In this document: positions 1 to 64,000 of the stretch, in pieces
How the letters are laid out: each line of letters opens with the position of its first letter
Numbering within the stretch: the first letter of the stretch is position 1
Assembly: GCF_937859865.1 (NCBI RefSeq)
Contig: NZ_CALMAT010000121.1
Location: 1-64,000 of the forward strand
Source: an uncultured Mucilaginibacter sp.
GTDB lineage: Bacteria > Bacteroidota > Bacteroidia > Sphingobacteriales > Sphingobacteriaceae
Length of the DNA: 64,000 nucleotides
Reading direction: 5' to 3'
Made by a program: the position numbers and the translations under genes
Notes under the pieces: model-generated
The model's input: only the letters and a program-made list of their open reading frames with translations
Told to the model about the DNA's origin: nothing
Databases searched by the model: none

Positions 1-207
1 GTGTTTAAATTTATGGCGAATGGTTTTATGATGAGGAATGGTAACCGCCACCAACGCTTTTTTAGTTTTTGCTGCTTTAAAATTGCGGATCGAAGTGTAA
101 ACGTAATAACCGAAAACCGCAGTAAGCAAGCCCAGAATCACGGTAAACGTAACATCAATGGTCCTGGTTTTTAAAAAACTACGGCGGGCAGGAGCGTAAT
201 TGTTCAT
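1..207 (-). CDS. Hypothetical membrane protein, N-terminal part (runs off the window start)
   Basis: Reverse-strand reading from ATG at 207: MNNYAPARRSFLKTRTIDVTFTVILGLLTAVFGYYVYTSIRNFKAAKTKKALVAVTIPHHKTIRHKFKH; open to base 1; one TM-like segment. Confidence 0.6.
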   Translation of the reverse strand, partial: MNNYAPARRSFLKTRTIDVTFTVILGLLTAVFGYYVYTSIRNFKAAKTKKALVAVTIPHHKTIRHKFKH

Positions 208-362
208 GTTTGGTTTAACCGTAATGGCGAGGTTTGCTGTTTGATGGTTTCTGGCAGGCAACGTTTAATCCAAAAAATATTAACGCTGTTGCTATTAAAA
301 AACCAGCCAATCAATTAAAAGCTATTTTTGTTGAAAATGGAAACCGAACAGCCGTAAAAACT

Positions 363-785
363 ATGCAAATTAATGCCATCAGTATAGATAAATTACCCGA
401 AGCAGCAACGCAATTGATTGGCTTTGCAGAAAAAAACCAAACTAAAATTTTGCTTTTTTTTGGAGAAATGGGTGCCGGCAAAACTACTTTTATCAAAGCT
501 TTTTGTGCGGCTTTAGGCGTAAAAGATGCGGTTTCCAGTCCAACTTTTTCTATCGTCAACGAATATCATTATCCAAAAGGCATCGTTTACCACTTCGATT
601 TTTACCGGTTAAAAAACCAGTTGGAGGCTTTGGATTTGGGTTTTGAAGAATATTTATACTCGGGCAATTACTGTTTGATCGAGTGGCCGGAAAAAATCCC
701 CGGCCTTTTGCCTCAAAATTACCTTGAAGTTTTGCTGGAAGTGCAGCCCGATCAACACCGAAAATTAACAATAGCGAAAATTTAA
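363..785 (+). CDS. tsaE: tRNA threonylcarbamoyladenosine biosynthesis ATPase TsaE
   Basis: FFGEMGAGKTTFIKAFCAALGV...SSPTFSIVNEY...HFDFYRL; internal Met at 363 is more plausible than the ORF start at 234. Confidence 0.9.
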   Translation: MQINAISIDKLPEAATQLIGFAEKNQTKILLFFGEMGAGKTTFIKAFCAALGVKDAVSSPTFSIVNEYHYPKGIVYHFDFYRLKNQLEALDLGFEEYLYSGNYCLIEWPEKIPGLLPQNYLEVLLEVQPDQHRKLTIAKI

Positions 786-804
786 TCTGCAAAAGGGCTT
801 ATAT

Positions 805-2067
805 TTGCTTAATTTCAGTAACCGGAAATTTAAAATAATTATGAGTTCAGGCACATTAAGTGGTTTTTCTGATATCGCCAAGCAGGCCATGATGCAGCCG
901 CAGGAATCAATGCTGGAGGTGCGGAACAAAAAAAACAAGCTGTACATCGGCATCCCGAAGGAAACTTCGTTCCAGGAAAACCGCATTGCCATTACGCCGC
1001 TTTCGGTGGCCACTTTGGTTAGCAATGGGCATACAGTTATTTTAGAATCAAATGCCGGCCTGGCCGCCAACTTTACCGATAACAATTACAGCGAGCAGGG
1101 CGCACAAATTGTGTACGACACACAGCAGGTTTACCAGGCCGACATCATCCTGAAAATTGCGCCGCCAACTTTGGCCGAGATCGAGCTGATGAAGCTAAAC
1201 CAAACTTTAATTTCGACGTTGCAAACCACCACTATCAAAGCCGAATACCTGCACGCGCTCATCAACAAAAAAATAACGGCGCTTTGCTTTGAAAATTTGC
1301 AGGACGAAGGCGGTTCTTTAAGCGTTGTCCGTGCCATGAGCGAAATTGTTGGCGCCACTTCCATCCTGATCGCTGCCGAATATTTAAGCAATGTTTTTAA
1401 CGGCAAAGGCTTGATGCTGGGCGGTATCACCGGCGTTCCGCCAACCGAAATTGTGATTTTGGGTGCCGGAACTGTTGGCGAATATGCAGCCCGGACGGCT
1501 TTGGCTTTGGGCGCGCAGGTTAAAGTTTTCGATCCTTCCATTTACAAACTGCGCCGTTTGCAAAACAACATCGGCAGCCGTGTTTTCACTTCGGTTATCC
1601 AGCCGATTGTGTTGGAAAAAGCCATTACCACTTGCGATGTGGCCATTGGTGCAATGCGCGCTATTGCCGGCCGTACGCCATGTTTGGTTACCGAAGAAAC
1701 CGTAAGCCAGATGAAACCCAACTCGGTAATTATTGATGTGAGCATTGACCAGGGCGGATGTTTTGAAACTTCGGAAGTAACTAATCACACCAACCCAGTT
1801 TTTCGGAAATATGATGTGATCCATTATTGCGTGCCCAACATTGCTTCCCGCGTGGCACGCACGGCAACGTATGCTTTGACCAATATTTTTGCCCCGATTT
1901 TGCTGGATATTGGCGAGCACGGCGGTTTAAAAAACGTGATCTGGGAAAAAGCCGGCGTGCGCAACGCCGTTTATATTTACCAGGGGCATTTAACCAGCCA
2001 GCATTTGTCGGAACGTTTTAACATCCCCAGCAAAGACTTGGATTTGCTGATCGTTTCTAACCGTTAA
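805..2067 (+). CDS. ald: Alanine dehydrogenase (AlaDh/PNT family); start may be 841
   Basis: GIPKETSFQENRIAITPLSVATLVSNGHTVILE; VILGAGTVGEYAARTALALGAQVKVFD. Confidence 0.85.
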   Translation: MLNFSNRKFKIIMSSGTLSGFSDIAKQAMMQPQESMLEVRNKKNKLYIGIPKETSFQENRIAITPLSVATLVSNGHTVILESNAGLAANFTDNNYSEQGAQIVYDTQQVYQADIILKIAPPTLAEIELMKLNQTLISTLQTTTIKAEYLHALINKKITALCFENLQDEGGSLSVVRAMSEIVGATSILIAAEYLSNVFNGKGLMLGGITGVPPTEIVILGAGTVGEYAARTALALGAQVKVFDPSIYKLRRLQNNIGSRVFTSVIQPIVLEKAITTCDVAIGAMRAIAGRTPCLVTEETVSQMKPNSVIIDVSIDQGGCFETSEVTNHTNPVFRKYDVIHYCVPNIASRVARTATYALTNIFAPILLDIGEHGGLKNVIWEKAGVRNAVYIYQGHLTSQHLSERFNIPSKDLDLLIVSNR

Positions 2068-2116
2068 CAACAGCTGGAGCTTTTAAGCATACTGTTTTTA
2101 CCGGCCAAAAATCATT

Positions 2117-3076
2117 ATGAAAAACTACTTCGCCCGGAAATATTTTAAAAGATCAGGAAAAGTTTTAATGGCCACTTTTAACGGCTTTATGGACGACCGC
2201 GGTTTAAAACTGAGTGCCGCGCTGGCTTATTATACTGTTTTTGCGCTGGCGCCGCTGCTCATGCTCGTCATCTCTTTGATCAGTGTTTTTTTGGGTCAGG
2301 ATGCCATTCAAAACAACATTTACCCGCAAATAAAATCATACGTGGGTAGTAGTGCGGCATTGCAAATTCAGGAAATGATCAAAAGCGTTTCCCTGTCGGG
2401 CAAAACCGGTATTGCCGTAGTTACCAGTGTAGTTACCTTGATTATTGGTGCCACCAGCGTTTTTATGGAAATCCAGGATTCGATCAACCTGATTTGGCGC
2501 GTTAAGGCAAAGCCGAAAAAAGGCTGGTTAAAAATGATTACCAATCGGTTAATCTCGTTTTCGATGGTGATCAGTTTGGGTTTTTTGCTAATTGTTTCGC
2601 TGATTATCAGTGCATTGATTTCTGCTTTAAGCAACAAAATCACCCATTACTTTCCGGAAGTTACGGTCCGGCTTTTCAACCTCATCAACCTGGGCATCAC
2701 TTTTTTGGTGATTGCCGTGCTTTTCGGCATCATCTTTAAGTTTTTGCCCGATGTAAAAATTGGCTGGCGCGATGTGCGCACCGGTGCTTTTTTTACCTCC
2801 CTTTTGTTTATGCTGGGCAAATATTTAATTGGTATTTATATCCAAACAACCGGCACCGGCTCTACTTACGGCGCTGCCGGGTCTATCATTGTAATTTTGG
2901 TTTGGATTTATTACACCGCAGCCATTTTATATTTTGGCGCCGAGTTTACACAGGTTTATGCAGATAATTACGGCCACAAAATTGAACCTGCCGAATATGC
3001 CGTGCACGTTGAACAAAAAGAAGTGGAGCAGGATGTGAAAGTTCTGCCTTCGCAGCACCGGCTGGAGGGAGAATGA
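2117..3076 (+). CDS. YihY/BrkB family inner membrane protein
   Basis: DDRGLKLSAALAYYTVFALAPLL; multiple TM segments; GSTYGAAGSIIVILVWIYYTAAILYFGAEF. Confidence 0.9.
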   Translation: MKNYFARKYFKRSGKVLMATFNGFMDDRGLKLSAALAYYTVFALAPLLMLVISLISVFLGQDAIQNNIYPQIKSYVGSSAALQIQEMIKSVSLSGKTGIAVVTSVVTLIIGATSVFMEIQDSINLIWRVKAKPKKGWLKMITNRLISFSMVISLGFLLIVSLIISALISALSNKITHYFPEVTVRLFNLINLGITFLVIAVLFGIIFKFLPDVKIGWRDVRTGAFFTSLLFMLGKYLIGIYIQTTGTGSTYGAAGSIIVILVWIYYTAAILYFGAEFTQVYADNYGHKIEPAEYAVHVEQKEVEQDVKVLPSQHRLEGE

Positions 3077-3079
3077 AAA

Positions 3080-3123
3080 ATGCTTCTTTTACCACACTAA
3101 TTTTTGGGTGATAAAAGAAGCAT
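3080..3123. repeat. Paired 12-mer palindromic element (A/A, 44 bp) in a convergent gap
   Basis: ATGCTTCTTTTA...TAAAAGAAGCAT, exact arms. Confidence 0.9.
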
Positions 3124-3138
3124 CTGTCAAACAAAAAC

Positions 3139-6100
3139 TTATCTCGATTTCTTCGCCCCAACTTCCAACAACAACTCCTTCGCTGCAACATCCAACTGAG
3201 AATCTTTGGCGTTCCCTTCGCCTAATTGGCGGGAAACTGTTAGGTCAACCGGGCGCGGATGCAGTTCCATATCTTTGCCTTCGTGGTCGGTAATCCGGCT
3301 GAACGGCATCCGCAAAACAGAACCGTCAACCAAGGTAACGCTGCTGGTAAAAATGATCCAGCCGCCGGTTGGTTCGCCAACTACTTTGCCCAAACCCATT
3401 GTTCGGTAACCTTCGGTAAAATCTTCTGCATCGGATAAAGAATGCTGATTGGTGACCAAAATGGTTGGCAGTTCCAGTGTCCGTTGCCCCAATTGCGTCC
3501 GTGCCGGTCCGGCGGGCATTCCTCGGCCAGCCATTGTTAAATAGGGTTTTCGGGTGAGGACATCCAAAGCGTAAGCATTCACGAAACCGCCGTTGTTGTT
3601 GCGCACATCCACAATCACACCGTCTTTGGATTGGTTTTCGGCATCCAAATCCAAATAAAACTGGTTCAAAGACTGCTCCGACATATCAAACAAATGCACG
3701 TAACCCAAACGCCCGTTGCTGATTTTGTTGACATAATTGCGCTGCTGCTGCACCCATTGCTTGTACAGCAAGCCTTTTTCGGTAGCCAAACTGACCGGGC
3801 GAACAGTTACTTTATGCGTATCAGCACCGGAACCGATGGTTAAACTAACGCGTCGGCTGATCTTATTGTCGAGCAATTGATCTAAGTTATCGGTCGGTTT
3901 TATTGGCTGATCATCTATCGCAGTCAGGTAATCACCAACATGAATATTTCCCACCAAATCTGCCGCACTTAACGACAAAACTTCGGTTATTTTAAACTTG
4001 CCGCTGTTTTCGTAAACCTCGGGATCAAAACGCAAACCCAAACGTCCGGTACTGGTTTGCAAAGGCGTAGCACCCGAAATGCCCGAATGCGAAGCGTTCA
4101 ATTCGCCCACCATCAAACTTAACAAGCGGCGCAATTCATCTGGTGTACTCGAACCGGCAGCCAAAGGCGCATACTCGCGGCGCACCTCGTTCCAGTTCGT
4201 TCCGTGAAAATGTTCATCGTAAAAACCTTTGTTTTGCGCTTTCCAGGCCTGCGTAAATATTTCTGTTTTTTCTTTGTTAAAGTCAATGTCGGTTTCTGCC
4301 GTTACGGCCAACGGTTTTGCTGTTTTGGTATCAATTGGAACAGATTGGATTTTGCCTTGCTCCAGATAAAACAGCTCTTTTCCATCTGCCGAAAACTGTG
4401 CATCTGCTTTTGGCGCCCGTGTGGTAGTAATTTGTTTTAACGCAGCCGGTTCTGTCGCCAGTTCATCCAAAGAATACGTGTACAAATTGGATTGCCCGGC
4501 CGTTGCAGCCATAACCAAAATCGTTTTTCCATCTTTGCTCATCTTCAAATCGTTCACATCAACGCCCAGCGGCAATAAATTAAGCCGTTGGCGAATGCCT
4601 TCCATCACTATTTTTACGCTTCCTGCGGCTGGCCGTACTGTTTTTACCGGTGTTTTATTGATGGAGTCAATGGCCGTTGGTTTTTTTTCGGTAGAAGGTT
4701 TGGACGTTGCTGGATTGACCGGACTGGAAGGCGACGTATTCTCATCTACAAACATCTGCTGAAACTGGTCTTCGCGGAAACGCGGCCGTTGCGGCACCAA
4801 ATCAATCCGTGCCACATTTCCGTTTTCGGTGCGCTGGCTGGTGTTGAACAAAATGTATTTTCCATCATTGCTCCAATTTACATCACCGCCAAAAGTATTG
4901 GCCAAAAAACTAACAGCTTTGGATTCTCCTCCGGCAACCGGAACCACGTAAACATTGTAAAAAGTTTTGGCGCCGTAAGCACCGTAAGCCAGCCAGCTAC
5001 CATCCGGCGACCAGGAAATGCTACCGGTTGTAGTGAAAGGCGGCCGGCCCAGATAGCCTTTCGCCACTACTTTTTCCTGATGCGTTTGTAGGTTTAAAAC
5101 ATGCAGTTCTTTTCCGTCGCGTACAAAAGCCAGCATTTTTCCATCTGGAGAAAAAATTGGCGCGGCATCGTCTTTGTCGCCGTTCGTCAACCGTACTTCT
5201 TTTGCGGTGATAAAATTATACTGATACAAATGCGCAGCATCTTCCCGATCAGAAACGTAAACCAGCGTGTTACTGCCCGGCGACCATAGCAGTTGCGATT
5301 CATTCGCGCCGGTTTGTGTAACGCGCAGGGCATCGCCGCCTTCTTTTGCTGAAGCCACAAAAACATCGCCATGTGCCACAAAAGCCACTTTTTTGCCGTC
5401 CGGCGAAAGTTGCAGTCCGCGAAATTGTGTGGTTAATTTCTGATGTTCTGTTCCCGGTCCGGCGGGCGAGCCACGGCGAACGATATTTACTTCCGAAGCT
5501 TTTGCTGAAGCAACATCATATTTCCAGATTTTAAAATCGCGCTCAAAAACAATCGTTTTTCCGTTTTGAGCAATTGTTGGCCAAAGCACGCGGCCTTTGG
5601 TAAAATTAGTTAGCTTTTTTGGTGTGCCCGATACTGTTTTTACCCATAAATTTTGTGCGCCGCCACGATCAGAAATGTAATAAACGGAAGCGCCGTCTTT
5701 GCTCCACATCGGCCACAACTCTTTGGCGCCGCCTGCCGTTATTTTTTGGTACGAATTGGTTTTGCCATCCTTCATCAGCCAAATTTCGGATTGGTCTAAA
5801 TGGCTGCTGCCCTTGCGCCACCATTGCTGCGCAGCGATGCCGCGGGCGTTTAAAGCCAGCGTTTTTCCGTCCGGCGAAGGCATGGCAAAAAATTCGTTCT
5901 GATAGCGGTTTTCGCTTACCGGCATCGGCGTTCCGCCTGTTGTTTTTACCCGGTAAATATCGTTCATCCCCGAAATATCGTGGCTGGTCGTCGAAAAATA
6001 AACGTACTTTCCATCCGGCGACCAGGCACTCAAACCATCGTTGCCGTCATCAAAAGTCAGCCTTTTTAATTCGTTGTTTTTTAGGTTGAAGCTATAAATA

Positions 6101-6393
6101 TCGCCGTTTCCGGTGCGGGTAGAATTAAAAGCGAGGTATTTTCCATCCGGAGAATAAACCGGCCGCGAATCATAAGCTGGATCAGAAATCAGCAAATGTG
6201 CTTCGCCGCCAGCAGCCGGAACCGTCCAAATATCGCCGCCGGAAGTAAAGGCGATTTCGCTTCCATCCGGAGAAACGGCAGGATCAGAATAATAAGGAAT
6301 GCCGACAATGGTTTTTTCGGTTGATTGGGCAAAAGCAGCCGGCGTTATCGCCAAAAAGAAAGCAAAGCAAAGGATGGATAAATTTTTAGGCAT
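3139..6393 (-). CDS. S41 family peptidase, tricorn protease-like (WD40/TolB-like propeller + PDZ + S41)
   Basis: 1084 aa; repeated SPDGK propeller motifs; PDZ-like and C-terminal VVDVRNNNGGF...TNQHSLSDAEDFTEGYR. Confidence 0.9.
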   Translation of the reverse strand: MPKNLSILCFAFFLAITPAAFAQSTEKTIVGIPYYSDPAVSPDGSEIAFTSGGDIWTVPAAGGEAHLLISDPAYDSRPVYSPDGKYLAFNSTRTGNGDIYSFNLKNNELKRLTFDDGNDGLSAWSPDGKYVYFSTTSHDISGMNDIYRVKTTGGTPMPVSENRYQNEFFAMPSPDGKTLALNARGIAAQQWWRKGSSHLDQSEIWLMKDGKTNSYQKITAGGAKELWPMWSKDGASVYYISDRGGAQNLWVKTVSGTPKKLTNFTKGRVLWPTIAQNGKTIVFERDFKIWKYDVASAKASEVNIVRRGSPAGPGTEHQKLTTQFRGLQLSPDGKKVAFVAHGDVFVASAKEGGDALRVTQTGANESQLLWSPGSNTLVYVSDREDAAHLYQYNFITAKEVRLTNGDKDDAAPIFSPDGKMLAFVRDGKELHVLNLQTHQEKVVAKGYLGRPPFTTTGSISWSPDGSWLAYGAYGAKTFYNVYVVPVAGGESKAVSFLANTFGGDVNWSNDGKYILFNTSQRTENGNVARIDLVPQRPRFREDQFQQMFVDENTSPSSPVNPATSKPSTEKKPTAIDSINKTPVKTVRPAAGSVKIVMEGIRQRLNLLPLGVDVNDLKMSKDGKTILVMAATAGQSNLYTYSLDELATEPAALKQITTTRAPKADAQFSADGKELFYLEQGKIQSVPIDTKTAKPLAVTAETDIDFNKEKTEIFTQAWKAQNKGFYDEHFHGTNWNEVRREYAPLAAGSSTPDELRRLLSLMVGELNASHSGISGATPLQTSTGRLGLRFDPEVYENSGKFKITEVLSLSAADLVGNIHVGDYLTAIDDQPIKPTDNLDQLLDNKISRRVSLTIGSGADTHKVTVRPVSLATEKGLLYKQWVQQQRNYVNKISNGRLGYVHLFDMSEQSLNQFYLDLDAENQSKDGVIVDVRNNNGGFVNAYALDVLTRKPYLTMAGRGMPAGPARTQLGQRTLELPTILVTNQHSLSDAEDFTEGYRTMGLGKVVGEPTGGWIIFTSSVTLVDGSVLRMPFSRITDHEGKDMELHPRPVDLTVSRQLGEGNAKDSQLDVAAKELLLEVGAKKSR

Positions 6394-6584
6394 AAAAGAA
6401 GTATCAAAATATAATTCTGTTTAAAAGCCTTTAAGATAGTTTTTTTAAGATGCGGTGTTTGTAAAATTGTTGTGAAAAATATACCGATAAAAGAAGTATC
6501 AGGATTTTGTAATGAGAAAGGTTTTATCAGCAAAAACAAAACCATGGCTGACACCAATTTTTATGGCATAAAAGAAGCATCGGC

Positions 6585-7448
6585 TTATTTATCGTACAGC
6601 AGTTTCATTTTCCGCTTCAGCTTTTCCAAAGCAAAATCCACTTTGTTTAGATAAGCGGAATGGGCCGTCAAGTTAATGGCCGAACAAGGTTCCGCATCTG
6701 CAACCGGGATCAAACGCAACCTTTTAATGTATGTCCTAAAATAATATACCAAATGCATGGCAACTGTTTCCGGCTGGATGTTATAAACAAAACCTGCCAT
6801 CACAATTTGGTCTGCATCAAAAAAGCAAATGCTCCGGCTTTTGGCCGCCAAAAAACTCCAGATGGTTTGCTCAGACCAGTTGGGAAGTTTACTAAAACAT
6901 TTGATGATGACCGGATCGTTCAATAAATCTTCAATAAAAGCCAAATCGAACAGGTTTTTGGGGAAGTAAAAGAAGCCCGTATTTACGTTCGGGAAAACAG
7001 GAATATTGATTTTTAACAGGTCAACCGGGGTAAAAGAATAAGCGTTTTGTACATCCCACATAAAAACCGGCATTTCGTCCAGCTTGGGCAGCACAAAATT
7101 TTTCAGGAAATAAATATCGCTGTCAATATACAGCACGTCGCGCTCATCATACAGCATAATATCAAACAGCTTTTGCGAAAAATTGGTGCTGTTGCGGTAG
7201 TTTTGGCAGGCAGGAAAGTCGGCCAAAACCGTTTCCAACTTTTCATCGCGTTCCTTTTTTCTGATGACGGTGCTGTTTTTCAGGCTTGATAACAATTGCG
7301 CTTCATCGGCATCGGTGATCGAGCCGTCTTCAAAAATCTCCAAAAAAATTTCGTCGCACGAGTGCCGCAAAAAGCTTTGCAAACATTCAATCGAAAAATC
7401 AAGGTTATGGTGTCCAAGCAGGGTTTTACAATGTAGAGGTTTTGCCAT
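6585..7448 (-). CDS. Putative glycosyltransferase
   Basis: LLGHHNLDFSIECLQSFLRHSCDEIFLEIFEDGS...DERDVLYIDSDIYFLKN (DxD-like). Confidence 0.55.
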   Translation of the reverse strand: MAKPLHCKTLLGHHNLDFSIECLQSFLRHSCDEIFLEIFEDGSITDADEAQLLSSLKNSTVIRKKERDEKLETVLADFPACQNYRNSTNFSQKLFDIMLYDERDVLYIDSDIYFLKNFVLPKLDEMPVFMWDVQNAYSFTPVDLLKINIPVFPNVNTGFFYFPKNLFDLAFIEDLLNDPVIIKCFSKLPNWSEQTIWSFLAAKSRSICFFDADQIVMAGFVYNIQPETVAMHLVYYFRTYIKRLRLIPVADAEPCSAINLTAHSAYLNKVDFALEKLKRKMKLLYDK

Positions 7449-7729
7449 TAGCCTTAATTTTTGTTAAATATGCTTAAAAGCGAGGGTTTTTAACACGGTT
7501 TTTGAACTTGCTTATATTTAATGAAAAAGGAACGGCTTAAAAAACAATTGGTTAACTAAGGTATAAAATATATTTAAATCCAACATCAAATATTGTTTTC
7601 CGGGCTTTAAGTACGTTTTTGTTTTCTTCAAAGTTTCAATATAGCCAGAACTTCACTGATTTTTATGCCATAAAAGAAGCATTATTAATAAGTCGTCCAC
7701 CTTTTTAAAACAGGTTATTATTTTTATTT

Positions 7730-10700
7730 TTGAGTGGAATTATGATGCAGAACGGCAGCAATTACAATTTACTGATTGGCAAAATGGATGAGTTCATCCG
7801 GAAGTATTACTTAAACAAGTTGCTTCGCGGGATGATCTTTTTGGGCGCGGCTTTGTTTTTCAGTTACCTCATCATTACTTTTTCCGAATATTACGGCCAT
7901 TTCAACACCACTTTCCGTTCCATTATTTTTTACGCGTTTATCCTTTTAAACCTTTCACTTTTTGGCTGGCTGGTTGCGCCGCCTTTGCTGGCCTATTTTC
8001 GTTTGGGGAAAATGATCTCGCACGATCAGGCCGCAGAAATTATCGGCCGCTACTTTCAAAACGTGCAGGACAAATTATTGAACACGCTTCAGCTTAAAAA
8101 AATAGCCGACCAAAACCCGGAACGAAAATCACTGATCGAGGCCAGCATCAACCAAAAAATTGCCGAATTAAAACCGGTTACTTTTTCGGCTGCCGTAAAA
8201 ATCAACGAAAATAAACGTTTTTTAAAATGGGTTTTGATCCCGTTGGTTTTGATTATCACGGTTGCTTTTGTGGCGCCTTCCATCATTCATGACGGAACGG
8301 AACGCATTATCAAACACGATCAATACTTCGCGCCGAAAGCTCCTTTTAACTGGCATATTTTAAACAAATCGCTTTCGGTTGTTCAGGGCGAGGATTTGAA
8401 ACTGGGCTTAAAACTTACCGGAAACGAATTCCCAGAAAGCGTTTACCTCGAAACCGGCAAAAACAGTTTTAAGCTCGACAAAGAAAACCTAAGCTCTTTT
8501 TACCATACTTTTTCCAACATTCAGCAAAATTTCCGTTTCCGTTTAACCGGCGGCGATTTTTCTTCGCAGGAATTTGAAATCAAAGTAAACCCAAAGCCCT
8601 CGCTGCTGCATTTGGATGCGCGTTTGGTTTATCCTTCGTACCTGCATAAATCCGCAGAAAACGTGAATAATGCCGGCGATTTAACTTTGCCCGAAGGGAC
8701 AACGGTTGAATGGGATTTGCATACCGAAAACACAAGTGAAGTTCGGTTTTCCCTCAATCAAAAAAAGGTTTTAATTACTTCGGGCAACAACGTTTTTCAA
8801 CATCAGGAAAAGTTGCTGAAATCCGGTTTTTATTCGGTAAAACCCATCAACAATTTTGTTTCTTCTGCGGATTCTGCCGCTTACAGAATTTCCGTCGTTC
8901 CGGATTTGCCGCCCGTAATTTCTGCGGAGCAAAAAGCGGATTCGGTCAGTTCCAAAGCACTTTATTTTAACGGAAAAATCCAGGATGATTATGGTTTTTC
9001 CTCTTTAACTTTTCATTATTCGGTCCGAAACCCTTCTTCTCCACAAAAAAATAAAACCTACAGTTTGCCGGTAAAAGCAGATTTAGCGCAAACGTCGTCA
9101 ACCTTCTTCTATTTTTGGTCGCTAAAAGAAGCATCGTTAAATCCGGGCGATGAAATCAGTTATTATTTTGATGTGGCCGATAACGATGGCGTAAACGGTG
9201 CAAAACACAGCCGGACGCCGGAACAAACTTTACGCATCCCAACGGAAACCGAGCAAAACAAACAGTTGGATGCCGGCACGCAATCAGTAAAAAACAAAAT
9301 GCAATCGGCTATCAAATTGTCGGCACAAGTGGAACGCGATGCACAGAAATTGAACCGTTTATTGCTGGATAAAAAAACGCTTTCTTTTGACGAGAAAAAG
9401 CAGGTGGAAGATTTGCTGCAAAAACGCCGCGAACTGGAAGAAATGGTAAAGGATATGCAGCAGGAAAACGAGAAAAACCTGTACAACCGCCAGGAAACCA
9501 AACAGCAAAACCAGGAAATTTTGGAAAAGCAAAAGCAGATCAACGATTTGTTTAAGAACGTATTGGACGAAAAAACCAAGGAGCTGCTGAAAAACCTGGA
9601 AAAAATGCTGCAGCAAAACCAAAAAGACGATGCGCGCGAAGATATTTCGAAGATGCAGATGGACAATAAATCTTTGCAAAAAGAATTGGACCGGATGCTG
9701 GAGCTGTACAAAAAACTGGAGTTTGACCAAAAGCTGAACGAAAACATCAACCAGTTAGATAAGCTGGCCGAAAAAGAGCAGGCTTTGGCCGAAAAGAGTG
9801 CGCAAAAACAGCAACAAGCCGAGCAGTTGAAACAAGAGCAACAGACGATCAAAAAAGATTTTGAAGACCTGAAAAAATCGTTGAAAGATTTGGAGCAGAA
9901 AAACGAAGCGTTGGAAAACAAAAACGATTTTGAAACGCCCAAAGCCGAACAGCAGGAAGCGGAGCAGCAGATGGACAAAAGCGAAGAAAACCTTAGCAAA
10001 AATGAAAAGCAAAAAGCTGCGCAAGCGCAAAAGCAGGCGGCAAGCCAAATGCAAAAGATGAGCGCGAAAATGAAACAGATGCAGCAGCAGGGCGAAGAAA
10101 AAGAAGCGCAGGTAAACGCACAGCAATTGCGGTCAATCTTAAAAAATTTGGTTACCAGTTCTTTCAGCCAGGAAAAAGTGATGCAAACGTTTAAACAATT
10201 AAACGCCAGCGACCCGGATTATGTAAACCAAACCCAAAACCAGCAAAACATAAAAGATAATTTAAAAACAGTTGAAGACAGTTTATTTGCATTGAGCAAG
10301 CGCGTGCCACAGATTGAAGCCACGGTAAACAAAGAAATAACGGCCATCAACAGTAATATTGACCAGGCGATTGCTAATTTAGGCGAACGGCGTACAGCAG
10401 AAGCCAACCGTAGCCAGCAATTTGCCATGACTTCGATGAACAATTTGGCTTTGATGCTGAACGAAGTACTGGACCAGTTGCAAAATGCGATGAAAAACGC
10501 CAAGCCCGGAAGCGGCAAACAAAAGCAGCCTTCGATGCAGCAATTGAGCCAGATGCAGCAGGAACTGAACAAAAACATGCAGAAAGCACGCCAGCAAATG
10601 CAGCAACAGGGCCAGCAAGGTCAGGGCCAACAAGGGCAAGGCCAGCCAAAAAATGGCATGAGCGAGCAAATGGCCAAAATGGCGCGGCAACAGGAAATGA

Positions 10701-11086
10701 TCCGCCGGGCATTGCAAAACATTAACCAGCAAGAAAACAAAGACGGAAAAAACGGGTTGGGTAATCTTGGCGAGATTTCGAAACAAATGGAACAAACTGA
10801 AAGAGATCTCGTAAATAAGAAAATTGAAACTGAGACGTTAATCAGGCAACAGAAAATACAAACGCGGTTATTAGAAGCTGAAAAAGCAGAACAGGAACGG
10901 GAGCAAGATCAGAAAAGGGAGAGCCAGGCTGCAAAAAATATGGCCCCAGGCTATCAAAAAGCCTTGCAAAGCTATCAGCAAATAAAAAATAAGCAAACAG
11001 AACAGCTTATTACGATACCCCCGGATGTAAATCTGTTTTACAAATCGAAAATAAAGACTTACTTTAACGAAATTAACCGCAAATAA
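7730..11086 (+). CDS. DUF4175 family large coiled-coil membrane protein
   Basis: 1118 aa; N-terminal TM segments, long Q/K/E-rich coiled coil; typical Bacteroidota DUF4175 layout. Confidence 0.75.
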   Translation: MSGIMMQNGSNYNLLIGKMDEFIRKYYLNKLLRGMIFLGAALFFSYLIITFSEYYGHFNTTFRSIIFYAFILLNLSLFGWLVAPPLLAYFRLGKMISHDQAAEIIGRYFQNVQDKLLNTLQLKKIADQNPERKSLIEASINQKIAELKPVTFSAAVKINENKRFLKWVLIPLVLIITVAFVAPSIIHDGTERIIKHDQYFAPKAPFNWHILNKSLSVVQGEDLKLGLKLTGNEFPESVYLETGKNSFKLDKENLSSFYHTFSNIQQNFRFRLTGGDFSSQEFEIKVNPKPSLLHLDARLVYPSYLHKSAENVNNAGDLTLPEGTTVEWDLHTENTSEVRFSLNQKKVLITSGNNVFQHQEKLLKSGFYSVKPINNFVSSADSAAYRISVVPDLPPVISAEQKADSVSSKALYFNGKIQDDYGFSSLTFHYSVRNPSSPQKNKTYSLPVKADLAQTSSTFFYFWSLKEASLNPGDEISYYFDVADNDGVNGAKHSRTPEQTLRIPTETEQNKQLDAGTQSVKNKMQSAIKLSAQVERDAQKLNRLLLDKKTLSFDEKKQVEDLLQKRRELEEMVKDMQQENEKNLYNRQETKQQNQEILEKQKQINDLFKNVLDEKTKELLKNLEKMLQQNQKDDAREDISKMQMDNKSLQKELDRMLELYKKLEFDQKLNENINQLDKLAEKEQALAEKSAQKQQQAEQLKQEQQTIKKDFEDLKKSLKDLEQKNEALENKNDFETPKAEQQEAEQQMDKSEENLSKNEKQKAAQAQKQAASQMQKMSAKMKQMQQQGEEKEAQVNAQQLRSILKNLVTSSFSQEKVMQTFKQLNASDPDYVNQTQNQQNIKDNLKTVEDSLFALSKRVPQIEATVNKEITAINSNIDQAIANLGERRTAEANRSQQFAMTSMNNLALMLNEVLDQLQNAMKNAKPGSGKQKQPSMQQLSQMQQELNKNMQKARQQMQQQGQQGQGQQGQGQPKNGMSEQMAKMARQQEMIRRALQNINQQENKDGKNGLGNLGEISKQMEQTERDLVNKKIETETLIRQQKIQTRLLEAEKAEQEREQDQKRESQAAKNMAPGYQKALQSYQQIKNKQTEQLITIPPDVNLFYKSKIKTYFNEINRK

Positions 11087-11088
11087 TA

Positions 11089-11517
11089 ATGGTGCAGCCA
11101 GTAAAAGTATCAGACGGCGAATTATATACGCTTCAGCTTCCTTCAACAATGGAGAGCATACCTCGTTTGGAAAGTTTGGTTGAAGAAATATCAGAACGCT
11201 ACCAGGTTAGTGAAGATACTTTTGCTAATATGATGACCTGCTTAAACGAAGCGTTGATCAATGCGATTGTGCACGGCAACCAATCAGACGCAAACAAAAC
11301 CGTTTATATCAACGCAGAAGTTAACGACCATAAAAAAATTATCTGGACGGTTGCCGATGAAGGCCCGGGGTTTGATTACAACAATATTCCCGATCCAACT
11401 ACTCCCGAAAATTTAGAAAAGGAAACCGGCCGCGGTGTTTTTATCATCAAACATTTAGCTGATCAGTTTATTTTTAATGCCCGCGGAAACGAAGTAGAAC
11501 TGCACTTTAAATTGTAG
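11089..11517 (+). CDS. ATP-binding protein, anti-sigma factor (RsbW/HATPase) family
   Basis: NMMTCLNEALINAIVHGNQSDANK...IIWTVADEGPGFD...GRGVFIIKHLAD. Confidence 0.85.
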   Translation: MVQPVKVSDGELYTLQLPSTMESIPRLESLVEEISERYQVSEDTFANMMTCLNEALINAIVHGNQSDANKTVYINAEVNDHKKIIWTVADEGPGFDYNNIPDPTTPENLEKETGRGVFIIKHLADQFIFNARGNEVELHFKL

Positions 11518-11519
11518 GA

Positions 11520-11951
11520 ATGCCTGCCAAAATTAATTTTTTTGCAGAGGAAACCGATTTCAAATTAAAAAACAAAAAACTCCTCCGTACTTGGGTTGAG
11601 CAAACACTGCTTGCCGAAAAACGCATTTTAAAAGAAATCAATTTTATTTTTTGCAACGATGCTTATCTCCTGAAAATTAATCAGGAATATTTACAGCACG
11701 ATACTTATACCGACATCATCACTTTTGATAATTCTGAAACAACAGAAGAAATCGTAAGCGATATTTTTATATCGGTAGAAAGGGCGGCCGAAAACGCACT
11801 GTCCTTCCAAACCCCTTTTTTGCAGGAACTTCACCGCGTAATGATCCATGGCGTGCTGCATTTAGCAGGTTACAAAGATAAATCTGCCAAAGATGTTAAA
11901 ACCATGCGCAGCAAAGAAAACTTTTATCTAAGCAGTTTAGGGCCTGTTTAA
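11520..11951 (+). CDS. ybeY: rRNA maturation RNase YbeY
   Basis: DTYTDIITFD...LHRVMIHGVLHLAGYKDKS. Confidence 0.9.
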   Translation: MPAKINFFAEETDFKLKNKKLLRTWVEQTLLAEKRILKEINFIFCNDAYLLKINQEYLQHDTYTDIITFDNSETTEEIVSDIFISVERAAENALSFQTPFLQELHRVMIHGVLHLAGYKDKSAKDVKTMRSKENFYLSSLGPV

Positions 11952-11972
11952 ATTTTGTTAAACATATTTGAG

Positions 11973-12068
11973 ATGCTTCTTTTAGCACATAAAAATCATA
12001 GCTTTTTAGTGGTTTTTGTAACATTAAAATAGCCGAGCACACCAATTTTATAGGCATAAAAGAAGCAT
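11973..12068. repeat. Paired element (A/A, 96 bp)
   Basis: ATGCTTCTTTTAGCACATAAAAATCA...CACCAATTTTATAGGCATAAAAGAAGCAT. Confidence 0.9.
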
Positions 12069-12156
12069 CGCAAAATATTATGCTATAAATTTAAACAGCT
12101 TCTTGGTTACGGATAATTAGAAATGAACTACCTTTACGGCATTAAATTTTAAAGAA

Positions 12157-12669
12157 ATGATCAAATCAATTGCTATTATTTTAACCTTGATTTTTACCGC
12201 GCCAGGTTCTGTTTATGATTTTAAACTGAAAACCATTGACGGCAAAAATTTTAACCTGGCTGCTTATAAAGGCAAAAAACTGTTAATTGTAAATACAGCT
12301 TCTAAATGCGGCTTTACACCACAATATGCTGAATTGCAAAAACTGGCAGACCAATACAAAGACAAAGTTACGGTAGTTGGTTTTCCGGCGAATAATTTTG
12401 GCGGACAGGAACCGGGCGCCAATTTGGCAATTAAAGAGTTTTGCCAGAAAAATTATGGCGTAACTTTTCCGCTAAGCGAAAAGGTGAGTGTGAAAGGCGA
12501 TGATATCAGCCCGCTTTTTAAATACCTGACTTCTGCTGAAAACCCTGATTTTACCGGTGAAATCCAATGGAATTTTGAAAAGTTTTTAATTGACGAGAAC
12601 GGAAAGCTGATTCACCGTTATCGCTCCAGCGTAAAACCTTTATCCACAGAAATTACTAGCCAGTTATAA
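12157..12669 (+). CDS. Glutathione peroxidase
   Basis: VNTASKCGFTPQYAELQKL...FPANNFGGQEPG...WNFEKFLID. Confidence 0.95.
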   Translation: MIKSIAIILTLIFTAPGSVYDFKLKTIDGKNFNLAAYKGKKLLIVNTASKCGFTPQYAELQKLADQYKDKVTVVGFPANNFGGQEPGANLAIKEFCQKNYGVTFPLSEKVSVKGDDISPLFKYLTSAENPDFTGEIQWNFEKFLIDENGKLIHRYRSSVKPLSTEITSQL

Positions 12670-12681
12670 AAAAAGATTGAT

Positions 12682-12716
12682 AAAAAAAGCTTTCCCAACT
12701 TGGGGAAGCTTTTTTT
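12682..12716. terminator. Bidirectional rho-independent terminator between convergent genes
   Basis: AAAAAAAGCTTTCCC-AACTTG-GGGAAGCTTTTTTT. Confidence 0.9.
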
Positions 12717-13341
12717 ATGCCAAATATTTGAGGTATTCTTCCCGGCCAATCATAACTGCGCCCAAAGATTCCAAATGCTCATTTTGGATCTGGCAATCAA
12801 TCAGCTCATACTGTTTTTGCTGGCATAAAGTAACCAAAGCGGTTTTTGAAGCATTGCTTGCTTTGCTAAACATACTTTCGCCACAAAAAACGCGGTTTAC
12901 GGCAACACCGTACAAACCGCCCACCAGTTCGTTTTGCTGCCAAACTTCTACCGAGTGCGCCTTGCCTTGCCGGTGCAGTTCGAGATAGGCTTTTTGCATG
13001 TCTTTTGTGATCCAGGTGCCTTGCTGCCCTTCCCGAAAAATGCTGGCACAGGCAGCAATAACGGCCGCAAAATCCTGATCAAAAGTTACGGTAAACTTCC
13101 CGGAACGTAACACCTGCCGCATACTTTTTGATACTTTAAGCCGATCAGGAAAAATAACGCAGCGTTCGTGCAGCGCGTACCACAAAATCGGGTTCTTGTT
13201 GCTGTACCAGGGGAAAATTCCGTTCGCGTAAGCCAGGTTCAGTCTTTCTACCGATAAATCACCACCAACAGCCAATAGTCCATCGGCTTCTGCCAAAGCC
13301 GGATCAGGGAAAACCAGCCGTTCGTCTAACTGAAAAATCAT
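12715..13341 (-). CDS. aat: Leucyl/phenylalanyl-tRNA--protein transferase
   Basis: FPDPALAEADGLLAVGGDLSVERLNLAYANGIFPWYS...WWS-like core, HSVEVW. Confidence 0.95.
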   Translation of the reverse strand: MIFQLDERLVFPDPALAEADGLLAVGGDLSVERLNLAYANGIFPWYSNKNPILWYALHERCVIFPDRLKVSKSMRQVLRSGKFTVTFDQDFAAVIAACASIFREGQQGTWITKDMQKAYLELHRQGKAHSVEVWQQNELVGGLYGVAVNRVFCGESMFSKASNASKTALVTLCQQKQYELIDCQIQNEHLESLGAVMIGREEYLKYLA

Positions 13342-13572
13342 ACGCCAACCCCTACAATCGTTTTAGGTTCATCCACAATTAGCACATTTATTTTACTGCT
13401 TTTAACCAACAATAGTTTTGGTTTGATTAAAGTTTCGGGCATACTTCTTTTAGCACATAAATTTTGGTTTTGTTGAGTGCTGAAAGTTTTATTTGTAACA
13501 AATGCTTCTTTTACCACATAAAAAAAGGTGTCGCCGTTTCTTGGTAACACCTTTTTCAATTTCAATTCATTT

Positions 13573-14889
13573 TTACAATTTAGCTTCGACGCCATATTTA
13601 CCGGCAAACTTTTTATACAATTGCTTGTGCAAATTATCCAGGTTAATGTTTCGCCCTTGGATAAAAGCAGTGTCCACATTAAGCGTAACCATGTCCAAAG
13701 CATCGCCTTTTGAGATAAAAAGTGTGGCGTCTTTTCCAACTTCCAGCGTTCCGGTTGTTTTATCAATGCCTAAAATTTTGGCGTTGTTTAAAGTGATCAT
13801 CTGGACGGCTTGTTCTTTGGTTAAACCATAACCAACTGCTTCTCCTGCTTCAAATGGTAAATTGCGCTGCCGCCAAAAACCAATTCCGGTCAAGCCGTAC
13901 AGCACGCCAGCATCCTGCAATAGCTTTGGCAGTTTGTAAGGCAGGTAAACATCGTCTTCGTCTTTGTCCGGCAAACGCTGGGTTTCCCGCAAAATCACCG
14001 GCACGTTGTTATCTTTCAAAACATCTGTAACCAAATACGATTCGTTCCCGCCAACAATTACTTCTTTTATGCCATATTTTTTGGCGAAATTAATGGCCTG
14101 GGTAATCTCTTTCGCGCCTTCCGCATTTACAAAAAGCATTTTCGTTCCGTTGAAAAGACCTTTCATTGCTTCGAAACGCAAGTTGGCAACTTTTGGCTTG
14201 GCCATTTCTGCATAGGCTTTTGCTTCAGAAAAATATTTGCTCAATTCATCAATAACCCGTTGTGCCCGGTCAGCAGGCGTTTCCTGTGCCGCTGCCCCGG
14301 CAGCTTGCGGCCCTCTTCTGGTTCTCGCTGCGCGGGCGATAGGCCAGGTTAAGTGCATACCAATATCCGTTTTGTAGGCCGCATCCTGCCAGTTCCAGGC
14401 ATCTAACTGAACAACGGAAGATTGGCCGGAAACCAAACCGCCTTCGGGCGTAGGTTGTGCCAATAAAATGCCGTTAGAACGAACGGTTGGGATCACTTTA
14501 GAATCTGTGTTGTAGGCAATCAGCGAACGCACATTCGGGTTAACGTCGCCTGTTTCTTCATCATCAATAGTTGCCCTTACCGATTCAAATTCTACTAAAC
14601 CGAGCGTCGTGATCGGACAAATAAAGCCCGGATACAACTGCTTTCCGTTTGCCAAAATTACCTCGCTAAAAGAAGCATTCGGTGCCGTGCCGCTACCAAT
14701 GGCCGTAATTTTACCTTTATCAAAAGCGATATAACCATTTTCAATTACCTGGCCGTTGCCAACATGGATGGTTGCGCCGGTAATTAAAACAGGTTTGGAT
14801 TGAGGTTTTGCAGGAGAAATATTGGCCTGGCCAAAAGCAAGGATTGTTGCAAACAGCAATTCGCCTAAACTTAAAAATATTTTTTTCAT
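13573..14889 (-). CDS. Amidohydrolase (imidazolonepropionase-like)
   Basis: ITGATIHVGNGQVIENGYIAFDKGKITAIG...ATLFISKGDALDM; adjacent to a second amidohydrolase ORF. Confidence 0.8.
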   Translation of the reverse strand: MKKIFLSLGELLFATILAFGQANISPAKPQSKPVLITGATIHVGNGQVIENGYIAFDKGKITAIGSGTAPNASFSEVILANGKQLYPGFICPITTLGLVEFESVRATIDDEETGDVNPNVRSLIAYNTDSKVIPTVRSNGILLAQPTPEGGLVSGQSSVVQLDAWNWQDAAYKTDIGMHLTWPIARAARTRRGPQAAGAAAQETPADRAQRVIDELSKYFSEAKAYAEMAKPKVANLRFEAMKGLFNGTKMLFVNAEGAKEITQAINFAKKYGIKEVIVGGNESYLVTDVLKDNNVPVILRETQRLPDKDEDDVYLPYKLPKLLQDAGVLYGLTGIGFWRQRNLPFEAGEAVGYGLTKEQAVQMITLNNAKILGIDKTTGTLEVGKDATLFISKGDALDMVTLNVDTAFIQGRNINLDNLHKQLYKKFAGKYGVEAKL

Positions 14890-14907
14890 GATGGTTTTTG
14901 CTAATGA

Positions 14908-17900
14908 TTAATGTTGATCCTGATTTTGCTGAACGCCTTTTTGTTTAACCACAAACTGGTCTTCTTCCAGCGTTTCGCACTCGTACAAACGCCTGCGCTG
15001 AAAAGCCGGGCGTTGTGCAGCAGAACCTGCGTTTTTTGCTTCGATCATTTTTTGGATGATGCGGCCTTCATCAGCTTTCATGGCTTTTTGTTTGGCTGCG
15101 TCCTGCGCGTAGTCCCAGTATGGGATGCCATCAACATAAGTTTTTTCGGCAACGGCATAAATAGACAAAGGGTTGGCCGACCAAAGCACCAAATCAGCAT
15201 CTTTTCCCGGTTTGATGCTGCCGATACGGTTATCTACGTGCATCATTTTTGCCGGGTTTAACGTAACTAACTTCAAGGCGTCTTCCTCGTTCATTTGTCC
15301 GTAAGTAACTGCTTTTCCGGCTTCCTGGTTTAAACGGCGCGCCATTTCTGCATCATCTGAATTGAAACCGGTTAAAACGCCAACTTCATGCATCAACTTG
15401 CCGTTGTACGGAATAGCTTCTGCAACTTCCATTTTGTAAGCCCACCAATCTGAGAAAGTTGAACCGGCAATATTGTGGGCTTTCATTTTATCGGCCACTT
15501 TATAACCTTCTAAAATGTGGGTGAAAGTATTGATTTTGAAACCCATCGAATCAGCCACGTGCATCAGCATATTGATTTCTGATTGTACATAAGAATGGCA
15601 GGTAATGTGGCGGGTATCATTCAATATCTCTACCAAAGCATCCAGTTCCAAATCGCGCCGAACGTTGTTTCCTTTTACGGCACGTGCTGCCTTGTATTCT
15701 TTTGCGCGTTTAAAAGCATCTATATAAACCTGCTCAACACCCATTCGTGTTTGTGGGAAACGGATGTTTGCCGAACCAAAAGCAGCCGGAAAATTACTTT
15801 GCTTTACGTTTTCGCCTAAAGCAAATTTGATAAAGCCAGGGCTGCCTTCAAACTTCATCTGGTCTGGCGTTACGCCCCAGCGATGTTTGATCAGTTGATT
15901 TTGTCCACCAATTGGATTTGCCGAACCATGCAAAATATGCGAAGTGGTAACGCCGCCAGCCAGTTGCCGGTACAAATCAATATCTTCGGAATTTAGTACA
16001 TCGGCAATCCTAACTTCGGAAGTAACAGCTTGGCTGCCTTCGTTGATGCCGCCGGTTGCTGCAATGTGCGAATGTTCGTCCACAATTCCGGCAGTAATTT
16101 GCTTGCCGGTTGCATCAATCACTTTGGCGTTCGCAGCCGACAAATTTTTGCCTACTGCTTTTATCTTGCCATTTTCGATGAGAACATCTGTGTTTTTTAA
16201 AATCCCTTCTTTTTCGTTGGTCCAAACAGTTGCGTTTTTAAACAGCGTAGTTTCTGCTTTCGGGATTTGTGCATTGCCAAAAGCCATGAACGGATAAATC
16301 ACCGGGCCAACATTGGTGTTTGGTTTAGGCGTTGGGCGGGTTGGGGCAATCGTTGCAGCACTGGTATAAACCGCTGTCCATTTGGTCGTTGTTCCATCTG
16401 GAAGAACGCCTTGTCCGCGCAAAGTAAGCGGCGTTGTTGAAGTAATGTATCCGCTTAAACGAATGTTGCCAGCCGGATTATTTTTTAAATCGAAGTAAAT
16501 ATTGACCTGATCGCCGGCACGAAGAAAAGTCCCCTGAGTACGTACGCTATCGGTACCGCTACGATCAGCAGCAACCGTGTAAGAACCAGGCGTGCCGTTA
16601 ACATTTAAAGTAATGTTGCCTAAACCGTCGCCGGTTAAATTGTACTTGCCGCGGAGATCTGCCACATCCATTTTAGAAACCACGTATTGGCGGCCTTCAA
16701 TCCAATTCTCATAAATCACATTGTCTTTTTTGAAGACACTGGACGAAGTGATAATGAAATTGGCCAGTTTTCCTTTTGCCAGCGTGCCCAATTTATCACC
16801 GATGCCCAGCATTTCTGCCGGTGTTTGTGTTACTGCTTTTATCGCTTGTTTTTCGGTGAGGCCATAATCTACGGCAGTGCGCAAATTCGTCCAAAAATCA
16901 CGCGAACTTTCTAAACCATCCGAAGTAATGGCAAAACGGATACCTGCTTTTTCCAGCACTGCCGGGTTTGTTGGCGCCAGTTCCCAATGCTTCATTTGCG
17001 CGTAAGTAATTTGGCGGGCATCAAAAGGGTCGGTTACATCATAAGGTGCCGGGAAATTGACCGGGATGATAAAGCCCGCACCTGTAGCCTTCATTTCATT
17101 GATGCGCTGGTATTCTTCCCCGTCCGATTTGTACAGGTAAACCTTGCCAAACTCCTTGCCTATTTTTGCCGCACGCAGTACACTAAACGGATCGGTAACT
17201 TCAAAAATTTGCGGTAAAGTTTGGATGCGGTTAAATTCGTTCAGCGAAATATTGTATTCTTCTTTCTGGTTTTTGTACCAGGCCGCATCGTAATACGTTT
17301 GGCGCAGCAAAGCAATCACGCCCATTAAAGAAGTTGGATAATTGGTAGCCGCTGTGCCTTTGCTAAACGAATAATGCGCCGCCACCTGATCGTTCAACAT
17401 TACTTCGTTATCGCGTTCATCACCCAAAGTAACGGCAACCGAAGTGCCGCGGGCAATACCATCACGGATTAGAGATTGAACGGCGCCAAAACCATTCTTT
17501 TTATAATCAACAGAAGTAGTTGCATTGGCATGAAAAACAGCTTTGGCATTCATTTCCGGTTTAATGGCTTCGTTCCAGCCGTAAGCACCGGGTTTTGTAG
17601 AAACGGGAATATTCACCCGGCTAAAACCTCCGCCACCTGCACCGCCTAAGCCAAAAGCCTGGCGCGGCGCTTCGGGCATTCCGTATGTGGTAAAAGCATC
17701 TACCAGTCCCGGATAAATAAATTTCCCTTTTAAATCAATCACTACATATCCTTTCGGAATGGCAATGGCTGCCCCAACGGCTTCAATTTGCCGGTCTTTA
17801 ATCAGCAATGTTCCGTTGGTAATGGTTTGATCGGCACTGGCAACAATGGTTGCGTTGGTAAAAGCGTATTGCCCTGGCCGAATATCCCAGGCACCGTTTA

Positions 17901-17973
17901 CAGGATAAGTTTCCTGTGCGCTGGAATACTGAATTTTGAGCAGGGCAAAACAAAAAAGTAAGAGTTTCTTCAT
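14908..17973 (-). CDS. Amidohydrolase family protein, two amidohydrolase regions
   Basis: FIYPGLVDAFTTYG...ITAGIVDEHSHIAATGGINEGSQ...GSIKPGKDADLVLWSANPLSIYA. Confidence 0.85.
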   Translation of the reverse strand: MKKLLLFCFALLKIQYSSAQETYPVNGAWDIRPGQYAFTNATIVASADQTITNGTLLIKDRQIEAVGAAIAIPKGYVVIDLKGKFIYPGLVDAFTTYGMPEAPRQAFGLGGAGGGGFSRVNIPVSTKPGAYGWNEAIKPEMNAKAVFHANATTSVDYKKNGFGAVQSLIRDGIARGTSVAVTLGDERDNEVMLNDQVAAHYSFSKGTAATNYPTSLMGVIALLRQTYYDAAWYKNQKEEYNISLNEFNRIQTLPQIFEVTDPFSVLRAAKIGKEFGKVYLYKSDGEEYQRINEMKATGAGFIIPVNFPAPYDVTDPFDARQITYAQMKHWELAPTNPAVLEKAGIRFAITSDGLESSRDFWTNLRTAVDYGLTEKQAIKAVTQTPAEMLGIGDKLGTLAKGKLANFIITSSSVFKKDNVIYENWIEGRQYVVSKMDVADLRGKYNLTGDGLGNITLNVNGTPGSYTVAADRSGTDSVRTQGTFLRAGDQVNIYFDLKNNPAGNIRLSGYITSTTPLTLRGQGVLPDGTTTKWTAVYTSAATIAPTRPTPKPNTNVGPVIYPFMAFGNAQIPKAETTLFKNATVWTNEKEGILKNTDVLIENGKIKAVGKNLSAANAKVIDATGKQITAGIVDEHSHIAATGGINEGSQAVTSEVRIADVLNSEDIDLYRQLAGGVTTSHILHGSANPIGGQNQLIKHRWGVTPDQMKFEGSPGFIKFALGENVKQSNFPAAFGSANIRFPQTRMGVEQVYIDAFKRAKEYKAARAVKGNNVRRDLELDALVEILNDTRHITCHSYVQSEINMLMHVADSMGFKINTFTHILEGYKVADKMKAHNIAGSTFSDWWAYKMEVAEAIPYNGKLMHEVGVLTGFNSDDAEMARRLNQEAGKAVTYGQMNEEDALKLVTLNPAKMMHVDNRIGSIKPGKDADLVLWSANPLSIYAVAEKTYVDGIPYWDYAQDAAKQKAMKADEGRIIQKMIEAKNAGSAAQRPAFQRRRLYECETLEEDQFVVKQKGVQQNQDQH

Positions 17974-18120
17974 TCTGTAAATAGTTTTTCAATAAATGTA
18001 TTAAAATTTACCAGCGAAAAGCTAATTGTAATTTATAATTAATGTTATTGTTACAAAATCACCTGAAAACCTCAACTATTAAAATACCTGTATATTCGCA
18101 GAAAAATTCATACTTCTTTT

Positions 18121-18561
18121 ATGTACCCTTTTTTCAAATATTTCCACTCCGGTTTGCGGTATATTGTGCTGGTTTTGGTTGTTGCGGCCGTTATCCAATC
18201 GCTCTTGGGCTGGCTTGGCAAAAAAACTTATACCGAAGGCAACCGGAAACTCAACCTTTTTGCCCTGATCTCGGCACATACCCAACTGCTGATTGGCTTG
18301 GTTTTGTACTTTTTAAGCCCGCTGGTACAGTTTTCCAAAGGTGCCATGAAAAACCCGGTAACGAGGTATTGGACAGCCGAACACATCACGATGATGATCC
18401 TCGCCATCATCTTAATTACCGTTGGCTATTCCCGCTCAAAAAAGGTTTTGTTGCCCGAAAAAAAGCACCTTAACATCTTCATCTTCTATTTTTTAGCGGT
18501 ATTAATCGTAGTTGTTACACTTATTTTAAGCCATCGCGGCGTTCTGGGGATGTCTGCCTGA
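18121..18561 (+). CDS. Hypothetical 4-TM membrane protein (cytochrome b561-like/DoxX-like size class)
   Basis: FKYFHSGLRYIVLVLVVAAVIQSLLGWLGKKTYTEGNRKLNLFALISAHTQLLIGLVLYF. Confidence 0.7.
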   Translation: MYPFFKYFHSGLRYIVLVLVVAAVIQSLLGWLGKKTYTEGNRKLNLFALISAHTQLLIGLVLYFLSPLVQFSKGAMKNPVTRYWTAEHITMMILAIILITVGYSRSKKVLLPEKKHLNIFIFYFLAVLIVVVTLILSHRGVLGMSA

Positions 18562-18619
18562 AAATTTTTTATTAAAAAAAGTTTGCAGTTTCATTTTTCT
18601 TTCTAATTTTGAAAACATA

Positions 18620-18679
18620 ATGATCGATCAGAAACATAACAACAACTGGCGGAGCCTTCCTAAAAGGAAAGCCGGATAG
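18620..18679 (+). CDS. Putative trp operon leader peptide (MIDQKHNNNWRSLPKRKAG)
   Basis: Short ORF with one Trp codon directly upstream of a terminator hairpin and trpE. Confidence 0.5.
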   Translation: MIDQKHNNNWRSLPKRKAG

Positions 18680-18722
18680 TGTTTTTGATTTTTCCCACCT
18701 AATCAATTATAAACCTGATATG

Positions 18723-18753
18723 AACCCGGCCGTTACCACGCGCCGGGTTTTTT
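18723..18753 (+). terminator. Putative trp attenuator terminator
   Basis: AACCCGGC-CGTTACCACGC-GCCGGGTT-TTTT immediately upstream of the trpE start. Confidence 0.7.
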
Positions 18754-18762
18754 AATACGATC

Positions 18763-20172
18763 ATGAAATACAAATTAACCTCTACCTACAAAAAACTTTT
18801 GGCCGATACCACCACGCCCGTAAGCATTTATTTAAAGCTGCGCGATGTGTTTTCAAACAGTTTACTGCTCGAAAGTTCGGATTACCACAGCCGAGAAAAT
18901 AGCATGAGCTACATTTGCTGCGAACCGATTGCAGGTATGGTTTTACAAAACGGATTGATGACGAACCAATATCCCGATGGCATGCAGCAGCAATTTGAAC
19001 CTGGAGCTTTTGATGTGGTTACGCATGTAGAAGCCTTTTTAAACAGTTTTGAAACCGATACTTTGCCGCTTAAAATTATCACCAACGGTTTGTTTGGTTA
19101 TTTTACGCACGAAATTGTAGAGCATTTTGAAACCATCAAACTAAAAGCAGCAGCGGCAGATGAGGTGCGCCAAATCCCGGAAATGCAATACTTCGTTTAC
19201 CGGTATATTATTGCAGTTGACCATTTTAAAAACGAATTGTACATTGTAGAAAACCAGTTGGAAAACGATCCGCAGGCTTCTGGTTTAAACCGTATCGAAT
19301 ACCTCATCCAAAACAAAAACTTCCCCGAATACCATTTTAATTTGCAAGGCGAAGAAGGTTCGAACCTTTTGGACGAAGAATACATAGCCATCGTCGAGAA
19401 GATGAAACAGCACATTTTGCGCGGCGACGTTTTCCAGATTGTGCCGTCTAAAAGTTTCAGTCAGTCGTTTCAGGGGGATGAATTTAACGTTTACCGCGCT
19501 TTGCGTTCCATCAATCCTTCGCCGTATTTGTTTTATTTTGATTACGGCAGCTTCAAGATTTTTGGTTCTTCGCCGGAAGCGCAAATTACAATCAAAAACC
19601 GGATCGCTACGATTTACCCGATTGCCGGGACTTTTAAACGCACCGGAGATGATGAAAAAGATGCACAATTGGCACGAGCATTAGAAAATGACCCGAAAGA
19701 ATCCGCAGAACACGTAATGTTGGTTGATCTGGCCCGAAACGATCTGAGCCGCCATTGCACCAATGTTGAAGTAAAAGCTTTTAAAGAAGTGCAGTATTAT
19801 TCACATTTAATCCATCTGGTTTCGCGCGTTACCGGCAAACTCAAGCCTGGCGTTCCAACGTTTAAAGTGGTGGCCGATACTTATCCCGCAGGAACATTAA
19901 GCGGCGCGCCAAAATACCGTGCGATGGAACTGATTGATGCTTATGAAAAAGGAAAAAGACGTTTTTACAGCGGCGCTATCGGCTTTTTGGGTTTTAACGG
20001 CGATTTTAACCACGCCATCATCATCCGCTCTTTTTTAAGCAAAGCCAACATGTTGCATTATCAGGCCGGTGCCGGCATTGTGGCCGATTCTGTTGCCATA
20101 AGCGAGTTAAACGAAGTAAACAATAAAATTGCCGCGCTGCGCAAAGCGTTGGAAATGGCAGAAGAAATTTAA
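18763..20172 (+). CDS. trpE: Anthranilate synthase component I
   Basis: QIVPSKSFSQSF...GSSPEAQITIKN...YPIAGTFKRTGDDEKD...AGTLSGAPKYRAMELID. Confidence 0.95.
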   Translation: MKYKLTSTYKKLLADTTTPVSIYLKLRDVFSNSLLLESSDYHSRENSMSYICCEPIAGMVLQNGLMTNQYPDGMQQQFEPGAFDVVTHVEAFLNSFETDTLPLKIITNGLFGYFTHEIVEHFETIKLKAAAADEVRQIPEMQYFVYRYIIAVDHFKNELYIVENQLENDPQASGLNRIEYLIQNKNFPEYHFNLQGEEGSNLLDEEYIAIVEKMKQHILRGDVFQIVPSKSFSQSFQGDEFNVYRALRSINPSPYLFYFDYGSFKIFGSSPEAQITIKNRIATIYPIAGTFKRTGDDEKDAQLARALENDPKESAEHVMLVDLARNDLSRHCTNVEVKAFKEVQYYSHLIHLVSRVTGKLKPGVPTFKVVADTYPAGTLSGAPKYRAMELIDAYEKGKRRFYSGAIGFLGFNGDFNHAIIIRSFLSKANMLHYQAGAGIVADSVAISELNEVNNKIAALRKALEMAEEI

Positions 20173-20190
20173 CCCGATAAAAGAAGTATC

Positions 20191-20820
20191 ATGACCAATA
20201 CAAAATTGTTGATTATTGACAATTACGATTCTTTCACTTACAACCTGGTTCATTTGGTAAATGAGTTGGGTTTGGAATGCGAAGTTTGGCGCAACGACCA
20301 ATTTCGGCTGGAAGAAGTGGAAGCGTTTGACAAGATTATTTTATCGCCAGGGCCAGGAATTCCGTCTGAAGCAGGCTTGCTTTTAAAAGTGATTGAAAAA
20401 TATGCTGATAAAAAAAGCATTTTTGGCGTGTGTTTAGGCCAGCAAGCCATTGCCGAAGTTTTTGGCGGAGAATTGTACAACCTAAGTCGGCCGATGCATG
20501 GTTTGGCCACGCCGATAAAAGTAACCGATAACACCGAAAAGCTGTTTGCCGGTTTGCCAGAAACGTTTAAAGTTGGTCGTTATCATTCGTGGGTGGTGGC
20601 AGAAAAAGGTTTGCCGGAAGAAATTGCGATTACGGCAATAGACGAAAAAGACAATTCCATCATGGGTTTGCGCCATAAAACTTACGATGTGCGCGGCGTG
20701 CAGTTTCACCCGGAATCGGTGTTGACAGAATATGGAAAAGAAATGATGCACAACTGGATTTTCGGCCCGGAAACAGAAGCCAATCCAGATATGGTGGCTA
20801 ATCATTTTATCAAACTTTAA
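20191..20820 (+). CDS. trpG: Anthranilate synthase component II (glutamine amidotransferase)
   Basis: IIDNYDSFTYNLVHLVNELG; SPGPGIPSEAG; GVCLGQQAIAEVFGG; VQFHPESVLTEYG. Confidence 0.95.
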   Translation: MTNTKLLIIDNYDSFTYNLVHLVNELGLECEVWRNDQFRLEEVEAFDKIILSPGPGIPSEAGLLLKVIEKYADKKSIFGVCLGQQAIAEVFGGELYNLSRPMHGLATPIKVTDNTEKLFAGLPETFKVGRYHSWVVAEKGLPEEIAITAIDEKDNSIMGLRHKTYDVRGVQFHPESVLTEYGKEMMHNWIFGPETEANPDMVANHFIKL

Positions 20821-20848
20821 CCAATTTTATGCCGATAAAAGAAGCATC
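20821..20848 (+). repeat. Half-element filling the trpG-trpC spacer
   Basis: CCAATTTTATGCCGATAAAAGAAGCATC between TAA and ATG. Confidence 0.9.
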
Positions 20849-21634
20849 ATGTCGAATATTTTAGATCAGATCGTTGCCCGAAAAAAGGTAGAAGTTGCGG
20901 CGGCGAAAAAGAAAACTTCTTACACGAAACTGGAAGAATCGGAATACTTTAGTCGTTCGCCGCTTTCGTTTCGTGATTTTTTGTTGGATCCTTCCAGAAC
21001 AGGAATTATTGCCGAATTTAAGCGAAAATCACCATCCAAAGGCATCATTAACGATCAGGTAAAAGTTAAAAAAGTAACGCAGGATTATGCGGAGGCTGGA
21101 GCTTCAGCTTTGTCGGTTTTAACGGATAATGCTTTTTTTATGGGCAAAAAAATGGATTTGGTGCAGGCGCGAAAAGCCAACGAAATCCCGGTCTTGCGCA
21201 AAGATTTTATGATTGATGAATACCAGATTATTGAAGCCAAAGCGTTGGGCGCCGATATTATTTTGCTGATTGCTGCAATTTTATCGCCGCAGGAAATCAA
21301 AAAAATGGCGCAATTAACCAAAAGTTTGGGCATGAATGTTTTGCTGGAAGTGCACAACCTGGAAGAACTGGAACGAAGCTTAGACCAAAACCTGGATGCT
21401 GTTGGCGTAAACAACCGCAACCTGGCCGATTTTACCGTTTCGGTGGATACTTCTTTTACCTTGATAAAATCTATCCCAAATGAATTTTTAAAGGTTTCGG
21501 AAAGTGCGATTTCCAATCCGAAAACGATCCGCCAGTTAAAAGAAGTTGGTTTTAACGGGTTTTTAATTGGTGAAAATTTTATGAAGGAAGCAGATCCGGG
21601 ACAGGCGATGAAGGAATTTGTGGGGAAGATTTAA
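20849..21634 (+). CDS. trpC: Indole-3-glycerol phosphate synthase
   Basis: IIAEFKRKSPSKGIIN; VGVNNRNLADFTVSVDTSF; GFLIGENFMKEADPG. Confidence 0.95.
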   Translation: MSNILDQIVARKKVEVAAAKKKTSYTKLEESEYFSRSPLSFRDFLLDPSRTGIIAEFKRKSPSKGIINDQVKVKKVTQDYAEAGASALSVLTDNAFFMGKKMDLVQARKANEIPVLRKDFMIDEYQIIEAKALGADIILLIAAILSPQEIKKMAQLTKSLGMNVLLEVHNLEELERSLDQNLDAVGVNNRNLADFTVSVDTSFTLIKSIPNEFLKVSESAISNPKTIRQLKEVGFNGFLIGENFMKEADPGQAMKEFVGKI

Positions 21635-21654
21635 TTTATCAAAGCTATAAGCGA

Positions 21655-22008
21655 TTATTCAATTTCAACAATATTTACATCAGCTATTAACAGCATTTGT
21701 ATAGCAGTACCAATGTGCTTTTGCAAAAACTGCCACAATTTTCGGTTATCACAATTGCCAATTTTAAGATTTATTAACTTAGGCGGAGATCCTAAACGGT
21801 TAACAATTTCAACAAAATCAGTATCTTTAGAAATCAGGATAACGTTGCCATAAACTTTTGCTTGTTGATAAATTGCCTGGTCTGTCATGCTTTTAAAACC
21901 AAGAGCAAAAGAAGATTTAACGTTTAAGCCTGTATCTTCTGCCATCCATTTGGCAATAATAGGAGATATTTGGACATCGAGCCAAATCTCCCAATTATCA
22001 GGAAGCAT
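21655..22008 (-). CDS. DUF5615 family PIN-like protein (putative toxin)
   Basis: WLDVQISPIIAKWMAED...ILISKDTDFVEIVNRLGSPPKLINLKIGN; overlaps DUF433 gene. Confidence 0.8.
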   Translation of the reverse strand: MLPDNWEIWLDVQISPIIAKWMAEDTGLNVKSSFALGFKSMTDQAIYQQAKVYGNVILISKDTDFVEIVNRLGSPPKLINLKIGNCDNRKLWQFLQKHIGTAIQMLLIADVNIVEIE

Positions 22009-22240
22009 GAATAATAACTGTATTTTTTAGCTTAAAAGAAGCATATAATAAAGCTGCCTTTATGTCTTCTTTTTCTAATAAAGGATGTTGTTCCAGAATT
22101 TCAGTTTCCGTTAAACCGGACGATAACAATTCAAGTACATCACTAACCGGAAAACGCATTCCTCTGATCGTTGGTTTTCCGCCCATCAAGCCCGGAACCA
22201 GCGTAATCCGTTCAAGAAGTAAATTGTTGGTTGCATCCAT
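21998..22240 (-). CDS. DUF433 domain protein (putative antitoxin)
   Basis: ERITLVPGLMGGKPTIRGMRFPVSDVLELLSSGLTETEILEQHPLLEKEDIKAAL. Confidence 0.85.
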   Translation of the reverse strand: MDATNNLLLERITLVPGLMGGKPTIRGMRFPVSDVLELLSSGLTETEILEQHPLLEKEDIKAALLYASFKLKNTVIIHAS

Positions 22241-22351
22241 AGTTTAAAGATACACATAAATCAATTCTTCACAATTGGCGTTGTGTACTTAGAAGAATAT
22301 ATTATACCGGATTGGCAAAATTGGAACCAAAATTGCCATTGAATAATCAAT

Positions 22352-23536
22352 ATGAAACCAAAATTTTATGATACTGCCGAAAAGCAGGAAAAAGCTGTTT
22401 TAGTAGGCATCATTACGCCGCACGAAACAGAAGAACAAGAGCGCGAATACCTGGAAGAACTGCAGTTTTTGGTGGAAACAGCAGGTGGCGCAACCGTAAA
22501 AACTTTCACCCAAAAAATGCAGCGGCCGGAGCGCGCCACTTTTGTGGGCACGGGAAAGCTGGAAGAAATAAAAACTTACGTAGCGGCAGAAGAGATTGAT
22601 ATGGTTGTTTTTGACGACGAACTGACGCCTTCGCAAATGCGGAACATTGAAACCGAACTGCAGGTAAAAATCTTGGACAGAAGTAATTTGATCTTGGATA
22701 TTTTTGCCGGCCGCGCGCAAACGGCACAAGCCAAAGCGCAGGTAGAACTGGCGCAGTTACAATACTTGCTGCCGCGGCTGACGCGTTTGTGGACACACTT
22801 GGAAAGGCAAAAAGGTGGTATCGGAATGCGCGGACCAGGCGAAAGCCAGATTGAGACCGACAGGCGTTTGATCCTCAACAAAATCTCGCTGCTAAAAGAA
22901 AAGCTTAAACACATTGACCGCCAAAACGAAACGCAGCGCAAAAACCGTGTTCAGTTGGTTCGAGTTGCTTTGGTTGGTTATACGAATGTTGGAAAATCAA
23001 CGATTATGAACATGCTTTCCAAATCAGAGGTTTTTGCAGAGAATAAACTTTTTGCAACTTTGGATACCACGGTTCGCAAAGTGGTGATCGAAAATCTACC
23101 TTTTTTACTTTCAGATACCGTTGGATTTATCCGCAAATTGCCTCACCATTTGATCGAATGTTTTAAATCAACGTTGGATGAAGTTCGCGAAGCAGATATT
23201 CTGGTTCATGTGGTTGATGTTTCGCATCCGAATTTTGAAGACCAAATCCATATCGTAACCGAAACTTTAAAAGATTTAGGTGCGATAGATAAAAAAATTA
23301 TCACTGTTTTTAACAAGATTGATGCTTATCATCCAACCGAAATCAACCCGGAAGAACCGGAAAAAGTAACTACGCTGGAAGAATTTGAGCAAAGCTGGAT
23401 GGCCAGGAACAACAGTCCGGCGATTTTTATTTCGGCTGTAAACAAAGAAAACCTCGACGAATTCCGTAAATTACTGTACGATCAGGTGAAAGCGATACAC
23501 ACCGAACGCTATCCGTACGACCAGTTGTTGTACTGA
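22352..23536 (+). CDS. hflX: GTPase HflX
   Basis: GTGKLEEI...GGIGMRGPGESQIETDRR...ALVGYTNVGKSTIMNMLSKS...LSDTVGFIRKLPHHLIECFKSTLDE. Confidence 0.95.
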   Translation: MKPKFYDTAEKQEKAVLVGIITPHETEEQEREYLEELQFLVETAGGATVKTFTQKMQRPERATFVGTGKLEEIKTYVAAEEIDMVVFDDELTPSQMRNIETELQVKILDRSNLILDIFAGRAQTAQAKAQVELAQLQYLLPRLTRLWTHLERQKGGIGMRGPGESQIETDRRLILNKISLLKEKLKHIDRQNETQRKNRVQLVRVALVGYTNVGKSTIMNMLSKSEVFAENKLFATLDTTVRKVVIENLPFLLSDTVGFIRKLPHHLIECFKSTLDEVREADILVHVVDVSHPNFEDQIHIVTETLKDLGAIDKKIITVFNKIDAYHPTEINPEEPEKVTTLEEFEQSWMARNNSPAIFISAVNKENLDEFRKLLYDQVKAIHTERYPYDQLLY

Positions 23537-23622
23537 TACTGTTTTTATGCCCTAAAAATTTGTATCAATTTTATTTGCAATTTCGTTAATCCTTTAAACT
23601 CCTGACCGAAAATAAATTTATC

Positions 23623-23982
23623 ATGGAATCAAAAAGACAACAAAAGTTTGCCGGCGTAATCCAACAGGATCTGGCAGCTATTTTTCAGCGGGAAGGAATG
23701 AATTTTCTGCCAAATACGCTCATTACCATTACCAAAGTGCGTACCACGCCAGATTTGGCCATTGCGCGTGTTTTTCTCAGTTTTTTTAACATAACCAATA
23801 CAGAGCAGGCGCTGCAAACCATCAAACTGCACGCTTCGGAAATTCGGTATAAATTGGGAAGCCGCATTAAAGACCAGGTTCGCGTAATCCCGCAATTAGA
23901 GTTTTTTGTGGATGATACCAGCGAATATGTAAACCGCATGGACAAGATTTTCGACAAGATCCACAAAGACGAAAACGAGTAA
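23623..23982 (+). CDS. rbfA: 30S ribosome-binding factor RbfA
   Basis: MESKRQQKFAGVIQQDLAAIFQRE...ITKVRTTPDLAIARVFLSFF...ASEIRYKLGSRIKDQVRVIPQLEFFVDDT. Confidence 0.95.
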   Translation: MESKRQQKFAGVIQQDLAAIFQREGMNFLPNTLITITKVRTTPDLAIARVFLSFFNITNTEQALQTIKLHASEIRYKLGSRIKDQVRVIPQLEFFVDDTSEYVNRMDKIFDKIHKDENE

Positions 23983-23994
23983 CAGCCGGATTTT

Positions 23995-24690
23995 ATGCCG
24001 ATAAACGAAGCACAGCAACTGGCCAATCTCTTGCAAACACATGCGCAGGAGATTGGCAAAGTTGTTGATTATGATCCGCAGCAAGACCGTTTGTTCCCTT
24101 TTAATTTTACGGCTTCCAACAAAACTTTAAAACAAAAAACCGTTGCCGATACTGCCGCTTTTTCTGCTTGGGTCAAGCAAACTTTGCAGCAAAACCATTG
24201 CCGCTACGGCATCGGTGGTTATTTTGAAAACCGCACTTTATACAGCCGCAGCGCGCATTTTAATACTTCTTCTGATGAACCGCGCCGTCTGCATTTAGGC
24301 ATAGATATTTGGGCCGAAGCCGGCACGCCGCTTTATTCGCCTTTGGAAGGAAAAGTCCACAGCTTTCGCGATAACAATCATTTTGGCGATTACGGGCCGA
24401 CGATTATTTTGGAATACTTCTTTTATGGCATAAAATTCTATGCGCTTTTTGGCCATTTAAACCGGGAGTCTTTGAAAGGGCTTTATCCGGGAAAAACAAT
24501 CCAACAAAACCAAAAACTGGCCGAATTTGGGACTGAGGCAGAAAACGGAAATTGGCCGCCGCATTTGCATTTTCAGTTGATGTTTGATTTGGAAGGAAAT
24601 GAAGGCGATTATCCGGGCGTTTGCAAGTTGTCCGATCGGGAAAAATACCAGCCAAATATTCCTGACCCGAACTTTATTCTTCGCTTTTGA
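23995..24690 (+). CDS. M23 family peptidase
   Basis: RRLHLGIDIWAEAGTPLYSPLEGKVHS...FYALFGHLNRESL...NGNWPPHLHFQLM. Confidence 0.9.
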   Translation: MPINEAQQLANLLQTHAQEIGKVVDYDPQQDRLFPFNFTASNKTLKQKTVADTAAFSAWVKQTLQQNHCRYGIGGYFENRTLYSRSAHFNTSSDEPRRLHLGIDIWAEAGTPLYSPLEGKVHSFRDNNHFGDYGPTIILEYFFYGIKFYALFGHLNRESLKGLYPGKTIQQNQKLAEFGTEAENGNWPPHLHFQLMFDLEGNEGDYPGVCKLSDREKYQPNIPDPNFILRF

Positions 24691-24744
24691 TAACAACGAA
24701 AGATTGTTTTCTTCGTTATGTTATCAAACTTATAATTTCAAACA

Positions 24745-25413
24745 ATGCTTTTTTTATTCATATTTTTTCAAACGCTGCTTTCGGCTTTTCAGGTAGACGA
24801 CCAGCCGCAGTTTAAAGGCGGGCAGCAGGCTTTAAACTCGTTTTTATCGCAAAATCTAATTTATCCTGATTTTTCTAAACAAAATTGTATCTCCGGAACA
24901 GTTGAGGTAAGTTTCAACATCAACCAAAATAACAAACCGGTTAACGTAAAAGTGCAAAAAGGTTTTGGTATTGATTTGGACGATGAAGCCGTCCGCTTAG
25001 TAAAACTAACTGCCGGAAAATGGGTTTTGCCAGCCAACCACGATGTAAACATCACGTTAATTTTGCCCGTTAATTTCAGCTTAAACCAATACAACTACAA
25101 TTGCGGCAACAAAACGCACAACGAAATGGAACAGGCCATTACAGCTTACAAAGCGCGCGAAGCTTTGGTGGATGCCGTAACCAATTATTACGAAAACAAA
25201 TATTTGGGCAAAGCCGATGTAGCCAAAGAACCTGAAATTGAAGCCTTAAAAAAACAGTTGGGTTTTGATGACGATTACGCAGACGAAGTGGTAAAACAAG
25301 CTAACCAAAAACTAAAACAAGGCGACAACGAAGGCGCCTGCGAAGACTGGAAATTTGTGCGCAACATAGGCAGCAACAAAGCCGATGCGCAATTGGCCAA
25401 ATACTGTAAATAG
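24745..25413 (+). CDS. TonB-like energy transducer C-terminal domain protein
   Basis: PQFKGGQQALNSFLSQNLIYPDFSKQNCISGTVEVSFNINQNNKPVNVKVQKGFG. Confidence 0.8.
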   Translation: MLFLFIFFQTLLSAFQVDDQPQFKGGQQALNSFLSQNLIYPDFSKQNCISGTVEVSFNINQNNKPVNVKVQKGFGIDLDDEAVRLVKLTAGKWVLPANHDVNITLILPVNFSLNQYNYNCGNKTHNEMEQAITAYKAREALVDAVTNYYENKYLGKADVAKEPEIEALKKQLGFDDDYADEVVKQANQKLKQGDNEGACEDWKFVRNIGSNKADAQLAKYCK

Positions 25414-25470
25414 TTTTTGTGAGGTTGATTTTATGCCGATAAAAGAAGCATCGGTGTTTGTTTCGTTTAT

Positions 25471-26919
25471 TTATTTCAATTCCTTCATCAGCCGGTAATA
25501 AAAACTGATTGCTTTTGGATATTCTTTTACGCTAATATTTTCGTTTAAACCGTGCATTCCTTCCAAATCCGTTACGGGCGAAAAACGTAAAATACAGTTA
25601 GCAATGCCAGCCATTTGGCGCGAATCTGTGGCGCCAACGGTTAAATATGGCGCAATTAATGTTCCCGGATAATTTTCTATCACAGCTTTTTCTAACTGTT
25701 TAAAACCCGAACTTTGGGTTGAAGTTACAGCGGATGCTTCTTCGGCAAAGGCATTTTCTTTAATCAATTGTACTCGATTATCGTTGATGGCTTCTTTTAC
25801 ATGCTTAGAAACAGCATTAATAGAAGTGCCGGGCAACAACCTAAAATTGATGGTTGCCGAAGCGGAAGTTGGGATAACATTATCTTTTACGCCAGCCTGC
25901 AAAATGGTTGGTGCAATTGTGGTTCTAATCAGCGCATTTCCTCCGGCAGATTTCTCGTAAATTTTAAACAAAAGCGGTTTAAAAAGCCATTGGTTGGCAA
26001 TGGCCATTTTTGTGGTAAAAGGCATTTCCGGGCCTAAATACTTAAAAAAATCGCCGGTAGAACCACCAAAACTTGCCGGAAAAGGTTTTGCCCGAAGCTT
26101 TTGTATCGCCGCAATCAGCACATCAACCGCCGTTTCTGGTTTTGGCATGGATGAATGTCCGCCTTCGATATTCACTTTTAAATCGATGGATAAATAACCT
26201 TTTTCGGAAGTTCCAATCAGCGCCACCGGTTTTCCCTGTAAACCCGGGATTTCTTTTTTGGTGATCTCGCCGCCTTCATCCAAAACCCAATCGGCTTTAA
26301 TTCCGCGCGATTTTAGCAACGCGGCAACTGCTTTTACGCCTTTTCCGCCGGCTTCTTCATCGTGGCCAAAAACAAAATAAATGCTTCTTTTAGGCTGATA
26401 ATTTTCTTGCAACAGTTTTTCCGCTGCTTCCAGCAAACTAAACAAACTGATTTTATCATCGGCTGTACCTCGTCCGTACAGTTTTCCGTTTTGAATACTG
26501 CCACCAAACGGATCGGTTTTCCATTGCAATAAACTTGCTTTCTCAACCGGGACAACATCCTGGTGCGCCATTAAAATAACAGGTTTTAAAGTCGGATTTT
26601 TACCTTTCCAAGTATAAACCAAAGAATAATGAGCTACTTTTTCCAAAGCTAATTTTTGATGGACTAAAGGATAAGTTTGCGCCAGATAACGGTGCAAAGC
26701 CAGAAAAACGCTGCTATCGGTTTTGGCACTATCAGAAAAAGAAACGGTTTTAAAACGGATGCCTTGCTGCAAATGGGCGATGGCATTTTCGCTTACTTCA
26801 ACATTTTTTGTTGCAGCATATTTGGGTTGAATAGATTTGAATGTCAAGGTTTTGATCAAAACCACAGCAACCAGCAACAGCACTATCGCCAGCAAAAACA
26901 ACATTAATTTTTTAGCCAT
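25471..26919 (-). CDS. M20 family carboxypeptidase
   Basis: VILMAHQDVVPVE...WKTDPFGGSIQNGKLYGRGTADDKISLFSLLEA...FGHDEEAGGKG. Confidence 0.95.
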   Translation of the reverse strand: MAKKLMLFLLAIVLLLVAVVLIKTLTFKSIQPKYAATKNVEVSENAIAHLQQGIRFKTVSFSDSAKTDSSVFLALHRYLAQTYPLVHQKLALEKVAHYSLVYTWKGKNPTLKPVILMAHQDVVPVEKASLLQWKTDPFGGSIQNGKLYGRGTADDKISLFSLLEAAEKLLQENYQPKRSIYFVFGHDEEAGGKGVKAVAALLKSRGIKADWVLDEGGEITKKEIPGLQGKPVALIGTSEKGYLSIDLKVNIEGGHSSMPKPETAVDVLIAAIQKLRAKPFPASFGGSTGDFFKYLGPEMPFTTKMAIANQWLFKPLLFKIYEKSAGGNALIRTTIAPTILQAGVKDNVIPTSASATINFRLLPGTSINAVSKHVKEAINDNRVQLIKENAFAEEASAVTSTQSSGFKQLEKAVIENYPGTLIAPYLTVGATDSRQMAGIANCILRFSPVTDLEGMHGLNENISVKEYPKAISFYYRLMKELK

Positions 26920-27005
26920 AAAAGAAGTATCAATCTGGCTTCAAGATAAATAAAAAGCAACACGAATTGTATTTGTGGATTTGCCTTTTATCTTTAAAAT
27001 GATTT

Positions 27006-27575
27006 ATGAAGAAGCAGGAACTCCGCAAAATTTATCTCGAAAAACGCCGGCAGCTTTCGGAAACGGAATACGAAACGTTGAACCAGGCTTTGCTGCAACA
27101 GTTTAAAACTTTGGATTTTTCGGGAGTAAACGCTGTCCATATTTTTTTGCCCATGCTTCGCACCAAAGAACCCGATACTAAATTGCTGATTTATTTCCTG
27201 CAAACTACGTATCCAAACATTAAACGCGTTTTTCCGAAAACAGATTTCAAACAAAAAAAGTTGATTAATTTTTTGGATGATGAACAATTGGTTACCGCCG
27301 AAAACAAGTTTGGCATTCCGGAACCAATTAGCGGAAACCAATTTTATACCGGTAAAAACAGTATCGTGATTGTGCCGCTGCTTGCGTTTGATTTGAAAGG
27401 AAACCGGGTTGGCTACGGCGGTGGTTTTTATGATCGGTTTTTGGCCGAATGTGAAGCAGGAACGCAATTTATCGGCTTGTCTTTTTTTGAACCGGTTGAT
27501 TTGATTGAGGATGCGGATGAATTGGATGTAAAGTTGCACCAATGTATTGCGCCGTACCAGCTTTGGAAATTTTAA
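27006..27575 (+). CDS. 5-formyltetrahydrofolate cyclo-ligase
   Basis: MKKQELRKIYLEKRRQLS...IVPLLAFDLKGNRVGYGGGFYDRFL. Confidence 0.95.
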   Translation: MKKQELRKIYLEKRRQLSETEYETLNQALLQQFKTLDFSGVNAVHIFLPMLRTKEPDTKLLIYFLQTTYPNIKRVFPKTDFKQKKLINFLDDEQLVTAENKFGIPEPISGNQFYTGKNSIVIVPLLAFDLKGNRVGYGGGFYDRFLAECEAGTQFIGLSFFEPVDLIEDADELDVKLHQCIAPYQLWKF

Positions 27576-27636
27576 GTAAAAATCGAGTTTAAAGATGCTT
27601 TGTAATTTGTAAATAGATTTTAAATAAAACGTACAT

Positions 27637-27927
27637 TTGGATATGCAGCAATTAGAGCATTATCAACAAATAATTGTGCCTGTTTTAAAAAAATTTAATA
27701 TCAAACGGGCTTCTATTTTCGGATCAATTGCAAAAGGTTTGGAGACAAATACAAGTGACCTGGATTTGTTGATAGAACCTGAAGCTGGCTTTACTTTGTT
27801 TACTTTGATTGCGCTTGAAAATGAAATTACACACCTTACAAAGCGTAAAATAGATATTGTTGAATTTGGTGCTTTAAAACCGTCTATCAAAACTGAAGTG
27901 CTTCAATCGGCAATAGCTATTTTATGA
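27637..27927 (+). CDS. MNT-type nucleotidyltransferase (antitoxin-like); true start may be 27643
   Basis: IKRASIFGSIAKGLETNTSDLDLLIE. Confidence 0.85.
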   Translation: MDMQQLEHYQQIIVPVLKKFNIKRASIFGSIAKGLETNTSDLDLLIEPEAGFTLFTLIALENEITHLTKRKIDIVEFGALKPSIKTEVLQSAIAIL

Positions 27928-28256
27928 GTAGATCAGATTTGGTTTACGTTCATGATATTATAGAATCCATAGGTATTATAGTAGATTATGTAGAAGGCAA
28001 AACGGAAGATGATCTTATTAACAATATCATGCTTCAAGATGCAGTAATCAGGCGATTTGGAATTATTGGAGAAGCTTCAAGTAAAATTTCCAAACAGTTT
28101 AAAGTTCAACACCCAGATATTCCATGGAGATTAATCAAAGCCATGAGAAATAAATTGATACATGAATATTTTGGCATATCTGCAAAAACAATATTTGCAA
28201 CTGTAAAAACTGATTTACCTGTTTTAAAGGAACAATTACAAAATCTCATTTCGTGA
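27924..28256 (+). CDS. HepT-like/DUF86 protein (HEPN toxin-like)
   Basis: RFGIIGEASSKISKQFKVQHPDIPWRLIKAMRNKLIHEYFGI; overlaps MNT gene by 4 bp. Confidence 0.9.
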   Translation: MSRSDLVYVHDIIESIGIIVDYVEGKTEDDLINNIMLQDAVIRRFGIIGEASSKISKQFKVQHPDIPWRLIKAMRNKLIHEYFGISAKTIFATVKTDLPVLKEQLQNLIS

Positions 28257-28284
28257 TTGTATTAAACAACTAAAAGTTTACTGC

Positions 28285-29055
28285 TTACAACTCCAATTCC
28301 AGCAGTACCGGGCAATGGTCAGAATGTTTGGCTTCCGGTAAAATAGTAGCGCGTTTTAAATAAGGTTTTAACTCGTGCGTAACCAAATTATAATCAATGC
28401 GCCAACCCAAATTTTTTCCGCGTGCACCAGCGCGAAAACTCCACCAGGTATAATTATGCGGCTCTCTGTTAAAATGCCGGAAGGAATCTACAAAGCCGGA
28501 TTCGAGCAGTTTTTCCATCCATTCGCGCTCTTCGGGCAAAAAACCGGAAGAATTGGCGTTTGATTTTGGGTTGTGGATATCAATCGGTTTGTGGCAAATG
28601 TTGTAATCGCCGCAAACCACTAATTTGGGGTAAGCCCATTGCAGTTTGTGCAGGTAATCGCCAAACTCATCCAAAAAACGAAACTTAAAAGCCTGCCGGT
28701 CTGCGCCGCTGGAACCGGAAGGAAAATAAACGCTCATCACTGATAACTCTTCAAAATCTACCCGCAAACACCGGCCTTCAAAATCAAAATCCCGGATGCC
28801 GCAGCCGTATTCTACATGCACCGGTTTTTGCCTGGTAAAAACAGCAGTGCCGCTGTAGCCTTTTTTCTCTGCCGGAAACCAAAAGTGATGATAACCCATT
28901 TGTTCGAGTAAAAACAATTCGGTTTGCAAAACATCTGGCGTGGCCTTTATTTCCTGCAAACAGATGACGTCAGCATCGGTAGCTTGCAGCCAGGCCAGCC
29001 AGTTTTTACTGATAGCCGAGCGGATTCCGTTAACGTTGTAGGTGATGATTTTCAT
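28285..29055 (-). CDS. Exodeoxyribonuclease III
   Basis: MKIITYNVNGIRSAISKNWLAWLQATDADVICLQEIKA...CGDYNICHKPIDIHNPKSN...SDHCPVLLEL. Confidence 0.95.
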   Translation of the reverse strand: MKIITYNVNGIRSAISKNWLAWLQATDADVICLQEIKATPDVLQTELFLLEQMGYHHFWFPAEKKGYSGTAVFTRQKPVHVEYGCGIRDFDFEGRCLRVDFEELSVMSVYFPSGSSGADRQAFKFRFLDEFGDYLHKLQWAYPKLVVCGDYNICHKPIDIHNPKSNANSSGFLPEEREWMEKLLESGFVDSFRHFNREPHNYTWWSFRAGARGKNLGWRIDYNLVTHELKPYLKRATILPEAKHSDHCPVLLELEL

Positions 29056-29136
29056 TTAGGTGAGAGGTTTGAGGTGCGAGGATTGAGGAGCGGGGTGCGA
29101 GGTTAAAGGCAAAAGCTGAAAACTGATTGCTGAAAG

Positions 29137-29829
29137 CTAAATGCCTAATAGCTTATCCAGCCGTCTGCACTCTTTTTTCTTCAATAAACTAACGGTCATC
29201 GGTACATCTTGCAGCGGGCGGTTTTTTTCATCTTTATTTACGGTTGCAATGCGGTCAACCATATCCAAACCAATTACAATTTCGCCATAAACCGTATAAT
29301 TTTGGTCGAGGTGCGGTACACCACCAACCGATTTATACCATTCGCGTTGTGAAGGCGGAATTTTTCGTCCTTTTAAACGGGTTTGTTCCAGCTTGTCCAA
29401 TTGCTCATCGGTAAAGCGTTTGCCTTCCACCAAATAAAACTGGCAACCGCTGGAAGCTTTCTTCGGGTTGTCATCCCGCGCAGCAGCAAGTACTCCTTTT
29501 TTATGAAACAAGCTGTCGCGGATTTCAGCATCAACGGTATAACCCACATCGCCTTCGCCCAAAGCTTGTCCGGGTTTGGCTTTTTTAGAATCCGGGTCGC
29601 CGCCCTGGATCATAAAATCCTGTATAACGCGATGAAAAAGCGTACCGTTATAAAAACCTTGTTTGGTTAATTTGATAAAGTTGTCGCGGTGTTTCGGCGT
29701 TTCGTTGTACAAACGGATGATGCATTCGCCAAACGCAGTTTTGATACGCACGTATCGATTTTTAGGGGATTTGGCAAATACGCTAAACGAAATCAGCAGT
29801 AAAATAAAAGCAGCGGCAAATTTTTTCAT
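29137..29829 (-). CDS. Peptidylprolyl isomerase (cyclophilin type), secreted
   Basis: signal peptide; GTLFHRVIQDFMIQGGDPDSK...GCQFYLVEGKRF. Confidence 0.95.
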   Translation of the reverse strand: MKKFAAAFILLLISFSVFAKSPKNRYVRIKTAFGECIIRLYNETPKHRDNFIKLTKQGFYNGTLFHRVIQDFMIQGGDPDSKKAKPGQALGEGDVGYTVDAEIRDSLFHKKGVLAAARDDNPKKASSGCQFYLVEGKRFTDEQLDKLEQTRLKGRKIPPSQREWYKSVGGVPHLDQNYTVYGEIVIGLDMVDRIATVNKDEKNRPLQDVPMTVSLLKKKECRRLDKLLGI

Positions 29830-29855
29830 GGTAAAAGAAGCATTTTGTATTATTT

Positions 29856-30536
29856 TTATAAATAATCAATTTCATCACAAATATTGATAATATGATCAAG
29901 GCCATATAAAAGTGCGCTTTCATCAACTTGCATCCATTGAAAAAGCTGTAGAATAAGATTATAGTGTTGCCTTGCATAGTTTGTATCTTTTATTGCTTGC
30001 CCAGGTAAAAAGCAAATCGGTTCATGATGCGCCATTCTGTTTCTAATATCGTTTAGCTTTGCTAATTGATTAAAAACGTAAGTATTGTTATATTGTAATG
30101 CTGGTGTTGATGTGGGTTTTGAAGGAAATACCTGTAAAAGAATTCTATTTGTGGCATTATACTGGTTTTGAGCAAACATATACCGCCAAAACCCAAAACC
30201 AAGTTCGGCTACTAATTTAAAATGATTGTAGGAGGGTAATTTGTTAATTGCATCATTAATATTTTCTTTGGTTAAACGACATTTATGATTATCAAATATT
30301 CCTCCAACTCTTGCACCATTTTTTAACCAGTCAGTGCCATGAATAGCAGTGCATCTTATGTCGATTACATTTCTTAACGCTACTTCAAAACAACTTATAA
30401 CCGTAAACAACTCTTGCGTAAGTTGTAAATTTTTCCTGTAAAGTGTCATTGCCTTTCGAGAATCTCCACCGCAAGATAATAGATAGCGGTTCATTCTTGC
30501 TGAAGTCATTATTTGGACAAAAGCACTATATTTCAT
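29856..30536 (-). CDS. Abi-like family protein (Abi_2-like)
   Basis: MNRYLLSCGGDSRKAMTLYRKNLQLTQELFTVISCFEVALRNVIDI...LAKLNDIRNRMAHHEPI. Confidence 0.8.
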   Translation of the reverse strand: MKYSAFVQIMTSARMNRYLLSCGGDSRKAMTLYRKNLQLTQELFTVISCFEVALRNVIDIRCTAIHGTDWLKNGARVGGIFDNHKCRLTKENINDAINKLPSYNHFKLVAELGFGFWRYMFAQNQYNATNRILLQVFPSKPTSTPALQYNNTYVFNQLAKLNDIRNRMAHHEPICFLPGQAIKDTNYARQHYNLILQLFQWMQVDESALLYGLDHIINICDEIDYL

Positions 30537-30655
30537 TATAATTTAATTGCGCAGTTTAATTATTCTTCTTATGTTTGTGTCATCTTATTCCCGTTAGTCC
30601 CTGAAGAAATTCAAACTGGCGGGTTTCGTTTTTTATAAAGTCAGGCATTTTAATT

Positions 30656-31003
30656 TCACGGTTCATTCCCCTCCTCAAAATAATTAATAATCAACGATTT
30701 CATCACCATTTCCTGCTCCAGCAAAGTATAATTGGGGATGGTTTTAACTAACTTCCAATGTGGCCAGCCATCCTGGTCCAAGCCTTCCAGTTCGTAAAAA
30801 CCAAGCTGGCTGAACAGTTTGCAGGTGGCAATGTGCATCAGTTCTTCCTTTTGCCGCTTGCTGAATTTTTGCGGCCCTTTGCCCAGTTCCTGTACACCGA
30901 TCAGAAAAAGCATCACTTTAATATCGGGCACGTCCGAATCAAAATCGTGCGCAATGCGTTCCTGCAAAGCGGCCCATTTGGTGTTGGTTTCTGCTGCGGT
31001 CAT
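30656..31003 (-). CDS. Conserved hypothetical protein
   Basis: MTAAETNTKWAALQERIAHDFDSDVPDIKVMLFLIGVQELGKGPQKFSKRQKEELMHIATCKLFSQLGFYEL. Confidence 0.7.
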   Translation of the reverse strand: MTAAETNTKWAALQERIAHDFDSDVPDIKVMLFLIGVQELGKGPQKFSKRQKEELMHIATCKLFSQLGFYELEGLDQDGWPHWKLVKTIPNYTLLEQEMVMKSLIINYFEEGNEP

Positions 31004-31023
31004 AATAGCAAAGATAAGCGTTG

Positions 31024-31068
31024 ATGCTGTTTTTACCGATATAAAATTTATGCCGGTAAAAACAGTAT
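31024..31068. repeat. Paired element (ATGCTGTTTTTA / TAAAAACAGTAT, 45 bp)
   Basis: inverted arms with one G/T difference. Confidence 0.85.
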
Positions 31069-31212
31069 GGCCTTGCTGTCATTATATTGTTACAGCTAAA
31101 CTTGGTTTTAAATTGAAGGTTAAGCAACAGATTTAGCACTTTTAGAAAAATTTAAATTAATATCTGTTTAAATAAAAGATATTTGCAAAAAACTTTAAGC
31201 TGTTAAGGTATC

Positions 31213-31539
31213 GTGAACAAACGTAAAGCATCTGTAATTTTATCCTGGCTGTTGCTGCTCTTTTTTGCAGCGGGCCAGATTATTATTTATGCGCACCAGC
31301 ATCACACTAAATCCAATACGTTAATTGTTCATTCGCATGATACTGCAGGTCAGCAAATCGTTTATGAGAAATGTAACCTGTGCGACCAGATGCACCACGC
31401 ACCAATCAACCTGGTACAGCCTTTAAACTATACTTATCTGGTAAGTCCGGTTGTCCGGCTTTATATTCCTGCATGTCATCATTATAAAGCGAATACTTTG
31501 ATCCATGCTGATGGCTTGTCTCCGCCAGCTTTAGTTTAA
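31213..31539 (+). CDS. Hypothetical exported His/Cys-rich protein upstream of a TonB receptor
   Basis: N-terminal TM; HQHHTK...HSHD...CNLCDQMHH...CHHYK. Confidence 0.65.
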   Translation: MNKRKASVILSWLLLLFFAAGQIIIYAHQHHTKSNTLIVHSHDTAGQQIVYEKCNLCDQMHHAPINLVQPLNYTYLVSPVVRLYIPACHHYKANTLIHADGLSPPALV

Positions 31540-31610
31540 TTCTGAAATTACGGTTCGCGCTAACCGGATGATTATTAATTAAACATTCTACAAAAGATTT
31601 TTTATCTTAT

Positions 31611-34124
31611 ATGAAAATAAAGCTATTCAACTGCTTGTTGCTATTGCTGACAAGTATTGCAACCATTTCAGCTACGGTTACAAAAGTATTTGCTGCTGAT
31701 GCCGCTATCGGGACATTATCCGGAACGGTAACAGATAAGACAGACGGCAAACCTATTTTTGGTGCCTCTGTAAGTATCCCTGATTTAAAGATTGGGACTT
31801 CTACCAATTCAAAAGGAGAATATACTTTAAACCGCCTACCCAAAGGTATTTATGTAGTTCAAATCAGTTATTTAGGTTACGCTACGGTTACGCAAAGGGT
31901 GGATTTTTCAAAAACCAGTGTGCTCAATATCCAGTTACAGGTTTCTGCCATTGAATCCGGCGAAGTAGTGGTTACCGGTGTGAGCCGGGCCACAGAAATT
32001 AAAAGAAGCCCGATACCGCTTGTTGCTGTTGGCAAGGAATATTTAGACAGGCGGTCCGCATCAGACAATATCATAGACAAAATAGCTAATTTGCCAGGCA
32101 TCAATGCAGTTACTACAGGCCCAAATGTATCTAAACCCTTTATTCGTGGTTTAGGCTACAACCGGGTAGTTACTTTGCAAGACGGGATACGCATAGAAGG
32201 CCAGCAATGGGGCGATGAACACGGTATTGAAGTAGATCAAAATTCGATAGACCGGGTGGAAATTATCAAAGGGCCGGCAAGTTTAAGCTATGGTTCTGAT
32301 GCCATTGGCGGCGTTGTCAACCTGATTTCTCCTGCACCGGTTCCCGAAGGAAAAATTTTAGGATCTGTACAAGGACTTTACGGAACCAACCAGGACTTGT
32401 TAAATGGTTCGTTCCGTTTGTATGGCAATCAAAACGGTTTGGTATGGGGAACGGTGCTATCTTCCAAAGAAGCAAAAGATTACCAGAACCAGCACGACGG
32501 ACGGGTTTATGCTACCGGATATAAGGAAACGGATGCCAGGGTAATGGTTGGTGTAAACAAATCCTGGGGATATTCTTATTTCCATGCCTCTTTGTTTGAT
32601 GATTTGCAGGATATTCCTGATGGCAGCCGCGATTCTGCCACCCGTCAGTTTACCAAACAGGTTACAGAAGCTGATCTCTTCCGGCCAATTGTATCTCAAT
32701 CAGAATTAAATTCTTATCACATCCCAACTTTGCACCAGCATGTGCAGTTTTACCGCATTTACAACAACAGTAATTTTGTTGTTGGAAATGGCAACCTGAT
32801 TGTTAACCTGGGGTACGAATACAGCCACCGCCGGGAGTATACACATCCGGAAGATGCTGATGTTGCTGGCCTAAACCTGCATTTAAGCACTTATACTTAT
32901 GATGTAAAGTACAATTATAATTTTGCAAACGGCTACGAAGCCACGGTTGGCGTAAACGGGCAGTACCAAAACAATACCATTGGCCAGGCTACAGATTTTC
33001 CAATCCCTGCCTATCACCAGTTTGATGTTGGGCCTTTTGCGATTGTTAGAAAATCTTTCGGAAAATTAGACCTTTCGGCAGGGGCAAGGTACGATGTCCG
33101 TACCTTTAATGGCCAGGCTGCTTATATTGATACTTTAAGTAGCAAATATCCGCAGTTGTATGAAGGAAGCAACCCAACTGCAACACCAGGTGTGTCAGAA
33201 CAATTTTCAGCCCTTAACAAAACGTTTTCCGGTTTTTCGGGAAGTTTTGGCGGCACGTACAATTTTTCTGATGCGTTTTTATTAAAGGCAAACATTGCCC
33301 GTGGTTTTAGGGCACCAAGTATTGCCGAACTTTCTGCCAACGGGCCAGATCCGGGTTCGCAGATTTATCATGTGGGCAACAGTAATTTTAAGCCGGAGTT
33401 TAGCGTGCAGGAAGACATTGGCGCTTTTCTTACGTTGCCAAGTATTTCTGCCAGTGTCGAGCTTTTTAACAACCATCTTGAAAATTATATATTTCAACAG
33501 CAATTGCTAAACCCTGATGGCTCGCCTGCAGTTAACCCAGCATTTCCATTATACAATATTTTTACTTATGTACAAAGCAAGGCGCGCATCCAGGGTGGCG
33601 AAGTTAGTTTAGACATCCATCCTTTGCCATGGCTGCATTTTGAAAATTCCATATCCTTAACTTACGGCAGGAATTTAGGCAATAGTGGCCAAATTGCCGA
33701 TAGTTTAAAATACTTGCCTTTTATCCCTCCTTTGCATACGCATTCTGAACTGCGCGGCAGCTTTAACGCAGGCCTAAAAAGCTTTAAAGGCTTGTATGCT
33801 TTTGTTGGCTTTGATCATTATAACGCTCAAAACCGGTACTTTTCTGCCTACGGGACAGAAACTTATACCGCAGGTTACAATTTATTAAGCGCAGGCATCG
33901 GCGGAAACGTAGTGAACAAAAACGGGCAAACCATCGTGCAGTTGTTTGTTGAAGGAACAAACTTGGCCAATGTAAATTACCAATCCAACATGAGCAGGCT
34001 AAAGTACTTTGATAACCCTGATGTGCCTGCTGGTGTTCAGCGTGGTATTTTTAACATGGGCCGGAATATCAGTTTTAAGGTTGTTGTGCCTTTTGACCTT
34101 TCGCCAAAAAACAAACAGCAGTAA
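31611..34124 (+). CDS. TonB-dependent receptor with carboxypeptidase-like N-terminal domain
   Basis: GTLSGTVTDKTDGKPIFGASVSIPDLKIGTSTNSKGEYTL; plug domain IEIIKGPASLSYGSDAIGGVVNLI. Confidence 0.95.
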   Translation: MKIKLFNCLLLLLTSIATISATVTKVFAADAAIGTLSGTVTDKTDGKPIFGASVSIPDLKIGTSTNSKGEYTLNRLPKGIYVVQISYLGYATVTQRVDFSKTSVLNIQLQVSAIESGEVVVTGVSRATEIKRSPIPLVAVGKEYLDRRSASDNIIDKIANLPGINAVTTGPNVSKPFIRGLGYNRVVTLQDGIRIEGQQWGDEHGIEVDQNSIDRVEIIKGPASLSYGSDAIGGVVNLISPAPVPEGKILGSVQGLYGTNQDLLNGSFRLYGNQNGLVWGTVLSSKEAKDYQNQHDGRVYATGYKETDARVMVGVNKSWGYSYFHASLFDDLQDIPDGSRDSATRQFTKQVTEADLFRPIVSQSELNSYHIPTLHQHVQFYRIYNNSNFVVGNGNLIVNLGYEYSHRREYTHPEDADVAGLNLHLSTYTYDVKYNYNFANGYEATVGVNGQYQNNTIGQATDFPIPAYHQFDVGPFAIVRKSFGKLDLSAGARYDVRTFNGQAAYIDTLSSKYPQLYEGSNPTATPGVSEQFSALNKTFSGFSGSFGGTYNFSDAFLLKANIARGFRAPSIAELSANGPDPGSQIYHVGNSNFKPEFSVQEDIGAFLTLPSISASVELFNNHLENYIFQQQLLNPDGSPAVNPAFPLYNIFTYVQSKARIQGGEVSLDIHPLPWLHFENSISLTYGRNLGNSGQIADSLKYLPFIPPLHTHSELRGSFNAGLKSFKGLYAFVGFDHYNAQNRYFSAYGTETYTAGYNLLSAGIGGNVVNKNGQTIVQLFVEGTNLANVNYQSNMSRLKYFDNPDVPAGVQRGIFNMGRNISFKVVVPFDLSPKNKQQ

Positions 34125-34136
34125 TACAATTGCACC

Positions 34137-34176
34137 AACCAAAAAAGCCCTGCCTTTGCGCAGGGCTTTTTTGGTT
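34137..34176 (+). terminator. Rho-independent terminator downstream of the TonB receptor
   Basis: AACCAAAAAAGCCCTGC-CTTTGC-GCAGGGCTTTTTTGGTT. Confidence 0.9.
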
Positions 34177-34222
34177 ACTGTTTTTAATTTTGATATTCCT
34201 TTAAATTTTACCGGTTATTGCG

Positions 34223-34312
34223 ATGCTTCTTTTATGCCATAAAAATTGGTGAAAATTCTTTGTTTTAAAGATGAAATGCAAAATACCAATTTTTTAGTGC
34301 TAAAAGAAGCAT
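34223..34312. repeat. Paired element (A/A, 90 bp), tandem unit 1
   Basis: ATGCTTCTTTTATGCCATAAAAATTGGTG...ACCAATTTTTTAGTGCTAAAAGAAGCAT. Confidence 0.95.
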
Positions 34313-34374
34313 CCTGTTTTATTGAATTTAAGCAGGATAAGTTTGCAAAATCTGCCTGTCCTTAACAATTATTG

Positions 34375-34462
34375 ATACTTCTTTTATGCCATAAAAATTG
34401 GTGAATTTTTTGTTTTAAAGATGAAATGCATAACACCAATTTTTGGGTGCTAAAAGAAGTAT
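34375..34462. repeat. Paired element (B/B, 88 bp), tandem unit 2
   Basis: ATACTTCTTTTATGCCATAAAAATTGGTG...CACCAATTTTTGGGTGCTAAAAGAAGTAT. Confidence 0.95.
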
Positions 34463-34556
34463 CCTGTTTTATTGAAGTTTGATCATTGCGCAAATCCATT
34501 TGCCGTCAATAATTATCCATACTTCTTTTACCGGCAAAAAATTGTTGTTATACAGC

Positions 34557-34583
34557 AAAGCCCCTGATGGGCAGGGGCTTTTA
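34557..34583 (-). terminator. Terminator hairpin downstream (minus strand) of the tRNA-like gene
   Basis: AAAGCCCCTG-ATGGG-CAGGGGCTTT with T-run on both sides. Confidence 0.75.
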
Positions 34584-34617
34584 CTAACCAATTATAAACC
34601 TAAATTATGAGAAGGGC

Positions 34618-34728
34618 TGTAGGAGAAGGGGTCGAACCTTCACGAAGTGGTTATCACGTTGCCGTGGTTTCCCATGTTCTTCGCCACCGGGACAAGGAGG
34701 TGTGTCTGCCAAATTTCACCATCCTACA
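34618..34728 (-). tRNA. Class-II tRNA-like gene, apparent anticodon GUC, very long variable region; possibly atypical or pseudo-tRNA
   Basis: TGTAGGA/TCCTACA acceptor (7 bp), Leu-like D-arm GTGAAATTTGGCAGACAC, CCTCC-TTGTCCC-GGTGG anticodon arm (one T.T mismatch), variable stem CGAAG/CTTCG, T-arm GAAGG-TTCGACC-CCTTC; no encoded CCA. Confidence 0.7.
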
Positions 34729-34777
34729 TTTTCTTGTTAAGCAATTTAAAGAACGTTGTTTTTCTGATTGCTTGATA

Positions 34778-34809
34778 CAAATTTAAGGCACGTATCAATT
34801 CCTTGCAAA
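34778..34809 (-). promoter_or_regulatory. Bacteroidota-type promoter for the tRNA-like gene
   Basis: Minus strand TTTG-N20-TAAATTTG (consensus TTTG / TANNTTTG) about 50 nt upstream of the tRNA-like 5' end. Confidence 0.5.
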
Positions 34810-34882
34810 TATTTCAACAAAATAATTTTATTTTTATTTTTATTTAAATTATAATTGTGAAACGTTACATATTTCAAAATTT

Positions 34883-35359
34883 ATGCCTCATAAAAAACCT
34901 CATAATTCAGAAATTGATAATTTGGATATCCAGATCCTGTCTATCCTGATGAAAAACGCCACTACGCCTTACACCGAAATTGCCAAAGAATTGATCGTTT
35001 CTGGCGGGACCATCCACGTTCGGATGAAAAAACTGGAAGATTTGGGCATTATCAAAGGCGCAAACCTCGAAATCAACCCGCAGAAATTAGGTTATGATGT
35101 TTGTGCTTTTCTGGGGATTTTTCTTGAAAAAGGATCACAGTACAACGAAGCCGTAAAACAATTAAAAACCGTGAACGAAATTGTAGAACTGCATTATACC
35201 ACCGGGAGCTGGAGCATCTTTGCCAAAATCATTTGCCGAGACACCACGCATTTAAGGGAAATTTTGAACGAACAGATCCAAAGCGTGCCCGGCATCCAGC
35301 GTACAGAAACGTTTATATCTTTAGAAGAAAGCATCAAAAGGCAAATTATACTTGATTAA
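34883..35359 (+). CDS. Lrp/AsnC family transcriptional regulator
   Basis: LDIQILSILMKNATTPYTEIAKELIVSGGTIHVRMKKLEDLGIIKG. Confidence 0.95.
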   Translation: MPHKKPHNSEIDNLDIQILSILMKNATTPYTEIAKELIVSGGTIHVRMKKLEDLGIIKGANLEINPQKLGYDVCAFLGIFLEKGSQYNEAVKQLKTVNEIVELHYTTGSWSIFAKIICRDTTHLREILNEQIQSVPGIQRTETFISLEESIKRQIILD

Positions 35360-35475
35360 TTAACCATTTATTTTTTAAGGTCGTATAAATTGCAATTGTA
35401 TTAGTTTTGTACGCTGTTAAACTTATAAAAATTTATTTGTTTAACTAACAATACCAATTAACTAAATATTGCTGT

Positions 35476-35886
35476 ATGAAAAAAGATTTTTGGGGAACCG
35501 TAACCTCCAAGGTAATAAGCTGGACCGGAAGTACGGCCGGAATTATGTCAGCGAACGGATTAATGGTCATATGGCTTATTTACGGCTATTTTGAACATTT
35601 TTCCGAAGAGTCTCAAATGATCCTTAATACGGTTACTTCCATCATTACTTTTGTAATGCTGTTCCTCATCCAAAAAGGGCAAAACAAAGCTGATAAAGCC
35701 ACACAGCTTAAATTAGACGAAATTATTTATGCTTTGGAAACAGGGAACAACAAAAGGTTGGGGATTGAAAAACTAACCGAAGAAGAGTTGGACGAGATCA
35801 AGGAAGAATATAACCTCGACGAAGATGACTCTGAAGAGATAAAAGAAAACATAGAAGAAAAAATAGCAACAAAGTCCCAACGATAA
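35476..35886 (+). CDS. Low-affinity iron permease family protein
   Basis: VISWTGSTAGIMSANGLMVIWLIYGYF...TVTSIITFVMLFLIQKGQNKADKATQLKLDEII. Confidence 0.85.
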   Translation: MKKDFWGTVTSKVISWTGSTAGIMSANGLMVIWLIYGYFEHFSEESQMILNTVTSIITFVMLFLIQKGQNKADKATQLKLDEIIYALETGNNKRLGIEKLTEEELDEIKEEYNLDEDDSEEIKENIEEKIATKSQR

Positions 35887-35922
35887 TAATTACAGCTTTG
35901 TTGCTATTTTAAGATTCAGAAA

Positions 35923-37566
35923 TTACTGTTTTTTACGTTCGCCTTTCATTTTAGAAGCTATTTTCAGCGCTTCCAAAGCATTTACAATACCGCCGGATTT
36001 GCTTAAAGTTGTAAAATCAACTTTTTCTTTACTGCCTGGCTTCAGCACATTAGTGCCGTTTAATGGTTTTGCCGAAGCAATAATCACTTCTTTTAACTGC
36101 TTGGCGCTAAGCGTTGGGTAATATTCTAAAACCAAAGCGGCAACGCCGGCCGTAATCGGCGAAGCAAAACTAGTTCCGTCGGCCGTATTAAATTCGGCAT
36201 CTTTATCAATTGAGGTTACTTTTACGCCCGGCGCAAAAACATCCACGCTGTTTTTACCATAATTACTAAAGGTAGCGGCCAGGTTTTCATCATTTAAAGA
36301 ACCAGAAGCGCCAACGCTGATCAGGTTATCTACTTTGGTTCCGTCGAGCAAATTATCGTTCGGGAATTCCGGTTTTACATCAACATTCTGGTTATCGTTT
36401 CCCGATGCCTGCACCAACAATACATCTTTTTCGGCTGCATATTTTATCGCATCGTCCACCCATTTTTTATGCGGTGATATTTTTTTGCCAAAACTCATGT
36501 TCACCACTTTTGCGCCGTTATCAACAGCATAACGGATGGCGTTTGCAATATCTTTGTCGTACTCGTCTCCATTTGGTACTGCTTTTATCGACATAATTTT
36601 GACGTTATCAGCAACGCCATCAATGCCATAACCATTTCCTCGAACGGCACCAATCAAACCGGCAACACCCGTTCCGTGCGAAGCATCTTCAAACTTTAAC
36701 TGGTTGCTGCCGTATTTTTTATCGTTGATGTCATCCGGGTTATCGCCAACTACACGTTTACGCGCTTCCAAATCCGGGTTAACATCGTTGTTTAATTTGG
36801 TGATGTATTCGCTCAGTTCCGTAATGGTTTTGGTATCCGTTTTGGCATTGTCGGCATCTTGCAAAATCAAGCCCCAAATGTATTTGCTCTTGCTCAACGT
36901 ATCGTTTTTTGCATCTAATTTGGTCAAATCATTTTTGGTAAACGATTGCCCGGCTTTCAAACTCAATGATTTTTTGATAAAAGCATCTGTGGTAACCAAA
37001 GCGTTCATCAAAGGCGTCAATTGGTCTAATTCTGCCTGGGATTTGCTTACGGTAGAATCACGCACGTCTTTCACTTTTACCCAATACGCATATTCTGCTT
37101 TGTCTTTTGCAGCAGCGGCTGTGGTAATATTGGCGTATTTGTTTTTCAACCTAAAATACTCGCGCACTTCTTCGGTGGTCTCGTTTACATCACATTTATT
37201 GTTCGGGCCGCCCAAAAAGTTCCAGCCATGCAAATCGTCTATGTAGCCATTGCCGTCATCGTCTTTGCCATTGCCAGCTATTTCTTTGGTGTTAGCCCAC
37301 AAAACCGGGCGTAAATCTTTTTGTAAAGTATCAATCCCACTGTCAATGGTTGCAACCACAACCGTCTTGCTTTTTTTGCCCTTCAAAAAATCGTAGGCCT
37401 GGTTTAAGCTGATGCCAAAAAAACCGTCCTGTTTCAAATCCAGCGTATGCCAGTTTTTTGGCGGATCGGCAGGTTTAGCGGTCAATTCCTGCGCGGTAAC
37501 TTGGGTAATGTTTATGGTAAACAAGGCAACTGCAGCCCATGCAGTTGTTTTAAAACTAATCTTCAT
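35923..37566 (-). CDS. S8 family (subtilisin-like) serine peptidase, secreted
   Basis: VATIDSGIDTLQKDL; DASHGTGVAGLIGA; DGTSFASPITAGVAAL. Confidence 0.95.
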   Translation of the reverse strand: MKISFKTTAWAAVALFTINITQVTAQELTAKPADPPKNWHTLDLKQDGFFGISLNQAYDFLKGKKSKTVVVATIDSGIDTLQKDLRPVLWANTKEIAGNGKDDDGNGYIDDLHGWNFLGGPNNKCDVNETTEEVREYFRLKNKYANITTAAAAKDKAEYAYWVKVKDVRDSTVSKSQAELDQLTPLMNALVTTDAFIKKSLSLKAGQSFTKNDLTKLDAKNDTLSKSKYIWGLILQDADNAKTDTKTITELSEYITKLNNDVNPDLEARKRVVGDNPDDINDKKYGSNQLKFEDASHGTGVAGLIGAVRGNGYGIDGVADNVKIMSIKAVPNGDEYDKDIANAIRYAVDNGAKVVNMSFGKKISPHKKWVDDAIKYAAEKDVLLVQASGNDNQNVDVKPEFPNDNLLDGTKVDNLISVGASGSLNDENLAATFSNYGKNSVDVFAPGVKVTSIDKDAEFNTADGTSFASPITAGVAALVLEYYPTLSAKQLKEVIIASAKPLNGTNVLKPGSKEKVDFTTLSKSGGIVNALEALKIASKMKGERKKQ

Positions 37567-37942
37567 GAATTTATATTGTAATTTTTAGATTTATCACTCA
37601 GCCGGTTTTGTCATTTTTGCCGGCCTAAAAACAGTATTTGCCCGGAGAAATAGGTACTGGAATTTGAAAAAGCTTTTGATACAAAAAAGCTTATTTTAAC
37701 GTTTTACTTTTCAACACGTCATCCTGCCAACAATTAATTGAAAATGCTTTTTCTTACTTTTGTCAAATCTACAAATTAATGCAATTGCAAAAACGGTTAA
37801 TGGTTATTTTGCACGAAATGAAGTGTTTGTAACAGCATTTTTAACGAAGCAAAAATACTTTTAAGTATGGCTTGGTTTTAATTATAATTTATTGCTGTTA
37901 CATTAGTGTTATAAATAAATATTGTTCTGCTAATAAAATTGA

Positions 37943-39349
37943 ATGGAAGAAGAATTTGATTACAATTTCTCTGAAGATCCCCGGTTTTCTGTAGAACGAT
38001 ATGAGGAGATGATCCGCAATCACGATCAGTATTTTTTTGATGCGCAGGTATTTGAAAATATTATTGATTTCTACATTGAAAAAAACGACCCGGTAAAGGC
38101 TTTGCAGGTGGTGGGTTATGCGCGCAACCAGCATCCGTTTGCGGCTGTGTTTTTGATCAAACAGGCACAGCTTTTTATCGTAACCAACCAAGTGGCCGAT
38201 GCTTTTGCTATTTTGGACAAGGCAGAAAGCTTAGAGCCATCGGAAGCAGATGTGTACATCATCCGCGGCAACTTGTTTGAAAGTTTGGAACGCCACGAAG
38301 AAGCACTGGAGAATTACCAAAAAGCTTTAACACTGGCGGAAGAAACCGACGATATTTTACTGCATATTGCTTTTGTTTATCAAAGCAAAGGCGAGTACGA
38401 CAATGCCATCACTTACCTTAAGCTTTGTTTGGAACAAAACATGGAAAACCAAGACGCTTTGTACGAACTGGCTTTTTGTTATGATGTGATGGACCGCCAG
38501 AACGAAAGCGTGGAGTTTTACGAGCAATACATTGATAAAGAGCCTTACAGCTATGCGGCATGGTACAATTTGGGCAATGCTTTTACCAAACTCAGTTTGT
38601 TTGAAAAAGCCATTGATGCTTATGATTATGCCATCTTGATCAACGAAAGTTTTACCTACGCTTATTTTAACAAAGGCAATGCGCTGATCAACCTGGATAA
38701 ATACACCGAAGCCATTGAAGTTTACAAGCAAACTTTGGAGTACGAATCGGCCAGCGCAGATACGTATTGTTCTATCGGCGAGTGCTACGAAAAGCTGGAA
38801 CGCATGGACGAAGCGCGCGCTTATTATAAAAAAGCAGTCCGTAAAGATGCCAAAATGGGCGATGCCTGGTTTGGTATCGGCGTAACTTTGGATTTTGAAG
38901 AACGTTATTTTGAAGCTTTGCGCTATTACAAACGGGCTTTGGAGTTAGAAAACACCAACCCGGATTATTGGTTTGCCATTGCCGATGCGAACTATAAATT
39001 GGGCAATTTGCCCGAATCAGAAGAAGCTTATGCCAAAGTGATCGAACTCAATCCATTGGATGTGGATGCCTGGCTGGATTATTCTTCCATTTTGTACGAA
39101 CAGCACAAGTTGACTGCAGCCATCGAAACGATAGCCGAAGCCATCAAGAACAATCCGGATGCAGCCGAACTTTTTTATCGAATGGTGGCTTATCTTTTTG
39201 CCAAAGGCGAATACAACGAAGCGTTGAAATACTTAGAAATCGCCTTGACTACCGATCCGGAAAAGCATTACATTTTGTTCGAATATTTGCCGCAGTTGCA
39301 GGAAAACAAAGCCATTGTTGATATCATCAACCGCTTTTACCGCAATTGA
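37943..39349 (+). CDS. Tetratricopeptide repeat protein
   Basis: 468 aa of consecutive TPR motifs. Confidence 0.9.
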   Translation: MEEEFDYNFSEDPRFSVERYEEMIRNHDQYFFDAQVFENIIDFYIEKNDPVKALQVVGYARNQHPFAAVFLIKQAQLFIVTNQVADAFAILDKAESLEPSEADVYIIRGNLFESLERHEEALENYQKALTLAEETDDILLHIAFVYQSKGEYDNAITYLKLCLEQNMENQDALYELAFCYDVMDRQNESVEFYEQYIDKEPYSYAAWYNLGNAFTKLSLFEKAIDAYDYAILINESFTYAYFNKGNALINLDKYTEAIEVYKQTLEYESASADTYCSIGECYEKLERMDEARAYYKKAVRKDAKMGDAWFGIGVTLDFEERYFEALRYYKRALELENTNPDYWFAIADANYKLGNLPESEEAYAKVIELNPLDVDAWLDYSSILYEQHKLTAAIETIAEAIKNNPDAAELFYRMVAYLFAKGEYNEALKYLEIALTTDPEKHYILFEYLPQLQENKAIVDIINRFYRN

Positions 39350-39373
39350 TTCATTTTTTTAAAGCTTGCTTAA

Positions 39374-39448
39374 ATGCTTCTTTTAGCATATAAAAATCAG
39401 TGTGTATTTTATAAGAAAGCATAAAATTTTATGTGCTAAAAGAAGCAT
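39374..39448. repeat. Paired element (A/A, 75 bp)
   Basis: ATGCTTCTTTTAGCATATAAAAATCAGTG...TTTTATGTGCTAAAAGAAGCAT. Confidence 0.9.
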
Positions 39449-39568
39449 CAGGAACAAAATTTTAAACAGGCACTTAGGCTGATGAAAGAACAAGCTTTTG
39501 TTTTTTTACATTTGTGGCCAACAGAAGGAGCTGATTGTAGCAGGTTCTTGACCAAGATTGATTTTTGA

Positions 39569-40330
39569 ATGAATTATTTTCTTAGTAATATCCCGGAGCG
39601 GACACAAAAACCACGTTCATCAGGCTTTACCATGGTGATGGACAAAGGCTTAAGCCTGCGGCAGGTAGAAGATTTTCTGGAAGTTTCCGGCGAACATACC
39701 GATATTGTTAAATTAGGCTGGGCAACTTCTTACGTTACACCAAACCTCAACGAAAAGTTGAAGTTGTACCGCGATGCCGGCATTCCGGTTTATTTTGGCG
39801 GTACTTTGTTTGAAGCTTTTATCATCCGCGGCCAGTTTGATGATTACCGGCGTACGCTGGACAAATACCAGATGGATTATGCCGAAGTTTCTGATGGTTC
39901 CATCACGATTGAGCACGAAGAGAAATGCCGGTACATCAGCGAGTTAAGCAAGCAGTTAACGGTAATTTCTGAAGTTGGTTCTAAAGATGTAGAAAAGATC
40001 TTCGCGCCATACAAATGGATCAAATTGATGAATGCCGAACTGGAAGCGGGTTCTTGGAAAGTAATTGCCGAAGCACGCGAAAGCGGAAATGTGGGCATTT
40101 ACCGCGATTCGGGCGAAGTGCGGCAAGGTTTGGTGGATGAAATCCTCACTCAAATCCCTGAAGAAAAAATTATTTGGGAAGCGCCGCAAAAAGCACAGCA
40201 GGTTTGGTTTATCAAATTGATTGGCGCGAATGTAAACTTAGGAAATATTGCGCCGGCAGAAGTGATCCCGCTGGAAACCATCCGTTTAGGTTTGCGCAGC
40301 GATACCTTTGATTTCTTTTTAAACCAATAA
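39569..40330 (+). CDS. Phosphosulfolactate synthase (ComA) family protein
   Basis: GFTMVMDKGLSLRQVEDFLEVSGEHTDIVKLGWATSYVTP...EVSDGSITIEHEEK. Confidence 0.85.
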   Translation: MNYFLSNIPERTQKPRSSGFTMVMDKGLSLRQVEDFLEVSGEHTDIVKLGWATSYVTPNLNEKLKLYRDAGIPVYFGGTLFEAFIIRGQFDDYRRTLDKYQMDYAEVSDGSITIEHEEKCRYISELSKQLTVISEVGSKDVEKIFAPYKWIKLMNAELEAGSWKVIAEARESGNVGIYRDSGEVRQGLVDEILTQIPEEKIIWEAPQKAQQVWFIKLIGANVNLGNIAPAEVIPLETIRLGLRSDTFDFFLNQ

Positions 40331-40379
40331 AAGCCATGCTTCTTTTATCGGCAAAAAATTGGCGTTCCAATTGTGAAAG

Positions 40380-41171
40380 ATGAAAAAATACGGATTGATC
40401 GGTTTCCCGCTAACGCATTCTTTTTCCAAAAAATACTTCGAGGCGAAATTTGAAAAAGAGCAGATTGAGGACAGTTCTTACGAGCTTTTTGAGATTGACA
40501 ACCTGAGCGATTTCCCCGAATTTATCAAAGCGCACCCAGGCCTGTGCGGCTTAAATGTTACCATTCCGCATAAAATTGGCGTTGTTTATTATATGGATTG
40601 GATGGATGAGGAAGCTAAGCAGGTAGAAGCCATCAATTGTATCCGTGTGGTAGAAGAAAGCGCGCTTGCGACTGCATTTTCCGGGGAAGTAGGTTTTGTA
40701 GGCCAGGACTTTCGTTTGGAAGGCTACAATACCGATATTTATGGTTTCGAAAACTCCTTAAAACCCTTACTGGAACCGCATCATAAAAAAGCATTGGTTT
40801 TGGGCAACGGCGGCGCATCCCGGGCAGTAAAGTATGTGCTGAAAAAACTGCGCATCGCGTACCGAACCGTATCACGAAGGCCAAAAGCAAACCAAATTTC
40901 GTACGAACAGGTAACACCAAAGCTGATGGCCGAACATTCTTTGATCATCAACACTACGCCTTTGGGCACTTCGCCGGATACCGGTGCTTTTCCGAAAATC
41001 CCTTATGAAGCCATTACCAATCGGCATTTGTTGTACGATTTAATTTACAACCCTGAGAAAACGGTATTTTTGCAAAAAGGCGAAGCGCAGGGCGCAACAA
41101 TAAAAAACGGTTACGAAATGCTTCTTTTACAGGCAGAAAAATCGTGGGAAATTTGGAACAAAAAATCCTAA
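40380..41171 (+). CDS. aroE: Shikimate dehydrogenase
   Basis: YGLIGFPLTHSFSKKYFEAKF...GLNVTIPHK...LVLGNGGASRAVKYVL...NTTPLGTSPD. Confidence 0.95.
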   Translation: MKKYGLIGFPLTHSFSKKYFEAKFEKEQIEDSSYELFEIDNLSDFPEFIKAHPGLCGLNVTIPHKIGVVYYMDWMDEEAKQVEAINCIRVVEESALATAFSGEVGFVGQDFRLEGYNTDIYGFENSLKPLLEPHHKKALVLGNGGASRAVKYVLKKLRIAYRTVSRRPKANQISYEQVTPKLMAEHSLIINTTPLGTSPDTGAFPKIPYEAITNRHLLYDLIYNPEKTVFLQKGEAQGATIKNGYEMLLLQAEKSWEIWNKKS

Positions 41172-41172
41172 C

Positions 41173-41763
41173 ATGCACAAAAACGCTTGGCCTTTCTATT
41201 TTGCTTTCGGGTTGATCTTTCTATTTTCCTGCAACAATAGCCATGATTTTACACCGAAGCCGCGCGGTTTTTTTCGTATTGTTTTTCCCCAAAAAAAATA
41301 CCGGGAATATCAAAGCGGTTGTCCGTTTACTTTTTCTTATCCGGTTTATGCACATATCGAACCGGATAAAAACCGGAATACGCAGCCTTGCTGGTTTAAC
41401 ATCGAATATCCGGATTTTAAAGGAACACTCCATTTAAGCTACATGCCGGTCACTTCAAAAAAAGTTTTTAACGAACTGATTGAAGATGCGCACACGTTTG
41501 CTTTTAAACACACCATTAAAGCAACGGCCATTGATGAAGGAACGATTGCTTATCCCGACCGTAAAATGTACGGTATTTATTACCGGATTGACGGAAACGC
41601 GGCTTCTTCGGCCCAGTTTTACTTAACCGACAGCACCAAAAATTATTTGCGTGGCGCTTTGTATTTTAACGAAGTTCCTCGGCAGGATTCCATCAAACCG
41701 GTTTTGGATTTTGTGAAGCAGGATATTGATGTAATGATCAAAACCTTGCGCTGGAAAAACTGA
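41173..41763 (+). CDS. gldD: Gliding motility lipoprotein GldD
   Basis: lipobox LFSCNN; TPKPRGFFRIVFPQKKYREYQSGCPFTFSYPVYA. Confidence 0.85.
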   Translation: MHKNAWPFYFAFGLIFLFSCNNSHDFTPKPRGFFRIVFPQKKYREYQSGCPFTFSYPVYAHIEPDKNRNTQPCWFNIEYPDFKGTLHLSYMPVTSKKVFNELIEDAHTFAFKHTIKATAIDEGTIAYPDRKMYGIYYRIDGNAASSAQFYLTDSTKNYLRGALYFNEVPRQDSIKPVLDFVKQDIDVMIKTLRWKN

Positions 41764-41820
41764 TGCTTCTTTTATCGGGTAAAAATTGGTGTGTTTGTTT
41801 CGGGTGGAAATTGCTGCACT

Positions 41821-41908
41821 GACATTTTGCAACGAAGCGAGAAAAGTTATTTCAACAACAAAAAATCTTATCGCTTTGAAGAAGATTCCTCCCGTTGGTC
41901 GGAATGAC
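41821..41908. repeat. Second repeat family, copy 1 (GACATTTTGCAAC...GGTCGGAATGAC)
   Basis: similar to the reverse complement of 62740-62825. Confidence 0.6.
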
Positions 41909-41954
41909 AGCAATGCTTCTTTTATCGGGTAAAAATTGGTGTGTTTGCTGTCAT

Positions 41955-42770
41955 TCAACTTTTATCCAACACCTTTTCTGCATCGCGCGTTACTTCCAAA
42001 TTAGTAATTTGTTTTTTAGGAAAGTTAAACAGCGCGGAACTAATTACCGGAATGATAAACACCGCAACCGTAAACAAAGAAACAAACAAATCCATGCTTT
42101 TGCCTTCCAGTATTTCTGAAAAAGGCGTTCCCGGAAAAAAATGCGTGTACAAAGAAGCGGTGAGTTTTACGCCCAAGACACCGATTACCACAAAGGCAAC
42201 GGTTTCTAAAAACGTAAACTTTTCCATCAGTTTTACAAAAGCCTGCGCTACAAAACGCATCGCCAAAATCCCGATAAAAACGCCGGTATAGATCAAAAAA
42301 ACATGATCGGTAAAGGCAACGGCAGCAAACACGTTATCAATGGAAAATGCCAAATCCATCACTTCTACCAAAGCCACGGTTGCCCAAAAAGTACCCACCA
42401 AACCGACGGTAGATTTGTAAATCCAGCTTTCGTTCTTGTTTACCGTTTCTTCTTCGCTGCCGCCTTCTTCTGATTTTCCTTTAAAATAATCAAACGCCAG
42501 ATACAGTAGATACAGGCCGCCCAAAGGTTTCAGCCACCAAATTTTAACTAACCAGGCCGCCAGAAAAAGGCAAATTCCGCGAAATACATAAGCGCCCAAA
42601 ATGCCGTAGCGCAACGCTTTGCTGCGCTGTTCTTTCGGCAAATCAATCACCATGGTAGCCAAAACGGCCGCATTATCAACCGACAGCAAACTTTCGATCA
42701 CGATCAAATTTAAAATGATGAGCAAACCGGCCTGTATGTCTTCGCCCAATAAATGATGTAAAAAATCCAT
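41955..42770 (-). CDS. TerC family membrane protein
   Basis: LNLIVIESLLSVDNAAVLATMV...LVEVMDLAFSIDNVFAAVAFT. Confidence 0.9.
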   Translation of the reverse strand: MDFLHHLLGEDIQAGLLIILNLIVIESLLSVDNAAVLATMVIDLPKEQRSKALRYGILGAYVFRGICLFLAAWLVKIWWLKPLGGLYLLYLAFDYFKGKSEEGGSEEETVNKNESWIYKSTVGLVGTFWATVALVEVMDLAFSIDNVFAAVAFTDHVFLIYTGVFIGILAMRFVAQAFVKLMEKFTFLETVAFVVIGVLGVKLTASLYTHFFPGTPFSEILEGKSMDLFVSLFTVAVFIIPVISSALFNFPKKQITNLEVTRDAEKVLDKS

Positions 42771-42841
42771 TGCTTATTTATTTAATGATACTGTTTTTAT
42801 GACCAATTTTTTGTCGTTTTGTTACTGGTCTTTCAAAGAAA

Positions 42842-43804
42842 CTAAATCAAATCCGTGTTCAGCATCGCTTTTAAAATATTGGCCTGCGCATCAAAATTAG
42901 CGATGTTTTGCAGAAAGCTGATGTCGCTCAGCTTTTTATAATTCTCGGCCAGCAACGTTTTTATTTCCTGCGGAAGATACGTTTTTGTAACGCCAATCCG
43001 GCTTTGCAACTGGTCGTTTTTATCTTTCAGTTCCCGGATCATTTTTTCTTTGTGAGAGATATGATTGTCGAAACTAACATTTTTTAGCTTTGAAAAATCA
43101 CAAAACAAAAACAGGTTTCTGGCCGGATAAAAAATAAAGTATTTATCGGTTTCTATAAACTTGTAAACCTCGGCAATGGCGTTTCCGGCTTTTATCCCGC
43201 AAAAAAATTCGGTTTTAAAATCGTATTTACACAGCAAGCCCAACAACTTTTTCTGGATGATGGCGTAAGCGTTGGTGTAAATTTCGGCCGGATTGTAATG
43301 TGTTAATTCGTCCAGCAATTCGCCCGAAACTTCATAATAAAAATCCTGCGAAAAGCGCGAACTAAAGTTGTTGATATTTTTGGAAAACGGATATTCGTCC
43401 ACATTGTCCGACAAAAACTGGTACAAACGCCGCAACGAAATATTCATTTTCAACGACTGCTTTTGCTGGTCCTGCCTGTAGTTTTTTTTGCTATAAAAGG
43501 AGTTGGAAAGCTTATCAATCAGTTCGTTGTTCAACTGCATTTCATCAAAAAGCAAGCTTACGTTTTTTTCGTTGCTCTTTTTAATCTTCTTTAAAAGTTC
43601 TATTAAACTGGAGGTGTATTGCAGATGAAAAAGTTCGAGGTTATTGGCGTCCAGTTCCGGGTTTTGCTCAAACATTTGATGGATTACCTGGCTGCGCAGA
43701 TAAATTTTGTAAATGATATCTTCCTCAAAAAAAGCAGCAAGCAACTGTAATTTACTGATGATCCGTTTTGATGCATGAAATATCGCCGCCAGATGCTCGT
43801 TCAT
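42842..43804 (-). CDS. Hypothetical protein inside the ter cluster
   Basis: 320 aa ORF between terC- and telA-like genes, same strand. Confidence 0.75.
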   Translation of the reverse strand: MNEHLAAIFHASKRIISKLQLLAAFFEEDIIYKIYLRSQVIHQMFEQNPELDANNLELFHLQYTSSLIELLKKIKKSNEKNVSLLFDEMQLNNELIDKLSNSFYSKKNYRQDQQKQSLKMNISLRRLYQFLSDNVDEYPFSKNINNFSSRFSQDFYYEVSGELLDELTHYNPAEIYTNAYAIIQKKLLGLLCKYDFKTEFFCGIKAGNAIAEVYKFIETDKYFIFYPARNLFLFCDFSKLKNVSFDNHISHKEKMIRELKDKNDQLQSRIGVTKTYLPQEIKTLLAENYKKLSDISFLQNIANFDAQANILKAMLNTDLI

Positions 43805-43814
43805 TCATACAAAA

Positions 43815-44918
43815 TTACTTAATGTTGGTTACATTTTTCTTCAGTTCGGTTTCTAAATTTTGCAGTTCGGTATTCAGCGTTTTGCGGTTTTGGTTGCCTT
43901 CTTCGTGGATGCGTTTTACTTCGTTCAGCGTTTCAATCAACGATTGCGTGGTGCGTTTTAAAGTATCCAAAGAAACAACGGTTTTTTCGTTTTCGCGCGC
44001 TACGTCAATGCTGTTTTGTTTCAGCAGTTCAGCGTTTTTTTGCAAAATGGTATTCGTCGTGTCCGAAATCTTTTTCTGCACTTCCACATGCTGTTTTTGC
44101 CGTTGTAAAGCTACGGCGATCGTCAACTGGTTTTTCCAAACGGGAATGGTGGTTGAAATGATAGACTGCGCTTTTTCGGCAATGGAAGTATTGTTGTTTT
44201 GCACCACGCGGATTTGCGCCAGCGATTGCATCATGATAAAACGGACAACCTTTAAATCGGCCAAACGCTTATCCAATCGGTTCACAAAATCCCGCAGATC
44301 GGCAATTTCATAATCCTGGTAATCGGCCGGGCTTGCATCCATTTGCGCCAGCTTTTCGCTCAGTTCCTTATACTTTAACTGACCGGAAATAATCAGTTCT
44401 TCCATTTGTTTAATGTACGAAACGTTGCTATCAAACATGGTTTGCAACGAGCTGTTGTCTTTAATGGAATTTAAGCGGCCGGCTTTAATTTTATTAGTGA
44501 TCTTGTCAATGTTGCTCACCACGGTATCGTATTTCTGAAAAAGCTTTTGCGCATCAAAAACCATTTTTTTTAAAAACGGGATTTTTGAAAGCAAGCCTTT
44601 AAAACCGCTTTGGTCAAGTTCGTCCACATCAATGTAGTTCAGTTCGCCCAGCAAATCAGTAATCAAGCCGCCAACTTCGCCCGAATTATACGTGCGAACG
44701 GAAGTTAAAAACGCATTGCTATATTTTTCCATCGAGTTTTGCACTTCCACACCGTAATTCAAAATCGAATTGACATCGGATGGATTGATGGTTTTGCTGA
44801 GTTCGGCAAATTTCTTTTCGTCTTCGGGCGTAATTTTCGACAGATCAACGTTGCCGTCTTTATCCAATTTTACTGGCGTTGCCGTTGGGTTTACAGGAAT
44901 GGGGGTTAATTCTTCCAT
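43815..44918 (-). CDS. Toxic anion resistance protein (TelA family)
   Basis: VVRFIMMQSLAQIRVVQNNNTSIAEKAQSIISTTIPVWKNQLTIAVALQRQK. Confidence 0.9.
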   Translation of the reverse strand: MEELTPIPVNPTATPVKLDKDGNVDLSKITPEDEKKFAELSKTINPSDVNSILNYGVEVQNSMEKYSNAFLTSVRTYNSGEVGGLITDLLGELNYIDVDELDQSGFKGLLSKIPFLKKMVFDAQKLFQKYDTVVSNIDKITNKIKAGRLNSIKDNSSLQTMFDSNVSYIKQMEELIISGQLKYKELSEKLAQMDASPADYQDYEIADLRDFVNRLDKRLADLKVVRFIMMQSLAQIRVVQNNNTSIAEKAQSIISTTIPVWKNQLTIAVALQRQKQHVEVQKKISDTTNTILQKNAELLKQNSIDVARENEKTVVSLDTLKRTTQSLIETLNEVKRIHEEGNQNRKTLNTELQNLETELKKNVTNIK

Positions 44919-44973
44919 CGTTTGTTTTGAGTTAGATTGATTTCGGCTGCAAATGTTACAGCAATTTAGGCTG

Positions 44974-45027
44974 ATGCTTCTTTTACCGGTATAAATTTGA
45001 TACTTCTTTTACCAGTATAAAATTGGT
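44974..45027 (+). repeat. Two half-elements in direct tandem (A then B)
   Basis: ATGCTTCTTTTACCGGTATAAATTTG-ATACTTCTTTTACCAGTATAAAATTGGTG. Confidence 0.9.
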
Positions 45028-45032
45028 GTCAA

Positions 45033-45647
45033 TTACAAAAACTGGTTCATCACCGTATTGATGGTTTCGGGCAGTTTTTTATCTTTCGTTGGTTCGCCAA
45101 CGGCGTTGAATTTCCATTCGCCATTGCGTTTGTAAAACACGCCCATCACCATGGAAACGTAGCCCGAAAAATTAGAATTATGGGCGATATCATACGTGGC
45201 AAAAACTTCGCGTACCATTTTTGGCGTACCTTCATAAATGCGGATGGAAGCAAACGGGATTTTACCAAAATCATGTCCACGGAAACTGTTCAATACAAAA
45301 GCTACATGTTCAATATTGCTGTTCAGTAGCGAAAAATCAAGCGTGATGACTTCGTTGTCCAAACCATCATCACCGTCAATATCGCCGGTCAAATCATCAC
45401 CGCTGTGCCTTACCGATCCATTTTTGGATTGCAAATTGCCAAAGTAAATGGTTTCCTGCAGTTTCTTCTGCGCATCAAACAAAGCACAACTGGCATCCAG
45501 GTCCACTGCTTCTTTGGTCGTTCCGAAACCGAAAAAACCTTTCTTTTCGATTGCGCCCCAGTTGATGCCCACGCAAATATTTTGCAGCTTGCTGCCGTTG
45601 CTTTTTTCGAGGTTGATGCGTTGCCCCTTTTGAAGGTTGATAGCCAT
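45033..45647 (-). CDS. TerD family protein
   Basis: MAINLQKGQRINLEKSNG...VDLDASCALFD...SGDDLTGDIDGDDGLDNEVITLDFSLL. Confidence 0.95.
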   Translation of the reverse strand: MAINLQKGQRINLEKSNGSKLQNICVGINWGAIEKKGFFGFGTTKEAVDLDASCALFDAQKKLQETIYFGNLQSKNGSVRHSGDDLTGDIDGDDGLDNEVITLDFSLLNSNIEHVAFVLNSFRGHDFGKIPFASIRIYEGTPKMVREVFATYDIAHNSNFSGYVSMVMGVFYKRNGEWKFNAVGEPTKDKKLPETINTVMNQFL

Positions 45648-45651
45648 AATT

Positions 45652-46206
45652 TTAGTTGTATTTGTTTAAGTAATCCTGCAAACCGCCTTTCATGCCCACG
45701 CCCACGGCTTCAAATTTCCACTTGCCTTCGCGTTTGTAAATGCGGCCAAATTCTACCGCCGTTTCGATGGAAAAATCTTCTTCCAGCTCGTATTTCAACA
45801 ATTCTTCGTTGCTTGCCGTATCAAAAATGCGCACAAAAGAATTTTTTACCTGGCCAAAATTTTGTCGGCGACTGGCAGCTTCGTGTATCGTAACGACAAC
45901 AATCAACTCTGTAGCACGCGGATCAATCATAGAAAGATCAATCTTCACCTGCTCGTCATCGCCTTCACCGGCACCAGTTAAATTATCGCCGGTATGTTCC
46001 ACGCCGCCATCCGGAGAAATTAAATTGTTATAAAAAACGAAATGCTCGTCGGAAAGCAACTTCTTGTTTTCGCCTAAAATAAAAACAGAAGCATCCAAAT
46101 CAAAACTGGTGCCCGTTGCCGAATTATTGGTATCCCAACCTAAACCAATGGTAAATTTGGGTGCATTGATATTTTCGCGTTGTCCTTTTTGCAAATTGAT
46201 GGCCAT
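45652..46206 (-). CDS. TerD family protein
   Basis: MAINLQKGQRENINAPKFTIGLGWDTNNSATGTSFDLDASVFILGENKKLLSDEHFVFYNN. Confidence 0.95.
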   Translation of the reverse strand: MAINLQKGQRENINAPKFTIGLGWDTNNSATGTSFDLDASVFILGENKKLLSDEHFVFYNNLISPDGGVEHTGDNLTGAGEGDDEQVKIDLSMIDPRATELIVVVTIHEAASRRQNFGQVKNSFVRIFDTASNEELLKYELEEDFSIETAVEFGRIYKREGKWKFEAVGVGMKGGLQDYLNKYN

Positions 46207-46277
46207 GTTATACTTGTTTTTTGGTTTTTATAGAATTCAAATTTACACCATAACTTTGCATAAACTGGTAATTGCCA

Positions 46278-46307
46278 ATACTGTTTTTACCGGCATAAAA
46301 GAAGTAT
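46278..46307. repeat. Compact hybrid element (C/B, 30 bp)
   Basis: ATACTGTTTTTA-CCGGCA-TAAAAGAAGTAT. Confidence 0.9.
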
Positions 46308-46314
46308 GGTAAAC

Positions 46315-48903
46315 TCAAGGCTGGTTTAACAAAGTTTGCGCTCTGGCTAAATTATCTGTTGCCTGCAAAATCTTGTCTTTTAATTTTAAATTATAGTTAG
46401 GATGATTTTTTAGGAAAAATGTTACATCCTGCGCCGCTTCTTTACTTTGGTAACTGCCAAAAATTGCGCCCAGCCAGGATTGCGGAAAGAAAACATCGCC
46501 GGTTTTCTGTATTTCTTCCACCATTTCCAAGCTTTCGGGCAAATATTTAACCGAAGTTTTTTGCCGCAACGGATGGTTTAAATAAGCCAAAGCCGTAACC
46601 ACCGACGACTCTTTCTGCCGGTTCTTCCGTTCTTTTAAGCTGTTAAAAAAAGCATCACGTTCTGCCGGATTGTTGGATAAAGCTGGCGTTATAAATGCCA
46701 ATCGGACTTTGCGGTCAACATTGGAAATACGGTTTTGCTGTTCCTTCAAAACGGAAGTTGCGGTATCATTTTTTAAAGCGATAGAAAGCGCCAGCGACGT
46801 GTAATCGTCTTCGGTCAGCTTTACGCCTTGCGGCGGCTGTTGCTTTTTCCAGATTTCGTAAATTTTACTTTGCGCGGCTTCGTTCAAATACACATCCTGA
46901 TAGGCTTTAAACAAAAGTTTTTTGTTGTTTGGCAATGTTTGCTGCTCCATCGCCTGCCAAAGTTGCTGCTCTAAAATTGCGCTTAAAGCAAGCCTTTTTT
47001 CGGGCAAAGTAAATTCCCAGTAAATGTTGGTGATGTAGGCGGTGATGAGCCGCAAATTCAACTCGTTTTTCTCTAATGTTAAGCCTTTTGCAAGCTGGTT
47101 CAACAACTCCTGCGGCTTAAAATACCGGCCGTTCAGCATGTTTTCGTAAGCGTTGATGTAGGCAGAAGCACGTTGCAACGGACTTTCAAAAGTAAACCAA
47201 CGATCAGCCAAAGCTTTATCCGCAGGAAACAAACCGTAACCCATGCCATCTACATTAAACTGAATAAAAAGTGGCTTGGCCAAACCTAATGCTTCTTTTA
47301 CCACTACTTTTTCAGTGTCCATATTTATGCGGATTATTTTGTTATGATCGGCATAAACCAAAGCGATCATAAAAACTTGTGGCCAGATGCGCTTTGCGCC
47401 CATTTCGGGATGTTGTGTGATGATCAAATTGCTGATGCTATTTCCGGTGTAATTAATGCTGTAACCAAAAACCGGACGGCCGGGCTGGTTTACCCAAACT
47501 TTGTTCCAGGCGTACAAATCAACTTTGCTGTGCTTGCTCAAAATCGCGATCAAATCATTCCAGGTTGCGTTGCCGTAAGCATATTTTTTAAGGTATTCGC
47601 GGATGCCTTGTTGGAAGTTTTCTTTGCCGATCAACAGTTCCAACTGGCGCATCATAATCGGTGCTTTGTGGTAAATGATGTTGCCGTACAGCGAACCGGC
47701 ATCCTGCAAATTATCCAATTGCTGGCGAATGGGGTTGGCACCTTTTGTACGGTCAACGCCGTAAGCCGCCGGATAATGATCGAGCAAAAACTTGAGGTTA
47801 AAAGTTTCGCTGCCCATCATCCGTTCGGTTACTTTATCGGCCATAAAATTGGCAAAAACCTCTTTCATCCAAACATCGTTAAACCACTCCATCGTTACCA
47901 AATCGCCAAACCACATGTGCGCGGTTTCGTGCGAGATAACGTTAGAACGGGCAATAAACTGATCTTTGGTAGCGCCTTCGTCCAGAAACAAACCAGATGC
48001 TTTGTACTGCACTTCGCCCGGATGCTCCATGCCGCCAAACTGAAAATCGGGAATGGCCACAAAACCAACTTTTTGAAAAGGAAATTTAATGCCCGTCCAG
48101 CCTTCTAAAAAAACAATGGCGTTTTGATGGGCGATAAAGATAGAATCAACACTTAACTTGATCTTTTTTGGATCGGTTTCGCGGTGCAAAAATTCGGCGT
48201 TTCGGTTTCCCAATGCTTCTTTTACGGCACTATATTTCCCGGTGGTGAAAGAGAATAAATATGTTGGCAATTTATCGGAGTTGGCGAAATGATACGTGGT
48301 TTGTTGCTTATTTACAACTGAATCTTTTTTAACCGCATTGGCTAAAACTTTCCATTCCGCCGGGACTTGTAGCGTTAACAGGAAGTTGGCTTTTAGATCA
48401 GGCTGATCAAAGCATGGAAAAACAGTTCGGGCGCGATCCGGAACAAAAAGTGCATACAAATAATCATTGTTTCGATTGAGTGAAGCATCGCCAGCGATAA
48501 AATCAAGATCAATTTTATTTGTACCGATGTGCAGGTATCGCCGGGCGATGAGCAGATGTTCTTCCTGCAAATTTGTTTCTATCTTTTTTCCGTTAACAAC
48601 GATTGATTTTACATGATCGAAATGCTGCTTAAAATCCAATTGTAACGGCTGCTCATTTTTGTTTAGGTTGAAACTAACACTTTCCGTCGCCGTGATCGCT
48701 TTACTTTTTTCGGCTGGGATATCAAAGCTCAATTCGTATTGAATATTGCTGATTACTGAATGACGATAAGTAGCCAGCGCTAAAGAAACACCTGGTTGTA
48801 CCGCAATTGGCTTATTGTTTTTTTGCTGGGCGGAGCAGGGCATACTTAACGCAAACACCAAAAAAAGACCGATAAAAGAAGTATTAAAAAACAGCAGTTT
48901 CAT
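46315..48903 (-). CDS. M1 family aminopeptidase
   Basis: FGGMEHPGEVQYK; VISHETAHMWFGDLVTMEWFNDVWMKEVFANFMA. Confidence 0.95.
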   Translation of the reverse strand: MKLLFFNTSFIGLFLVFALSMPCSAQQKNNKPIAVQPGVSLALATYRHSVISNIQYELSFDIPAEKSKAITATESVSFNLNKNEQPLQLDFKQHFDHVKSIVVNGKKIETNLQEEHLLIARRYLHIGTNKIDLDFIAGDASLNRNNDYLYALFVPDRARTVFPCFDQPDLKANFLLTLQVPAEWKVLANAVKKDSVVNKQQTTYHFANSDKLPTYLFSFTTGKYSAVKEALGNRNAEFLHRETDPKKIKLSVDSIFIAHQNAIVFLEGWTGIKFPFQKVGFVAIPDFQFGGMEHPGEVQYKASGLFLDEGATKDQFIARSNVISHETAHMWFGDLVTMEWFNDVWMKEVFANFMADKVTERMMGSETFNLKFLLDHYPAAYGVDRTKGANPIRQQLDNLQDAGSLYGNIIYHKAPIMMRQLELLIGKENFQQGIREYLKKYAYGNATWNDLIAILSKHSKVDLYAWNKVWVNQPGRPVFGYSINYTGNSISNLIITQHPEMGAKRIWPQVFMIALVYADHNKIIRINMDTEKVVVKEALGLAKPLFIQFNVDGMGYGLFPADKALADRWFTFESPLQRASAYINAYENMLNGRYFKPQELLNQLAKGLTLEKNELNLRLITAYITNIYWEFTLPEKRLALSAILEQQLWQAMEQQTLPNNKKLLFKAYQDVYLNEAAQSKIYEIWKKQQPPQGVKLTEDDYTSLALSIALKNDTATSVLKEQQNRISNVDRKVRLAFITPALSNNPAERDAFFNSLKERKNRQKESSVVTALAYLNHPLRQKTSVKYLPESLEMVEEIQKTGDVFFPQSWLGAIFGSYQSKEAAQDVTFFLKNHPNYNLKLKDKILQATDNLARAQTLLNQP

Positions 48904-48909
48904 TAAAAA

Positions 48910-50088
48910 TTAAGGTTTAATCAATTGTAAAATTACACCGTAACTCATCCAAGCCATCGTTCCAACCACTAAAACGCCCAAGGCTGTTAACCAAAACGGT
49001 TGTTTGTAGTTGGAAATGATTTTGGTTTGATAAGCGGCAATCAGCATAATCCCTAAAGAAATAGGCAAAATAAAGCCGTTGATGGCGCCAACTGTAAGCA
49101 GCGTTTTTACCGGTTTGCCGATAATCAGAAAGATGACGCAGGAAACCAAAATAAAACCAATAATAATTTGCCGGTTGTATTTTTGAATGAACGGATGGAA
49201 ACTTCTGACGAAAGAAACCGACGTGTAAGCAGAACCAACAACCGAGGAAATCCCAGCCGAAAACATCACCAAACCAAAACTTTTATAACCAAGCGCACCT
49301 GCTGAAATTTGAAAAACCGAAGCCGCCGGATTTGCGGGATCCAATTTTCCGCCAGCACTAACTACGCCCAAAGCGGCAATAAACAAAAGGATACGCATTA
49401 AAGAAGCCAGCCCGACGGCACTTAACGCACCTTTATTAATGGCCGGAAGGTTCTGTTGTCCGGTCAGCCGCGCATCCAGCAACCGATGTGCGCCGGCAAA
49501 AGTAATGTAACCGCCAACCGTTCCGCCAACAATAGTTAACACGGCCGTAAAGCTAAATTGTGTTGGATTGACAGAACGGATGACGGCTTCGGCAAGCGGC
49601 GGTTTGCTAATATAAGCGATAAACAGCGCTAACAGAATTTTCAGTCCGCCCATAGTTTTAGCGAAAACATCCATCGCTTTTCCGGCTTCGCGATAGATAA
49701 AAATACCGATGGCCATGATTGCGCTCATCACCGCGCCCTGGCCAACACTTACGCCAAACAAAACATTCAACCCCAAACCGGCACCGGCAATATTGCCGAT
49801 ATTGAAAGCCATGCCGCCCAGAAAAACTAGAAAAGAAATAAAGTAACCCAAGCCGGGAAAAACCTGGTTAGCAATATCCTGTGCGGGACGATCCGCAACG
49901 GCAATAATGCGCCAGATGTTTAATTGCGCAATAGAATCTAAAATGATGGAAAGCAGGATTACAAAACCAAAACTGGCGCCCAACTGCGCGGTGAAAACGG
50001 CGGTTTGCGTTAAAAAACCAGGGCCGATAGCCGAAGAGGCCATCAAAAAAGCGGCGCCAAGCAAAACGCTCCAGTTCTGTTTTTTCAT
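48910..50088 (-). CDS. NRAMP-like divalent metal/proton symporter family
   Basis: MASSAIGPGFLTQTAVFTAQLGASFGFVILLSIILDSIAQLNIWR; 10+ TM; clustered with pxp genes. Confidence 0.8.
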   Translation of the reverse strand: MKKQNWSVLLGAAFLMASSAIGPGFLTQTAVFTAQLGASFGFVILLSIILDSIAQLNIWRIIAVADRPAQDIANQVFPGLGYFISFLVFLGGMAFNIGNIAGAGLGLNVLFGVSVGQGAVMSAIMAIGIFIYREAGKAMDVFAKTMGGLKILLALFIAYISKPPLAEAVIRSVNPTQFSFTAVLTIVGGTVGGYITFAGAHRLLDARLTGQQNLPAINKGALSAVGLASLMRILLFIAALGVVSAGGKLDPANPAASVFQISAGALGYKSFGLVMFSAGISSVVGSAYTSVSFVRSFHPFIQKYNRQIIIGFILVSCVIFLIIGKPVKTLLTVGAINGFILPISLGIMLIAAYQTKIISNYKQPFWLTALGVLVVGTMAWMSYGVILQLIKP

Positions 50089-50855
50089 TCAATAACAGGC
50101 GCTTTAATGGTAATGTCCTCAGCTTTTAATTTGGTATGGATCAGCTTGGCAAACTCTACCGCGTGTGCGCCATCGCCATGCAAACACAACGTTTCGGCTT
50201 TCAGCGGAATGCTTCTTTTATCAATAGAAATTACCTGTTGTTGCTTCACCATCAGCATGACTTGTTGGATGGACTGCTGCTCGTCGGTAATTAAAGCGTT
50301 GGCTTGTGAGCGCGGCGTTAACGAGCCGTCGTTTTGATAAGTGCGGTCGGCAAAAACTTCGGATACTGTTTTTATGCCTGTTTTTTTGGCAGCGGTAATC
50401 ATTTCGCTTCCGGCTAAAGCGTATAAAATTAAGGTTGGGTCGAAATCATGCACCGCTTCTGCAATGGCTTTGGCCAGGGCCGGATCTTTGGCCGCCATGT
50501 TGTACAGCGCGCCATGTGCTTTTACGTGGTGCAATTTGCCTTGCGCGGCTTTTACAAACCCGTATAAAGCGCCAATTTGGTAAAGTGTTATCTGGTAAGC
50601 TTCGTTCGCAGAAACCTTCATTTCCCTTCGGCCAAAACCTTGTAAATCTGGCAAACCCGGATGCGCACCGATGGCCACGCCTTTTTTTACGGCCATAAAA
50701 ACAGTATGCTGCATCACTTCCGGGTCGCCGGCGTGGAAGCCGCAGGCAATGTTGGCCGAAGTAATAAAATCGAACAAAACAGCATCATTGGGCATGGGAT
50801 AATTGCCAAATGCTTCGCCCATATCACAATTTAAATCAATGGTTTGCATACTCAA
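50085..50855 (-). CDS. pxpA: 5-oxoprolinase subunit PxpA (LamB/YcsF family)
   Basis: IDLNCDMGEAFGNYPMPNDAVLFDFITSANIACGFHAGDPEVM. Confidence 0.95.
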   Translation of the reverse strand: MSMQTIDLNCDMGEAFGNYPMPNDAVLFDFITSANIACGFHAGDPEVMQHTVFMAVKKGVAIGAHPGLPDLQGFGRREMKVSANEAYQITLYQIGALYGFVKAAQGKLHHVKAHGALYNMAAKDPALAKAIAEAVHDFDPTLILYALAGSEMITAAKKTGIKTVSEVFADRTYQNDGSLTPRSQANALITDEQQSIQQVMLMVKQQQVISIDKRSIPLKAETLCLHGDGAHAVEFAKLIHTKLKAEDITIKAPVIE

Positions 50856-51853
50856 AACGTGTTATAAATTTTGCTTTTGATGGCAACCGGCAGCTTTTGC
50901 AATTGCCGCTCCCGATCAAGATACAGCATTTCTGCCTCGTGCCTGCTTATTTCTTTAAAATAAATTTTATCGCCGGGTTTTAATTGCGCGCACAAAGGCA
51001 AATCCACCGCGGCAACTTGGGCAATACGCGGATAACCGCCGGTGGTCTGGCAATCGGCCATCAACAAAATCAGGCTGCCGTTGCCCGTTACTTGGATGGT
51101 TCCCGGCGTAATGGCTGTAGAAAGCAGTTCGGTTTTGATAACGCGGTTAATTTTGAAACCATCCAAACGATAACCCATCCGGTTGCTTTGTGCCGATAAA
51201 GTATAAGGTTCGGATAAAAAATTGACAATGGAACGGCCATCAAACCAGGTAAATTCTTGCGCTGGCACAATGCGAATTGTTTTTTTATCGGCTGATAAAA
51301 AAAGCGGACGGGCAATGCTCCAGTTCGGATAATTTATGGTTTTGCTTTTCAATCGTTCTAAAATAGTTGCGGAATCCAAATTAAGTTGATCAGAACTGTT
51401 TAAAATATCGCCTTGCCTGATTTGCCTTCCCCAAAAACCACCAAAACCGGCCGTTAAAAAAGTGCTTCTGCTGCCCAAAACAAGCGGAACATCCCAACCG
51501 CCGGAAACGGAAAGATAAGTACGGCTTCCGGTTGGGTTATGCACAAAATTCAATACTGTTTTTGCAGGGATAAAAACCGGACGGTCTGTTGGAATGATTT
51601 GATTTTCAACCTTTAAAATCGCGCCATCGCCAGAATAAGCAATCAGAATATCGGTATCAGCCTTGAGTTTTACATCAGCATAAGTTAATTCGATGACGGC
51701 TTTATCGTCTTCATTTCCAACGGCTTTGTTGGCAATTCTTGCCGCTAAAGTATCCATCGCCCCGGAAACCGGGACAGCTTGTGCGAGATATTCATATCGG
51801 CCAAGATCTTGTATTGTGCTAAGCAAACCGGGTTTGATGATGCTGATCTGCAT
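50852..51853 (-). CDS. pxpC: 5-oxoprolinase subunit PxpC (biotin-dependent carboxyltransferase family)
   Basis: MQISIIKPGLLSTIQDLGRYEYLAQAVPVSGAMDTLAARIANKAVGN; the ORF start at 52102 overlaps pxpB and is unlikely. Confidence 0.9.
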   Translation of the reverse strand: MQISIIKPGLLSTIQDLGRYEYLAQAVPVSGAMDTLAARIANKAVGNEDDKAVIELTYADVKLKADTDILIAYSGDGAILKVENQIIPTDRPVFIPAKTVLNFVHNPTGSRTYLSVSGGWDVPLVLGSRSTFLTAGFGGFWGRQIRQGDILNSSDQLNLDSATILERLKSKTINYPNWSIARPLFLSADKKTIRIVPAQEFTWFDGRSIVNFLSEPYTLSAQSNRMGYRLDGFKINRVIKTELLSTAITPGTIQVTGNGSLILLMADCQTTGGYPRIAQVAAVDLPLCAQLKPGDKIYFKEISRHEAEMLYLDRERQLQKLPVAIKSKIYNTF

Positions 51854-51857
51854 TGCC

Positions 51858-52586
51858 TTAATAGCTGATGAGTTTAAATTCATTAACAGAAACAGGTTTA
51901 AAAACCACGTTATCGCCAGCCTTAAGCAAAGCAGGTTGAGGCCGATCAGCAGCGAATAATTGAAGCGGCGTGCGGCCGATAATTTGCCAGCCGCCAGGCG
52001 TTTCCATCGGGTAAATTCCGGTTTGTTTTCCGGCGATACCGACAGAACCTGCCGGTATTTTTTGGCGCGGAACGGCTTTTCGCGGCGTATCCAACACTTC
52101 ATTCATTCCGCCTAAATAAGCAAAACCGGGCACAAAACCGATCATATAAACTTTGTAAACGGCAGCGCTATGCAGATGGATAATTGCTTCCATGGAAAGC
52201 TGGTGGCTTTTGGCCAATTCTTCCAAATCCGGCCCGAAACCGTTTCCATAGCAAACCGGAATAGTGATGGTAGATGCTTCTTTTACCACTATATTTTCCG
52301 GCTCAAGTTTCAGTTTCTGCAAATACCAGGAAACTTTTGCAAAAGAATCTACACCCGGAAAATCACTCTTACTTACCTTTAAAGGATCATAAAAAACGCT
52401 GATGGTATGGTAAGCCGGAACCGAGCATCGAAAACCGGGAAAAGGATTTTGGCTGATCAACCGGTCAAAAGCAGTAATCTGCTGCAATCGGGCTTCGCTG
52501 ATTTCCGGCCCGAAAGCTACCGTAACGGCTTGTTCGCTTAAAAAATATATATCAAAATTGGGTTGAACCGCTGGCTGGCTTTGCAT
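51858..52586 (-). CDS. pxpB: 5-oxoprolinase subunit PxpB (KipI-like)
   Basis: IPVCYGNGFGPDLEELA...YMIGFVPGFAYLGGMNEVLDTPRKAVPRQKIPAGSVGIAGKQTGIYPMETPGGWQIIGRTP. Confidence 0.95.
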   Translation of the reverse strand: MQSQPAVQPNFDIYFLSEQAVTVAFGPEISEARLQQITAFDRLISQNPFPGFRCSVPAYHTISVFYDPLKVSKSDFPGVDSFAKVSWYLQKLKLEPENIVVKEASTITIPVCYGNGFGPDLEELAKSHQLSMEAIIHLHSAAVYKVYMIGFVPGFAYLGGMNEVLDTPRKAVPRQKIPAGSVGIAGKQTGIYPMETPGGWQIIGRTPLQLFAADRPQPALLKAGDNVVFKPVSVNEFKLISY

Positions 52587-52613
52587 ACGCGTTCAAGTTA
52601 GTACAAATGTTTG

Positions 52614-52671
52614 ATACTGTTTTTATCGGCTAAAAATTAACATCCCTAATTTATACCGGTAAAAACAGTAT
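52614..52671. repeat. Paired element (C/C, 58 bp)
   Basis: ATACTGTTTTTATCGGCTAAAAATTAACATCCCTAATTTATACCGGTAAAAACAGTAT. Confidence 0.9.
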
Positions 52672-52779
52672 TGCTTTTTTTAAGCAGAATCAATATCATT
52701 ACACAAAAGAAAGCCATGCTTCTTTTACACCTGTTTTTTTAGTGTTCAAAAGCTGGCCGTACTTCAACATAAAAAATTA

Positions 52780-54921
52780 TTGTTTATGAAAAAGATATTT
52801 ATTTCACTTTCGCTGTTCTTTTGTATGACTCAAACCCAAGCACAATTTCATCCGGCAACGCCGCCTATAGCCGAAAAAAAGGCACATTACCGCGACATCT
52901 ACGGCGAGCGCGTTTTGGATAATTATTACTGGATGTACGATTATTTTGGCAAAGGGCCGGACAGTACCAAAGTGGTAAATTACCTAAAAGCCGAAAATGC
53001 TTATCTGGATACGGTGATGGGCGGCACTAAAAAAATGCAATCTGATTTGTTTGCCGAAATGAAAGCGCGGATTAAAGAACAGGACGAAAGTGTGCCGGTT
53101 TTTAAAAACGGTTATTACTACTACACGCGCACCGAAAACGGCAAAGAATACTATAAATATTGCCGTAAAAAAGGCAGCTTAACGGCGAAAGAAGAAGTTT
53201 TGCTGGATGTGGACCAAATGGCGGAAGGCCATCCTTATTACGCGGTTTCGGGTTTTAGCGTGAGCGAAGACAATAAACTGCTGGCTTTTGGTGTGGACGA
53301 AGTGAGCCGGAGACAATACACCATCCGCGTAAAAAACCTGGAAACGGGCGAAATGTTAAAAGATGCGGTGCAAAACACCGAAGCCGACCCGTGCTGGGCA
53401 AACGATAACAAAACCCTTTTTTACACGGCCAAAAATCTGGTTACGTTATTGTCCGAAAAAATTAAACGCCATACGTTAGGCGCCGATGCCGCTACCGATC
53501 CGGTTGTTTATGAGGAAAAAGACAAAAGCAATTACATCCATGTGGATAAAAGTAAAAACGACCGGTTTATTTTGATTTACTCGCAGGCCACGCTTTCTTC
53601 GGAAGTGCGGATGCTGGATGCAGGCAATCCGAATGGCACTTTCGCTGTTTTTCAGCCCCGGATGAAAGAAGTTTTGTACGATGTTACGCCGCTGGCCGAT
53701 AAATTTTTGATCCGTACAAATAAAGACGGCGCCAAAAATTTTAAGTTGATGGAATGTCCGCTTAATAAAACTTCTGCAGAAAACTGGAAAGAAGTGATTC
53801 CGGTTCGGGCTGATGTGCTGCTGCAAGGCGTGGAAGAGTTTAAAGGTTTTATCGTGATCAACGAACGCAAAGAAGGTTTGGTGAAGATGCGCATCCGAAA
53901 CCTGAAAGACAATTCTGAACATTTTATAGATTTTGGCGAAGCGGCTTATTCGGCAAACTTCGGTGCCAATCCAGAATACAACAGCACCAATTTGCGTTAC
54001 GGCTATACTTCTTTAACCACGCCAAGTTCTGTTTACGATTATAATATGGTTACCCACACCAAAAAGCTGATGAAACAGCAGGAAGTTTTGGGCGGTTACA
54101 ATCCGAAAGATTATGTTACCGAGCGCTTTTATGTTACGGCAAAAGATGGCACAAAAGTTCCGGTTTCTTTGGTGTACAAAAAAGGTTTTAAGAAAGATGG
54201 CAAAGCGCCTTTGCTGCTTTATGCTTACGGCAGTTACGGCATCAGCACGGATGCAAGTTTTAACAGCAGCCGTTTAAGTTTGCTAAACCGGGGCTTTGTT
54301 TTTGCCATCGCGCATATCCGCGGCGGACAGGATTTGGGCCGCCAATGGTACGAAAACGGTAAAATGATGAACAAGAAAAACACGTTTACCGATTTTATTG
54401 ATTGCGGCGAATATTTGGTGAAAGAAAAATACACCGGTAAACAACATTTGTATGCGCAAGGCGGAAGCGCAGGCGGTTTGCTGATGGGTGCCGTTGCTAA
54501 TATGGCTCCCGATTTATGGCACGGTGTTATTGCCCAGGTTCCTTTTGTGGATGTGGTGAATACGATGCTGGATGAAAGCATTCCGCTTACTACCAACGAG
54601 TTTGATGAATGGGGAAACCCGAAAAACAAAGAATCTTACACGTACATGAAAAGTTACAGTCCGTACGAAAATGTAGAGCGAAAAAACTACCCGAATATTT
54701 TAGTTACAACCGGTTTGCACGATAGCCAGGTGCAATATTTTGAACCGGCAAAATGGGTAGCCAAACTGCGCGACATGAAAACGGACAAAAATGTCGTCCT
54801 CCTCCACACCAATATGGAATTCGGACACGGCGGGGCAAGCGGCCGCTTTGATTATTTAAAAGACATTGCTTTGATTTATGCGTTTTTGTTTACACTGGAA
54901 GGAACGCAGCAAAGTTTATAA
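52780..54921 (+). CDS. Prolyl oligopeptidase family (S9) serine peptidase
   Basis: YRDIYGERVLDNYYWMYDYF; AHIRGGQDLGRQWYENGKMMNKKNTFTDF; YAQGGSAGGLLMGAVANM. Confidence 0.95.
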   Translation: MFMKKIFISLSLFFCMTQTQAQFHPATPPIAEKKAHYRDIYGERVLDNYYWMYDYFGKGPDSTKVVNYLKAENAYLDTVMGGTKKMQSDLFAEMKARIKEQDESVPVFKNGYYYYTRTENGKEYYKYCRKKGSLTAKEEVLLDVDQMAEGHPYYAVSGFSVSEDNKLLAFGVDEVSRRQYTIRVKNLETGEMLKDAVQNTEADPCWANDNKTLFYTAKNLVTLLSEKIKRHTLGADAATDPVVYEEKDKSNYIHVDKSKNDRFILIYSQATLSSEVRMLDAGNPNGTFAVFQPRMKEVLYDVTPLADKFLIRTNKDGAKNFKLMECPLNKTSAENWKEVIPVRADVLLQGVEEFKGFIVINERKEGLVKMRIRNLKDNSEHFIDFGEAAYSANFGANPEYNSTNLRYGYTSLTTPSSVYDYNMVTHTKKLMKQQEVLGGYNPKDYVTERFYVTAKDGTKVPVSLVYKKGFKKDGKAPLLLYAYGSYGISTDASFNSSRLSLLNRGFVFAIAHIRGGQDLGRQWYENGKMMNKKNTFTDFIDCGEYLVKEKYTGKQHLYAQGGSAGGLLMGAVANMAPDLWHGVIAQVPFVDVVNTMLDESIPLTTNEFDEWGNPKNKESYTYMKSYSPYENVERKNYPNILVTTGLHDSQVQYFEPAKWVAKLRDMKTDKNVVLLHTNMEFGHGGASGRFDYLKDIALIYAFLFTLEGTQQSL

Positions 54922-54949
54922 TTCCCTCACCTATAATTGATTTAAGCTG

Positions 54950-54979
54950 ATACTGTTTTTACCGGCATAAAAACAGTAT
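54950..54979. repeat. Compact palindrome (C/C, 30 bp), likely also a terminator
   Basis: ATACTGTTTTTA-CCGGCA-TAAAAACAGTAT followed by CGGCTTTTTTT in a convergent gap. Confidence 0.95.
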
Positions 54980-54988
54980 CGGCTTTTT

Positions 54989-56542
54989 TTACCGAGGCCC
55001 GTAAGTGGCAATCGGGATGATCATTTCTTCCATCGAAATGCCGCCGTGCTGAAACGTTTCGTTGTAAAAGTTAACGAAATGGTTAAAATTGTTGGGGTAA
55101 ACGAAGTATTTATCTTCCTTGGCAAACACAAAACTGGAACTGACATGCAGTTTCGGCAGCATCGCATCGTGCGGGTTGCGGATGTGAAAAACTTCTTTGG
55201 CGTTATAATTTAAGTTTTTGCCTTGTTTGTAGCGCAGGTTGGTGTTCGTATTTCGGTCGCCAATGATTTTGCTTGGGTTTTTAACGCGTATCGTTCCATG
55301 GTCTGTCGTGATGACCACTTTTACCTGTTTTTGTGCCAAATATTTCAACAAATCAAACAGCGGCGAATGTTCAAACCAAGAAAGCGTTAACGAGCGGTAA
55401 GCCGCATCGCCGCTGGCCAGTTCGCGGATCATTTGCATATCTGTCCGCGCGTGCGAAAGCATATCCACAAAGTTATAAACCACCACGTTCAACTCGTTCT
55501 GCATCAAATTATTAATGGATTCGTTCAAAGCGCGGCCTTCATCAATATTCAATATTTTGTGGTACGAAAATTTGCAATCGCGGCGCAAAGTGCGTTTGAT
55601 CTGATCGGCCAGAAACTGCTCTTCAAACAGGTTTTTTCCGCCTTCGTCTTCGTCGTTCTGCCACATTTCGGGGAAACGTTTTTCCATATCCAACGGCATC
55701 AAACCGGCAAAAATAGAGTTACGCGCATATTGCGTGGCCGTTGGCAAAATACTGAAATACGTATCTTCTTCCTCCAGCCTAAAATATTCTGAAATAATGG
55801 GATGGATGATTCGGTATTGATCGTAACGCAAATTATCAATCAGAATAAAGAAAGTCGGGCTGGTTGCATTTAAGTGCGGAAAAACCTTTTTCTTAAACAT
55901 TTGCGGCGAAAGCATTGGCGAGGTTTCCGGCTCTTTCACCCATTTTAAATAATTTTTCTCGATGAATTTGGAAAACTGCGTGTTGGCTTCTGCCTTTTGC
56001 AAAGTCAGGATATCGTGCATTCCCGCATCTTCCAGTTTTTCCAGCTCCAGCTCCCAGTAAATCAGCTTTTTATAAACATCAACCCATTCCTGGTAACTTA
56101 AATTATCGTTCAAAGTCATGCCCAGCGTCCGGAAATCTTGTTGGTAAGCCATCGTGGTTTTTGCCGTAACCAAACGCTTGTTTTCGGTCAGCTTTTTAAT
56201 CGTCAGCAAAATCTGTTTCGGGTTAACCGGTTTGATCAGGTAATCATCAATTTTAGAACCGATGGCATCTTCCATCAAGTGCTCTTCCTCACTTTTGGTA
56301 ATCATCACGATCGGCACATCCGCGTTGATGTTTTTAATCTCGGTAAGCGTTTCCAAACCAGTTAGGCCCGGCATATTTTCGTCCAAAAAAACAAGGTCTA
56401 TATTGTTGTTTTTGAAAGTATCAACCGCGTCAGTCCCGTTTGTTGCGGTTTTAATTTGGTAGCCTTTTTCGCTTAAAAAAAGGATATGAGGTTTCAGCAA
56501 ATCAATTTCGTCATCGGCCCATAAAATAGTAGTATCCTGCAT
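54989..56542 (-). CDS. porX: PorX: response regulator with PglZ domain (T9SS regulator)
   Basis: N-terminal receiver ILWADDEIDLLKPHILFLSEKGY...; C-terminal alkaline phosphatase-like PglZ domain. Confidence 0.9.
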   Translation of the reverse strand: MQDTTILWADDEIDLLKPHILFLSEKGYQIKTATNGTDAVDTFKNNNIDLVFLDENMPGLTGLETLTEIKNINADVPIVMITKSEEEHLMEDAIGSKIDDYLIKPVNPKQILLTIKKLTENKRLVTAKTTMAYQQDFRTLGMTLNDNLSYQEWVDVYKKLIYWELELEKLEDAGMHDILTLQKAEANTQFSKFIEKNYLKWVKEPETSPMLSPQMFKKKVFPHLNATSPTFFILIDNLRYDQYRIIHPIISEYFRLEEEDTYFSILPTATQYARNSIFAGLMPLDMEKRFPEMWQNDEDEGGKNLFEEQFLADQIKRTLRRDCKFSYHKILNIDEGRALNESINNLMQNELNVVVYNFVDMLSHARTDMQMIRELASGDAAYRSLTLSWFEHSPLFDLLKYLAQKQVKVVITTDHGTIRVKNPSKIIGDRNTNTNLRYKQGKNLNYNAKEVFHIRNPHDAMLPKLHVSSSFVFAKEDKYFVYPNNFNHFVNFYNETFQHGGISMEEMIIPIATYGPR

Positions 56543-56686
56543 GTTGGTGGTTATTTAAGGTTTAGAACCCGTGTTGCAACATTTTGTTGCCAAGGCCATA
56601 TAAATTAACAAAATTTAACACAAATTTTTTACTGCTAAGTTAGGTTTACTTTGGATTTGTTTAACTAATTCTTTTGTACTTTGCCC

Positions 56687-56782
56687 ATGCTTCTTTTATC
56701 GCATAAAAATTGGTATATGCCGGTTTTTTGATTTGTTTAGGCTGCAGTACACACACCAATTTTTATAGGGTAAAAGAAGCAT
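56687..56782. repeat. Paired element (A/A, 96 bp) in the porX/HD divergent gap
   Basis: ATGCTTCTTTTATCGCATAAAAATTGGT...CACCAATTTTTATAGGGTAAAAGAAGCAT. Confidence 0.95.
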
Positions 56783-56841
56783 AGGCCGGAAAAAAGTTCT
56801 AACAACTTATTGAGCAGCGTTTCGTATTTAAAACCTAAATT

Positions 56842-58068
56842 TTGAATAAAAAGAAAATAATCAATGACCCGGTTTACGGGTTCATCAACATACCAACCGA
56901 CCTGATTTTTGACCTGGTAGAACACCGTTATTTCCAGCGTTTGCGCTACATCAAACAATTGGGAATGACGCATTTGGTTTATCCCGGCGCTTTGCACACG
57001 CGTTTTCACCATGCGTTGGGCGCGTTGCATTTGATGGGTTTGGCGGTTGAAACGTTGCGAACTAAAGACGTGGAAATTTCTGCGGAGGAAGAGCAAGCCG
57101 TAGAAATTGCCATTCTGCTGCATGATATTGGCCACGGCCCGTTTTCGCACGCCCTCGAAAATACCTTGGTAAAAGGAGTATCGCACGAAATGATTTCCCG
57201 TTTGCTAATGGACCGGCTGAACAAAGAATTTGACGGGCAATTGGAAATGGCGATCCGAATTTTTAACGATACTTATCCGCGGCACTTTTTGCACCAGTTG
57301 GTTTCGGGCCAGTTGGATATTGACCGGATGGATTACCTCAACCGAGACAGCTTTTTTACCGGCGTTTCCGAAGGCGTGATCAGTTTTGATCGGATTTTGA
57401 AAATGCTGAATGTGCGCGATGACCATATTGTGGTGGAAGAAAAAGGCATTTACTCCGTAGAAAAATTCTTGATTGCGCGCCGTTTGATGTACTGGCAGGT
57501 TTATCTGCATAAAACTGTGATTGCTGCCGAAATGCTGCTGGTTAAAATTTTAGAACGCAGCCGCGAAATGGCTTTAAGCGGTGCGGTTTTGTTTGCAACG
57601 CCTGCATTGGCGCACTTCCTTAATAAAAGTGTGGTAAAAGAAGCATTTGTGCTGGAGCCAAAGCATTTGGATGCTTTTATCAGTTTGGATGATACCGATA
57701 TTTTATCGGCCATCAAAGTTTGGGTAAACCATTCGGATTTTATCTTGTCTGACCTCTGCACACGTTTTATAAACCGAAATTTGTATAAAGTAGAACTCAG
57801 CAATATGCCGCCAGCTTTAGATCAAACGGTGGAATTAAAACAAAAGGCCATCAAAAAATTTGGTTTGGTGGATGAAGAAGATGCCGGTTATTACGTATTT
57901 ACAGACCGGGTAGTAAACGATGCGTATAAAGTTGGTGACGAAAACATCCGAATTTTGCTGAAGAACGGCGAAGTGCAGGATATTGCCGATGCCAGCGATA
58001 ATTCCAATTTAATTTCCTTGTCAAAACGCGTCATCAAATACGTGCTGTGCGTAATTAAAGGTTTGTAA
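56842..58068 (+). CDS. HD domain phosphohydrolase
   Basis: VEHRYFQRLRYIKQLGMTHLVYPGALHTRFHHALGALHLM...ILLHDIGHGPFSHALE. Confidence 0.95.
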   Translation: MNKKKIINDPVYGFINIPTDLIFDLVEHRYFQRLRYIKQLGMTHLVYPGALHTRFHHALGALHLMGLAVETLRTKDVEISAEEEQAVEIAILLHDIGHGPFSHALENTLVKGVSHEMISRLLMDRLNKEFDGQLEMAIRIFNDTYPRHFLHQLVSGQLDIDRMDYLNRDSFFTGVSEGVISFDRILKMLNVRDDHIVVEEKGIYSVEKFLIARRLMYWQVYLHKTVIAAEMLLVKILERSREMALSGAVLFATPALAHFLNKSVVKEAFVLEPKHLDAFISLDDTDILSAIKVWVNHSDFILSDLCTRFINRNLYKVELSNMPPALDQTVELKQKAIKKFGLVDEEDAGYYVFTDRVVNDAYKVGDENIRILLKNGEVQDIADASDNSNLISLSKRVIKYVLCVIKGL

Positions 58069-58130
58069 CAATACTTCTGGCGGCAGGCTTAATAATTTGC
58101 TGCTTTGATATTTAGAATTAAATTTGTCCG

Positions 58131-59198
58131 ATGCAATTTACCGCACTTGAGATCAGCTTATTGTTAAACGGCACTGTTGAAGGTAAGCCTGAAGTAACGG
58201 TTGACCAGTTAGCGAAAATTGAAGAAGCAGAAGAAGGTTCGTTGTCTTTTTTGGCCAACCCAAAATACGAGCAGTATTTATATACCACCAAAGCTTCAGT
58301 CGTCATCATCAGTAACGAGCAGGTTTTAACAGAGCCGGTTGCTTCCACCTTAATCCGCGTAGAAAACCCATATGTGGCCATTTCTGTTTTGCTCGAAAAA
58401 TATAACCAAAGCAAATTGGCCAAAGCTGGCATCGAGCAGCCGAGTTTTATCCATCCTTCGGCACAAATTGGCCAGGACGTTTACATTGGCGCTTTTACAT
58501 ATATCGGCCCGAATGTTAAAATTGGCGATCATTGCCGCATCTACCCAAATTCTTTTTTGGCCGATAACGTACGCCTGGCCAGCAATGTTACTTTGTTTGC
58601 CGGTGTAAAAATTTATTTTGATTGTGTCATCGGCAACAATGTCATCATCCATTCGGGCGTCATTATTGGCGGCGATGGTTTTGGCTTTGCGCCCCAGGCA
58701 GATGGCAGTTACCAGAAAGTTAGCCAGATTGGAAACGTCATTATTGAAGATGACGTAGAAGTTGGCGCCAATACTACGATTGACCGTGCAACGATGGGTT
58801 CAACGATCATCCGAAAAGGCGTGAAATTGGATAATTTGATCCAGATTGCACATAATGTAGAAATTGGGCCGAACACCGTTGTTGCAGCACAAACCGGAAT
58901 TTCGGGCAGCACAAAAATTGGCGAGAACGTAATTTTGGGTGGCCAGGTTGGTGTGGTTGGCCATATCAATATTGCAAAAGGGTCGCAGGTGCAGGCGCAA
59001 TCTGGCATCAGCAGGTCAATCAACGAAGAAAACAAAAAATGGGCAGGCGCACCGGCAACCAATTATCAAGATCATATGCGGTCGCAGGTGGTGTTGATGC
59101 GCTTGCCGGAAATCGAGAAAAAAATAGTCGCGCTGGAAAAGCAACTGGCGATGTTACAGCAGGAAACGGAGCTTCAAAACTTAAAATCCGGGCAATAA
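58131..59198 (+). CDS. lpxD: UDP-3-O-(3-hydroxyacyl)glucosamine N-acyltransferase
   Basis: hexapeptide repeats; GGDGFGFAPQADGSYQKVSQIGNVIIEDDVEVGANTTIDRATMGST. Confidence 0.95.
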   Translation: MQFTALEISLLLNGTVEGKPEVTVDQLAKIEEAEEGSLSFLANPKYEQYLYTTKASVVIISNEQVLTEPVASTLIRVENPYVAISVLLEKYNQSKLAKAGIEQPSFIHPSAQIGQDVYIGAFTYIGPNVKIGDHCRIYPNSFLADNVRLASNVTLFAGVKIYFDCVIGNNVIIHSGVIIGGDGFGFAPQADGSYQKVSQIGNVIIEDDVEVGANTTIDRATMGSTIIRKGVKLDNLIQIAHNVEIGPNTVVAAQTGISGSTKIGENVILGGQVGVVGHINIAKGSQVQAQSGISRSINEENKKWAGAPATNYQDHMRSQVVLMRLPEIEKKIVALEKQLAMLQQETELQNLKSGQ

Positions 59199-59202
59199 AG
59201 AT

Positions 59203-60612
59203 TTGATGAGTATGAATGTAAAACAACGAACAATTAGAACCGAGGCTTCTGTATCGGGAACCGGCTTGCATACCGGAGAAAAAGTAACCATGACTTTTCG
59301 CCCGGCACCAGAAAATCACGGTTTTAAGTTTAGAAGGATAGATATTGAAGGGCAGCCGGTAATTGATGCCGATGTTGATAACGTTACAGATACTTCGCGT
59401 GGAACAACAATCAGCCAAAACGGTGCTTTTGTAAATACCGTTGAACATGTGCTTGCTGCTTTGGTTGGCCTGGAAGTAGATAATGTTTTGATTGATTTGG
59501 ACGGCCCGGAAACACCAATTATGGACGGCAGTGCTATACAATATGTAGATGCTTTGTTGGAGGTTGGTTTTAAAGAACAGGAGGCCGACCGCGAATATTT
59601 TAACATTCCGCATAATATCCATTATTCTGAGCCTGACCGCAAAGTGGATATGGTGGCCATGCCTTTGGATGATTACCGTTTTACCTGCATGGTTGATTAT
59701 AATTCGCCTGTACTGGGTACGCAACATGCTACTATTTCTACCATTTCCGAATTCCGAAGAGAAATTGCTTCCTGCCGTACCTTTTGTTTTTTACACGAAC
59801 TGGAAATGCTGCTGAAGCATAACCTCATCAAAGGCGGCGATATCAATAACGCCATTGTGGTGGTTGACCGTGAAGTTAACCGGGAAGAACTACAGCATTT
59901 GGCAACTTTATTTAACCGGAAAGACATTGATGTTGCACCGCAAGGGATTTTAAACAACATCGAATTAAGGCATCAAAACGAACCCGCGCGCCACAAATTA
60001 TTAGACATGATTGGCGATTTGGCTTTGGTTGGCGTGCCGTTAAAAGGCCACATTATGGCAGCGCGTCCCGGCCATGCAGCCAACATCGCTTTTGCCAAAA
60101 AAATAAAGGCACTAATCAAAAAAGAGCGTGGTAAAAAAAGCTACCATTATTACAATCCGAATGCCAAACCAGTTTATGATACGGTTCAGATCATGAATAT
60201 TTTGCCGCACCGGCCGCCCATGCTGCTGATTGACAAAATCATGGAACTGACCAAAACCCACGTTGTTGGTGTAAAAGCAGTTACCATGAACGAGCCTTTC
60301 TTTGCAGGCCATTTTCCTGGTGCGCCCGTAATGCCAGGTGTTTTGCAGATTGAAGCGATGGCGCAAACCGGCGGAATTTTGGTGCTAAATACTGTTCCCG
60401 ATCCTGAAAATTGGTTAACCCTGTTTTTAAAGATAGAAAATGCGCGTTTTAAAGACAAAGTTTTGCCAGGCGATACTTTGGTTTTCCGTTGCGATTTACT
60501 GGCGCCCATTCGCCGAGGCATTGCGCAGATGAAAGGCATTGGTTTTGTGGGCGAAAAAATTGTGGTAGAAGCCGAGTTGATGGCGCAAATCGTTAGATAC
60601 AAAAACGCATGA
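59203..60612 (+). CDS. lpxC: Bifunctional LpxC/FabZ
   Basis: VKQRTIRTEASVSGTGLHTGEKVTMTFRPAP...; C-terminal ILPHRPPMLLIDKI...EPFFAGHFPGAPVMPGVLQIEAMAQTGG. Confidence 0.95.
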   Translation: MMSMNVKQRTIRTEASVSGTGLHTGEKVTMTFRPAPENHGFKFRRIDIEGQPVIDADVDNVTDTSRGTTISQNGAFVNTVEHVLAALVGLEVDNVLIDLDGPETPIMDGSAIQYVDALLEVGFKEQEADREYFNIPHNIHYSEPDRKVDMVAMPLDDYRFTCMVDYNSPVLGTQHATISTISEFRREIASCRTFCFLHELEMLLKHNLIKGGDINNAIVVVDREVNREELQHLATLFNRKDIDVAPQGILNNIELRHQNEPARHKLLDMIGDLALVGVPLKGHIMAARPGHAANIAFAKKIKALIKKERGKKSYHYYNPNAKPVYDTVQIMNILPHRPPMLLIDKIMELTKTHVVGVKAVTMNEPFFAGHFPGAPVMPGVLQIEAMAQTGGILVLNTVPDPENWLTLFLKIENARFKDKVLPGDTLVFRCDLLAPIRRGIAQMKGIGFVGEKIVVEAELMAQIVRYKNA

Positions 60613-61400
60613 TTCAACCTTTAGCACATATTCATCCCGAAGCAAAAATAGCCGAAACGGTAACGGTTGAGCCGTTTGTTACCATTTATGGCGACGTGGA
60701 AATTGGCGAAGGAACCTGGATCGGATCAAACGTAACCATCATGGACGGCGCGCGGATTGGCAAAAACTGCCGCATTTTTCCGGGTGCTGTTATTTCGGCC
60801 ATTCCGCAAGATTTAAAATTTGCCGGCGAAAAAACCACAGTTGAAATTGGCAACAACACCACCATCCGCGAATGCGTAACCATTAACCGCGGCACCAAAG
60901 ACCGCTGGAAAACCACCGTTGGCAATAATTGCCTCATCATGGCTTATTGCCATGTGGGCCACGATTGCAAAATCGGCAACAATTGCATTTTCTCGAACAA
61001 TACTACTTTGGCCGGCCACGTCAGTATTGATGATTTTGTGGTTTTGGCCGGTATGGTTGCCGTTCATCAGTTTTGCCATATTGGTGCGCACGCTTTTGTT
61101 ACGGGCGGTTCTTTGGTCCGTAAAGATGTGCCGCCGTATGTAAAAGCTGCCCGCGAACCTTTGTCTTACGTCGGCATCAATTCGGTTGGTTTGCGCCGGA
61201 GAGGTTATTCTTCTGATCAAATCAACGAAATCCAAGATATTTACCGGACAATTTTTGTGAAGCGTTTGAACCTGAGCAATGCTTTGTACATGATTGAAGC
61301 CGAACGCCAGCCCACAGAAATCCGTGATGAAATATTGGATTTTATCAGAAATTCAAACCGCGGCATTATGAAAGGTTTCGGCAACCCTTCTTCTTTTTAA
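60609..61400 (+). CDS. lpxA: UDP-N-acetylglucosamine acyltransferase
   Basis: ECVTINRGTKDRWKTTVGNNCLIMAYCHVGHDCKIGNNCIFSNNTTLAGHV. Confidence 0.95.
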   Translation: MIQPLAHIHPEAKIAETVTVEPFVTIYGDVEIGEGTWIGSNVTIMDGARIGKNCRIFPGAVISAIPQDLKFAGEKTTVEIGNNTTIRECVTINRGTKDRWKTTVGNNCLIMAYCHVGHDCKIGNNCIFSNNTTLAGHVSIDDFVVLAGMVAVHQFCHIGAHAFVTGGSLVRKDVPPYVKAAREPLSYVGINSVGLRRRGYSSDQINEIQDIYRTIFVKRLNLSNALYMIEAERQPTEIRDEILDFIRNSNRGIMKGFGNPSSF

Positions 61401-61403
61401 TGT

Positions 61404-62033
61404 TTGATGGAGATCGTTCTTGAAAACCTGGGCCGGCGTTTTAACCGAGATTGGATTTTCAGAAATATCAATTATACTTTTTCATCGGCCCAAACTTATG
61501 CCATCTTGGGCATCAACGGTTCGGGCAAATCAACTTTACTTCAAATTTTAAATGGAAGTTTGTCGCCTTCCGAAGGAAAAATATGCTTCTTTTATCGGCA
61601 AAAAATTGTTGAGATTGAGCAGGTTTACCAGCATGTAAGTTTGGCCGCGCCTTATTTGGAATTGATCGAAGAATTTACTTTGAGTGAGATCATTGATTTC
61701 CATTTTCAATTTAAAACCTACCAAAACGGCATCAACCGGAATAAAATCATCGAACTGTTGCAAATGGAAAGCAGCAAAAACAAACTGCTTCGTTATTTTT
61801 CTTCCGGGATGAAACAGCGTGTAAAATTAGCGCTTGCTTTTTGTACCGATACGCCTTTGTTGATGTTGGACGAACCAACGGCCAACCTCGACACGCAAGG
61901 CATCAACTGGTATTTGCAATTGGTTGAGCAATTTTCCGCCAATCGCCTCACCATAATCTGCTCTAACCAGGAACATGAATATCAGTTTTGCCAGAACCGT
62001 TTGCATATTTCGGATTACAAGAAAAAAAGTTGA
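61404..62033 (+). CDS. ABC transporter ATP-binding protein
   Basis: GINGSGKSTLLQIL...SSGMKQRVKLALAFCTDTPLLMLDEPTANLD. Confidence 0.95.
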   Translation: MMEIVLENLGRRFNRDWIFRNINYTFSSAQTYAILGINGSGKSTLLQILNGSLSPSEGKICFFYRQKIVEIEQVYQHVSLAAPYLELIEEFTLSEIIDFHFQFKTYQNGINRNKIIELLQMESSKNKLLRYFSSGMKQRVKLALAFCTDTPLLMLDEPTANLDTQGINWYLQLVEQFSANRLTIICSNQEHEYQFCQNRLHISDYKKKS

Positions 62034-62127
62034 TACTGTTTTTACCGGTATAAAATCATTGGTGGCAACATCCGCTTTTGTTTCTTTCCGGCCGATTGCT
62101 AATTTTGCGGCTCTTTAAATATAATTT

Positions 62128-62688
62128 ATGGCCAAAGCATCTGATATAAAAAATGGCAATGTACTGCGTTTCAACGGCGAGTTGGTGCAAGTAGAAGAAT
62201 TTATCCACCGTACGCCGGGAAATTTGCGCGCTTTTTACCAAGCACGTATGCGCAACGTAAAAAGCGGAAAGCTGGTAGAATACCGCTTTCGTACAGATGA
62301 GGAAGTTGAAATTGCCCGTGTAGAAACCAGCGATTACCAGTATTTGTATGAAGACGGCAATGATTTGGTGGTGATGGACAACGCGACGTATGAGCAGTTT
62401 AACGTGCCGAAGTTTTTGTTCGGCAATGCGGTTAAATTTTTAAAAGAAGGCGCGAATGTAATTGTTGCTTTTGAAAGTGATGAACCGATTATGGCCAAAG
62501 CGCCTGCTTCGGCCGAATTGGAAATTACTTATACCGAGCCTGCCGTGAAAGGCGATACCTCAACCGGTGCCTTAAAAAATGCAACGGTAGAAACCGGTGC
62601 CGAGATAAAAGTGCCTTTGTTTATCAACCTGGGCGATAAAGTTAAGGTAGATACGGCAACCGGCAATTATGTAGAGCGTGTGAAGTAA
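62128..62688 (+). CDS. efp: Elongation factor P
   Basis: MAKASDIKNGNVLRFNGELVQVEEFIHRTPGNLRAFYQARMRNVKSGKLVEYRFR. Confidence 0.95.
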   Translation: MAKASDIKNGNVLRFNGELVQVEEFIHRTPGNLRAFYQARMRNVKSGKLVEYRFRTDEEVEIARVETSDYQYLYEDGNDLVVMDNATYEQFNVPKFLFGNAVKFLKEGANVIVAFESDEPIMAKAPASAELEITYTEPAVKGDTSTGALKNATVETGAEIKVPLFINLGDKVKVDTATGNYVERVK

Positions 62689-62739
62689 GCAATGCTTCTT
62701 TTACCGGCATAAAATTAGTGCTGTTTACGTATATGCATT

Positions 62740-62825
62740 GTCATCTCGACCAAAGAGAGAGATCTTATTTCAATCAATTTAAATTGTGTTGTTGAAAGCG
62801 ATTTCTCCCTTTGAATCGAAATGAC
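62740..62825. repeat. Second repeat family, copy 2 (GTCATCTCGACC...GAATCGAAATGAC), imperfect palindrome
   Basis: inverted ends GTCATCTCGA / TCGAAATGAC; similar to copy 1. Confidence 0.65.
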
Positions 62826-62852
62826 AAAAAACAAGCCGAATGACAAAAAAAC

Positions 62853-63995
62853 TTACGCCAATAACTTCTCCAAAATCGCATCCACCGGAAGCTTTTGCTG
62901 CTCGCCGGTTTGCATGTTTTTTAATGAAAGCAAACCGCTTTGCATTTCTTCGCTGCCGATGACGATGGTGTAAGGGATTTTTTTGTTGTTGGCATAATCC
63001 AACTGCTTCTTGATTTTTGCGCCCGGCGGATACAACTCTGCCCGGATTTTCTTTTCGCGCAATTGATTAACCAACCGGAAACCGTAGTTTTCAAATTCCC
63101 GATCGAAACAGCAAATTAAAACTTGCGTACCCTGCGTGGCATCTTCGGGGAAAAGTTTCAGTTCTTCCAGCACGTCGTAAATGCGGTCGGCACCAAAAGA
63201 AATCCCGGCACCGGTTAAGTTTTTCAGGCCAAACATACCTGTTAAATCATCATAACGTCCGCCGCCGCCAATGCTGCCTATGGCAACTTCGTTTGTTTTA
63301 ACTTCGAAAATTGCACCAGTATAATAATTTAAACCGCGTGCAAGCGTAATATCCAGTTCCAGTTTTGCTGTTTTTAACGGCACATTTTTTAGATAGGTAA
63401 AAACAGTATCGAGTTCTTCAATTCCTTTTAAACCAATTTCAGACGATTGTAATACTTCTTTTAAGGCAGATAATTTGTCGTCGTTGCTTCCTTTTAATAA
63501 AATTATTGGCGTTAATTTTTGCAGGTCTCCTTCGGTAAAACCACGTTCCAGCAATTCTTTGTTTACGCCTTCCATGCCGATTTTATCTAACTTATCTATG
63601 GCGATGGTCATGTCCACAATCAATTCTGGTTTGCCGATAATTTCAGCAATGCCTAATAAGATTTTTCGGTTGTTAATTTTAATGGTAAAATCTTTCAAGC
63701 CGAAATTGCTCAGAGCTTCATCATAAATCAGGATAAATTCAGCTTCGTTTAACAAAGAATCAGAACCAACCACATCGGCATCGCATTGGTAAAACTCGCG
63801 GTAACGGCCTTTTTGCGGACGATCTGCACGCCAAACTGGCTGCACCTGGAAACGTTTGAAGGGAAAAGTGATTTCGCTTTGGTGAGAAACCACGTAACGA
63901 GCGAAGGGAACGGTTAGGTCGTAGCGAAGGGCTTTTTCGGATATTTGTCTTAATAAGTTTTTGGATGTCAAGTATTCTTTGACATAATTTATCAC
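62853..63995 (-). CDS. hisS: Histidyl-tRNA synthetase, C-terminal part (N-terminus lies beyond the window)
   Basis: LRYDLTVPFARYVV...RPQKGRYREFYQCDADVVG...ARGLNYYTGAIFEV...GGGGRYDDLTGMFG; upstream catalytic N-terminus missing. Confidence 0.9.
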   Translation of the reverse strand: MINYVKEYLTSKNLLRQISEKALRYDLTVPFARYVVSHQSEITFPFKRFQVQPVWRADRPQKGRYREFYQCDADVVGSDSLLNEAEFILIYDEALSNFGLKDFTIKINNRKILLGIAEIIGKPELIVDMTIAIDKLDKIGMEGVNKELLERGFTEGDLQKLTPIILLKGSNDDKLSALKEVLQSSEIGLKGIEELDTVFTYLKNVPLKTAKLELDITLARGLNYYTGAIFEVKTNEVAIGSIGGGGRYDDLTGMFGLKNLTGAGISFGADRIYDVLEELKLFPEDATQGTQVLICCFDREFENYGFRLVNQLREKKIRAELYPPGAKIKKQLDYANNKKIPYTIVIGSEEMQSGLLSLKNMQTGEQQKLPVDAILEKLLA

Positions 63996-64000
63996 GTTTG

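Follow-up and report, generated by a model that had tools for sequence, protein, structure and literature searches.

The window, by which we mean the entire 64,000-nt stretch of Mucilaginibacter DNA analysed here, contains two long dyads and a third half-copy within 34222–34530. Unit 1 (34222–34313) runs GATGCTTCTTTTA...TAAAAGAAGCATC and carries two convergent 12-bp cores, at 34223–34234 on the + strand and at 34301–34312 on the − strand, separated by a 66-nt gap. The aligned positions are empty in both relatives used for comparison. Unit 2 (34374–34463) runs GATACTTCTTTTA...TAAAAGAAGTATC, with cores at 34375–34386 (+) and 34451–34462 (−), and is a duplicate of unit 1 in which both arms read ATA. 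The two units are 91% identical over 76 nt and 97% identical over 29 nt, bearing out an earlier note that had described them as near-duplicate palindromic units; the units, half-copy and coordinates given there are correct within one base. The half-copy (34518–34530) follows both units and forms part of a solo copy on the + strand (34519–34547), which consists of the core ATACTTCTTTTA, the pentamer CCGGC and AAAAAATTGTTG. M. arboris retains this copy at the same place (L086:6522), where it reads ATGCTTCTTTTA.

Both units are predicted to fold as hairpins, with z-scores of −6.1 (unit 1) and −7.1 (unit 2). With up to three mismatches allowed, GATGCTTCTTTTA has 113 matches, compared with 34 ± 5.7 in shuffled sequence. 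An Rfam scan of the window returned zero families at the gathering threshold, and weak matches to mir-16 and to a Phe leader were set aside as chance matches to hairpins. The earlier tally of ten close inverted pairs in the window, grouped by the form of each arm, was reproduced exactly: five A/A pairs (starting at 3080, 11973, 34223, 39374 and 56687), one B/B pair (34375), two C/C pairs (52614 and 54950) and two pairs of mixed form (31024 and 46278).

A tRNA-like gene of ~112 nt, TGTAGGATGGTGAAATTTGGCAGACACACC...GGTTCGACCCCTTCTCCTACA, lies beside the units at 34590–34728 on the − strand and has acceptor-stem-like ends and a T-arm. The gene is conserved in other Mucilaginibacter sequences (L086:6564–6759, L122, L129, L120, L090 and L119), often with an adjoining second copy. 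Neither ARAGORN nor Rfam makes a call at 34590–34728; the gene looks like an atypical RNA of the tRNA-Leu type.

A non-palindromic motif found genome-wide

Each arm of the dyads corresponds to a single copy of a non-palindromic motif that occurs throughout the genome and usually stands alone, a feature overlooked in the earlier note. The motif has the form ATRC(TC|GT)TTTTA + N7 + A/T tract + GGTGT, and its 12-bp core is written out as ATRCTTCTTTTA (TC form) or ATRCTGTTTTTA (GT form). In a logo of 307 TC-form copies, which were chosen on the core, position 14 is C in 79%, and an A/T tract at about 19–25 precedes a weak GGTGT at 26–30. A faint A/T bias is visible near −10 to −4, and there is almost no signal past about −10/+30. 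Copies of the GT form carry the same flanks as those of the TC form.

The 3.98-Mb draft genome from which the window derives contains 3,480 exact cores of both forms (~0.9 per kb), most of them outside close pairs. ATRCTTCTTTTA has 2,624 exact matches genome-wide, against 5 for a reversed-pattern control, and ATRCTGTTTTTA has 856; the GATRCTTCTTTTA core is present in 941 copies. This over-representation is extreme, control patterns being counted at most 5 times, and the motif is the most over-represented 10-mer family in the source genome as well as in the two relatives. The copies of ATRCTTCTTTTA are divided between the strands as 1,293/1,331 in the source genome, and counts on long contigs (144/130 and 128/123) likewise lack orientation bias. 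Further statistics come from a ~465-kb sample of the source genome and about 0.6 Mb from each of the two congeners. Close convergent pairs number about 110 in the resulting 1.66-Mb three-species sample, against more than 900 solo copies. Perfect copies outnumber those with a single mismatch in all three species (309/106, 302/169 and 250/175), indicating a strong consensus. The spacing is at best slightly more regular than random: on each of three contigs the coefficient of variation falls below that of the null (p = 0.06, 0.08 and 0.10).

The distribution of the motif is narrow. Among 151 genomes searched at the family level, it rises above background in just three species of one genus: ATRCTTCTTTTA is counted 2,624 times in the source genome, 2,321 times in M. 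arboris HMF7410 and 1,644 times in a Sphingobacteriaceae MAG from Lobaria lichen, and at most 17 times in each of the other 148. The GT form is counted 856, 714 and 786 times in the same order, and both core forms are thus common to the three species. Two other repeats were seen in the genus. The M. gossypii/kameinonensis group (L117, L123, L130 and L131) has up to 7 copies of GATGTGCAAAT within 21 kb, clustered and partly tandem; this repeat was considered as a sister dialect and rejected as a set of local clustered repeats. Several other Mucilaginibacter species (L081, L096, L099, L112, L130 and L131) carry the REP-like GTCATTGCGAG at 3–5 copies per 20 kb.

Copies are located both between and within genes. 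ORFs contain 88 of the 309 TC-form cores (28%) in the ~465-kb source-genome sample and 46% of GT-form cores, and with heuristic ORF calling the density is 4.1 per kb in intergenic DNA versus 0.215 per kb in ORFs. None of the 88 coding TC-form cores lies in the antisense frame that would read TAA. All 12 bases of coding cores are identical in 54% of orthologues, compared with 7–10% for control 12-mers from the same genes, and either core form is kept in 178 of 238 coding orthologous comparisons. Because each comparison was made both ways, these figures are partly non-independent. The A/T tract (positions 20–25) of coding copies is kept almost as well as the core despite its place in coding sequence, at 86–96% identity versus 57–88% for the flanks.

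Coding copies that differ between congeners do so by substitution in 51 cases, against 5 indels and 1 gap. An example is the core in a predicted gene at 41118–41129 (+), which reads ATGCTTCTTTTA here and ATGCTTGTTTTA in both relatives, a difference of one substitution with no indel. The solo motif at 44974–44998 (+) has kept its core and A/T tract in three species while its flanks have diverged, and the one at 41913–41942 (+) is likewise present in all three. The TC and GT forms also interconvert. Both bases are switched in place in 43 of 318 orthologous comparisons in the three-genome samples, as seen in the window at 37626 and at 42788–42799, where a solo GT-form core (+) occupies the place of a TC-form core in both relatives. 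Single-base intermediates between the two forms are rare.

One long stretch of DNA is free of the motif. In contig 1 of the lichen MAG, zero copies are found over 74 kb (about 48–122 kb, L160–L164), and the other 10-kb bins of the same 420-kb stretch hold 2–12 copies. The motif-free DNA encodes a TrwC relaxase, a TraG-type coupling protein, ArdC and a tyrosine integrase, and is by its predicted gene content an integrated conjugative element. Absence from acquired elements is thus seen in a single case. In Neisseriaceae, conjugative elements have been located through a matching depletion of DUS (PMC7371117).

Agreement between arms and the classes of dyad

The arms of a dyad look complementary because they are the same word in opposite orientations, rather than because the dyad arose as a palindrome. 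The earlier note had proposed that the arms of units 1 and 2 changed together in a compensatory manner. Unit 2 does carry a paired G-to-A change, yet a three-species sample of 87 close inverted TC-form pairs (convergent, with a gap of up to 100 nt) contains no other AA case; the rest are 63 GG and 23 mixed at position 3. Independence predicts 21.4 mixed and 1.8 AA pairs (Fisher p = 0.685), so the A and B forms combine as often as unlinked arms would, the outcome that the note itself had set against its idea. Position 3 is unlike in 79 of 318 orthologous comparisons, and partnerless copies change at this base too: the half-copy at 34519 has ATA here and ATG in M. arboris. Given independent arms and switching solo copies, the A/B change amounts to drift at an unconstrained base.

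The TC and GT forms behave differently in close convergent pairs, which comprise 87 TC/TC, 12 GT/GT and 13 mixed cases (p = 1.4e-7). This like-with-like pairing is limited to the close convergent arrangement, with no excess at other orientations or distances; the same-strand bin at 500–3000 bp gives p = 0.04 in the opposite direction. Regional patches of dialect were rejected as the origin of the GT/GT pairs on the same grounds, neighbours at other distances and orientations having no like-with-like excess. Selection on the hairpin offers a fitting account, because a TC/GT mix breaks two adjacent stem pairs whereas a G/A mix weakens one and still gives a G·U pair on one strand. In compact dyads, position 13 also agrees between arms (p < 0.001). 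The suggestion that the hairpin is under selection is therefore supported at positions 6–7, and at position 13 of compact dyads, but not at position 3, and the data support a pairing constraint on part of the hairpins. The other explanation offered earlier, templated copying of one arm to the other, is rejected, since spacer positions 13–18 in long pairs agree less than in shuffled pairs.

Compact dyads (gap <40) lie a median of 9 nt from a gene end, which is the 3′ end in 28 of 37 cases, and favour tail-to-tail spaces (0.57 per kb versus 0.06–0.15 elsewhere). The 44-bp dyad at 3080–3123, in which two cores have one A/T tract in common, belongs to this terminator-like class, and the short palindrome at 54950–54979 is composed of two GT-form cores with a 6-nt loop. 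Inverted DUS pairs at the gene ends of Neisseria act as terminators (PMC2397512), and by analogy compact dyads probably do so here.

The long dyads have gaps of 50–72 nt, with a peak at 70, and are the only copies for which a dispersed unit, terminal inverted repeats and a homologous interior are found. In the source genome, 14 of 41 have an interior sequence in common beyond the arms and sit in a ~145–165-bp unit with outer repeats CTGTTTAAATTT/AAATTTAAACAG. The dyad at 11973–12068 is flanked by these outer repeats and is missing at the orthologous place in M. arboris; the one at 56687–56782 belongs to the same MITE family and is also absent in M. arboris. A further long dyad (39374–39448) is lineage-specific, being absent in both relatives. 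Most long dyads that can be tested in the relatives, including the tested cases with 70–72-nt gaps, are absent there, though the empty sites align only coarsely. We propose that a MITE which took up two motif copies either carries the ~94-bp pairs or gave rise to them. Units 1 and 2 have long-dyad geometry and imperfect outer repeats, and are therefore read as decayed and duplicated copies of this ~145–165-bp MITE; the assignment is tentative because neither clusters with the 14 dyads that have the common interior.

The MITE family itself, with its CTGTTTAAATTT outer repeats and two inward motif copies, was seen in the window at 11950–12100, at L040:18560–18720, in L044 and L046, and elsewhere. 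It is expanded in the source genome and M. arboris and rare in the lichen MAG, with 232, 160 and 33 MITE-like arms, respectively. No full-length IS that could be its autonomous partner is present in the sampled DNA.

Interpretation as a putative uptake sequence

The motif looks and evolves like a DNA uptake sequence of the USS/DUS kind, and we think it probable that it is one, in a Bacteroidota clade. This reading is based on its abundance, clade limit, anatomy, strand neutrality, strong consensus, turnover by substitution in genes, conservation and absence from the conjugative element, and genomic traits of this sort are criteria given for USS/DUS (PMC1626085, PMC2397512). A surface receptor of the natural-transformation apparatus would prefer DNA with this word, and imported kin DNA would recombine into the chromosome, so that copies, genic and intergenic, would spread and be maintained by biased uptake (molecular drive). 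Recently acquired elements would therefore lack copies, and close convergent pairs would be secondary to the uptake word. Counted against this reading are the position of TC-form cores mostly outside ORFs, the location of part of the source-genome copies in MITEs and the at best slight regularity of spacing.

Sites for an intracellular protein, involved in nucleoid or chromosome organisation or marking a recombination hotspot, or a HIP1-like motif, would be unlinked to uptake and seem to us unlikely. Chromosome-organising or other binding sites could give many of the same signatures, and the conserved core with its phased A/T tract is compatible with any sequence-specific DNA-binding protein. 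However, polar motifs of the Chi/KOPS type are unlike one that occurs at ~0.9 per kb with even use of the two strands. Perfect copies also outnumber single-mismatch ones here, whereas regulatory binding sites have been described as looser in consensus (PMC1626085), and the lack of copies in the conjugative element fits biased uptake. It is quite unlikely that the system is a mobile palindromic element of the MITE/REP type, in which a 90–170-bp unit transposes and solo copies are single-arm remnants. The common interior and outer repeats of 14 long dyads, the absence of most testable long dyads in relatives and the count of MITE-like arms in three genomes are all expected of such an element, but it covers a minority of copies: the lichen MAG has 2,430 cores and 33 MITE-like arms. 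Coding copies change by substitution and not by insertion, homology in the logo ends at the ~40-bp motif, and solo copies are kept while flanks diverge. A mobile-element origin of the solo copies is thus disfavoured.

Compensatory selection on RNA hairpins that end transcripts or stabilise mRNA, in line with the hairpin selection suggested in the earlier note, is very improbable as an account of the motif as a whole. It draws on the like-with-like TC/GT pairing confined to close convergent pairs, on the strong fold z-scores and on the preference of compact dyads for gene 3′ ends and tail-to-tail spaces. Such a role covers close pairs only; most cores are solo, many are genic on either strand, and the G/A position is independent between arms. 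The conserved solo copies in coding sequence refute RNA hairpins as the explanation of the whole system.

We lean towards a lineage of Bacteroidota having evolved sequence-specific uptake independently of Pasteurellaceae and Neisseriaceae and without a type IV pilus motor, by way of some outer-membrane receptor for the word formed by the 12-bp core and A/T tract, with a two-copy MITE that may hitch-hike on uptake. ComEC, DprA, DUF1343/NamZ and HHH_3 proteins are present but are not distinctive of the genus, since ComEC and DprA are near-universal and HHH_3 and DUF1343/NamZ are general in the family. The three genomes yielded no PilB/PilT-type ATPase (T2SSE above cut-off), which makes a ComP-like pilin driven by the usual pilus motor an unlikely receptor; known proteobacterial hosts have that motor, which is no part of how the motif is defined. 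DUF5689, the domain carried by a Riemerella uptake protein, was not found here either.

To our knowledge, uptake sequences have been established experimentally in two proteobacterial families only, both with type IV pili. In the literature searched, which was mostly open-access and included no preprints, we found no report of natural competence in Mucilaginibacter or of an uptake motif of this kind in Bacteroidetes, Sphingobacteria or Mucilaginibacter. Our reading, if true, would mean that uptake words arose a third time, independently, in Bacteroidota. It would then suggest a receptor that needs no pilus, and would provide a further case for testing whether drive, repair or mate choice lies behind the evolution of such words. 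It would also offer a route to transform a group that is possibly hard to manipulate, and foreign islands could be spotted by the missing word.

One close parallel is the USS of Haemophilus influenzae and other Pasteurellaceae, in which a short core likewise comes with an A/T-rich 3′ segment, the consensus is strong and free of strand bias, copies lie within and between genes and also as close inverted pairs, and those in genes originate by point change (PMC1626085). The putative uptake motif described here is an unrelated 12-bp sequence with R at position 3 and the TC/GT alternation; its host is a member of Bacteroidota with no type IV pilus ATPase detected. The DUS dialects of Neisseria also number thousands of copies of a clade-specific word with variants, form inverted pairs at gene ends and are depleted from conjugative elements (PMC2397512, PMC3630211, PMC7371117). 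The DUS is unrelated in sequence, however, has no flanking A/T motif and is recognised by the pilin ComP, whereas the clade studied here has no detectable pilus motor.

Natural transformation in Riemerella offers a comparison in the same phylum, with ComEC, DprA, HHH and DUF1343 families in common. Riemerella columbina prefers its own DNA; it has no established uptake motif, the only candidates listed being over-represented short k-mers (PMC7965970). Competent Riemerella needs ComEC, DprA and ComF together with proteins unrelated to the well-known machinery, and the DUF5689 protein, which was not found in our genomes, belongs to the apparatus of R. anatipestifer (PMC8459023). The long ~94-bp dyads resemble MITEs and REP elements in sitting within a dispersed unit bounded by outer terminal inverted repeats. 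The motif itself outnumbers the MITE by far, however; it is non-palindromic, stands mostly alone and is maintained through substitution.
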